NCBI GenBank assembly: GCA_017617435.1
Contig: JAFZWF010000013.1
Location: forward strand, 1 to 33,858
Length of the DNA stretch: 33,858 bases
From: Bacilli bacterium
Lineage (GTDB): Bacteria > Bacillota_I > Bacilli_A > RF39 > UBA660
Reading direction: 5' to 3'
Shown here in pieces: positions 1 to 33,858 of this stretch (position 1 is its first letter; each line of letters starts with the position of its first letter). The notes beneath the pieces were generated by a model. It had not been told where the DNA came from. It saw nothing but the letters and a program-made list of their open reading frames with translations, and did not search any database. A program made the position numbers and the translations under genes.

Positions 1-46
1 GTGCCAATAAATCGTTATATTATGCATGATTTAACCGAATTTTTGT

Positions 47-74
47 TTGAAAATTAAAACTTTTTTGATATAAT
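47..74 (+). promoter_or_regulatory. Sigma-A type promoter of rpmG-efp
   Basis: TTGAAA (47-52) and a perfect TATAAT (69-74) are separated by 16 bases, placing the start site near 81, just ahead of the rpmG ribosome binding site. Bases 1-46 contain nothing I recognise. Confidence 0.8.
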
Positions 75-108
75 ACATGTGGACCTGAAAAAAGGAGGTT
101 ATTTACAA

Positions 109-273
109 ATGGCTAAAAATGAAAATCGTATTTACGTTACTTTAAAATGTACAGAATGTGGTTATCAATTACGTCCTACAGTTAAAAATAAGAAGAACAC
201 TACTGAAAGATTAGAAATCAAAAAGTTTTGTCCTAAATGCCGTAAGACTGTAACTGTTAAAGAAGCTAAATAA
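109..273 (+). CDS. rpmG: 50S ribosomal protein bL33
   Basis: A 54-residue protein of the large ribosomal subunit. It has the family's short basic sequence and two zinc-knuckle pairs (CTECG near residue 14 and CPKC near residue 41), so this is the zinc-binding (C+) form. The ATG at 109 is chosen because AAAGGAGG (91-98) lies 10 bases upstream; an in-frame extension to GTG at 79 would start inside the promoter-proximal leader and lacks a binding site. It is followed after 21 bases by efp with no terminator between, so the two are probably co-transcribed. Confidence 0.97.
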
Positions 274-294
274 TTAAAGTAAGGAGTCAAGTAT

Positions 295-855
295 ATGAAT
301 ATTAATATTAATGATATAAAAAATGGTATGACAATCATCATGGATGGAAACTTATCACAAATTGTTGAGTTCCAACATGTTAAACCTGGTAAAGGACCTG
401 CTTTTGTTCGTATCAAACTTAAAAACTTAAGAACTGGTGCTATTGTTGAAGATACATATAACACAAACCTTAAAGTAGAAAAAGCTCATATTGATAAAAT
501 GCCAATGCAATATTTATATCAAGATGGAAATAAATATGTATTTATGAATTCTCAAACATATGATCAAATTGAAATACCTGAAGAAAAACTTGCTGATGAA
601 AAGAAATTCTTAAAAGAAGGTATGGAAATTACTATTGATTTTTATGAAGGAGAAATTATTGGTATAACACTTCCAGAAAAAATTGAATTTGAAGTTATAG
701 AAACTGAACCTGCAGTTAAAGGTAATACTACAAATAATGCAATGAAAGATGCAACAATTGAAACTGGATTTGTTGTTAAAGTTCCTTTATTTATTAATCA
801 AGGAGAAAAGATTATTATTTCTACTAAAGATGGTAAATACTCATCTAGAGCTTAA
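295..855 (+). CDS. efp: Translation elongation factor P
   Basis: A 186-residue protein of normal family length. EF-P binds between the ribosomal P and E sites and relieves stalling at polyproline stretches. The N-terminal KOW-like domain carries the conserved KPGKGPAF loop with Lys33, the position that is post-translationally modified in many bacteria. The two OB-type domains follow, ending in the expected region with TGFVVKVPLFI and KYSSRA. TAAGGAGT lies 8-10 bases ahead of the ATG. No modification enzyme gene is visible in the window. It is probably expressed from the rpmG promoter and ends at the hairpin at 856-888. Confidence 0.98.
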   Translation: MNININDIKNGMTIIMDGNLSQIVEFQHVKPGKGPAFVRIKLKNLRTGAIVEDTYNTNLKVEKAHIDKMPMQYLYQDGNKYVFMNSQTYDQIEIPEEKLADEKKFLKEGMEITIDFYEGEIIGITLPEKIEFEVIETEPAVKGNTTNNAMKDATIETGFVVKVPLFINQGEKIIISTKDGKYSSRA

Positions 856-888
856 AATAATTGATAATTAAATCAATTATTTTTTTTA
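856..888 (+). terminator. Rho-independent terminator after efp
   Basis: A perfect 10-base-pair inverted repeat, AATAATTGAT (856-865) and ATCAATTATT (872-881), with a 6-base loop, runs into a T-rich tract. Confidence 0.85.
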
Positions 889-962
889 TTTGTTTTTCTA
901 CATAACTTGTCAAAACACTCTAAAATAATTCATATTTTGCTTTTAAAAATAATAAATTGTGA

Positions 963-968
963 TATAAT
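963..968 (+). promoter_or_regulatory. -10 box upstream of the 461-residue anchored protein
   Basis: A perfect TATAAT lies 26 bases before the ATG at 994. The -35 region is poor (only TTGCTT at 937-942, with too long a spacer), so this is a tentative call. Confidence 0.4.
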
Positions 969-993
969 TTTGTTTATAGAATGGAGTGAAAAA

Positions 994-2379
994 ATGGACA
1001 ATAATTTACCAGAAAATAATGAACCAAAAGTTGAAGAAATATCTTCAAAAAACAAAACTAAAAAAGGTAATGTTGCAATTAAAGCTACAATCATTACTTT
1101 AATAGTTGCTGCTCTTGCAGTTGGTGGTTTCTTTGCTTATAAAATGTTTCTAAGTAAAGATCCAGTTAAATTAACATCTAAAGCTATCAGAGGATTAAAA
1201 GATGGTATTTCTGATGTTAAAGAAGACAATTCTGCCGTTGCTAAAATCTTAGAAGGTGATGATGCTTTCGAAGTAAAAAGTAATATCAAAATTGACCTTC
1301 CAAAAGAACTAGGAAGTGACTATGTAATTAAATTACTTGCTCAAGCTGATACAGAAGGACAAGAAGTTAAATTTGATATAGTTGCTAAAGAAGATGGAAA
1401 GACTATCATTGATTTAAGTGCACTTGTTGATGCTGCTAAAGTTTATTTCAAATTAGATGGTATGAATAATTATTACTATACTAAACTTGAAGAAACTATT
1501 TCATCATTTGATATTGAAGAACTTCCAACTCTTCCAGATTATGATTATGAAAATATAATTGAATATCTTGCTGATGCTGTTGATAGCGTTTTATCTAATA
1601 AAGATTTCAGTAAAGATAAAGATGAACTTACTATTGGTAGTAAAGATGTAAAAGTTACAAGATATACTGCTGAAATAGACGAAGTTAAATTAAAAGCAAT
1701 TGCTGATAAATTCTTAGATAAAGTTTCATCTGATAAAAAATTAATGAGTGTTCTTGCTGAACTTACTGAAGAAAGTGAAGCTGATATAAAAGATGCTATT
1801 AAAGAATTTAAGAAAGCTAAAGCATCTGATTTAGGTGAAATAAGTTTTGACTATTCAGTATTTGTAACATCTAGTGGTGATGTTATCGGTTATAGCTTTG
1901 GTGCTGAAGGCGTTGAAGTATTATTTGCTGATTACAAAGATGTTTTCTCAATTCAACTTCTTGCTCAAGGTATGAGAGGATCTTTAGAATTTGAAAAGAA
2001 AAGTGATGATCACTATGTAGCTACTTTAGATGTTATGGGTATGATTACAGGTGAACTTGATCTTAAAACTGGTTTTAAAGAAGTAGAAAAGAATGAAGAA
2101 TATAATTATACTTTAGATGCAAATCTTAAAGTAAATGTTTCTGGACAAGATCCAATAAAGGGTTCATTAAATGTTGATACAACTATTAAGAAAATTGATA
2201 AAGTTGATACTTCTGCTAAAATAGGTGCTAAATCTTTAGATGATTTAACAACTGCTGAAGAAAATGAACTTTACTATCAACTACAAAAATCTAACACTTA
2301 TAAATTCTTAGAAGGATTAATGAGTGGTGGATCTAGTTATATTGAAGATTATAGTACTTCAACATATTCATTAAATTAA
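994..2379 (+). CDS. Membrane-anchored extracytoplasmic protein, unknown function
   Basis: A 461-residue protein I do not recognise. Residues 1-28 are polar and cytoplasmic, residues 29-49 form one transmembrane helix, and the remaining ~410 residues are acidic and lysine-rich with no cysteine motif, suggesting a soluble domain on the outer face. The C-terminal part alternates short strands (for example GELDLKTGFKEVEKNEEYNYT) in a way that resembles repeated beta-hairpins of surface lipoprotein-like folds. The ATG at 994 is chosen because GGAGTG lies 8 bases upstream and TATAAT (963-968) sits 26 bases before it; an upstream in-frame extension to 907 would run through that promoter. The architecture is broadly like the 751-residue protein at 31449. 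Confidence 0.75.
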   Translation: MDNNLPENNEPKVEEISSKNKTKKGNVAIKATIITLIVAALAVGGFFAYKMFLSKDPVKLTSKAIRGLKDGISDVKEDNSAVAKILEGDDAFEVKSNIKIDLPKELGSDYVIKLLAQADTEGQEVKFDIVAKEDGKTIIDLSALVDAAKVYFKLDGMNNYYYTKLEETISSFDIEELPTLPDYDYENIIEYLADAVDSVLSNKDFSKDKDELTIGSKDVKVTRYTAEIDEVKLKAIADKFLDKVSSDKKLMSVLAELTEESEADIKDAIKEFKKAKASDLGEISFDYSVFVTSSGDVIGYSFGAEGVEVLFADYKDVFSIQLLAQGMRGSLEFEKKSDDHYVATLDVMGMITGELDLKTGFKEVEKNEEYNYTLDANLKVNVSGQDPIKGSLNVDTTIKKIDKVDTSAKIGAKSLDDLTTAEENELYYQLQKSNTYKFLEGLMSGGSSYIEDYSTSTYSLN

Positions 2380-2387
2380 TAAAATAA

Positions 2388-2414
2388 AAAACTATCTTTT
2401 AAAGATAGTTTTTT
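2388..2414. terminator. Bidirectional terminator between the anchored protein and tRNA-Arg
   Basis: AACTATCTTT and AAAGATAGTT form a stem with a very tight apex. It has A-rich sequence on its left and a T-run on its right, so it can terminate the plus-strand gene ending at 2379 and the minus-strand tRNA transcript. Confidence 0.8.
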
Positions 2415-2429
2415 TAATGCATAAAAAAA

Positions 2430-2506
2430 TGGTGTCCCCGGAGTGATTCGAACACTCGACCGTACGCTTAGAAGGCGTATGCTCTATCCAGCTGAGCTAC
2501 GGAGAC
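2430..2506 (-). tRNA. tRNA-Arg(UCU)
   Basis: A full 77-base cloverleaf on the minus strand with CCA encoded. The acceptor stem GTCTCCG pairs with CGGGGAC (one T-G pair). The anticodon stem TACGC/GCGTA closes the loop CTTCTAA, so the anticodon is TCT, reading AGA (and AGG by wobble). The T arm is GAGTG-TTCGAAT-CACTC. AGA is the predominant arginine codon in the neighbouring AT-rich genes. A good promoter (TTGATT 2543-2548, TATAAT 2521-2526 on the minus strand) starts transcription about 7 bases before the tRNA. Confidence 0.97.
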
Positions 2507-2520
2507 ATCAACTACTAATG

Positions 2521-2548
2521 ATTATATAATAACTTTTAGATATAATCA
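2521..2548 (-). promoter_or_regulatory. tRNA-Arg promoter
   Basis: On the minus strand TTGATT (2548-2543) and TATAAT (2526-2521) are 16 bases apart. The -35 box overlaps the stop codon of gerM, so the tRNA is independently transcribed although it follows gerM closely. Confidence 0.7.
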
Positions 2549-3484
2549 AGAACTTTTAAGAGCATACGCCATAATTTCCCTTTGGTCAACTTCAAAGCGT
2601 ACAGTCGAGATATTATAATTATCATATATAGATAGGGCAATTCCATACATTACTTCTTCATCTATTTCATTAAATCCATTAAAAATTTCGTTATTAAATT
2701 CTAGTTTTATTTCATTTTCTAATATTTCATAATTTTTAAGTATTACACCTGCGGAAATATATGTTGAGAGATTATCATCTATAAAATCTTTACCGCTTAA
2801 TTCTTTTATAATAATTTCTATTTTTTCTTTTTCGCTATCTGTAGTGAAGGTAACAGGAACAAAGTAGTAGTCACCATTATTTTTTCCAATAAAATATGCT
2901 GTTACATCTTGGGTATTTTTAAGAGAATTAAATTTAGAAATTCTGTTGATTCCGATTGATCTATCTAAGTATTCTGGAATTATTTTATTTGATGATGGAA
3001 GTCTTTTTAAGACTTCATCATTGATTAATATTTTAATTTTTTTTATTCCTTCTATTTCTGTTAACGTGTAAACAATAGATTCGATAATTTTTTCTTCATT
3101 ATTTTCATTATCTTTAAAAATGTTTCCATCAAAATTTACTGTTATTACATCATTTTCTATTTTTATTTCTTTAATTTTTACATCACCTAAAATAGTTGAT
3201 GAAAAACCAAGTGGTAAATATTTACTTTTATTTGAATTATTTATTAGTGCCATAATAAGTTCATTTGCAAGTTGTTCTTTATCTGTTGAATCAACATTAA
3301 TAAATGTTCTTGATATTAATTTGTTTTGATCTTCTAAATATATAGCATTTGTTTCAGCTTTTTTATAGATGATTTTTGATGGTATTTTAATTTCTTTTTG
3401 CGGAAAAATATAAAGAGATACAAGAACTATTAAAAGAGCAAATGATGCAACAACAATTCTTCTAATGGATGCTTTTTTTATCAT
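2546..3484 (-). CDS. gerM: Spore germination/sporulation protein GerM
   Basis: A 312-residue protein with an N-terminal signal-anchor helix (residues ~9-27) and two successive GerM domains. The first spans roughly residues 45-165, with the STILGDVKIKEIKIENDVITVNFDG strands abbreviated here as ILGDVKIKEIKIENDVITV. The second spans roughly 190-300, with a matching core ending FNGFNEIDEEVMYGIALS. GerM of Bacillus is a mother-cell (sigma-E) protein needed for SpoIIIA-SpoIIQ channel localisation, engulfment and spore germination. That partner is notable because spoIIIAH lies two genes upstream on the same strand. There is no lipobox cysteine. The start has AGGTGA 6 bases upstream. Confidence 0.88.
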   Translation of the reverse strand: MIKKASIRRIVVASFALLIVLVSLYIFPQKEIKIPSKIIYKKAETNAIYLEDQNKLISRTFINVDSTDKEQLANELIMALINNSNKSKYLPLGFSSTILGDVKIKEIKIENDVITVNFDGNIFKDNENNEEKIIESIVYTLTEIEGIKKIKILINDEVLKRLPSSNKIIPEYLDRSIGINRISKFNSLKNTQDVTAYFIGKNNGDYYFVPVTFTTDSEKEKIEIIIKELSGKDFIDDNLSTYISAGVILKNYEILENEIKLEFNNEIFNGFNEIDEEVMYGIALSIYDNYNISTVRFEVDQREIMAYALKSS

Positions 3485-3499
3485 GTTTTCACCTATATA

Positions 3500-3528
3500 A
3501 TACTATGAATAAAATATAAAAAATATAA
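3500..3528 (-). promoter_or_regulatory. Possible sigma-E promoter of gerM
   Basis: Reading the minus strand, TTATATTT (3528-3521) followed 13 bases later by CATAGTAT (3507-3500) resembles the sigma-E consensus kmATATTT-N14-CATACAnT. The -35 matches 7 of 8, the -10 is weaker, and the spacer is one base short. gerM is sigma-E dependent in Bacillus, which fits, but AT-rich sequence makes chance matches common. Confidence 0.35.
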
Positions 3529-3553
3529 CTAACATTATATTTTAGTTATATTT
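3521..3553 (-). terminator. Terminator of gerE
   Basis: A 12-base-pair perfect inverted repeat, AAATATAACTAA (3521-3532) and TTAGTTATATTT (3542-3553), overlaps the gerE stop codon and is followed on the minus strand by a T-rich stretch. Its distal arm also contains the putative gerM -35 element. Confidence 0.6.
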
Positions 3554-3752
3554 TGATTTCACCAATTTTTATTAATTCAATTAAAGCTTGACTTCTTCCT
3601 TTGGAACCTAGCTTTTGAATGGTATTTGATATATGATTTCTTACTGTTTTTTCACTAATTCCCAAATCTAAAGCTATTTCTTTTGTATTTTTATTTTTAA
3701 CAAGGAGTTTAAAGATTTCTTGTTCTCTTTTAGTTAAAATGCTATTTTTCAT
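3546..3752 (-). CDS. gerE: Late sporulation transcription factor GerE
   Basis: A 68-residue protein that is almost entirely one LuxR/FixJ-type helix-turn-helix. The block SEKTVRNHISN followed by QKLG.KGRSQA is nearly identical to Bacillus GerE as I remember it, and the length fits (about 74 residues there). GerE is the last regulator of the mother-cell cascade and activates or represses sigma-K dependent coat and cortex genes. The start is ATG at 3752: AAGGAAG lies 6-7 bases upstream, whereas extending six codons to a TTG would place the start inside that binding site. sigK itself is present at 18992-19687. Confidence 0.93.
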   Translation of the reverse strand: MKNSILTKREQEIFKLLVKNKNTKEIALDLGISEKTVRNHISNTIQKLGSKGRSQALIELIKIGEIKI

Positions 3753-3826
3753 TCTTTTTCTTCCTTTCAATTTTTATATCCATTTACTTTATAAATATGA
3801 AGAAAAGAATGTTTTGTGCATTATAT

Positions 3827-4318
3827 TTAACTATCAAATTTTACCGTAATATATTTGTTATCAGTAAAATTTTCTTGTACTTTTTTTATAATTTTATTTG
3901 CTATTTCATTATTGTGAACTGAACTAGATACAACAATGCTTACTTGACTATCGTTTATTTTAACAAAATTATCAAGATCAAATTCTTTTTTTATTTTTCT
4001 TGATATATTTTCTTCTTTTGTTTTCATATTTGATATAACTTCAAGTTCATCATATGCATTATTTTTTTCTTCTAAAGTAGCTTCACTATCTAGAAGAATG
4101 TTTTCAAGTTCATCAATTTTACTAACTGTTGTCTCATCATCTGCAACTTTTAGAACACTAATATTGTTGTTTTTTGATGTATCTTTTGCAACGTATGATG
4201 AACTTGATTTATATTTTCCAACACTTAAACTTGTTTGATCTGTTGAAAAATAATATATTCCTAGAACAATAATTAATGAAAAAAGAGTTACAAACCATAA
4301 GCTTTGTTTATTAATCAT
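3827..4318 (-). CDS. spoIIIAH: Stage III sporulation protein AH-like
   Basis: A 163-residue mother-cell membrane protein. A short cytoplasmic N-terminus (MINKQSLWF) leads into a transmembrane helix at residues ~8-24. A low-complexity Ser/Lys linker and a charged helix (~65-105) follow. The C-terminal domain (~108-163: DNFVKINDSQVSIVVSS, then a helix and KYITVKF) has the alpha-beta ring-building motif of SpoIIIAH/SpoIIIAG, which joins forespore SpoIIQ in a channel across the two membranes. The SD AAGGAGG is 5-7 bases upstream. In Bacillus this is the last gene of an eight-gene operon; here no other spoIIIA gene is adjacent and the upstream neighbour is divergent. Confidence 0.82.
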   Translation of the reverse strand: MINKQSLWFVTLFSLIIVLGIYYFSTDQTSLSVGKYKSSSSYVAKDTSKNNNISVLKVADDETTVSKIDELENILLDSEATLEEKNNAYDELEVISNMKTKEENISRKIKKEFDLDNFVKINDSQVSIVVSSSVHNNEIANKIIKKVQENFTDNKYITVKFDS

Positions 4319-4375
4319 ATTATCCTCCTTTAGTATGCTAATATATATGATATGTTAAATAAAAATAGAAGTATT

Positions 4376-4397
4376 AATTGTTTTCTTTTAAACAATT
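4376..4397. repeat. Inverted repeat in the spoIIIAH/DHHW divergent region
   Basis: AATTGTTT (4376-4383) and AAACAATT (4390-4397) form a perfect 8-base inverted repeat with a 6-base spacer, about 40 bases ahead of the ATG at 4437. It could be a repressor site or a hairpin; no convincing -35/-10 pair is visible next to it. Confidence 0.4.
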
Positions 4398-4436
4398 TGA
4401 TATAGTTTTATATATATATAGAAAGAAGATACAGAT

Positions 4437-5606
4437 ATGAAAAATAAATTTATTATTGTTTCCTTTTTAATAATAATTTATATTACTTTTTTCTTTGTCC
4501 CATTTAAGGAATTAATGATAAGATTACATGTTATTAACTATTATCCTTCTGATAACTGGGAAGTTGTAAAAAAAAGTAACGATAAAATATATGATAAAGT
4601 TATGACACTTGAAGCTTTTGTTAAAAATAGATATAACAACTATTTTCCTTTTTATAACAAAATTAATGAGGTTTATTATGGAAGCATTATAAACATAGAT
4701 AAAACTTATTTAAATGATATTTATTTAAAAGATAATATTGATGATGAAAGAATTTTTTATAATAAAAATAATGACTTTTTTTATGTAGTAAATAAATACT
4801 CAGATGATGAACTTAATAAAAGACTTAATGAACAAGTTATATTTTATAATGATATAAAAGAGAAATATCCAGACGTTTGGTTAGGTTTATATATTCCACT
4901 TCGATATGAATCATTTTCTTTTATGAATATTAATAAACTAAATGATTTAGTTAATTTATTTATTAGTAAAATAAATAAAGACATTAAATATGATTTGTTT
5001 GATGTTGATAATATAAGTGACTATTTAAAGTATTACTATAAAACAGATCACCACTATAATTCTTATGGTGCTGAAATAGCTTATAACGATATATTAAAAA
5101 TGCTTGATATAGAAGATAGTTTGGAGTTTAATCATAAAAATGTTTTTACACCATACTATGGTTCAATGGCAAAAAGTGTATTACTAAAAAAACAAAGTGA
5201 TACTTTAACTGCCATTGATTATGATAATAAGTTAAACGTAAATATAACTGATGAAAATTTTAAACCTTTAGAAAAAAGAGACAGAAGTAATCCTTTTTAT
5301 GATTATTATGTTGGTTATTTTAATGGAATGTATGATGAAATTATTTATGATTCAGGAAATAATAGTGGAAGGAATTTACTTTTAATAGGTGATTCTTATT
5401 CATGGCAAATTGATTATTTACTAGCAAATAATTTTGATAAAACTTATGTTGTTAATACTAAATATGGTAAATGGACAACTAATGATTTAGTTTTAAAAGA
5501 TTATATTAAAGAAAATAATATAACGCACATTTTATTTTTAAGGGAAGCGAAAAATTTAATATTTGATGCTGATAACTTTAAATTAGATAAGAAGGTGATT
5601 AGATAA
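4437..5606 (+). CDS. DHHW-family SGNH-like protein, partner of MBOAT acyltransferase
   Basis: A 389-residue protein with an N-terminal signal-anchor (residues ~4-22) and a large extracytoplasmic domain. Near residue 202 it has TDHHYNSYGA, matching the TDHHW/TxxGA motif of the DHHW family (related to AlgJ/AlgX and the O-acetyltransferase partners), with Tyr instead of Trp. Near residue 318 it has LLLIGDSYS, the SGNH-type nucleophile motif (Ser). By family knowledge these proteins take acyl groups passed through an MBOAT protein and move them to an extracellular polymer. The MBOAT gene follows directly, its ATG overlapping this stop by one base (TAATG), so the two are translationally coupled. 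The polymer acylated cannot be told from the sequence. Confidence 0.82.
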   Translation: MKNKFIIVSFLIIIYITFFFVPFKELMIRLHVINYYPSDNWEVVKKSNDKIYDKVMTLEAFVKNRYNNYFPFYNKINEVYYGSIINIDKTYLNDIYLKDNIDDERIFYNKNNDFFYVVNKYSDDELNKRLNEQVIFYNDIKEKYPDVWLGLYIPLRYESFSFMNINKLNDLVNLFISKINKDIKYDLFDVDNISDYLKYYYKTDHHYNSYGAEIAYNDILKMLDIEDSLEFNHKNVFTPYYGSMAKSVLLKKQSDTLTAIDYDNKLNVNITDENFKPLEKRDRSNPFYDYYVGYFNGMYDEIIYDSGNNSGRNLLLIGDSYSWQIDYLLANNFDKTYVVNTKYGKWTTNDLVLKDYIKENNITHILFLREAKNLIFDADNFKLDKKVIR

Positions 5607-6958
5607 TGGTTTTTTCATCTGTAATTTTCTTATTTGCATTTTTACCACTTTTTCTAATTTGCTATTTTGCATCAAAAAGAATTAGAACAAAAAATATATT
5701 TATGTTCTTATTTTCACTATTATTTTATGCATGGGGAGAGCCATACTATATATTCTTAATGTTATTTATGATTATTGTTAATTATTATTTAACGATAGTT
5801 ATGAGTGAAAAAAAGAGTAAGAAAATATTTATTTTCTTAATCGTATTTAATTTACTTTCATTATTTTCGTTTAAATATTTGAATTTCTGCATTGATAATG
5901 TAAATAACATTTTTAACTTAAATGTAAGCAGAGTTAATTTATCTCTTCCAATTGGTATATCTTTTTATACTTTTCAAATACTTTCTTATGTTATTGATGT
6001 ATATAAGGGTAAAGTTGATGTTCAAAGAAAGTTTATTAATCTAGCTTGCTACGTAAGTGCTTTTCCTCAGCTTATTGCAGGACCTATAGTGAGATATATT
6101 GATATTGAAAAAGAAATAAATGATCGCAAGACGACTGCTGATGATTTTGCTGATGGTATTAGAAGGTTTATAATCGGTTTATCTAAGAAAGTATTAATTG
6201 CAAATAATGTTTCTTATATATGCGATAGTATATTTAATATGGGAGCATCAAGTGCTGGTTTTATTGGTATATTAATAGCTACTATTTCATATACACTTCA
6301 AATATATTTTGATTTTTCTGGATATTCTGATATGGCTATTGGTCTTGGAAGAATGTGTGGTTTTCATTATAATGAAAACTTTAAGTATCCGTATATTGCA
6401 AAGACTGTAACTGAATTTTGGCAAAGATGGCATATATCTTTATCATCATTTTTTAAAGATTATGTTTATATTCCTCTTGGTGGTAATAGAAAAGGTGTTA
6501 TTAAACATATTAGAAATATTTTAATTGTTTGGATACTTACAGGCTTATGGCATGGTGATTCATGGAATTTTATTATATGGGGACTTTATTATGCACTCAT
6601 TTTAGTTTTTGAAAAGTATGTACTTAAAAAAGTTAAAATATCATCACATATTTATACAATGATTATTGTAATGATTGGTTGGCTAATTTTTAGACAAACT
6701 AATTTTAGTGAATTAGTTAGTTCATTTAAAGCACTATTTGGTGGTTATGGTTTAGGTAATTTTAAAAGCCTTTATTATCTTGGTATTTTTTCATCGAGAT
6801 ATATACTTTCATTTTTTATCGGAATATTTGCTTCGATCAATCTATTTAAACTTAAGGATGGATATGTAAAAGATATTTTATTAATAATTATTTTCTTATT
6901 ATCAGTCATACTGATAGTTGTAAGTAGTTATAATCCATTTATATATTTTAGATTTTAA
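5606..6958 (+). CDS. MBOAT family O-acyltransferase
   Basis: A 450-residue polytopic membrane protein of the AlgI/DltB/PatA type. It starts with FSSVIFLFAFLPLFLICYF and AWGEPYYIFLM. It contains PLPIGISFYTFQ-like sequence (LPIGISFYTFQILSY), AGPIVRY, FDFSGYSDMAIGLGRM-type sequence, WQRWHISLS near residue 271, and the catalytic-histidine motif GLWHGDSWNFIIWG with His at about residue 316. The family transfers an acyl group from acyl-CoA across the membrane to a polymer-directed partner, here the DHHW protein just upstream. No dltA/dltC or alginate gene is nearby, so exopolysaccharide or wall-polymer O-acetylation is the most likely role. Confidence 0.93.
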   Translation: MVFSSVIFLFAFLPLFLICYFASKRIRTKNIFMFLFSLLFYAWGEPYYIFLMLFMIIVNYYLTIVMSEKKSKKIFIFLIVFNLLSLFSFKYLNFCIDNVNNIFNLNVSRVNLSLPIGISFYTFQILSYVIDVYKGKVDVQRKFINLACYVSAFPQLIAGPIVRYIDIEKEINDRKTTADDFADGIRRFIIGLSKKVLIANNVSYICDSIFNMGASSAGFIGILIATISYTLQIYFDFSGYSDMAIGLGRMCGFHYNENFKYPYIAKTVTEFWQRWHISLSSFFKDYVYIPLGGNRKGVIKHIRNILIVWILTGLWHGDSWNFIIWGLYYALILVFEKYVLKKVKISSHIYTMIIVMIGWLIFRQTNFSELVSSFKALFGGYGLGNFKSLYYLGIFSSRYILSFFIGIFASINLFKLKDGYVKDILLIIIFLLSVILIVVSSYNPFIYFRF

Positions 6959-6990
6959 AAAAAGGAAAAAAAATTGCTTTCCTTTTTTTA
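6957..6990 (+). terminator. Terminator after the MBOAT gene
   Basis: The A-rich arm AAAAAGGAAA pairs with TTTCCTTTTT (around 6978-6988) across a short loop and runs into T-rich sequence. It separates the acylation pair from the peptide-export cassette. Confidence 0.75.
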
Positions 6991-7090
6991 TTTTGACAAA
7001 ATTAGATCTTTTTTTAAAAAAACTTTTAAAAAAAAGAAGGAAATTAGAAAAATTTCGGAAAAGTATATTAGTGAAGGGAGGGAAAATAAT

Positions 7091-9136
7091 TTGAGAAAAA
7101 TCGTTATTGTAAAACAGCATGATATAACTGATTGTGGACCAGCGTGTTTATCATCTATTATTAAATTTTATGACGGCTATGTTCCAATTGAAATGATAAG
7201 GCTTAAATGTATGACAACATCAGATGGAACAAGCGCCTACAATTTAGTTGAAGCTGCTAAATTTTATAATTTTAATGTATCAGCAATTAGGGTAAATAAT
7301 TGTTTAAGTTTAAAAAACTCTGATCTTCCTTGTATTGTTCATTTAAAACTTAAAAATAATTTACATCATTTTGCTTGTTTATATGAGATTACAAAAGATA
7401 ACGTTGTTTTAATGGATCCAGCACAAGGTAAAGTAAAAATGAAGATAAATGAATTTTCATCTATTTTCACGAATGTAGTAATTCTTTTAAAACCTCACTC
7501 AACCTTGGTAAAATACGAGAAGCCTAATTCCATATCAAAGATAATAATTTCTTTTTTTATGGATAATAAAATAATCTCAACAAAACTTTTGATCTATAGT
7601 ATAAGTCTTGTGTTACTTTCACTTATAACAAATTATTTTTTAAAGTGTGGCAGCTTTTTTTCAGGCGGGGATTTTGGCCTAACGATTTTATTTTTACTAA
7701 TGTTTATATATTTTTATATTTACATGGTAAAAAATTATCTTGATTATATAAAAAATAAATTGCTAGCTTACATGAATAAAAATATTAGTGCTGATTTATA
7801 TAATAAATTTTCTCATCAACTATTTATTCTCCCTTTGAATTTTATTAAATCAAAAACTAGTGGTGAAATAATAAGTAGATATCAGGAATTATCTCAGATT
7901 AATCAAATGATACCTGATATTATTATATCTGTTAGTTTAGATTTAATAATGGCACTTATTACACTTATTTTTTCAAGTATAATTTCTATAAAACTTACAA
8001 TTATAAGTATATTTGTAATGATAATCTATTTTATTACTAATCTTGCTTTTAAGAATCCGACATTGCAAAAGATTAATAGAAATATTAATTTATCAAGCAG
8101 TTTTAATACTGACATAATTGATAATGTTAATACTATTATTAGTACAAAATATATAAATAATGAAGAAAACATGGAAAGAAGACTAGAAAAAAGTGCAACT
8201 AACTATTTACTTGATAATATGAATATGGATTTGTATTTAAACAAATGTAATTTTATAAAAAACATTATTTTTGATATTGGAAGATGGTTTATTTTATCTT
8301 ATGGTCTTTATTTATGTTGTATTCAAGAATTAAATATTATTAATTTATTTACATTTGAAATGGTCATTAATTATTTTTTTGATCCAATTAAAGATTTATC
8401 TTCGATGATACCGAAATACTGCTTTATGAAATCATCACTTTATAAGTTAAATGAATTTGCAATTATTAAAGAAGAAAATAATGGAAGATTTCGTTTTAAA
8501 CCAGGTGAGATAAAGGTGTGCAATTTATCATTTTATTATGAAAATGATAATTATATTTTAAAGAATTTAAATTTAAATATAAAAGAAAAGGAAAAGATAC
8601 TTTTCCAAGGAAAGTCAGGATCTGGAAAAAGCACCTTTTGTCAGATTTTAAGTAAGCAACTTGATTATAAAAATGGAGAAATCAAAATTGGTGATATTAA
8701 TATAAATGATATTGATTTAAAAGACTTCAGAAGAAATGTAACCTATATTGGTCAAAAAGATTCGTTATTAGTTGATACAATTTTAAAAAATATTCTATTT
8801 GAAAGGAAAGTTGTAGATGAAAAATTAATGAACGTTTGCAAAATATGTGAGATTGATGAGATTGTGAATAAAAAAATAAATAATTATGAAACAATTATTA
8901 ATGAATCTGCAATGAACATATCTGGTGGTGAAAGACAAAGAATCATACTAGCACGCGGACTAATTAACCCCGGAAAGATTATTATTTTAGATGAAGCTTT
9001 AAGTGAAGTTAACAAAGATATGGAAGAAAGAATTATTAAAAGAATTTTTAAATACTTTAAAGATAAAACAATAATTTATGTTTCACATAAAGAATATAAT
9101 AATATTTTTAATAGAAAAGTAGTGTTTAATTCTTAA
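7091..9136 (+). CDS. Peptidase C39 ABC exporter for double-glycine peptides
   Basis: A 681-residue peptidase-containing ABC transporter. Residues 1-130 are a C39 peptidase domain: QHDITDCGPACLSS supplies Gln9 and the nucleophile Cys15, HHFACLYE supplies His93, and MDPAQG supplies Asp109. A transmembrane domain of about six helices follows (~160-440). The ATPase domain then shows Walker A GKSGSGKS (~507), signature ISGGERQR (~611), Walker B IIILDEA (~630) and an H-loop VSHKE. By family knowledge it cuts after a double glycine and exports the core peptide. The TTG at 7091 is chosen because GGGAGG (7076-7081) is ideally placed and the C39 domain begins there; an in-frame extension to 6974 would start in the preceding terminator. 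The next gene overlaps by one base and two double-glycine peptides follow. Confidence 0.93.
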   Translation: MRKIVIVKQHDITDCGPACLSSIIKFYDGYVPIEMIRLKCMTTSDGTSAYNLVEAAKFYNFNVSAIRVNNCLSLKNSDLPCIVHLKLKNNLHHFACLYEITKDNVVLMDPAQGKVKMKINEFSSIFTNVVILLKPHSTLVKYEKPNSISKIIISFFMDNKIISTKLLIYSISLVLLSLITNYFLKCGSFFSGGDFGLTILFLLMFIYFYIYMVKNYLDYIKNKLLAYMNKNISADLYNKFSHQLFILPLNFIKSKTSGEIISRYQELSQINQMIPDIIISVSLDLIMALITLIFSSIISIKLTIISIFVMIIYFITNLAFKNPTLQKINRNINLSSSFNTDIIDNVNTIISTKYINNEENMERRLEKSATNYLLDNMNMDLYLNKCNFIKNIIFDIGRWFILSYGLYLCCIQELNIINLFTFEMVINYFFDPIKDLSSMIPKYCFMKSSLYKLNEFAIIKEENNGRFRFKPGEIKVCNLSFYYENDNYILKNLNLNIKEKEKILFQGKSGSGKSTFCQILSKQLDYKNGEIKIGDININDIDLKDFRRNVTYIGQKDSLLVDTILKNILFERKVVDEKLMNVCKICEIDEIVNKKINNYETIINESAMNISGGERQRIILARGLINPGKIIILDEALSEVNKDMEERIIKRIFKYFKDKTIIYVSHKEYNNIFNRKVVFNS

Positions 9137-9516
9137 TGATTGATTCATATATAAAGTTAAAAGAATTTAAAGATAAAAATAATAAATTTTTTCTTTTCAT
9201 TTTAATATTAATTTTACTATTTATTATTATGTTTTCAATTTCTAAAATACCAACATATAGAAGCTTTAATTTGATTAAAACTAATGATAAAAATATTATT
9301 GTATGTGAAAAAAATTGTGATGATTTAATTAGTAACAATATATTTATAAGAGGAAAAGATAAAATTAATTATAAAATTCTAAACATCAATGATGACATTT
9401 ATGAAATAAAACTTGAAAGTAATATAAAATTTAATGATTATATATCAGTAGGAGTTAGAAGCAAAAAAATTAGTGCCATAAGTTTTCTTATTAATATTTT
9501 TAAAAGAAGGGAGTAA
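9136..9516 (+). CDS. Small HlyD-like accessory or immunity protein
   Basis: A 126-residue protein with a short basic N-terminus, one transmembrane helix (residues 18-36), and a ~85-residue outer domain made of alternating short strands, ending in a hydrophobic patch and FKRRE. Its ATG overlaps the stop of the C39 exporter (TAATG). The topology (cytoplasmic tail, single helix, beta-barrel-like outer domain, no coiled-coil hairpin) resembles a minimal membrane-fusion protein like those that pair with peptide exporters. It is far shorter than typical HlyD accessory proteins (about 400 residues). Two cysteines (about residues 57 and 61) lie outside the membrane. It could equally be the immunity protein of the cassette; sequence alone does not decide. 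Confidence 0.6.
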   Translation: MIDSYIKLKEFKDKNNKFFLFILILILLFIIMFSISKIPTYRSFNLIKTNDKNIIVCEKNCDDLISNNIFIRGKDKINYKILNINDDIYEIKLESNIKFNDYISVGVRSKKISAISFLINIFKRRE

Positions 9517-9521
9517 TTAAT

Positions 9522-9668
9522 TTGGAAATATTAAAACAAGAAGAATTAAATTGTGTGAAAGGAGGAGGCATTACTTTAAAGGTTATAATGGGATTTATTA
9601 CAGCTGGAACATTTATTGTTGGTTTGATTGACGGATTCTTAAGACCTTTAAAATGCCGTAATTATTAA
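9522..9668 (+). CDS. Double-glycine leader peptide 1 (putative bacteriocin precursor)
   Basis: A 48-residue precursor. The leader MEILKQEELNCVKGG fits the double-glycine rule exactly with Gly15 as -1: Leu at -12, Glu at -8, Leu at -7, Val at -4, Gly at -2 and -1. The predicted 33-residue core is hydrophobic and glycine-rich with G24, G29, G34 and G38 (G34-LID-G38 is a GxxxG motif). It ends FLRPLKC followed by RNY, with one cysteine (Cys45) and net charge about +3. The start is TTG at 9522 with GGGAG (9509-9513) 8 bases upstream, inside the end of the accessory gene; no in-frame ATG is available upstream. It is too short for common gene-calling thresholds and sits directly after a C39 exporter, which predicts how it is processed. 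Confidence 0.85.
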   Translation: MEILKQEELNCVKGGGITLKVIMGFITAGTFIVGLIDGFLRPLKCRNY

Positions 9669-9669
9669 G

Positions 9670-9828
9670 ATGATACAAGAATCTGAACTTAAAAATGTTT
9701 ATGGTGGACTTTTTAATTTTACTACCACATTCTTTAATTCAATATCAAGATATATAACTACTGTTAAAAGTATTGGAGAATCTATTGGAAGTTCAATTAG
9801 AAGACTTTTAAAAAAGAGTTATTGTTAA
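9670..9828 (+). CDS. Double-glycine leader peptide 2 (putative bacteriocin precursor)
   Basis: A 52-residue precursor starting one base after the stop of peptide 1. The leader MIQESELKNVYGG again fits the consensus with Gly13 as -1: Ile at -12, Glu at -8, Leu at -7, Val at -4, GG at -2/-1. The 39-residue core has an aromatic/threonine-rich start (LFNFTTTFFNS). It then carries a four-residue periodic stretch SIGE-SIGS-SIRR (residues 34-45) containing GxxxG (G36-ESI-G40), and a basic end LLKKSYC with a single cysteine as the last residue. Net charge is about +5, and the periodicity suits an amphipathic helix. There is no clear Shine-Dalgarno, so translation is probably coupled to peptide 1. No in-frame start exists upstream before a stop except rare ATT codons. 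Confidence 0.84.
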   Translation: MIQESELKNVYGGLFNFTTTFFNSISRYITTVKSIGESIGSSIRRLLKKSYC

Positions 9829-9834
9829 TTTATA

Positions 9835-9858
9835 ACCTCACAATTTTTATTGTGAGGT
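9835..9858 (+). terminator. Hairpin ending the peptide cassette
   Basis: A perfect 10-base-pair stem ACCTCACAAT (9835-9844) and ATTGTGAGGT (9849-9858) with a 4-base loop. The following tract (ATTTCTATTATA) is only moderately T-rich, so it may be a weak terminator or an mRNA-stabilising 3' hairpin. Confidence 0.65.
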
Positions 9859-9909
9859 ATTTCTATTATATAAATATTGATTTATCCCTTTATTTATCGA
9901 TAAAACTGC

Positions 9910-9938
9910 TTGCACGTTTTAAATTCTAATGTTATAAT
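9910..9938 (+). promoter_or_regulatory. Promoter of rpsU
   Basis: TTGCAC (9910-9915), a 17-base spacer and a perfect TATAAT (9933-9938). The start site would be near 9945, about 26 bases before the rpsU ATG. Confidence 0.85.
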
Positions 9939-9970
9939 ACCTAGTAGTTGAAGTCGAAGGGAGGGAAATC

Positions 9971-10165
9971 ATGACTAAGGTCGTTGTTCAAAATGGAAAT
10001 ATCGATGGTGCTTTAAAGAAATTTAAAGCTAAAGTTGCAAGAAGCGGTGTCCCTTCAGAACTTAAAAAAAGAAAACATTATGAAAAACCAGGGGTAAAAA
10101 GAAGAGAAGCTAAAAAAGAAATGATTAGAAACTCTCGTAAAGCAAATCGTAACAAAGGATATTAA
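9971..10165 (+). CDS. rpsU: 30S ribosomal protein bS21
   Basis: A 64-residue, strongly basic protein with the S21 pattern: TKVVVQNGNIDGALKKFK, RSGVPSELKKRKHYEKP and an Arg/Lys-rich tail. It assembles late into the small subunit near the anti-Shine-Dalgarno. GGAGGG precedes the ATG by about 7 bases. It has its own promoter and terminator, so it is monocistronic although yqfC follows, as in related Bacilli. Confidence 0.97.
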   Translation: MTKVVVQNGNIDGALKKFKAKVARSGVPSELKKRKHYEKPGVKRREAKKEMIRNSRKANRNKGY

Positions 10166-10168
10166 TAG

Positions 10169-10196
10169 AAACACTTTTTTATAAAAGTGTTTTTTA
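10169..10196 (+). terminator. Terminator of rpsU
   Basis: AAACACTTTT (10169-10178) pairs with AAAAGTGTTT (10183-10192), followed by a T-run. Confidence 0.85.
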
Positions 10197-10214
10197 TTTT
10201 CTTTTTTATTTCTG

Positions 10215-10222
10215 CATATACT
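10215..10222 (+). promoter_or_regulatory. Possible sigma-E -10 element of yqfC
   Basis: CATATACT matches the sigma-E -10 consensus CATACAnT at all but one defined position and lies 16 bases before the yqfC ATG. The -35 region overlaps the rpsU terminator and matches poorly. yqfC-yqfD is sigma-E controlled in Bacillus, which is the main support. Confidence 0.35.
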
Positions 10223-10237
10223 TTTTTAGGTGATACC

Positions 10238-10483
10238 ATGAAAATTGTTGATCGATTTAAAGAGCAGTTTTTAAATAAGAATTACTATATATCTTTTTAC
10301 AGTAATCATATTTATGTTATAAATTATAAAAATATAATTTCATTTAGTGATAGTATTATAAAGGTTGAATTTAATGATTTTAATATTCTGATTAAGGGTC
10401 GTAATTTTTATATAACTAGAAAAAATGATAAAGAACTTGATATAGAAGGAATTTTCAGCTCTATGGAGATTATAAATGAATAA
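10238..10483 (+). CDS. yqfC: Sporulation protein YqfC
   Basis: An 81-residue protein of the YqfC family (about 93 residues in Bacillus). It is beta-strand rich, with the pattern YYISFYSNHIYVINYKNI, SDSIIKVEFNDFNILIKG and a short C-terminal segment GIFSSMEI. The molecular function is not known; in Bacillus it is made under sigma-E and its loss affects sporulation. The ATG at 10238 is chosen because AGGTGAT is 3-9 bases upstream; an in-frame GTG at 10187 would begin inside the rpsU terminator. It overlaps yqfD by 8 bases, preserving the classical yqfC-yqfD pair. Confidence 0.85.
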   Translation: MKIVDRFKEQFLNKNYYISFYSNHIYVINYKNIISFSDSIIKVEFNDFNILIKGRNFYITRKNDKELDIEGIFSSMEIINE

Positions 10484-11594
10484 ACTTTTGTATTTCAAAG
10501 TCTATAATAAAGATGTATATTTTGTTCAAAATAAAATTATTAAGTACAATATAAGTGTTATAAAATCTTATAAAAAGAATTTATATACCTACTATTTAGT
10601 TACACATGAAGATTATGATTATTTATGTAAGTTCGACTATAAGAATGTAATGATATTTGATCGAAATTATGGATTTTTTTATTTGTTAGATTTTTTTAAG
10701 AAAAATATTGAGAAAATTATAATTTCATTTTCAATTATTTTGCTTTTATTTTTATCAAAATTTTTTATTTATAAGGTTAATGTTAAAACTAATGATAACG
10801 AAATGAAAAAAATAATTGTTTATTTTTTAGAAGATGAAGGTGTTAGAAATTTTTCTACCACTAAGTCATTTAGAAAGTTAAATAGAATTAAAGACAAATT
10901 ATTAAAAAAATATAACGATAAGATTGAATGGCTCGAAATTACTAAACGTGGTTATGAATATAACGTTGATATTATAAAGAGAAAAAAGAATAAAGAAAAA
11001 AACAATTTTAATAGATGTAATTATGTTGCGTTAAAATCTGGAACCATTAATTCAATTATTATTAGAAGAGGAGTACCTTTAGTTCAAGAAAACAATTTTG
11101 TAAATGCAGGTGATGTATTAATAAGTGGTGATGTCATTTATAATGATGAACTAAAAACTGAAGTATGCGCTGATGGGATAATTACAGGTGAAGTATGGTA
11201 CAAAGTAAATGTATCTTATCCTTTAAAGAAAAGTAGTACGTATAAAAAAAATAATGGTAAATATAATTTTAAATTTAATATTTTTACTAAAGAATATTAT
11301 TTATTTAAAAATAATAATAATGATAATAAAAATAAGTTAAAAATTGGTTTTGATTTTTTTAATATTTCACTTGTAAAATCCATTAATACATATAAAAAGA
11401 CTATTATTTATACTGAAAAAGAAGCTATTAATAATGCCTTAAAATTATCGAGTAAAAAAGTTTTAAAAAAAGTTTCTCATAATTCGAAAATATTATCTCA
11501 AAATATTTTGAAGAAAGAAGCAAAAAATGATAAAATATATTTGGAAGTTCTTGTAACTGTAGAAGAGGAATTAGGGGTTGTAGAAAATTACTAG
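10476..11594 (+). CDS. yqfD: Sporulation protein YqfD
   Basis: A 372-residue membrane protein of the YqfD family (about 400 residues in Bacillus). The N-terminal ~75 residues form a cytoplasmic domain with repeated tyrosines, residues ~79-99 are a transmembrane helix, and the outer part follows. That part contains IIRRGVPLVQENNFVNAGDVLISGDV (abbreviated: GVPLVQENNFVNAGDVLIS), the typical 'GxxxVxxGDxVxxGqxLIsG' stretch, and ADGIITGEVWYKV, a barrel-sandwich-like motif. The C-terminus ends in a charged helix and a strand ILEVLVTVEEELG-type segment (KIYLEVLVTVEEELG). It is needed for efficient sporulation in Bacillus; the mechanism is not established. It is co-transcribed with yqfC. Confidence 0.88.
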   Translation: MNKLLYFKVYNKDVYFVQNKIIKYNISVIKSYKKNLYTYYLVTHEDYDYLCKFDYKNVMIFDRNYGFFYLLDFFKKNIEKIIISFSIILLLFLSKFFIYKVNVKTNDNEMKKIIVYFLEDEGVRNFSTTKSFRKLNRIKDKLLKKYNDKIEWLEITKRGYEYNVDIIKRKKNKEKNNFNRCNYVALKSGTINSIIIRRGVPLVQENNFVNAGDVLISGDVIYNDELKTEVCADGIITGEVWYKVNVSYPLKKSSTYKKNNGKYNFKFNIFTKEYYLFKNNNNDNKNKLKIGFDFFNISLVKSINTYKKTIIYTEKEAINNALKLSSKKVLKKVSHNSKILSQNILKKEAKNDKIYLEVLVTVEEELGVVENY

Positions 11595-11609
11595 GTGAGG
11601 TGATTACTA

Positions 11610-12221
11610 ATGGTTTTAGATATATTTGCAAAAACACTAAATAGTGTATGGCCAATGATAGCAATATTTCTTTGTGTACTTATTACAAGTCGCATTGCAT
11701 ATTTGATTTTACATCACAAAAAAATAACAATTTATAAAGAAATATTTGCACTTATTTTTATAATTTATATGCTTTTACTATTTGAACTTTTAACAGCAAC
11801 TGATACAAATAGTATGCATGGTGTTAACTTAACTCCATTTGCTGAAATATCGAGGTATCAGTTTGGATCAAGATTATTTAATATTAATGTATTTGGTAAT
11901 ATTTTAATATTTATTCCTTTTGGAATGTTTATTGCAGCATATATAAATACAAAAAAAGTTTATCCAGTGTTTATGGTTGCTCTTTTTACAAGTACTGTAG
12001 TTGAACTTGTGCAACTTAGAATTGGAAGATCCTTTGATATTGATGATATTTTATTAAATGTTGTTGGATCAGTTCTTGGTTATATTTTGTATTCGTTATT
12101 AAAATCATTAAAAAGAAAAATGCCTCGAGCTTTAAAAAGTGATATTTTTTTAAATCTAATAAGCATTGTAATTTTCTTTTTATTAATTTACTGGTTATCA
12201 GTTAGAATAGGAATTATTTAA
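11610..12221 (+). CDS. VanZ-like family membrane protein
   Basis: A 203-residue protein with five or so hydrophobic helices and the VanZ core. It has NLTPFAEI, then NVFGNILIFIPFGMF (~94-108), TSTVVELVQLRIGRSFDIDDI (abbreviated VVELVQL and RSFDIDDILLNVVGS) and a final helix. VanZ in enterococci gives low-level teicoplanin resistance, and relatives are widespread with unknown roles. GAGGTGA lies 9 bases ahead of the ATG. It occupies the position between yqfD and ybeY where Bacillus has phoH and the HD-domain gene yqfF, which are absent here. Confidence 0.88.
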   Translation: MVLDIFAKTLNSVWPMIAIFLCVLITSRIAYLILHHKKITIYKEIFALIFIIYMLLLFELLTATDTNSMHGVNLTPFAEISRYQFGSRLFNINVFGNILIFIPFGMFIAAYINTKKVYPVFMVALFTSTVVELVQLRIGRSFDIDDILLNVVGSVLGYILYSLLKSLKRKMPRALKSDIFLNLISIVIFFLLIYWLSVRIGII

Positions 12222-12222
12222 T

Positions 12223-12663
12223 ATGAATAAGTTTACTATTAATAATGAATATGGATATAAAAATTATAGTTATTTAAAAAAGGTACTTAATGCCACACTA
12301 AAACATGAAAAAATTAATAATGCAGTTTTTTCTATAATATTTGTTGATTTAGATGAAATAACTGAGATAAATCGTGAGTATAGAGGCCTTGATAAACCTA
12401 CTGATGTTATATCTTTTGCATTTGAAGATAATGGAAAATTATTGTATAATAATGTTCGATTACTTGGGGAAATATATATATGTATTCCAAGAATGATAGA
12501 ACAAGCAAAAGAATATGGACATAGTGAAAAAAGAGAATTATCATTTTTAGCAGTTCATGGTCTTTTACATTTACTTGGTTATGACCATATGAATAAAGAT
12601 GATGAAAAAATTATGTTTGCATTACAGGAGTTGATTTTAGATGAGCAAAATATCAAGAGATGA
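12223..12663 (+). CDS. ybeY: Endoribonuclease YbeY (rRNA maturation factor)
   Basis: A 146-residue metal-dependent RNase needed for 16S rRNA 3' maturation and 70S quality control. The zinc site is the motif HGLLHLLGYDH (around residues 111-121) with three histidines. Upstream are the conserved NREYRGLDKPTDVISFAFED and LGEIYICIPR. The stop is TGA at 12661-12663. The gene overlaps dgkA by 23 bases, so they are coupled. Confidence 0.95.
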   Translation: MNKFTINNEYGYKNYSYLKKVLNATLKHEKINNAVFSIIFVDLDEITEINREYRGLDKPTDVISFAFEDNGKLLYNNVRLLGEIYICIPRMIEQAKEYGHSEKRELSFLAVHGLLHLLGYDHMNKDDEKIMFALQELILDEQNIKR

Positions 12664-13030
12664 TATAAAAAAGAAAGGTATTAAAAGAACACTTAGAACA
12701 TTTAAATATTCATGGCAAGGCTTAGCTTATGCTTATAAAAATGAGCAAAGCATGTGGGTTCATGCTATTGGTTCAGCAGTAACAATTATCTTAGGAATTA
12801 TATTTCATTTATCATTAACTGAATGGGCAATTGTTTTTATTGCTTTAGGTGTTATCTTAGCTAGTGAACTTATAAATACAGCAATTGAAGCAGCTGTTGA
12901 TTTATGTACATTGGAAATACATCCTCTAGCAAAAATTGCAAAAGATTGTGGATCTGCAGCAACATTTGTTCTTACAATTGTTTCTGTAATTATTTGTTTA
13001 ATGGTGTTTGTTCCACATTTTATTGGTTAG
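12641..13030 (+). CDS. dgkA: Diacylglycerol/undecaprenol kinase
   Basis: A 129-residue protein with three transmembrane helices and the DgkA signature ASELINTAIEAAVD followed by HPLAKIAKDCGSAA. In Gram-positive bacteria this family phosphorylates undecaprenol to supply the lipid carrier for wall synthesis. AGGAG lies about 10 bases ahead of the ATG, inside ybeY. The gene order ybeY-dgkA-era is the conserved one; cdd, which often sits between dgkA and era, is missing. Confidence 0.93.
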   Translation: MSKISRDDIKKKGIKRTLRTFKYSWQGLAYAYKNEQSMWVHAIGSAVTIILGIIFHLSLTEWAIVFIALGVILASELINTAIEAAVDLCTLEIHPLAKIAKDCGSAATFVLTIVSVIICLMVFVPHFIG

Positions 13031-13048
13031 ATAAGGAAGTGAAGTTTT

Positions 13049-13933
13049 ATGCGTAGTGGTTTTGTAAGTATTATTGGTCGCCCTAACGTTGGTAAATCGA
13101 CACTTCTTAATGCAATCATTGATACTAAAGTTGCCATTACGTCGAATAAAGCACAAACAACAAGAAATATTATTCAGGGTATATATAATGAAGTTGATAC
13201 ACAAATAGTTTTTGTTGATACACCTGGTATTCATAAACCAGTTAATAAGTTAGGGAAGATACTTAATAAACAGTCCTATTCTTTAACTAAAGATGTTGAT
13301 GCAATTTTATTAGTAGTTGATGCAAAAGAAGGATTAGGTAAAGGGGATAAATATATTATTAATTCTCTTGAAAAAAATAGTATTCCTGTAATTCTTGTTT
13401 TAAATAAAATTGATAGAATGACAACTGCTGAATTAATGAAGAGAATTAGTGAGTATAAAGATTTATTTGCTTTTGCTGATATAGTTCCTGTTTCAGCACT
13501 TAAAAAAGATAATATTGAACGTTTAATTAAAGTAGTTAAGGAATATTTAACTGATGATGTTAAATATTTTGATGATGACGTTTATACAAGTAGTTCAGTT
13601 AAATTTATGATTTCGGAAATTGTAAGAGAAAAACTTCTTGATATTACAAGTGAAGAAATTCCACATAGTTTCACTTGTTTTTGTACTAGTTATGATGATA
13701 AGGAAACTATAGTTCATATAAATGTAGATATTATAGTTGATCGTGAATCAATAAAGAAAATTATTATTGGTAAAAAAGGCGATCGCTTAAAAGAAGTTGG
13801 AACAAAATCTAGAATTGAAATTGAACATTTAATTGGTAAACAAGTTTATTTAGATTTATTTGTTAAAACTGTTAAGAACTGGAAAGACAAGGAAAAATAT
13901 TTAAGTGAACTTGGTTTTACAGATTTTGAATAA
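13049..13933 (+). CDS. era: GTPase Era
   Basis: A 294-residue ribosome-assembly GTPase. The G domain has GRPNVGKST (G1, ~10-18), DTPGIH (G3, ~58), NKID (G4) and SALK (G5). The C-terminal KH domain carries IIGKKGDRLKEVG and ends with the usual VKNWKDKEKYLSELGF segment. It binds the 3' end of 16S rRNA and so acts with YbeY encoded just upstream. The length is standard and AAGGAAG precedes the ATG. Confidence 0.97.
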   Translation: MRSGFVSIIGRPNVGKSTLLNAIIDTKVAITSNKAQTTRNIIQGIYNEVDTQIVFVDTPGIHKPVNKLGKILNKQSYSLTKDVDAILLVVDAKEGLGKGDKYIINSLEKNSIPVILVLNKIDRMTTAELMKRISEYKDLFAFADIVPVSALKKDNIERLIKVVKEYLTDDVKYFDDDVYTSSSVKFMISEIVREKLLDITSEEIPHSFTCFCTSYDDKETIVHINVDIIVDRESIKKIIIGKKGDRLKEVGTKSRIEIEHLIGKQVYLDLFVKTVKNWKDKEKYLSELGFTDFE

Positions 13934-13944
13934 AAATATTTTTT

Positions 13945-13970
13945 TATCACCATTATAATAGTAGGTGATA
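13945..13970 (+). promoter_or_regulatory. Hairpin overlapping the yqzL ribosome binding site
   Basis: TATCACC (13945-13951) and GGTGATA (13964-13970) are perfect complements around a 12-base loop. The right arm contains the GGTGAT binding site of yqzL, so the stem could mask it. A TATAAT also lies in the loop (13954-13959) but without a -35 box. Confidence 0.4.
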
Positions 13971-13973
13971 AAA

Positions 13974-14069
13974 ATGAAGAAAAAAGAAAAAGTTGCATGG
14001 GAAAAATTTAAGTTTTCTGGAAAAATAGAAGATTATTTATATTATAAAGAAATAAAGAAAAGGAAGTAA
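13974..14069 (+). CDS. yqzL: YqzL family small protein
   Basis: A 31-residue protein between era and recO. Its core VAWEKFKFSGKIEDYLYYKE matches the pattern of Bacillus YqzL (W..F..TG.I..YL.YKE), which is encoded at the same place and is 47 residues long. The function is unknown. GGTGAT precedes the ATG by about 4 bases and the recO ATG begins one base after this stop. It is easily missed because of its size; recognition rests on the combination of motif and position. Confidence 0.75.
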   Translation: MKKKEKVAWEKFKFSGKIEDYLYYKEIKKRK

Positions 14070-14070
14070 A

Positions 14071-14799
14071 ATGCAAACTGAAGTTGAAGGTATTATATTA
14101 AAAGAAACTTTATATGGTGAGACATCTAAAATACTCCAAGTGCTTACAAAAGAGTTTGGACTTATTAGTATAATTTCGAAAGGTGCTTCTTCATATAAAA
14201 GTAACCTTCGATTACTGTCACTTCCTTTTTTGTATGGAAAATTTTTAATAAATTATAAAAAAGATAAACTATCGACTTTAAAAGGTGGAAAGGCACTTAA
14301 ATTATATGGATCTGGGTCTAATAATATAAATATTTATGCATATATGTCATATATTTGTGAGTTAACTTATAAGGTTTTGCAAGAAAATAACGATAAAAGT
14401 ATTTTTGATATCTTAAAAAATAGTTTAGATAAAATAAATGATGGATTAAGTTGTAATGTTATAAAAAATATTGTTGAATTTAAATACCTTGATTATTTAG
14501 GTATTACACCTAACTTATCTATTTGTCAAAAATGTATGAAACCTATGGAAGCATTTGCTATAGATGGGAAAATAGGCGGATTTGTTTGCGTTAATTGTTA
14601 TACTAATGAAAGAAAAGTCCCAAGTGATTTTTTAAAAGTATTAAATAGATATCAAAATGTTGATATTAGTGAAATAAAAGAGATTAAAATTTCAAAAGAA
14701 AATGAAGAAATTGTAAATGAATTTTTAAGGGAATATTATCAGACTTTTTCAGCAATTCATTTAAATAGTGAAAATTTATTAACAATTTTAGATAAATAA
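14071..14799 (+). CDS. recO: DNA repair protein RecO
   Basis: A 242-residue recombination mediator that helps load RecA on SSB-coated single-stranded DNA. The N-terminal OB-fold starts with EGIILKETLYGETSKIL and LTKEFGLISIISKG. A helical domain follows, then the zinc site CQKCMKP and CVNC (~150 and ~174). AGGAAG precedes the ATG. It closes the yqfC-recO block, and glyS follows after pepC, an arrangement common in this phylum where recO is followed by glycyl-tRNA synthetase. Confidence 0.93.
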   Translation: MQTEVEGIILKETLYGETSKILQVLTKEFGLISIISKGASSYKSNLRLLSLPFLYGKFLINYKKDKLSTLKGGKALKLYGSGSNNINIYAYMSYICELTYKVLQENNDKSIFDILKNSLDKINDGLSCNVIKNIVEFKYLDYLGITPNLSICQKCMKPMEAFAIDGKIGGFVCVNCYTNERKVPSDFLKVLNRYQNVDISEIKEIKISKENEEIVNEFLREYYQTFSAIHLNSENLLTILDK

Positions 14800-14800
14800 A

Positions 14801-14829
14801 TTGACTTAATATTCTAAGCATGTTAACAT
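14801..14829 (+). promoter_or_regulatory. Promoter upstream of pepC
   Basis: TTGACT (14801-14806), a 17-base spacer and TAACAT (14824-14829, 4 of 6 to consensus). It begins directly after the recO stop. Confidence 0.5.
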
Positions 14830-14859
14830 AAATTTTAAACTTAAAAGAAGGTGTTAATA

Positions 14860-16191
14860 ATGCTAGACTTTGAAAAACTAAAAGCAAACTATGAATCTAA
14901 TCCATCAAATCGCTTAATGGAAAACTTATTAAGCAAGATATCTGTTATAGATTCACTTAAAACTAAAGATCTTTATAATGACGAAATGTTTAATATTGAA
15001 CTTACACCTCATGGTATGACTGATCAATATGCAACAGGAAGATGCTGGATATTTAGTTATTTAAATTATTTAAGAGAAATTATTATTTATTTAACTAACA
15101 TGTATGTTAACCCGATTAATCCTGAAAAAAATGCATCTTTTGAATTATCAGCAAATTATCTTGCTTATTATGATAAATTAGAAAAAATTAACTTTGCAAT
15201 GGATAAACTTATTGAACACTTAACTAAGAATCAAAAAAAAGAAGTGGATAAAATTCTTGCTCAAGGTGTATTTGATGGTGGAGATTTTAACCATATGAAT
15301 CAATTAATTAATAAATATGGAATAGTTCCTGCAAGAGCGTATAATGAAACCATAACATCTATTAGTACTTATGAAATAAATGCTGTACTTGATAGAATTT
15401 TAGGATCATTTTATTTACAACTTAAAAGTGGTAAGAATCCTGAAAACGTTAAAGAGACACATATTCAGGCTGCTTATAATTTATTAACATGTTTTTATGG
15501 TCAAATGCCTGAGAAATTTGATTTCAAATTTTTTACTAATAATGATGAATTTAAAATAATTAGAGATTTAACACCAAAAAGATTTTATGAAATATTAAAA
15601 CTTGATGTTTTAAATGAATATGTTGAAATTTCTTCACTTCCTGAAAATAAAGAGAAAAAAATAGAGTATGGTAAATACTATGAAGAAAAAGATTCTACAT
15701 GGATTTCTGGAGGTAGAAACAATCATTATTTAAATTTAAGAATAAATAGAGTAAAACAGTTAATGCTTCAACAGTTAAAAAACGATTTACCTGTGTGTTT
15801 TGATATTTATTATATTCCTAACTTCTATGAAGGAAAATGGAAAGATATTTATCAATTAATTGATGAGAATTATGCTTCTAATTTATCACTTGGTAATGCT
15901 AAAAAGCCATTTAAACTAGAACTTAACCGTGAACAAATTATTAAGTCTAAATCTATTCAAGAAGCTCATGCAATGCTTTTAACAGGTGCAAGTAAAATAT
16001 CTAAAAATGTTGATTACTGGAAAGTTGAAAACAGCTGGGGTGAAGAATATGGGTATGATGGTTTTATAGCTATGTCTGATGATTTTATGACAAAATATTT
16101 TATGACAGCTTTAATAGATAAAACATTATTATCTAAAAAAGAGCAGGAAGCAATTAAAAAAAGAGCTATTAAAGTAAAAGATTGGGAATAA
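14860..16191 (+). CDS. pepC: Aminopeptidase C (bleomycin hydrolase family, C1B)
   Basis: A 443-residue cytoplasmic cysteine aminopeptidase of normal family length. The papain-like triad is visible: QYATGRCWIFSYLN gives the oxyanion Gln56 and nucleophile Cys62, EAHAMLLTGA gives His (~370), and VENSWGEEYG gives Asn (~391). In the family the enzyme forms a hexameric barrel and trims peptides from the N-terminus. The ATG at 14860 is used because AAGAAGGTG ends 6 bases before it; an in-frame GTG at 14851 lies inside that binding site. It is probably monocistronic. Confidence 0.95.
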   Translation: MLDFEKLKANYESNPSNRLMENLLSKISVIDSLKTKDLYNDEMFNIELTPHGMTDQYATGRCWIFSYLNYLREIIIYLTNMYVNPINPEKNASFELSANYLAYYDKLEKINFAMDKLIEHLTKNQKKEVDKILAQGVFDGGDFNHMNQLINKYGIVPARAYNETITSISTYEINAVLDRILGSFYLQLKSGKNPENVKETHIQAAYNLLTCFYGQMPEKFDFKFFTNNDEFKIIRDLTPKRFYEILKLDVLNEYVEISSLPENKEKKIEYGKYYEEKDSTWISGGRNNHYLNLRINRVKQLMLQQLKNDLPVCFDIYYIPNFYEGKWKDIYQLIDENYASNLSLGNAKKPFKLELNREQIIKSKSIQEAHAMLLTGASKISKNVDYWKVENSWGEEYGYDGFIAMSDDFMTKYFMTALIDKTLLSKKEQEAIKKRAIKVKDWE

Positions 16192-16209
16192 ACCCAATTT
16201 TTTCTTTTC
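16181..16209 (+). terminator. Terminator of pepC
   Basis: ATTGGG (16181-16186) pairs with CCCAAT (16193-16198), with the pepC stop codon in the loop, followed by a T-rich tract. Confidence 0.7.
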
Positions 16210-16238
16210 TTGATTTAAAGTGCTTTTTGTGGTAATAT
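16210..16238 (+). promoter_or_regulatory. Promoter of the T-box/glyS transcript
   Basis: TTGATT (16210-16215), a 17-base spacer and TAATAT (16233-16238, 4 of 6). The start site would be near 16245, giving a leader of about 145 bases before the glyS ATG. Confidence 0.5.
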
Positions 16239-16244
16239 TTTTTT

Positions 16245-16368
16245 AGGTAAGTGATGACGAGGCTGGCAACCTTCGAGCTATGTAATAAAGAGAGATTCTT
16301 CCAAGAATAAGTAGGGTGGAACCGCGGGCTAATTATAGTTCGTCCCTATAAGTTATTGGAAGTTTTTT
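16245..16368 (+). promoter_or_regulatory. Compact T-box riboswitch controlling glyS
   Basis: The T-box consensus AGGGTGGAACCGCG is at 16313-16326, closed by CGTCCCT at 16341-16347. The variable base after UGG is A, which pairs with U73, the discriminator of bacterial tRNA-Gly, in agreement with the downstream glycyl-tRNA synthetase. Only about 70 bases separate the predicted start site from the T-box, so Stem I must be short; a small hairpin CGAGG...CC(T)TCG lies at 16258-16275, but I cannot assign the specifier codon (GGC occurs twice there). The T-run 16363-16368 follows TTGGAAG (16356-16362), whose complement CTTCCAA (16298-16304) lies upstream of the T-box. Confidence 0.85.
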
Positions 16369-16390
16369 GTTTATAAGAAAGGAAATATTT

Positions 16391-17764
16391 ATGGAAAATA
16401 AAATAACAATGGAAGATTTAGTAAATTACTGTAAACAATATGGATTTATATTTCAAGGAAGTGAAATATATGGTGGTCTTGCAAATACATGGGACTACGG
16501 ACCACTAGGTTCTAGACTTAAAAATAATATTAAAGACGCATGGAGAAAAAGATTTATTCAAGAAAGACCTAATGCGTATGAGGTTGATGCTGATATTTTA
16601 ATGCATCCAAGAGTTTGGGAGGCATCTGGTCATGTTGATTCATTTGCTGATCCACTAATTGATTGTAAATATTGTAAGGTAAGACATAGAGCTGATAATT
16701 TAGTTAATGATTATACCAAATCAAGTATTGGTGATAAATTAACAAACGATGAGTTATCAAAATATATTAAAGATAATAATATTCCATGTCCTAATTGTGG
16801 AAAATGTGACTTTACTGAAATAAGACAATTTAAACTAATGTTTGAAACTCACCGTGGTGTTGTTGAAGATGCAAAAAGTGTTGTTTATCTAAGACCAGAA
16901 AATGCACAAGGTGAATACGTTAACTTTCTAAATGTTCAAAGATCTATGAGAGCTAAAATACCTTTTAGTATTGGTCAAATTGGTAAAGCATTTAGAAATG
17001 AAATAACTCCAGGAAACTTTACTTTTAGAACTATTGAATTTGAACAAATGGAATATCAAACATTCTGTAAAGAAGGTCAAGATACCGATTTATATGAATA
17101 TTTTAAAGATTATGGTAAAAAGTTTTTTATGGATTTAGGTTTACCAGAAGATAAATTAAGATTTCATGATCATGAAAAACTTGCACACTACGCTAAAGCT
17201 GCTTGTGATATTGAATATTTATTCCCTTTTGGTTGGGGTGAAATAAATGGAACACATAATAGAACCAATTTTGACTTAACTAGACACGAAGAATATAGTG
17301 GTGTATCACAAAGATATCTAGATCCTGAAACAAATGAAAAATTTATTCCATTTATTATAGAGTCAACTTATGGTCTTGATAGAACTGTTCTTGCTGTTTT
17401 GTTTGAAAGTTATCAAAAAGAAGCCCTTGAAGGTGGAGATGAAAGGGAAGTATTAAAAATAAGTCCTAAACTAGCTCCATATAAAGTTGCAGTTTTACCT
17501 TTAATTAAGAAAAACCATAGTGAAAAAGCAACTGAAATATATAATATGTTAAGTCAAAAATTTATGACTTCTTATGATGAAAGCGGAACTATTGGTAAAA
17601 GATATAGAAGAGCTGATGCAATAGGTACTCCATTTTGTATTACGATTGACGATAATACATTAAACGAAGGAACTGTTACTATTAGACATCGTGATACAAT
17701 GACTCAAGAAACTTTAAAAATTGATGAACTTGTAAAATATATTGAAGATAAGGTAGTGCTATAA
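16391..17764 (+). CDS. glyS: Glycyl-tRNA synthetase, single-chain (alpha2) type
   Basis: A 457-residue class II synthetase charging tRNA-Gly. It is the eukaryote/archaeal-like homodimeric type, not the bacterial alpha2beta2 enzyme: GSEIYGGLANTWDYGPLG near the N-terminus, motif 2 GKAFRNEITPGNFTFR with EFEQMEYQ, and motif 3 TYGLDRTVLAVL. The C-terminal anticodon-binding domain begins KVAVLPLIKK. Cys pairs CKYC and CPNCG (~95-145) form a zinc-binding insertion. AAAGGAAAT lies just upstream of the ATG at 16391; an in-frame upstream start would lie in the T-box T-run. It is regulated by the T-box. Confidence 0.97.
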   Translation: MENKITMEDLVNYCKQYGFIFQGSEIYGGLANTWDYGPLGSRLKNNIKDAWRKRFIQERPNAYEVDADILMHPRVWEASGHVDSFADPLIDCKYCKVRHRADNLVNDYTKSSIGDKLTNDELSKYIKDNNIPCPNCGKCDFTEIRQFKLMFETHRGVVEDAKSVVYLRPENAQGEYVNFLNVQRSMRAKIPFSIGQIGKAFRNEITPGNFTFRTIEFEQMEYQTFCKEGQDTDLYEYFKDYGKKFFMDLGLPEDKLRFHDHEKLAHYAKAACDIEYLFPFGWGEINGTHNRTNFDLTRHEEYSGVSQRYLDPETNEKFIPFIIESTYGLDRTVLAVLFESYQKEALEGGDEREVLKISPKLAPYKVAVLPLIKKNHSEKATEIYNMLSQKFMTSYDESGTIGKRYRRADAIGTPFCITIDDNTLNEGTVTIRHRDTMTQETLKIDELVKYIEDKVVL

Positions 17765-18000
17765 TGAGTTAAAGTAATAAAAGTTGGTATGAAATATCAA
17801 AAAGTCATTTGGATAATATGAAAGAAAGAGAAAATAATGATAATGCATATTCTCATTATGATTCTCTAATAAATGATCATGTTTTAGATGTTGAAGTTGA
17901 TAAGAATGAAATTTTATCAAATAAAGATGAACTTGATGAATTATTTAAAGAAGAAGAATCTTATGATAGAGAGTCTGAAGATAAAGGAAGAAACAGATAA
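17764..18000 (+). pseudogene. Small acidic protein gene with a stop at codon 3
   Basis: The frame begins ATG AGT TAA at 17764-17772, so the third codon is a stop. The same frame then stays open for 75 codons to the TAA at 17998-18000. The ATG overlaps the glyS stop (TAATG), the same coupling seen elsewhere in this window, and AAGGTAG lies 8 bases upstream, so this is the natural start. The encoded sequence (SNKSWYEISKSHLDNMKE, then a very acidic Glu/Asp-rich region) looks protein-like. A single AAA-to-TAA change would explain it. Translation might restart at TTG 17809 or ATG 17818, but neither has a binding site. I do not recognise the family. Confidence 0.6.
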
Positions 18001-18034
18001 AATAAACGAATTGTATAATTCGTTTATTTTTTTG
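18001..18034 (+). terminator. Terminator of the glyS transcript
   Basis: A perfect 12-base-pair stem AATAAACGAATT (18001-18012) and AATTCGTTTATT (18017-18028) with a GTAT loop and a T-run. Confidence 0.9.
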
Positions 18035-18043
18035 TTTATCTTG

Positions 18044-18072
18044 TTGAAAATAAAGAATTTCTTTGATAAAAT
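18044..18072 (+). promoter_or_regulatory. Promoter of sepF-divIVA
   Basis: TTGAAA (18044-18049), a 17-base spacer and TAAAAT (18067-18072). Confidence 0.75.
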
Positions 18073-18105
18073 TATCTATAGAATACTATAGGAGGAATGC
18101 ATATT

Positions 18106-18525
18106 ATGGCATTAAAGAAAATAAAAAAATTATTCGTTGATGAAGACGAACAATTAAATAATAGTGGTGAAGATGATTTTTATTCAGTATCTGCAGAAGA
18201 TGCAGTAAAAAATGCTGATAAAACTGGAAATAAAATGATACTTTTAGAACCAAGAGCATATTCTGAAAGTCAACAAATAGCTGATCACTTAAAAAATAGA
18301 AATAGTGTAGTTGTTAATTTAAAAAGAGTTACATCTGATCAAGCAAAAAGAATTATAGATTTTTTAAGTGGTTGTATTTATGCAATTGGGGGAACAATGC
18401 AAAAAATCGGTGTTGGTATATATCTATGTACACCTAAAAATGTTAATGTTTTAGGAAAAATTACTGATGATGCTGAAAAGTCTAAATCAAAAGATGATGA
18501 TGAAGACTATGAATGGGAAAACTAA
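18106..18525 (+). CDS. sepF: Cell division protein SepF
   Basis: A 139-residue membrane-associated FtsZ partner. It has a short basic N-terminal helix (ALKKIKKLF) for membrane binding and an acidic linker. The SepF core runs over ~45-120: MILLEPRAYSESQQIADHLK, VVVNLKRVTSDQAKRIIDFLSG and the glycine-rich GGTMQKIGVGIYLCTPKNV. It polymerises into rings that bundle FtsZ. The ATG at 18106 is chosen: AGGAGG (18090-18095) is 10 bases upstream, while the in-frame ATG at 18097 is only one base from it. Confidence 0.96.
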   Translation: MALKKIKKLFVDEDEQLNNSGEDDFYSVSAEDAVKNADKTGNKMILLEPRAYSESQQIADHLKNRNSVVVNLKRVTSDQAKRIIDFLSGCIYAIGGTMQKIGVGIYLCTPKNVNVLGKITDDAEKSKSKDDDEDYEWEN

Positions 18526-18565
18526 TTAAAGAAAACATTTAGAATAAGAAAGCTTGGTGATAAGC

Positions 18566-18991
18566 GTGAAAAAATTTAATAATTCGCTTATGGGTTACGA
18601 CAAAGCTGAAGTAAATGCATTTGTAAATGAAGTTACTACCGAATTTGAAAACATTCTAGATAAGCTTAAACAAAAAGATGCTGATATTTTGGCTTTAAAA
18701 AAAGAGCTTACTAAGTATGAAAACTTAGAAAGCACTTTAAATAAAACAATTCTTGCTGCAGAAGAAGTTTCAAATAATATGAGAAATGTTGCAAGAAGTG
18801 AATCTAAAAGTATTTTAGATGAAGCAAGAAAAAATGCATCAAGAATATTAAATGATGCACTAATGAAAGCAGAAAAAGCCCAAAGTGATGCAGATATGTT
18901 AAAACGTAGAATTATTAATTTTAAACGTCGTTTCCGTCAAGCTGTAGAAAATGAATTAGATGTAATTGATAGTTTAGATGAAAATTATTAA
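18566..18991 (+). CDS. divIVA: DivIVA-domain cell division/polarity protein
   Basis: A 141-residue protein with the DivIVA N-terminal membrane-curvature domain (KKFNNSLMGYDKAEVNAFVNEV) and a long coiled coil running through most of the rest. It ends in a short basic helix and LDVIDSLDENY. DivIVA marks poles and septa and, in sporulating Bacilli, helps anchor the chromosome origin. The start is GTG at 18566 with GGTGA 5-6 bases upstream; TTG/GTG codons at 18554 and 18557 overlap that site. It directly follows sepF, 40 bases away, without ylmG and ylmH, which usually lie between them. Confidence 0.92.
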   Translation: MKKFNNSLMGYDKAEVNAFVNEVTTEFENILDKLKQKDADILALKKELTKYENLESTLNKTILAAEEVSNNMRNVARSESKSILDEARKNASRILNDALMKAEKAQSDADMLKRRIINFKRRFRQAVENELDVIDSLDENY

Positions 18992-19687
18992 TTATAAAGT
19001 TGAATTGTTTTTCATAAAAGAGCGCAAAATTTTAGTAAGTGCTCTTTTTTCTATGCGTGAAACATAACTTCTTGATATTTTCATTTCTTTTGCTATTTTC
19101 TTTTGTGTTTGTTCTTTTTGATTGAATAGTCCATATCTTTTAATTATTATTTCTTTTTCTCTTGATGATAAATCTTTTAAATATATTTTTAAATCATTTA
19201 TATTATCTTTGTTATGAAGAATATCTGATATTTCTGGTGATTTATCAGGTATAACATCTATTAGATTTATTTCATTACCATCTTTGTCATAACCAATGGA
19301 ATCATTCAAACTAATGACGTTATTATTTTTTTTGTTAGATCGAAAATACATAAGTATCTCATTTTCAATACACCTTGCAGCATATGTTGTAATTCTTGTT
19401 GATTTATCTAAATTATAACTATCTATTGCTTTTATTAAACCTATGGTTCCAATTGATATAAGATCATCTGAATCTAGTAATTTAGATTCGTATTTTTTAC
19501 AAATATGGGCAACTAACCTTAAGTTATGTTCGATTAATTTATTTCTAGCATCCGTATCACCATCACACATCTTTTTAATAATAATATCTTCTTCGTTTAT
19601 ATCTAATGGTTCAGGAAATACTGTATTTGAGTAGCTGCCTGCCATTAAGAAAAAATTTTTAATTATATTTAAAATACCTATAAACAT
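18992..19687 (-). CDS. sigK: Sporulation sigma factor SigK (pro-sigma-K)
   Basis: A 231-residue sigma-70 family factor active late in the mother cell. The hydrophobic N-terminus (residues 1-18) followed by SYSNTVFPEPL aligns with the pro-sequence and cleavage region of Bacillus pro-sigma-K, implying activation by a SpoIVFB-type intramembrane protease. Region 2 has NKLIEHNLRLVAHICKKYE, DLISIGTIGLIKAIDSY and ITTYAARCIENEILMYFR, and region 4 ends SRSYVSRIEKRALTK. These blocks are much closer to SigK than to SigE. The gene is continuous, with no skin-like insertion. AGGAGTGAT precedes the ATG. Its client regulator GerE is also in the window. Confidence 0.94.
   Translation of the reverse strand: MFIGILNIIKNFFLMAGSYSNTVFPEPLDINEEDIIIKKMCDGDTDARNKLIEHNLRLVAHICKKYESKLLDSDDLISIGTIGLIKAIDSYNLDKSTRITTYAARCIENEILMYFRSNKKNNNVISLNDSIGYDKDGNEINLIDVIPDKSPEISDILHNKDNINDLKIYLKDLSSREKEIIIKRYGLFNQKEQTQKKIAKEMKISRSYVSRIEKRALTKILRSFMKNNSTL
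19016..19051 (+). terminator. Terminator of sepF-divIVA inside the 3' end of sigK
   Basis: AAAAGAGCGC (19016-19025) pairs with GTGCTCTTTT (19039-19048, one G-T pair) and is followed by T residues. It reads as a plus-strand terminator about 25 bases after the divIVA stop, and lies within the last codons of convergent sigK. Confidence 0.7.
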
Positions 19688-19696
19688 ACCATCACT

Positions 19697-19721
19697 CCTA
19701 TTAAAATCTATTTTTAATAGG
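19697..19721. repeat. Perfect inverted repeat in the sigK/yqeG divergent region
   Basis: CCTATTAAAA (19697-19706) and TTTTAATAGG (19712-19721) form a 10-base perfect inverted repeat with a 5-base spacer. On the minus strand its proximal arm includes the AGG of the sigK binding site. It may be an operator or a 5' leader hairpin. Confidence 0.55.
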
Positions 19722-19755
19722 TTTTAAATATGATATAATTAAGAAGGTGATATAA

Positions 19756-20274
19756 ATGGATATATTTATACCTGATATATATCAGAAGAGTATTTACGAT
19801 ATTAATTATAAAAAATTAAAAAAAGCTGGTATTAAGTGTATTTTATTTGATTTAGATAATACTTTAGTTCCTTATACAACTAAGGAACCATCTAAAAAAA
19901 TTAAGGATTTATTTGCTGAATTATCAAATGATTTTAAAATAATAATTATATCTAATAGTGGTAAAACAAGACTTAGACCTTTTAAAGAAAAGCTTAATGT
20001 TGATATTGCTTTTAATTCTCATAAACCCTTAAAGAAAAAATACAAAAAAATATTAGATGTATATAATTATAAACCTGAAGAAGTAGCTTCTATAGGGGAT
20101 CAATTAATGACTGATATATTTGGTGGAAACAGAATGGGACTTACAACCATTTTAGTTAATCGAATTGGGCCAGTTGAACCTATCACAACTAGATTTAACA
20201 GAATTTGGGAGAGAAAACTTTTAAAGAAATTTAATAAAAAGGGAGTATTAATTCAAGGAGAGTATTATGATTAA
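19756..20274 (+). CDS. yqeG: YqeG family HAD-type phosphatase
   Basis: A 172-residue HAD-IIIA protein. Motif I is FDLDNTLVPY (two catalytic Asp, ~31-40), motif II is IISNSG, the motif III lysine lies in HKPLKKK, and motif IV is GDQLMTDIFGG. The family is near-universal in Firmicutes and is linked to cardiolipin/phosphatidylglycerophosphate phosphatase-type or ribosome-related roles; the substrate is not certain. AAGAAGGTGAT precedes the ATG and TATAAT lies at 19734-19739. It overlaps yqeH by 8 bases, the standard pair. Confidence 0.9.
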   Translation: MDIFIPDIYQKSIYDINYKKLKKAGIKCILFDLDNTLVPYTTKEPSKKIKDLFAELSNDFKIIIISNSGKTRLRPFKEKLNVDIAFNSHKPLKKKYKKILDVYNYKPEEVASIGDQLMTDIFGGNRMGLTTILVNRIGPVEPITTRFNRIWERKLLKKFNKKGVLIQGEYYD

Positions 20275-21205
20275 AGTATGTCCTGGATGTGGTTCAACAC
20301 TTCAATTTAAAGATAAAAATGCTATCGGTTATTCTCCCAAAAAAGATGCAAAGTTTTGTGAAAGATGTTTTAAACTAAAAAATTATAATGTTAAAGAAGT
20401 AGTTGATTTGAAATACACTAATGAAGATATTATTAATTTAATTAGTAATAAAGAAGGAGCTATTTTCTTTATTACTGATTTTTTAAATATATCAAATAAA
20501 GTTATTAATACTTATAAAAAGATTAATCATCATAATAAATATTTACTTATTAATAAAGTAGATTATATACCTAAAAGTATAAGTAAAAATAATTATATAG
20601 ATTATATTAAAAGTACGTATAATGTTAATGGTAATGTAATCTTAATTAGCGCACTTAATAAATATCATTTAAATGAATTAATTAATTTAATTACTTCATA
20701 CAAAAATTCTTATATTTGTGGTTATACAAATTCTGGTAAGAGTACAATAATTAATGAAATATGCAATTCATTTGGTAAAAAAAGTAATATTCTTACTAGT
20801 TTGATGCCTAATACAACTTTAGATTTAATAAAAATTAGATTAGATGAAAATATTCATATATATGACACACCTGGTTTTGTAAATGATTTTGAGTTTGATA
20901 TAAATAGTTTTCCTAAAAAGTTTATTAAGCCAATAACTATTCAAACAAAACCTAATGATATTTTAAAACTAGGTAGTGGAATTTATATTAAATGTGATGA
21001 TGAAACTAATAGTTTTACTTTTTATGTTAGCGATTTAATAAAGGTAAAAAAGGTATATGATGAAGAAGTAAGTATAACTAATAGATTTGATATTGACGAA
21101 AACTCTGATTTAGTTATATATGGTTATGGATTTATAAATATTAAAAATAAGTGTCAAATTTTAATAAATACTAACAACTGTGAAATAAGAAAATCTTATT
21201 TTTAA
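20267..21205 (+). CDS. yqeH: Ribosome biogenesis GTPase YqeH
   Basis: A 312-residue circularly permuted GTPase for 30S assembly. It starts with a zinc finger (CPGCG and FCERCFKLKNYN) and then has the G motifs in permuted order: NKVDYIP (G4), SALN (G5), GYTNSGKST (G1), PNTTLD (G2) and DTPGF (G3). Bacillus YqeH is about 366 residues, so the C-terminal domain is shorter here. AAGGAG lies 8 bases before the ATG. The genes that usually follow (aroE, yhbY, nadD, yqeK) are absent and mutL follows instead. Confidence 0.94.
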   Translation: MIKVCPGCGSTLQFKDKNAIGYSPKKDAKFCERCFKLKNYNVKEVVDLKYTNEDIINLISNKEGAIFFITDFLNISNKVINTYKKINHHNKYLLINKVDYIPKSISKNNYIDYIKSTYNVNGNVILISALNKYHLNELINLITSYKNSYICGYTNSGKSTIINEICNSFGKKSNILTSLMPNTTLDLIKIRLDENIHIYDTPGFVNDFEFDINSFPKKFIKPITIQTKPNDILKLGSGIYIKCDDETNSFTFYVSDLIKVKKVYDEEVSITNRFDIDENSDLVIYGYGFINIKNKCQILINTNNCEIRKSYF

Positions 21206-21222
21206 AAAAAGAAGGTGAAATT

Positions 21223-22989
21223 TTGGGAAGTATAAAAGTAATGAATGAAACTCTTGCTAATAAAATAGCAGCTGGTGAAGTTATAGAAAAATGTGCATCA
21301 ATTGTAAAAGAACTTGTTGAAAACTCTATTGATGCTGGTTCAACTAAAATAGTTGTTAATTTAGTAAGTGGTGGTTTAAAAGGTATTAAAGTATCAGATA
21401 ATGGTAAAGGTATGGATAAAGATGATGCCGTTTTAGCTTTCCAAAGACACGCAACTAGTAAACTTTATCGCGACGATGACTTATTTTTTATCAATACTTT
21501 AGGGTTTAGAGGTGAGGCACTTCCATCAATTGCAAGTGTTTCAGAAGTAACACTTGAAACAACTTTTAATGATGAAGGTTTTCTAGTTCACATTAAGGGT
21601 GGAAAAATTATCGATAAAGAAACCTGTCCAGCAACTCCTGGAACAAGAATAAATGTTGAAAATATTTTTTATAATACACCTGCTAGACTTAAGTATTTAA
21701 AAAGTGAATCAACAGAACTTCAAAATTGCACAAGTTATATTGAAAAACTTGCTTTATCAATGCCTAAGATTGCTTTTGAACTTTATAATAATGATCATAA
21801 TATCATTAGAACTAGTGGATCTGGTAATCTTGCAAAAGTTATTCATGAGCTATATGGTTCAACTATATCAACAAGATTAATTAAATTTAATGTATCATCT
21901 GATGATTTTGATATTGATGGTTTTATTTGTAAACCAGATATTTTAAAATCAACAAGAAGTCACATTATAACATTTGTTAATAATAGAGTAGTTAAAAATA
22001 TTGATATTAACAGAGCAATTAATGATGGATATTTTTTACATAAACCTGACAATAAGTATCCTGTAGTATTTTTAAATATATATACTGATCCTACACTTGT
22101 TGATGTTAATATACATCCAACAAAACAAGATATTAAGATAAGTAAAATAAATGAACTTTGTGAACTTCTTACAAGCAACATAAAAATATTTTTGGAAAAA
22201 GCTTTACTTGTTCCAGAAATAAATTTAGAAACTAAAGAAGAAGATAGAGAAATTGTTGTTAATAGTGATTTTATTAATACTAGAAACGCCTTTGAACTTG
22301 TGGATAATAATAATGTTGATAAAAATGATGATAACGAGCAAGTATCTTTTGATTTTACTGTTGATGAGGTTGATTTATCTAAAGATAAAAATGAAGATTT
22401 AAAAAAATTATATTTAGAACCTATTGGATCTATTCACGGAACATTCATAGTTGCTCAAAATGACGAAGGCATGTACTTAATTGATCAACATGCTGCTCAT
22501 GAAAGAGTAAACTACGAAAAAGTTTTAAAGGCTTTAGAAGAAAAAGATGTTCATACAATGGCGATGTTATTTCCGATATCTATTGAACTTTCACCAAGTG
22601 AATATTTATCACTAAAAGATAATATTGATATTATTACTGGTCTTGGATTTGTTGTTGAAGACTTTGGAATTAACACAATAATATTTAAAGAAACTCCTAC
22701 ATGGCTTGGAGAAGGTCATGAAGAAGAGGTAATAAGAAAAATTGTTGATTTAATTGTTTCTGAAAATAAAATTGTTGATAGAGTAAAATTTAATGAAAAT
22801 CTTGTAAGAACTATAGCTTGTAAGATGAGTATAAAAGGTAATACTCCAATGAGTTTAGAAGAAATGAATTCATTAATTGAACAACTATTTGAAACTAATA
22901 ATCCTTACAACTGTGCTCATGGAAGGCCTACAATAGTTAAATTTTCAAGTTATGATTTAGATAAAATGTTTAAAAGAGCAATGACATAA
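21223..22989 (+). CDS. mutL: DNA mismatch repair protein MutL
   Basis: A 588-residue protein. The GHKL ATPase domain has NKIAAGEVIEKCASIVKELV (the family usually has ERPAS here), NSIDAGST, DNGKGM, RHATSK and GFRGEALPSIASV. The C-terminal domain carries DQHAAHERVNYE, the metal-binding endonuclease motif, with supporting ACKMS and NCAHGRP motifs, so it is an endonuclease-type MutL as in bacteria lacking MutH. The start is TTG at 21223 with GAAGGTG 6-8 bases upstream; the first ATG (21241) would remove the conserved IKV segment. mutS, usually adjacent, is not in this window. Confidence 0.96.
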   Translation: MGSIKVMNETLANKIAAGEVIEKCASIVKELVENSIDAGSTKIVVNLVSGGLKGIKVSDNGKGMDKDDAVLAFQRHATSKLYRDDDLFFINTLGFRGEALPSIASVSEVTLETTFNDEGFLVHIKGGKIIDKETCPATPGTRINVENIFYNTPARLKYLKSESTELQNCTSYIEKLALSMPKIAFELYNNDHNIIRTSGSGNLAKVIHELYGSTISTRLIKFNVSSDDFDIDGFICKPDILKSTRSHIITFVNNRVVKNIDINRAINDGYFLHKPDNKYPVVFLNIYTDPTLVDVNIHPTKQDIKISKINELCELLTSNIKIFLEKALLVPEINLETKEEDREIVVNSDFINTRNAFELVDNNNVDKNDDNEQVSFDFTVDEVDLSKDKNEDLKKLYLEPIGSIHGTFIVAQNDEGMYLIDQHAAHERVNYEKVLKALEEKDVHTMAMLFPISIELSPSEYLSLKDNIDIITGLGFVVEDFGINTIIFKETPTWLGEGHEEEVIRKIVDLIVSENKIVDRVKFNENLVRTIACKMSIKGNTPMSLEEMNSLIEQLFETNNPYNCAHGRPTIVKFSSYDLDKMFKRAMT

Positions 22990-23014
22990 AAAACTAACCA
23001 ATTTGGTTAGTTTT
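22990..23014. terminator. Bidirectional terminator between mutL and the ABC exporter
   Basis: AAAACTAACCAA (22990-23001) pairs with TTGGTTAGTTTT (23003-23014, almost no loop, so the apex pairs must open), with a T-rich tail on the plus side. It overlaps the last codons of the convergent exporter gene. Confidence 0.75.
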
Positions 23015-24740
23015 CTTTTAATTCTTTCTCATAAAGTTCTTTGTATTCTTTTGATTTTTTAAGAAGATCAGTATGTTTTCCTTCTGCTTTTATAACACCA
23101 TCTTCCATGAAGTAAATATTATCTGAATTAATAACTGTTGAGAATCTATGAGCAATAATTAATATAGTATATTCATTTTTCATATTATCAATTGCTTTTT
23201 GAATTTCTTCTTGTGTTTCATTATCAAGTGCTGATGTTGCTTCATCAAATAGAATAATTTCTGTTTTTTGAAGTAAAGCTCTTGCTATTGCTAGCCTTTG
23301 CTTTTGACCACCAGAAAGTGTAATACCACCTTCACCAACAACTGTGTCATATTTATCTGGTAAACTATCTATAAACTCATCTAGATTTGCAAGTCTACAA
23401 GCTTCTTTAATATCTTTATTAGTTGCATTTGGTGAAGTAATTTTAAGATTATCTTTAATGCTTAAATTAAAGATATAGGGTGATTGATTGATGATAGTCA
23501 TATTTCCACGAATTGAATTTTCAGTAAGTTCGTTAATGTTTATATCATCCATTAATATTTCACCATCATCAATATCGTATAGTTTTGCAAGAAGGTTAAA
23601 GATAGTTGTTTTACCAGATCCACTTTTTCCAACAAAAGCTACTGTTGTATTTGCTTTTATTTTAAATGACAAATTTTTTAAAACTGGAATACCATCTTTG
23701 TAACTAAATTTGACGTTTTTAAATTCAAAGTTTCCTTTTGCTTTTTTTAGTTCTTTATTTCCAAATGATTCTCTTTCGTATCTATCTCCTTCAATAATAT
23801 CAAGAACTCTTGTTGAAGATATTTCAAAATCTTTTAAGTATTCTTGTAAATTAGAGTAGGTGTTAAATATATAATAAATTCTGTTTTTATACATATATAC
23901 TGTAATTAATGCTGTTATTGTAACTAAGTTATTTTTTAATAAATATACAGCAATTAAGATAAAACATAAATCAAGTAAATCTGATATTGAACCAATAAGT
24001 AGTCTAAATAGACCAAGAAATTTTCTACCTTTATATGTTATTTTGTTTTTTTCTTTTATTCTATTTTCTGCTTCATTTAAAAATGATTTATTTGCATTTA
24101 AAACTTTAATATCTCTAATTCCTCTAATAAGTTCACAAATAAAACTTGTGCTATATTCATTTGCTTTTCTTCTTTGTTTATCAAATTCAGCCCATTTTTT
24201 AATTTTAATTCTATTAAATATAAATATAATTACTGATGCAGTAATTAAATATAAAAATAAAATCTTGCTTAAAAAGAAAATTGTAACGATAATACCTACA
24301 TTTGATAAAATCTCACTTAGATCTTCTATAATGTTTGGTATACAATCCGCTATTTTAGAGCAATCATTATTAACTCTTTCTATAACAACACCACTAGGCA
24401 TAGAATCTAAATCTTTATTTTTAATACTAAGTAATGATTTTAACGCTTTAAGTTGAATAACTCTAACTGATTCTCTAAAGAATAATCCAATAGATAGGGA
24501 AGAAATTAGTCTTATAATATTTCTCATTATTTCAAAGAAGAAGATAATAAGCGCTGCAGTTATTAAACTATTATATGTTCCATTATTAATGAATATAATT
24601 TGTTTTGCTGTGTATATTGGAACAATAATTGATATAAGAGTAACTAGGGGAATACATAATGTGTACCTTACTATGTACTTTCTGAAACCTTTTGAATAAC
24701 CATAGATCTTTCTAATATTTTTTAAAATAATAAAAACCAC
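23007..24740 (-). CDS. ABC exporter (fused permease and ATPase)
   Basis: A 577-residue half-transporter of the MsbA/BmrA type. About six helices lie in residues 15-310. The ATPase domain has Walker A GKSGSGKTT (~370), signature LSGGQKQRLAIARAL, Walker B IILFDEATSALD and H-loop IIAHR. The substrate is unknown; there is no partner gene, so a homodimer is likely. The start is uncertain: GTG 24740 lies directly against AAAGGA with no spacer, whereas ATT codons at 24731 or 24728 would have normal spacing from GGAG. It is flanked by unrelated genes on the opposite strand. Confidence 0.9.
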   Translation of the reverse strand: MVFIILKNIRKIYGYSKGFRKYIVRYTLCIPLVTLISIIVPIYTAKQIIFINNGTYNSLITAALIIFFFEIMRNIIRLISSLSIGLFFRESVRVIQLKALKSLLSIKNKDLDSMPSGVVIERVNNDCSKIADCIPNIIEDLSEILSNVGIIVTIFFLSKILFLYLITASVIIFIFNRIKIKKWAEFDKQRRKANEYSTSFICELIRGIRDIKVLNANKSFLNEAENRIKEKNKITYKGRKFLGLFRLLIGSISDLLDLCFILIAVYLLKNNLVTITALITVYMYKNRIYYIFNTYSNLQEYLKDFEISSTRVLDIIEGDRYERESFGNKELKKAKGNFEFKNVKFSYKDGIPVLKNLSFKIKANTTVAFVGKSGSGKTTIFNLLAKLYDIDDGEILMDDININELTENSIRGNMTIINQSPYIFNLSIKDNLKITSPNATNKDIKEACRLANLDEFIDSLPDKYDTVVGEGGITLSGGQKQRLAIARALLQKTEIILFDEATSALDNETQEEIQKAIDNMKNEYTILIIAHRFSTVINSDNIYFMEDGVIKAEGKHTDLLKKSKEYKELYEKELKEN

Positions 24741-24811
24741 TCCTTTTCTTTATTTATGTAAACAGATTTAAGCAATTTAACTATATAATGAGTTATCTTA
24801 TTTTACAAGTC

Positions 24812-24840
24812 TTGAAATACTAGTATTTTCGTGCTATAAT
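24812..24840 (+). promoter_or_regulatory. Promoter of miaA
   Basis: TTGAAA (24812-24817), a 17-base spacer and a perfect TATAAT (24835-24840). The start site would be near 24847. Confidence 0.8.
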
Positions 24841-24862
24841 TAAGACGTAAATAAGAAAAGTG

Positions 24863-24886
24863 GCTAGATTAATCTAGCTTTTTTTT
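24863..24886 (+). terminator. Promoter-proximal terminator (attenuator) ahead of miaA
   Basis: GCTAGA-TTAA-TCTAGC (24863-24878) is followed by eight T residues (24879-24886). It starts about 16 bases after the predicted transcription start and ends 14 bases before the miaA ATG. No plus-strand gene lies upstream that it could end, so it most likely controls miaA read-through. Confidence 0.7.
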
Positions 24887-24899
24887 ATAGGTGATTTAT

Positions 24900-25766
24900 A
24901 TGATTATAGTTATTGGTGGACCAACAGGAGTTGGTAAAACTAAATTAAGTGTTGAACTTGCTAAAAAATATAATGGTGTAATTATTAATAGCGATGCTAT
25001 GCAAGTTTATAAAGAAATGAATATAGCAACTGCCAAGATAAAAGAAGAAGAAAAAGAAAATATTCCTCATTATTTATTTGATATATGTGATTTAGAAGAT
25101 GTTTATACAATCTATAACTATCAAAAAGATGCACGTAAGATTATAGATGAGAATAAAGATAAAACAATCATTATTGTTGGTGGATCAGGTCTTTATCAAA
25201 AAGCTGCACTTTATGACTATAAACTTGATGATGAAACAATTAATACTAATAAATCATTTGATGATTTAACAAATGAAGAGCTTTATCAACTTGCACTAAA
25301 AAAAGATCCTTTATGTGATGTTCATAAAAATAATCGTAAGCGATTAATAAGGGTGCTTAACAAAAAAGAAGTTAATCATGAAAAATCTAAACTTTTATAT
25401 GATAATGCTATTTTTATAGGTTTAACTACTTCAAGAGAAAATCTATATAATATTATCAATAAAAGAGTAGATAAAATGGTTGATGAAGGACTAATTAATG
25501 AAGCTAAATATTTCTATGATAAAAATATCAAGTGCAAAGCACTTGATACTGTAATAGGTTATAAAGAGTTATTTAAATATTTTAGTGGTGAAATTTCTAA
25601 AGAAGAAGCACTTGATTTAATCAAAAAGAATTCTAGACATTATGCAAAAAGACAGTACACTTGGTATAATAATCAACTTCCGACAATATGGGTTGAAACC
25701 AACTATGATGATTTTAGTAAAACAGTAGATGAAGTTATAAAAATAATAGAAGAAAAAAGATCATAA
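24900..25766 (+). CDS. miaA: tRNA dimethylallyltransferase MiaA
   Basis: A 288-residue enzyme adding a dimethylallyl group to A37 of tRNAs that read UNN codons. It shows the P-loop GGPTGVGKTKLS, SDAMQVYKEMNIATAK, GGSGLYQKA and the C-terminal RHYAKRQYTWYNNQ. It is slightly shorter than the usual ~300-310 residues. The ATG at 24900 follows AGGTGAT by about 7 bases; the in-frame GTG at 24891 is part of that site. Confidence 0.95.
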   Translation: MIIVIGGPTGVGKTKLSVELAKKYNGVIINSDAMQVYKEMNIATAKIKEEEKENIPHYLFDICDLEDVYTIYNYQKDARKIIDENKDKTIIIVGGSGLYQKAALYDYKLDDETINTNKSFDDLTNEELYQLALKKDPLCDVHKNNRKRLIRVLNKKEVNHEKSKLLYDNAIFIGLTTSRENLYNIINKRVDKMVDEGLINEAKYFYDKNIKCKALDTVIGYKELFKYFSGEISKEEALDLIKKNSRHYAKRQYTWYNNQLPTIWVETNYDDFSKTVDEVIKIIEEKRS

Positions 25767-25786
25767 ACTTTTGTTTATGATCTTTT
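25758..25786. terminator. Bidirectional terminator between miaA and the transglutaminase-like gene
   Basis: AGATCATAAAC (25759-25769) pairs with GTTTATGATCT (25774-25784) around a TTTT loop, with A-rich sequence on the left and a T-run on the right. It overlaps the end of miaA. Confidence 0.8.
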
Positions 25787-26717
25787 AAAATTCTTGGTAA
25801 ACTTTTTTATCAAAATCATGTTCAATTACTTGGATGTTACCAGTATCGGCTTCTTTCATTTCTTCTGTGTTAACTAGAAAATATTTGTGATATAAATAAT
25901 CTCTACCATCACCAACAGGGTCATCCCAAGTCAAATCTATATGAAGCCATGATCCATCAATGTAAGCTGCATTCCAAACGTGACCTTCTGTTTCTTTATT
26001 TTCTCCTGGATTATAAGCAATTTTATAATTATTAATATTTAGTTTACTTAATATTATAGCCATTAAATCACTATATCCATTACATGTTGCTAAGTGTTCT
26101 TTTAAAGCACCATATGCATTATATGTTTGAAGTGGTTTGTTTTTTTCATAATCAACATCATATTTTGTATTATTTATAATGTAGTCATGAATATTTTTAA
26201 GGTTTTCTTTGGTATTTAGCTCACTATTATAGTTTTCACTAATAATTCTATCTACTTCATTATTAATATAGTTTATTTGATCTTTTGTATATAAATAAGA
26301 TACTTTAACAATTATTTCACCATTTGAATCAATTGTTGTTTTTATATTAGTAAAACTATTATATGGATGAACAAAGTTGTTTATATTTGACAATGTAAGT
26401 GATGAATCACTTAATTTTGTTATATCGTCGATACATGATGAATATTCACTAGGACAGTAAAATGTAAATGTATCCCAGTGGTTATTAATTATGCTGTAAT
26501 AAATATTTAGTACATCTTGATAACCAAGTGGGGTATAGTCATTACTTCTTTGTACATATAAGTAATCATTACTTTTTGTGTATTCATTACCAGCTAGTAT
26601 ATTTAAGTGTTGTTTATTTGTAAAAACTTTAGTTGCAAAATCAACAAGTTTAGTATGATTTATTGCTACTAATACTATTATAAATAAACATAAAAATGGG
26701 ACGATGAATTTTTTCAT
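25785..26717 (-). CDS. Anchored transglutaminase-like domain protein
   Basis: A 310-residue protein with an N-terminal signal-anchor helix (residues ~3-21) and an outer region. The transglutaminase-like core (~165-270) has the nucleophile in ATCNGYSDLMAIIL, the histidine in GHVWNAAYIDG and the aspartate in HIDLTWDDP, a complete Cys-His-Asp triad. This fold is used by proteases, amidases and cross-linking enzymes. In spore formers such proteins often act on the envelope, but nothing here identifies the substrate. AAGGATG precedes the ATG by about 9 bases. Confidence 0.85.
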   Translation of the reverse strand: MKKFIVPFLCLFIIVLVAINHTKLVDFATKVFTNKQHLNILAGNEYTKSNDYLYVQRSNDYTPLGYQDVLNIYYSIINNHWDTFTFYCPSEYSSCIDDITKLSDSSLTLSNINNFVHPYNSFTNIKTTIDSNGEIIVKVSYLYTKDQINYINNEVDRIISENYNSELNTKENLKNIHDYIINNTKYDVDYEKNKPLQTYNAYGALKEHLATCNGYSDLMAIILSKLNINNYKIAYNPGENKETEGHVWNAAYIDGSWLHIDLTWDDPVGDGRDYLYHKYFLVNTEEMKEADTGNIQVIEHDFDKKVYQEF

Positions 26718-26752
26718 GGTTATATCACATCCTTAGAAATTATTTTAACATT

Positions 26753-26781
26753 AAAAAATGAAGTAAACAATTGTTTACTTC
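26753..26781 (-). terminator. Terminator of rpsT
   Basis: The palindrome GAAGTAAACAATTGTTTACTTC (26760-26781, given here by its halves GAAGTAAAC and GTTTACTTC) covers the rpsT stop codon, and on the minus strand it is followed by ATTTTTTAA. Confidence 0.75.
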
Positions 26782-27038
26782 ATGTTTTTAACTTTATTTG
26801 ATAATCTTGATTTTTCTCTAGCAGCTGTGTTAGCTTTTACTAATCCTTTACTAACTGCTTTATCAATATTTTTTTGAGCTTCGTTTAGTTTAGTTTTAGC
26901 AGCATCAACATCTCCAGATGCAATAGCTTTATCACAATTTTTAATACAATTTTTTACTGTAGCTTTAAGTTCATGATTATTTTCAGTTCTTTTTGCTATA
27001 GTCTTAATAGCTTTTTTTGAACTTTTAATATTTGCCAT
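26775..27038 (-). CDS. rpsT: 30S ribosomal protein bS20
   Basis: An 87-residue, strongly basic helical protein with the S20 pattern: MANIKSSKKAIKTIAKR at the start, the DAAKTKLNEAQKNIDKAVSKG middle (halves DAAKTKLNEAQ and KNIDKAVSKG) and the end ANTAAREKSRLSNKV. Its position divergent from the spoIIP-lepA block is the conserved one in Bacilli. GGAAGGAG precedes the ATG and a good promoter lies upstream. Confidence 0.97.
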   Translation of the reverse strand: MANIKSSKKAIKTIAKRTENNHELKATVKNCIKNCDKAIASGDVDAAKTKLNEAQKNIDKAVSKGLVKANTAAREKSRLSNKVKNMK

Positions 27039-27068
27039 TTTTGAACTCCTTCCTGTAATTCAGTAATA

Positions 27069-27097
27069 ATTCTATCAAATTTGTCTAATATTTGCAA
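27069..27097 (-). promoter_or_regulatory. Promoter of rpsT
   Basis: On the minus strand TTGCAA (27097-27092), 17 bases, then TAGAAT (27074-27069). Confidence 0.75.
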
Positions 27098-27191
27098 GAA
27101 AAAAGCATATTTTAAAAAACTTAATTATTTTTATATGTTTCGACATTTTTCTTTGCACTAATTAGTTATATTACTTTTAGAGGTGATAGTG

Positions 27192-28103
27192 GTGAAAATG
27201 AAACATAAAAAAAAGTATCATTTAAAAAATAATTATAAAAATATTTTGTTTATTTTATTTTCATCTATATTAGTTATTTTTATGCAAAATTCTAAATTTT
27301 TAAAACCTATTTTTAAAATTTATAATGAAAAATATTTAAAAAAAGAATTTATTAACGAAAGTAAGACATTAAATAAAAGCATTTCTCAAGCAGTTTTTAA
27401 TGATGATATAAAACTTAGTGAAACAACTAATAAAGAAATAATTTATGATGATATGTTTTTTGTTAAAGAAATAAAAGATGATAAACCTATCATTTACTTA
27501 TATAACACTCATCAAGGTGAAAATTATTTAAAAAAAGAAGGAACTGAGTATACACCTAACATTATGACTACAACGAGTTATTTAAATGAGAAATTAAATG
27601 ATAAATCTCTTCCAACAATAATGGAAACTAAAAGTGTAAGTAAAGTTTTATCTGATAATAATTGGAAATATGGATATTCATATAGGGTTTCACGAAGTTT
27701 TATTAATGATGTTATAAATGAATATCCATCTATAAAATATTTGTTTGATATTCACCGTGATTCTGGGAAAAGAGAACATACAACACTTTGTGTAAACAAT
27801 AAGTGTTATGCGAAACTTTTATTTTTAGTTGGCTTAGAAAATCCTAATTATGAGGAAAACCAAAAGTATGCTGAAGAATTAAGTAAGAGAGTTAATAATA
27901 AACTAGATGGTTTATCTAAAGGTATTCTTCAGAAAAAAGGAAAGAATGTAAACGGAGTTTATAATCAAGATTTTTCAAATAGAACAATCTTAATTGAAGT
28001 GGGTGGAGAGAATAATTATTTAGAGGAAGTATATAATTCTTTAGATATATTATCTGAAGTTATTTTTGAATTTATAAAGGAGGAATTAAATAATGGATTA
28101 TGA
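27192..28103 (+). CDS. spoIIP: Stage II sporulation protein P
   Basis: A 303-residue peptidoglycan amidase/endopeptidase anchored by an N-terminal helix (residues ~16-33). Part of the SpoIID-M-P machine that drives engulfment, it shows the family blocks IIYLYNTHQGENY, LFDIHRDSG (metal-binding His) and TILIEVGGENNYLEEV. The catalytic metal ligands thus appear intact. GTG 27192 follows AGGTGAT (27181-27187) with normal spacing; ATG 27198 is the alternative. The stop is TGA and overlaps yqxA by 11 bases. The protease gene gpr, which normally precedes it next to rpsT, is absent. Confidence 0.92.
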   Translation: MKMKHKKKYHLKNNYKNILFILFSSILVIFMQNSKFLKPIFKIYNEKYLKKEFINESKTLNKSISQAVFNDDIKLSETTNKEIIYDDMFFVKEIKDDKPIIYLYNTHQGENYLKKEGTEYTPNIMTTTSYLNEKLNDKSLPTIMETKSVSKVLSDNNWKYGYSYRVSRSFINDVINEYPSIKYLFDIHRDSGKREHTTLCVNNKCYAKLLFLVGLENPNYEENQKYAEELSKRVNNKLDGLSKGILQKKGKNVNGVYNQDFSNRTILIEVGGENNYLEEVYNSLDILSEVIFEFIKEELNNGL

Positions 28104-28422
28104 AAAAGAAAAAATGCATCCGTTTTTTAAATTATTAATAATTTTATTTATTATTTTTATAGGTTTTTATATTGCACTTCAAAGTGGTTATTATCCTACT
28201 AGGGTTGAAAAAAAGACTATTATTACAAATAAAGAAATTGAAAATTTTGAAGATGTACTTAAAAGTGGTGAGAAGGTAAGTGTAAGTGGATATTTAGATG
28301 ATGATGTAAATTATTCTAATTTTGTTACAAAAGCTGGTAACGGACTTACAATTACCATGGGAAAAGTAATAGAAGAAGGCATTAAAGGTGTATCTCATGC
28401 TATGAAAGTATTATTTTGGTAA
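28093..28422 (+). CDS. yqxA: YqxA family protein
   Basis: A 109-residue protein with a charged N-terminus, one transmembrane helix (~13-29) and a small outer domain ending in a helical segment (GNGLTITMGKVIEEGIKGVS). Position (spoIIP-yqxA-lepA) and layout match YqxA of Bacillus, whose function is unknown but is probably sporulation-related. AAAGGAGG lies 8 bases before the ATG, within spoIIP. Confidence 0.8.
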   Translation: MDYEKEKMHPFFKLLIILFIIFIGFYIALQSGYYPTRVEKKTIITNKEIENFEDVLKSGEKVSVSGYLDDDVNYSNFVTKAGNGLTITMGKVIEEGIKGVSHAMKVLFW

Positions 28423-28455
28423 TATCTTTTAAAATTACTAATTTTAAGATATAAT
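28422..28455 (+). promoter_or_regulatory. Hairpin and -10 box between yqxA and lepA
   Basis: ATATCTT-TT-AAAATT is complementary, apart from two bulged T residues, to AATTTTAAGATAT across an ACT loop. A TATAAT (28450-28455) overlaps its right arm, with only a weak TTTTAA -35 box. It could be a weak terminator for the sporulation pair plus a start point for lepA. Confidence 0.4.
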
Positions 28456-28471
28456 TATTTTGGTGTTAAAT

Positions 28472-30265
28472 ATGAAAAAAGATTTAATCAGAAATTTTTG
28501 TATCATTGCTCATATAGATCATGGTAAATCAACTTTAGCAGACAGAATTTTAGAGATTACTAATGCTGTTGATAAACATGATATGAAAGATCAATTACTT
28601 GATAATATGGATCTTGAAAGAGAACGTGGTATTACAATTAAATTAAATGCAGTTGCGCTTAAATATGAATATAATAATGATGAGTATTTGCTTAATTTAA
28701 TTGATACTCCAGGTCATGTAGATTTTTCTTATGAAGTGTCTAGAAGCCTTGCTGCATGTGAAGGAGCAATTTTGGTTGTTGATGCTGCTCAAGGTATAGA
28801 AGCTCAAACATTAGCTAATCTTTATCTTGCACTAAATAATGATTTAAAAATAATTCCTGTTATTAATAAAATTGATTTACCCAATGCAAATGTTCCTAAG
28901 GTAAAAGAAGAGTTAAAAAAAGTTCTTGGTTTTAAGGATGAAGAAATTCTTTTATGTAGTGGAAAAACTGGTGAAGGTGTTAAAGAACTTTTAGATGCAA
29001 TTGTTGAGAGAATAGATCCACCTAAAGCAGATGATAATAAAAAAACTAGAGCTTTAGTTTTTGATAGCTATTTTGATCCATATCGTGGTGTAATTTTACT
29101 TGTTAAAGTTGTGGATGGTTTAATTAAAGTAAAAGATCACATAACAATGATGGCAAGTAAAAGTGATTTTGAGATTATTGAACTTGGTGTTAGAACACCA
29201 AATGAAGTAAAAAAAGATTCTTTAGCATCAGGTGAAGTTGGTTGGATTTGTGCAAGTATAAAAGATATATCTAAAGTAGCTGTAGGTGATACAATTACGC
29301 TTACAGATGATATGGCTTTAGAACCACTATCTGGTTATAAACCCATGAAACCAATGGTTTATTCTGGTATTTTTCCAATAGAACCAAATTTATTTGAGGA
29401 TTTAAAAGAAGCATTAAATAAATTAAAACTAAATGATGCTGCTTTAACATTTGAACCTGAAACTTCTGATGCACTAGGTTTTGGTTTTAGAACTGGTTTC
29501 TTAGGTCTACTTCATATGGAAATAATTATGAGTAGAATTGAAAGAGAATTTGGAATTGGCATTATTGCAACAAGTCCGTCTGTTATATATAAAGTTACTT
29601 TAACTGATGGCACTATAGAAGATATTGATTCACCAAATAAGATGCCAGATAGAACATATATTTCAAAAATAGAAGAGCCTTATATTTATACAAATATTAT
29701 TGTTCCATCAGAATATATAGGACCAATAATGGAATTATGTCAAAATAAAAGAGGAATTTATAAATCACTTGAATATATTGATGAAGAAAGAGTAAATATT
29801 CACTATGAAATACCCCTTTCAGAAATTGTATATGACTTTTTTGATAAATTAAAATCATCAACTAAAGGTTATGCATCATTTGATTATGAAATATGTGGAT
29901 ACCTTGAATCTGATTTAGTAAAAATGGATATTTTACTAAACGGAGAAAAAGTTGATGCTTTAAGTATTATCGTTCATAAGGATTTTGCATATAATAGAGG
30001 TAGAGCAATAGTTGAAAAACTACGTGAACTTATTCCAAGACAGATGTTTCAAGTACCAATTCAAGCATCTATTGGAAGTAAAGTTATAGCAAGAGAAAAT
30101 ATATCTGCAATGAAAAAAAATGTACTAGCAAAATGTTATGGTGGAGACGTATCTAGAAAAAGAAAACTTCTTGAAAAACAAAAAGAAGGTAAAAAAAGAA
30201 TGAAAATGGTTGGTAGTGTAGAGGTTCCTCAAGAAGCGTTCCTAGCCGTATTAAGTGGTGAGTAA
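28472..30265 (+). CDS. lepA: Elongation factor 4 (LepA)
   Basis: A 597-residue ribosome-dependent GTPase of normal length. It shows G1 [27 protein letters not shown] (switch I), G3 DTPGHVDF and G4 NKIDLP, plus the LepA-specific C-terminal domain with [19 protein letters not shown]. It acts on ribosomes stalled or misplaced on mRNA and in initiation or assembly. GGTGT lies 5-6 bases before the ATG at 28472, which starts just ahead of the conserved [16 protein letters not shown]. Confidence 0.98.
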
Positions 30266-30267
30266 TT

Positions 30268-31353
30268 ATGGCAAGAAGTGTATATATACATATTCCATTT
30301 TGTAAATCTATTTGTTCTTACTGTGATTTTTGCAAAGTTTTTTATGTTAAAAAATGGGCTGATAGATATTTAGAAGAACTATATAATGAAATAACTGATC
30401 GCTATGAAGGAGAACTTATTAAAACCCTTTATATTGGTGGTGGAAGCCCATCTCAGCTTAATGAACATGATCTTGAAAAACTAGAAAAAATTATTAATTT
30501 ATTTCAATTTACTGAAGATTATGAATTTACTTTTGAAGCAAATATAAATGATTTAAATGATATATATTTAACTAGACTTAAAAATATGAAAGTTAATAGA
30601 TTAAGTATTGGTATTGAATCATTTGATGAAAAAAAATTAAAACTTATGGGTCGTGATGCTGATTTTGATCAGGCAAGTAAAATAATAAAAATTGCACGTA
30701 GTAAAGGTTTTGATAATATAAACATTGATATGATATATGGTTTACCAAATGAATCTTTAAACACTTTAAAAGAAGATGTTAAAAAGGTTCTTAAGTTAAA
30801 ACCTGATCATATTAGTTTTTACAGTTTAATTTTTGAACCTAATACTAAATTATTTTTACATTACAAAAAAGGTGTTAGTCAAGATGAAGAATATGAAATG
30901 TATTCATACATAAAAAGAACTTTATCTAAAGCTGGTTATGAACACTATGAAATTAGTAATTATGCCAAAAATGGAAAGTATGCTAAACATAATTTAGTAT
31001 ATTGGAATAATGATGAGTATTATGGATTTGGACTTGGTGCTGCTGGTTATTTACATGAAGTTAGATATGAAAATACAAGAAGTATTTCTAAATATTTAGA
31101 TGGTAACTATATGTATAAAAGAGAACTTGTATCAATTGAAGATGAGAAAAAGAATAAACTTATGCTTGGTTTAAGATTAACTAAAGGTGTAAATTTAAAT
31201 GAATGGTTTTTAAAATATGGAGATAATCTTGAAGCAGATGAGAATATTCAAAAATTAATAAAAGAAAAGCTATTAAAAGTTGAAAACAATTATCTTTTTA
31301 TAAATCCTAAAAAGTTATATGTAATGAATGAAATTTTAATTAGAATAATATAA
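30268..31353 (+). CDS. hemW: Heme chaperone HemW (radical SAM)
   Basis: A 361-residue HemN-like protein. The radical-SAM cluster is CKSICSYCDFC, a CxxxCxxCxC motif, and GGGSPS and the RLSIGIESFD block follow. HemW rather than coproporphyrinogen dehydrogenase is favoured by length and by the lepA-hemW pairing. HemW inserts heme into respiratory enzymes, and no heme genes are visible here, so its target is unclear. GGTGA within the end of lepA precedes the ATG. Confidence 0.93.
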   Translation: MARSVYIHIPFCKSICSYCDFCKVFYVKKWADRYLEELYNEITDRYEGELIKTLYIGGGSPSQLNEHDLEKLEKIINLFQFTEDYEFTFEANINDLNDIYLTRLKNMKVNRLSIGIESFDEKKLKLMGRDADFDQASKIIKIARSKGFDNINIDMIYGLPNESLNTLKEDVKKVLKLKPDHISFYSLIFEPNTKLFLHYKKGVSQDEEYEMYSYIKRTLSKAGYEHYEISNYAKNGKYAKHNLVYWNNDEYYGFGLGAAGYLHEVRYENTRSISKYLDGNYMYKRELVSIEDEKKNKLMLGLRLTKGVNLNEWFLKYGDNLEADENIQKLIKEKLLKVENNYLFINPKKLYVMNEILIRII

Positions 31354-31357
31354 ATTA

Positions 31358-31390
31358 AAGAACTAAATTTTTAGTTCTTTTTCTTTTTTT
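31358..31390 (+). terminator. Terminator of lepA-hemW
   Basis: AAAGAACTAAA (31358-31368) and TTTAGTTCTTT (31370-31380) form a long stem followed by a T-rich tail. Confidence 0.85.
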
Positions 31391-31392
31391 CA

Positions 31393-31422
31393 TTGTAAAG
31401 AAAATAACTATTATGTTATAAT
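31393..31422 (+). promoter_or_regulatory. Promoter of the 751-residue protein
   Basis: TTGTAA (31393-31398), an 18-base spacer and a perfect TATAAT (31417-31422). Confidence 0.7.
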
Positions 31423-31448
31423 GCTATTGATAATAGGAGTTGAGTCAC

Positions 31449-33704
31449 ATGCAAGGAAATAAACCAGAAAAAAACGATGGTATTGAGTCACTTGACGATA
31501 CTATGATATTTAATGTGGAACCAGCTAAAAATACTAAAGAAATAAACGTTATTAAAGAAAAAAGTTTGGTAGTAGATTTTACATCACCAGTTGATGTTTT
31601 ATCTGATGATTTAGATGATAAAAAGAAAAAGAAAAAAGGAAATAAGAAGAAAAACAAAAAATTAAAATTTAAACTTTTTTCTAATATAAAAAATTGGTGG
31701 TCTGGATTAACAAAATTAAAGAAGTTTGTTATATGTTTTATCACTTTTTTAGTTATTACTTTAATTGTTCTTTTAGTTTTAGTTTTAACTAAAAAGAAAG
31801 ACGATAAAAAAGAAAAACTTCCAGATGTTGTTATTCAGCAAGAAAACTATACGTATAAAAATGGTGTTTTAATATTTACTGATGAAAGTAAAAAAGAAAT
31901 TGGAAAATATGAATGTAAAAACAAAGATGAAAAGAAATGTTATATTGCATATAGAAATGAAGAAGATAATTTTATAGGTGATCAATACCTTGATCAAGAT
32001 GGTAATAAGATTAAATCACGTGCGTCAATAATAAATGAAGATTATGTTTTTGTTGTTGATAATAAATCAGGATCTAATGACGATATTATCTTATACAGTA
32101 TTAAATCTAAAAATAGTATTGATGAATATAAATTAGTTAAGCAATCTTCTATTAATAAAAATAATGTTATATTAAAAAATAAAGAAAATAAATATGGTAT
32201 GCTTGATTTATCAGATACAACTCCAAGAACATTAATAAACTTTGTTTATGATTACGCTGGAGCTGTTGCTAATGAAAATTCTAATAAATATTTAGTTATA
32301 AATAAAAATAGAAAATATTATTTAATAGATTTTGAAGAAAATCTTTTAAGTAGTGGCTTTAATGATGAGATTGTTGATTATAATGATAATTTTATTGTTA
32401 CCAAATCTTCTGATAATTATTATAAAATATTTAATTTTGAAGGTACAGAACTTACACCTAATACATATTTATTTATAAAAATAATGGGTGATTATTATGC
32501 TGCTCTTTTAGATAATGGCATAATTGTATACGATAAAACTGGTCTTAAATATAACGAGGTCCCTATAGGTTTAACTTCAACAAATTATAACCGTACATAT
32601 GTTTTTGATGCTAATAATCAACTTATTTCTAATGATGTTGCTTTTGAAATGGAAGTTAATGAAGAATATATTTCTATTTCAAGAGGAAAAGCAAATGATT
32701 TACTTTCAATAAAAGAAGCACAAGAAAATAAAGATAGACCATTTGTTAGTTATTTTAATGGTATATTATATTTCTATGGTGATGATAAGAAAACTAATTT
32801 AATTGGAAAATACACATGTAAAAATAGAAATTCAACTGGAGTGCTAGATCACTGTACTGTTGCATCAACTACAAATATTTCTAATAACGATTTATCCTAT
32901 GATATACAAACAGGAATTTTATCTATTTTAAATAATCGTTATGTATTTATAAATGATACAATAACAACTCCTTCAATTTATTTATATGATTTAAGTGTTA
33001 ATAAAAAACTTGGACCATATACGGCAGTTGAAACATCAGGTTTAATTGGTCATAATTTTGATGCTAAAGTTTCTGATGGAGATTATATCGTTGTAAAAAA
33101 TACTAAAGATCAATTTGGTCTTTTAAGAGTTACAAGCACAAGCGTTGATGTAGTTCTTAATTTCGAATTTAGTGAACTAGAAAAATCTGGAGATAACTTC
33201 ATTGCTAAAAAATCTAATGGTAAATATGTAATCTTTGGTAAAGATGGAAAAGAAAAATGTAAAGATATACCTGAAAAAATTATGAGTTATACAGATAAAT
33301 ATATAACTGCTAAATCATCTAGTGGTTATAAAGTATATGATTATGAAGGTAAAGAAATAGACGGAAAAGGTTACACATATGTAAGACTATATGCTAATTG
33401 TTATGCTGCAGTTGTTGCTAATAAAACACTTGAAATTCATGAATACTCAAAACCAAATGCAGTTATAAAAATGGTAAAAGGTAATGAAACTACACCAACT
33501 GACATTCTTGTTAATGCTAGTGATTCATGGAAAACTGATAAATCATTTACTGTAACTAAAACAGGTGAAAAATACTATGTTAAAGTTAACGATGTAATGT
33601 ATGAATCATATGTTGAAAACACAGTTCCAAAAAATGAGGAACAAAATAATAATGCTCAAGAAGATGCTAATAATAATGAGAATAATAATGGGGAAGGAAA
33701 TTAG
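31449..33704 (+). CDS. Large membrane-anchored repeat-like surface protein
   Basis: A 751-residue protein, unrecognised at family level. The cytoplasmic part (~1-90) is acidic and then strongly lysine-rich, a transmembrane helix lies at ~93-114, and the rest is outside. The outer part has repeated beta-strand units resembling WG/KWG-type repeats (phrases such as KYGMLDLSD, KYYLIDFEEN, YYKIFNFEG, QFGLLRV, KYVIFGKDG, GYKVYDYEG), each about 40-60 residues apart. Two short loops are bounded by Cys pairs (KYECKNKDEKKCY at ~153-164 and YTCKNRNSTG with a later HC at ~455-468), possible disulfides in repeated halves. The C-terminus is an Asn/Glu tail. The ATG at 31449 follows AGGAG by 9 bases. It may be co-transcribed with the next gene. 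Confidence 0.72.
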   Translation: MQGNKPEKNDGIESLDDTMIFNVEPAKNTKEINVIKEKSLVVDFTSPVDVLSDDLDDKKKKKKGNKKKNKKLKFKLFSNIKNWWSGLTKLKKFVICFITFLVITLIVLLVLVLTKKKDDKKEKLPDVVIQQENYTYKNGVLIFTDESKKEIGKYECKNKDEKKCYIAYRNEEDNFIGDQYLDQDGNKIKSRASIINEDYVFVVDNKSGSNDDIILYSIKSKNSIDEYKLVKQSSINKNNVILKNKENKYGMLDLSDTTPRTLINFVYDYAGAVANENSNKYLVINKNRKYYLIDFEENLLSSGFNDEIVDYNDNFIVTKSSDNYYKIFNFEGTELTPNTYLFIKIMGDYYAALLDNGIIVYDKTGLKYNEVPIGLTSTNYNRTYVFDANNQLISNDVAFEMEVNEEYISISRGKANDLLSIKEAQENKDRPFVSYFNGILYFYGDDKKTNLIGKYTCKNRNSTGVLDHCTVASTTNISNNDLSYDIQTGILSILNNRYVFINDTITTPSIYLYDLSVNKKLGPYTAVETSGLIGHNFDAKVSDGDYIVVKNTKDQFGLLRVTSTSVDVVLNFEFSELEKSGDNFIAKKSNGKYVIFGKDGKEKCKDIPEKIMSYTDKYITAKSSSGYKVYDYEGKEIDGKGYTYVRLYANCYAAVVANKTLEIHEYSKPNAVIKMVKGNETTPTDILVNASDSWKTDKSFTVTKTGEKYYVKVNDVMYESYVENTVPKNEEQNNNAQEDANNNENNNGEGN

Positions 33705-33706
33705 AT

Positions 33707-33858
33707 ATGAGAAAAGTTCAATTTGGAACAGCTATATTTATAACTTTTATCGTTGTTTTAATGGCTATTTTTGGAACAATGAATCATTTTAATCCATATT
33801 ATGAAGTAACACCTTTAAAGCATAAATCAAAAAATAATAATAACAACAACAACAATAA
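33707..33858 (+). CDS. Partial gene: small membrane-anchored protein (5' part only)
   Basis: The first 50 codons of a gene that leaves the window. GGAAGGAAAT (33692-33700) precedes the ATG, which lies 2 bases after the stop at 33704. Residues ~7-24 form a hydrophobic helix (FGTAIFITFIVVLMAIFG) after MRKVQ, followed by HFNPYYEVTPLKHKSKN and then a run of asparagines up to the edge of the window. It is probably anchored with a low-complexity linker outside. Function cannot be judged. The asparagine codon run may be why the sequence ends here. Confidence 0.6.
   Translation, partial: MRKVQFGTAIFITFIVVLMAIFGTMNHFNPYYEVTPLKHKSKNNNNNNNN

Follow-up and report, generated by a model that had tools for sequence, protein, structure and literature searches.

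What do the two tiny genes that follow a peptidase-containing exporter in an uncultured gut bacterium encode, and what would their products do? The locus lies in a stretch of 33,858 nucleotides, hereafter the window, which comprises positions 1 to 33,858 of contig JAFZWF010000013.1 (assembly GCA_017617435.1) from a member of order RF39, family UBA660, a genome-reduced lineage (PMC13155120). An earlier, sequence-only reading had proposed that a C39-peptidase exporter, a small membrane protein, and two unannotated genes of 48 and 52 codons form an export cassette for a new two-component bacteriocin or peptide signal, and had placed it in a spore-forming gut Bacillus relative. The last description holds in part: sporulation genes do lie nearby, but the organism belongs not to Bacillus but to an uncultured family of the class Bacilli, whose genomes measure about 1 Mb. 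None of the RF39/UBA660 literature hits examined describes the cassette.

Architecture of the cassette

Re-reading the sequence returned the same coordinates, frames, and motifs for the four genes, which make up one packed cassette with a terminator at its end. The cassette and its immediate surroundings are as follows.

6956-6990, + strand: A/U-rich hairpin upstream of the cassette, at the end of the MBOAT gene (fold -10.7 kcal/mol, z -3.8)
7091-9136, + strand: C39-peptidase ABC exporter of the PCAT type, 681 aa, TTG start (PF03412 at 7.7e-36, PF00664, PF00005)
9136-9516, + strand: 126-aa accessory protein (ORF2), N-terminal transmembrane helix and small beta-barrel (homologues, AlphaFold2)
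9522-9668, + strand: peptide A precursor, 48 aa; leader 9522-9566, predicted 33-aa core 9567-9665 (alignment of 46 homologues)
9670-9828, + strand: peptide B precursor, 52 aa; leader 9670-9708, predicted 39-aa core 9709-9825 (alignment of 47 homologues)
9835-9858, + strand: intrinsic terminator-like hairpin closing the cassette (fold -14.2 kcal/mol, z -5.9)
9971-10165, + strand: rpsU (S21), the conserved downstream neighbour (less than 1 kb from B in 25 of 41 loci)

The tight packing noticed earlier was borne out, with an exporter/ORF2 overlap of one base, a five-base gap between ORF2 and A, and a single base between A and B. Hairpins were likewise recovered on both sides; a pattern scan made no terminator call for the one at 6956-6990. 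Directly upstream, at 4437-6958, lies a pair of genes for an AlgX-like protein and an MBOAT O-acyltransferase. This pair was considered as a part of the cassette or as its immunity function and was rejected, as it occurs at this place only in the window and in G002 among the scanned loci.

The exporter and its accessory protein

The C39 peptidase assigned to the exporter is well supported (Peptidase_C39, 7.7e-36) and is accompanied by ABC_membrane and ABC_tran matches, so that peptidase, transmembrane domain, and ATPase occupy a single chain, as in PCAT transporters. The TTG start is preceded by GGGAGGG, and the putative catalytic Cys lies in the motif QHDITDCGPAC, with candidate His and Asp partners read from the sequence. 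The nearest solved structures are PCAT1 (4ry2, E 2e-77) and ComA (8hf4, E 7e-72), which share the three-domain chain; the window exporter differs in scoring under the curated cut-off of the TIGR01193 bacteriocin_ABC model (339.8 against 523.85 bits). It is the sole C39 protein found in this 927-kb, 71%-complete metagenome-assembled genome (MAG).

In about two thirds of exporter loci, the gene that immediately follows the exporter encodes a homologue of the accessory protein (36 members). AlphaFold2, run on 32 homologues, predicts a long N-terminal helix and a small beta-barrel (mean pLDDT 90.5). Searches of 32 members against Pfam gave nothing beyond single chance matches, and a search against the PDB gave no match at E<=0.001; membership of the known HlyD/LcnD family was therefore rejected. 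The protein shares with HlyD/LcnD-type accessories its place after the exporter and the order of an N-terminal transmembrane helix followed by a beta-barrel, but it has only 126 aa and no coiled-coil or lipoyl part. It is probably an export accessory, stripped-down in look. Several relatives have no copy beside the exporter, so the cassette can do without it.

Two double-glycine peptides

Both leaders follow the double-glycine rule, as the sequence-only reading had held. Leader A, MEILKQEELNCVKGG, carries Leu at -12, Glu at -8, Leu at -7, and Val at -4 before the GG, and leader B, MIQESELKNVYGG, differs at these positions only in having Ile at -12. The predicted cores are GITLKVIMGFITAGTFIVGLIDGFLRPLKCRNY for A (33 aa), which is hydrophobic (GRAVY 0.91) with a pI of 9.8, and LFNFTTTFFNSISRYITTVKSIGESIGSSIRRLLKKSYC for B (39 aa), which is cationic with a pI of 10.2.

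In each core, a near-invariant GxxxG motif ends the hydrophobic segment (G34xxxG38 in A, G36xxxG40 in B). In the alignment of 46 A homologues, G34 is near-invariant and G38, P42, and C45 are invariant; in that of 47 B homologues, G36 is near-invariant and G40 and C52 are invariant. The motif occurs in 47 of 48 A cores, against 21.6 in shuffled cores, and in 49 of 50 B cores, against 12.7. This control takes no account of common ancestry, and the invariant alignment columns are therefore stronger evidence for the motif.

Every one of these cores contains Cys, and exactly one is present in 43 of 48 A cores and 46 of 50 B cores. This arrangement makes possible an inter-peptide disulfide between the single C-terminal Cys of A and that of B. 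In one relative, G049, the cassette is duplicated in the order A, B, A', B' (L142, oriented 9551-10121), and A' and B' both lack the C-terminal Cys tail; this joint loss, a single case, fits such a bond.

Several relatives carry unusual forms of the pair. In G004 (L140:9416-9685), the RPLKC tail of A is missing and its reading frame continues through the B leader into B, which is either a natural A-B fusion or an assembly error. In G010 (L156:9714-9872) and G024 (L149:9238-9420), A has no ATG, GTG, or TTG at the usual distance from the GG, and an unusual or upstream start is possible. Finally, in G020 an inserted gene for a methyltransferase-like protein of 227 aa separates A from B (L112:8511-9194).

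Conservation across the family

If the two frames were genuine, homologues would be expected beside C39 exporters in related genomes. Exporter loci were taken from every genome of the same family with an exporter match, 55 including the window, and were searched with profiles grown from A and B; the contigs of three stop before the peptides, leaving 52 to be scored. In 50 of these 52, A followed by B sits directly after the exporter or after exporter and accessory. The two exceptions are G019, where the tail of A is lost and no B was found, and G004, described above. In a family-wide draw, A turned up in 137 of 146 genomes, representing 115 of 120 genera, and was mostly single-copy; a class-wide draw gave B in 51 of 54 family genomes. 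Two further genomes, G040 and G042, have diverged exporters that were missed at 1e-40, yet the cassette is present. One scan of genome contigs returned two close loci only, the remainder being distant exporters. The cassette is family-wide and largely syntenic rather than a local novelty, which goes beyond what had been read from the window.

Outside the family, neither the class draw nor the phylum draw, which apparently reached the same class only, yielded a full-length B. A mobile origin was rejected, as A and B gave no tblastn match among 72,556 plasmids.

A separate observation concerns proteins with double-glycine leaders in Mycoplasma-like families, in which TGA is read as Trp (L198:4039-4431, - strand; L199:3911-4198, - strand; L200, about 4531-4650, - strand; L202:4561-4797, + strand). 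Their match to the B model covers its N-terminal 30-40 positions; they adjoin rplU/rpmA and are possible substrates of Mbov_0121-type C39 exporters.

Selection, loss, and inheritance

The second expectation for genuine frames, purifying selection at the codon level, was also confirmed. Between the window and its closest relative, the congener G002, dN/dS (NG86) is about 0.06 for A and 0.22 for B, and across comparisons it ranges from 0.06 to 0.33 for A and from 0.19 to 0.28 for B, ratios that are approximate because dS is near saturation. Third-position changes dominate (22 of 30 for A between the window and G002). In the same comparison, identity is 85% for A, 76% for B, 67% for the exporter, 35% for the accessory protein, and 90% for the housekeeping GTPase Era.

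Joint loss was followed in nine family genomes, namely seven without A in the family draw, together with G001, which had no exporter match, and G031. Six of the nine (G001, G261, G293, G474, G492, and G493) have neither a C39 exporter nor B, and A is absent as well from the five of them that were included in the A search, that is, all except G001. Of the others, G247 has only an unrelated C39 protein of 1073 aa, a contig end truncates the exporter of G444, and exporter, A, and B are all present in G031. Incomplete MAGs may explain part of the observed loss. Since the unit has been lost inside genera that otherwise keep it (G492 in g9, G493 in g14), it is dispensable.

The chromosomal place of the cassette is itself conserved. 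In 25 of the 41 loci whose sequence continues for at least 1 kb past B, rpsU lies within that 1 kb; many loci run on into yqeY, yqfC, yqfD, vanZ, and ybeY, and on the upstream side many carry spoIIIAH and germane-domain genes. Moreover, ranking the genomes by similarity to the window gives much the same order for the exporter as for Era (Spearman 0.76, n=48; 0.71 when the genus is left out). Together, the rpsU synteny and this rank agreement argue for an old and mostly stable place, and the cassette has apparently been inherited vertically beside rpsU and sporulation genes. The cluster rpsU-yqfC-yqfD-ybeY-era is a common one, however, so the synteny with sporulation genes may be incidental.

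Likeness to class IIb bacteriocins

Several lines of comparison connect the pair with the class IIb, or two-peptide, bacteriocins. In the window, as in the 50 family loci, two different leader-bearing precursors lie side by side, and GxxxG is found in both kinds of core. GxxxG or GxxxG-like motifs occur in all characterised class IIb bacteriocins (PMC6382864). Among the 46 A homologues, 42 match TIGR03949 (class IIb, lactobin A/cerein 7B) at E<0.1, with a best E-value of 4e-8, and three of the six scanned singly exceed its curated cut-off (L164, L120, and L151, at 26.7, 24.2, and 23.0 bits). Likewise, 31 of 46 match the lactococcin G-beta model at E<0.1, several along nearly the whole profile; over the two models the best E-value is about 1e-8. 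The similarity of A homologues to LcnG-beta and cerein 7B extends over most of the model length; the resemblance of B homologues to LcnG-alpha is weak and mainly in the leader. The window peptides themselves fall under every curated family cut-off (for A, 14.5 against 21.5 bits for TIGR03949 and 16 against 37 bits for NF038034, lactococcin G-beta).

With lactococcin G/enterocin 1071 and lactobin A/cerein 7B (NF038034, NF038035, TIGR03949), the cassette shares adjacent double-glycine precursors, cationic cores with predicted helices and GxxxG, and a C39 exporter. It differs from lactococcin G and cerein 7B in its new core sequences, in the conserved C-terminal Cys of both peptides, and in being a near-core cassette inherited across a whole family; unlike systems of that type, it has no kinase or regulator that could be seen. 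The two-component bacteriocin proposed earlier thus draws support from the motif in both cores and from model matches that range from weak to significant, and the A/B pair probably belongs to class IIb.

A third gene in relatives

In 20 loci of relatives there is a third gene, C, about 45-62 codons long, which shares 7-26 nt with the 3' end of B. The encoded protein lacks a leader; its N-terminal half is hydrophobic, and an invariant GxxxG precedes a near-invariant Arg. In profile-profile comparison, C aligns to 35 columns of the B core (91.7%, E 8e-7), and the value for A against C is 0.1%. The window and its genus have no gene C, and in the window 140 bases separate B from rpsU.

Known short class IIb immunity proteins have 42-55 aa, can be single-transmembrane, and are encoded beside the peptides, and the mechanism of class IIb immunity was called a mystery in a 2019 paper (both PMC6957408). 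The C protein is like CbnZ (42 aa), EnkIaz (52), BrcI (53), and AbpIM (55) (PMC6957408) in size, hydrophobicity, and place directly after the peptide genes, and unlike them it carries a copy of the C-terminal half of B. A membrane protein that copies the GxxxG half of B suggests immunity by mimicry; no report of such B-copy mimicry in immunity was found in the literature.

Proposed mechanism and alternatives

The reading that we favour, and consider reasonably probable, is that the cassette makes an unmodified two-peptide bacteriocin resembling class IIb. The C39 domain of the exporter would cut both precursors after Gly-Gly, and the exporter would move the 33- and 39-aa cores out, probably aided by the small transmembrane/beta-barrel protein. 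Once outside, core A, which is hydrophobic, and core B, which is cationic and amphipathic, would associate helix to helix via GxxxG, perhaps with a disulfide between the single C-terminal Cys of each to lock them together, and the pair would insert into the membrane of competing relatives and make it leaky. In many relatives, C would display its copy of the GxxxG half of B and occupy A as a membrane-held decoy, protecting the producer.

For a bacteriocin speak the single C39 exporter with A and B alongside and the joint loss in six genomes. Against it, almost the whole family carries the pair, in synteny, and within the genus both peptides diverge less than the exporter (identities above), whereas known bacteriocins are usually patchy and fast-diverging. 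Also against it, nothing found accounts for immunity in the window and its genus, which have no C, and the window A and B score below every family cut-off. What is new here is that the system is inherited family-wide, apparently vertically, that each peptide of the pair has its Cys, and that a third gene mimics B. The combined account, in which a family of genome-reduced gut Bacilli has vertically kept a near-core toxin that acts as a disulfide-linked A-B membrane heterodimer, its producers shielded by a membrane-anchored decoy copied from the GxxxG half of B, is tentative and taken as a whole rather doubtful.

The same near-universal, largely vertical inheritance would suit secreted helpers that do not kill, acting in surface or biofilm control, in attachment to host or neighbours, or in a role linked to sporulation. 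The frequent position of the cassette between spoIIIAH/germane-domain genes and rpsU-yqeY-yqfC-yqfD points the same way, and there is a cyanobacterial precedent in double-glycine peptides that control biofilm in Synechococcus (PMC4997328). The possibly incidental nature of that synteny, the class IIb signatures, and the loss of the whole unit in a few congeners (G492, G493) make this role unlikely in our estimate.

Conservation across the family and strong purifying selection would also fit a peptide signal, with A and B forming a pheromone pair exported as ComC is by ComA and sensed by a receptor encoded elsewhere. The exporter is indeed close to ComA, and several A and B homologues match ComC weakly. 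Nevertheless, no histidine kinase or receptor gene was seen at the window locus, the cores appear to be long GxxxG helices of hydrophobic or cationic character, a pheromone made of two obligately paired peptides would be unusual, and a B-like membrane mimic fits immunity better; we regard signalling as improbable.

Double-glycine leaders and C39 exporters also serve modified peptides, and the methyltransferase-like gene between A and B in one relative (L112) could be read in that light. However, precursors of a lanthipeptide, sactipeptide, or other RiPP are a very remote prospect, given that the window cassette has no modification enzyme, that the cores usually have a single Cys, and that the PF10439 class II and the class IIb models fit best. 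Chance open reading frames, finally, are refuted by the presence of both in 50 of 52 exporter loci and by purifying selection, with the low dN/dS and third-position bias given above.

Significance for the family

Bacteriocin genes are generally seen as accessory, whereas this two-peptide system has the look of a trait that characterises an entire uncultured gut family and that many members, even with genomes of about 1 Mb, have retained in the same position beside rpsU. It provides the family with a predicted weapon or signal, for which synthetic peptides would allow a test that does not need the producer in culture. To the question of how class IIb producers protect themselves, the B-like third protein supplies a specific and testable answer.
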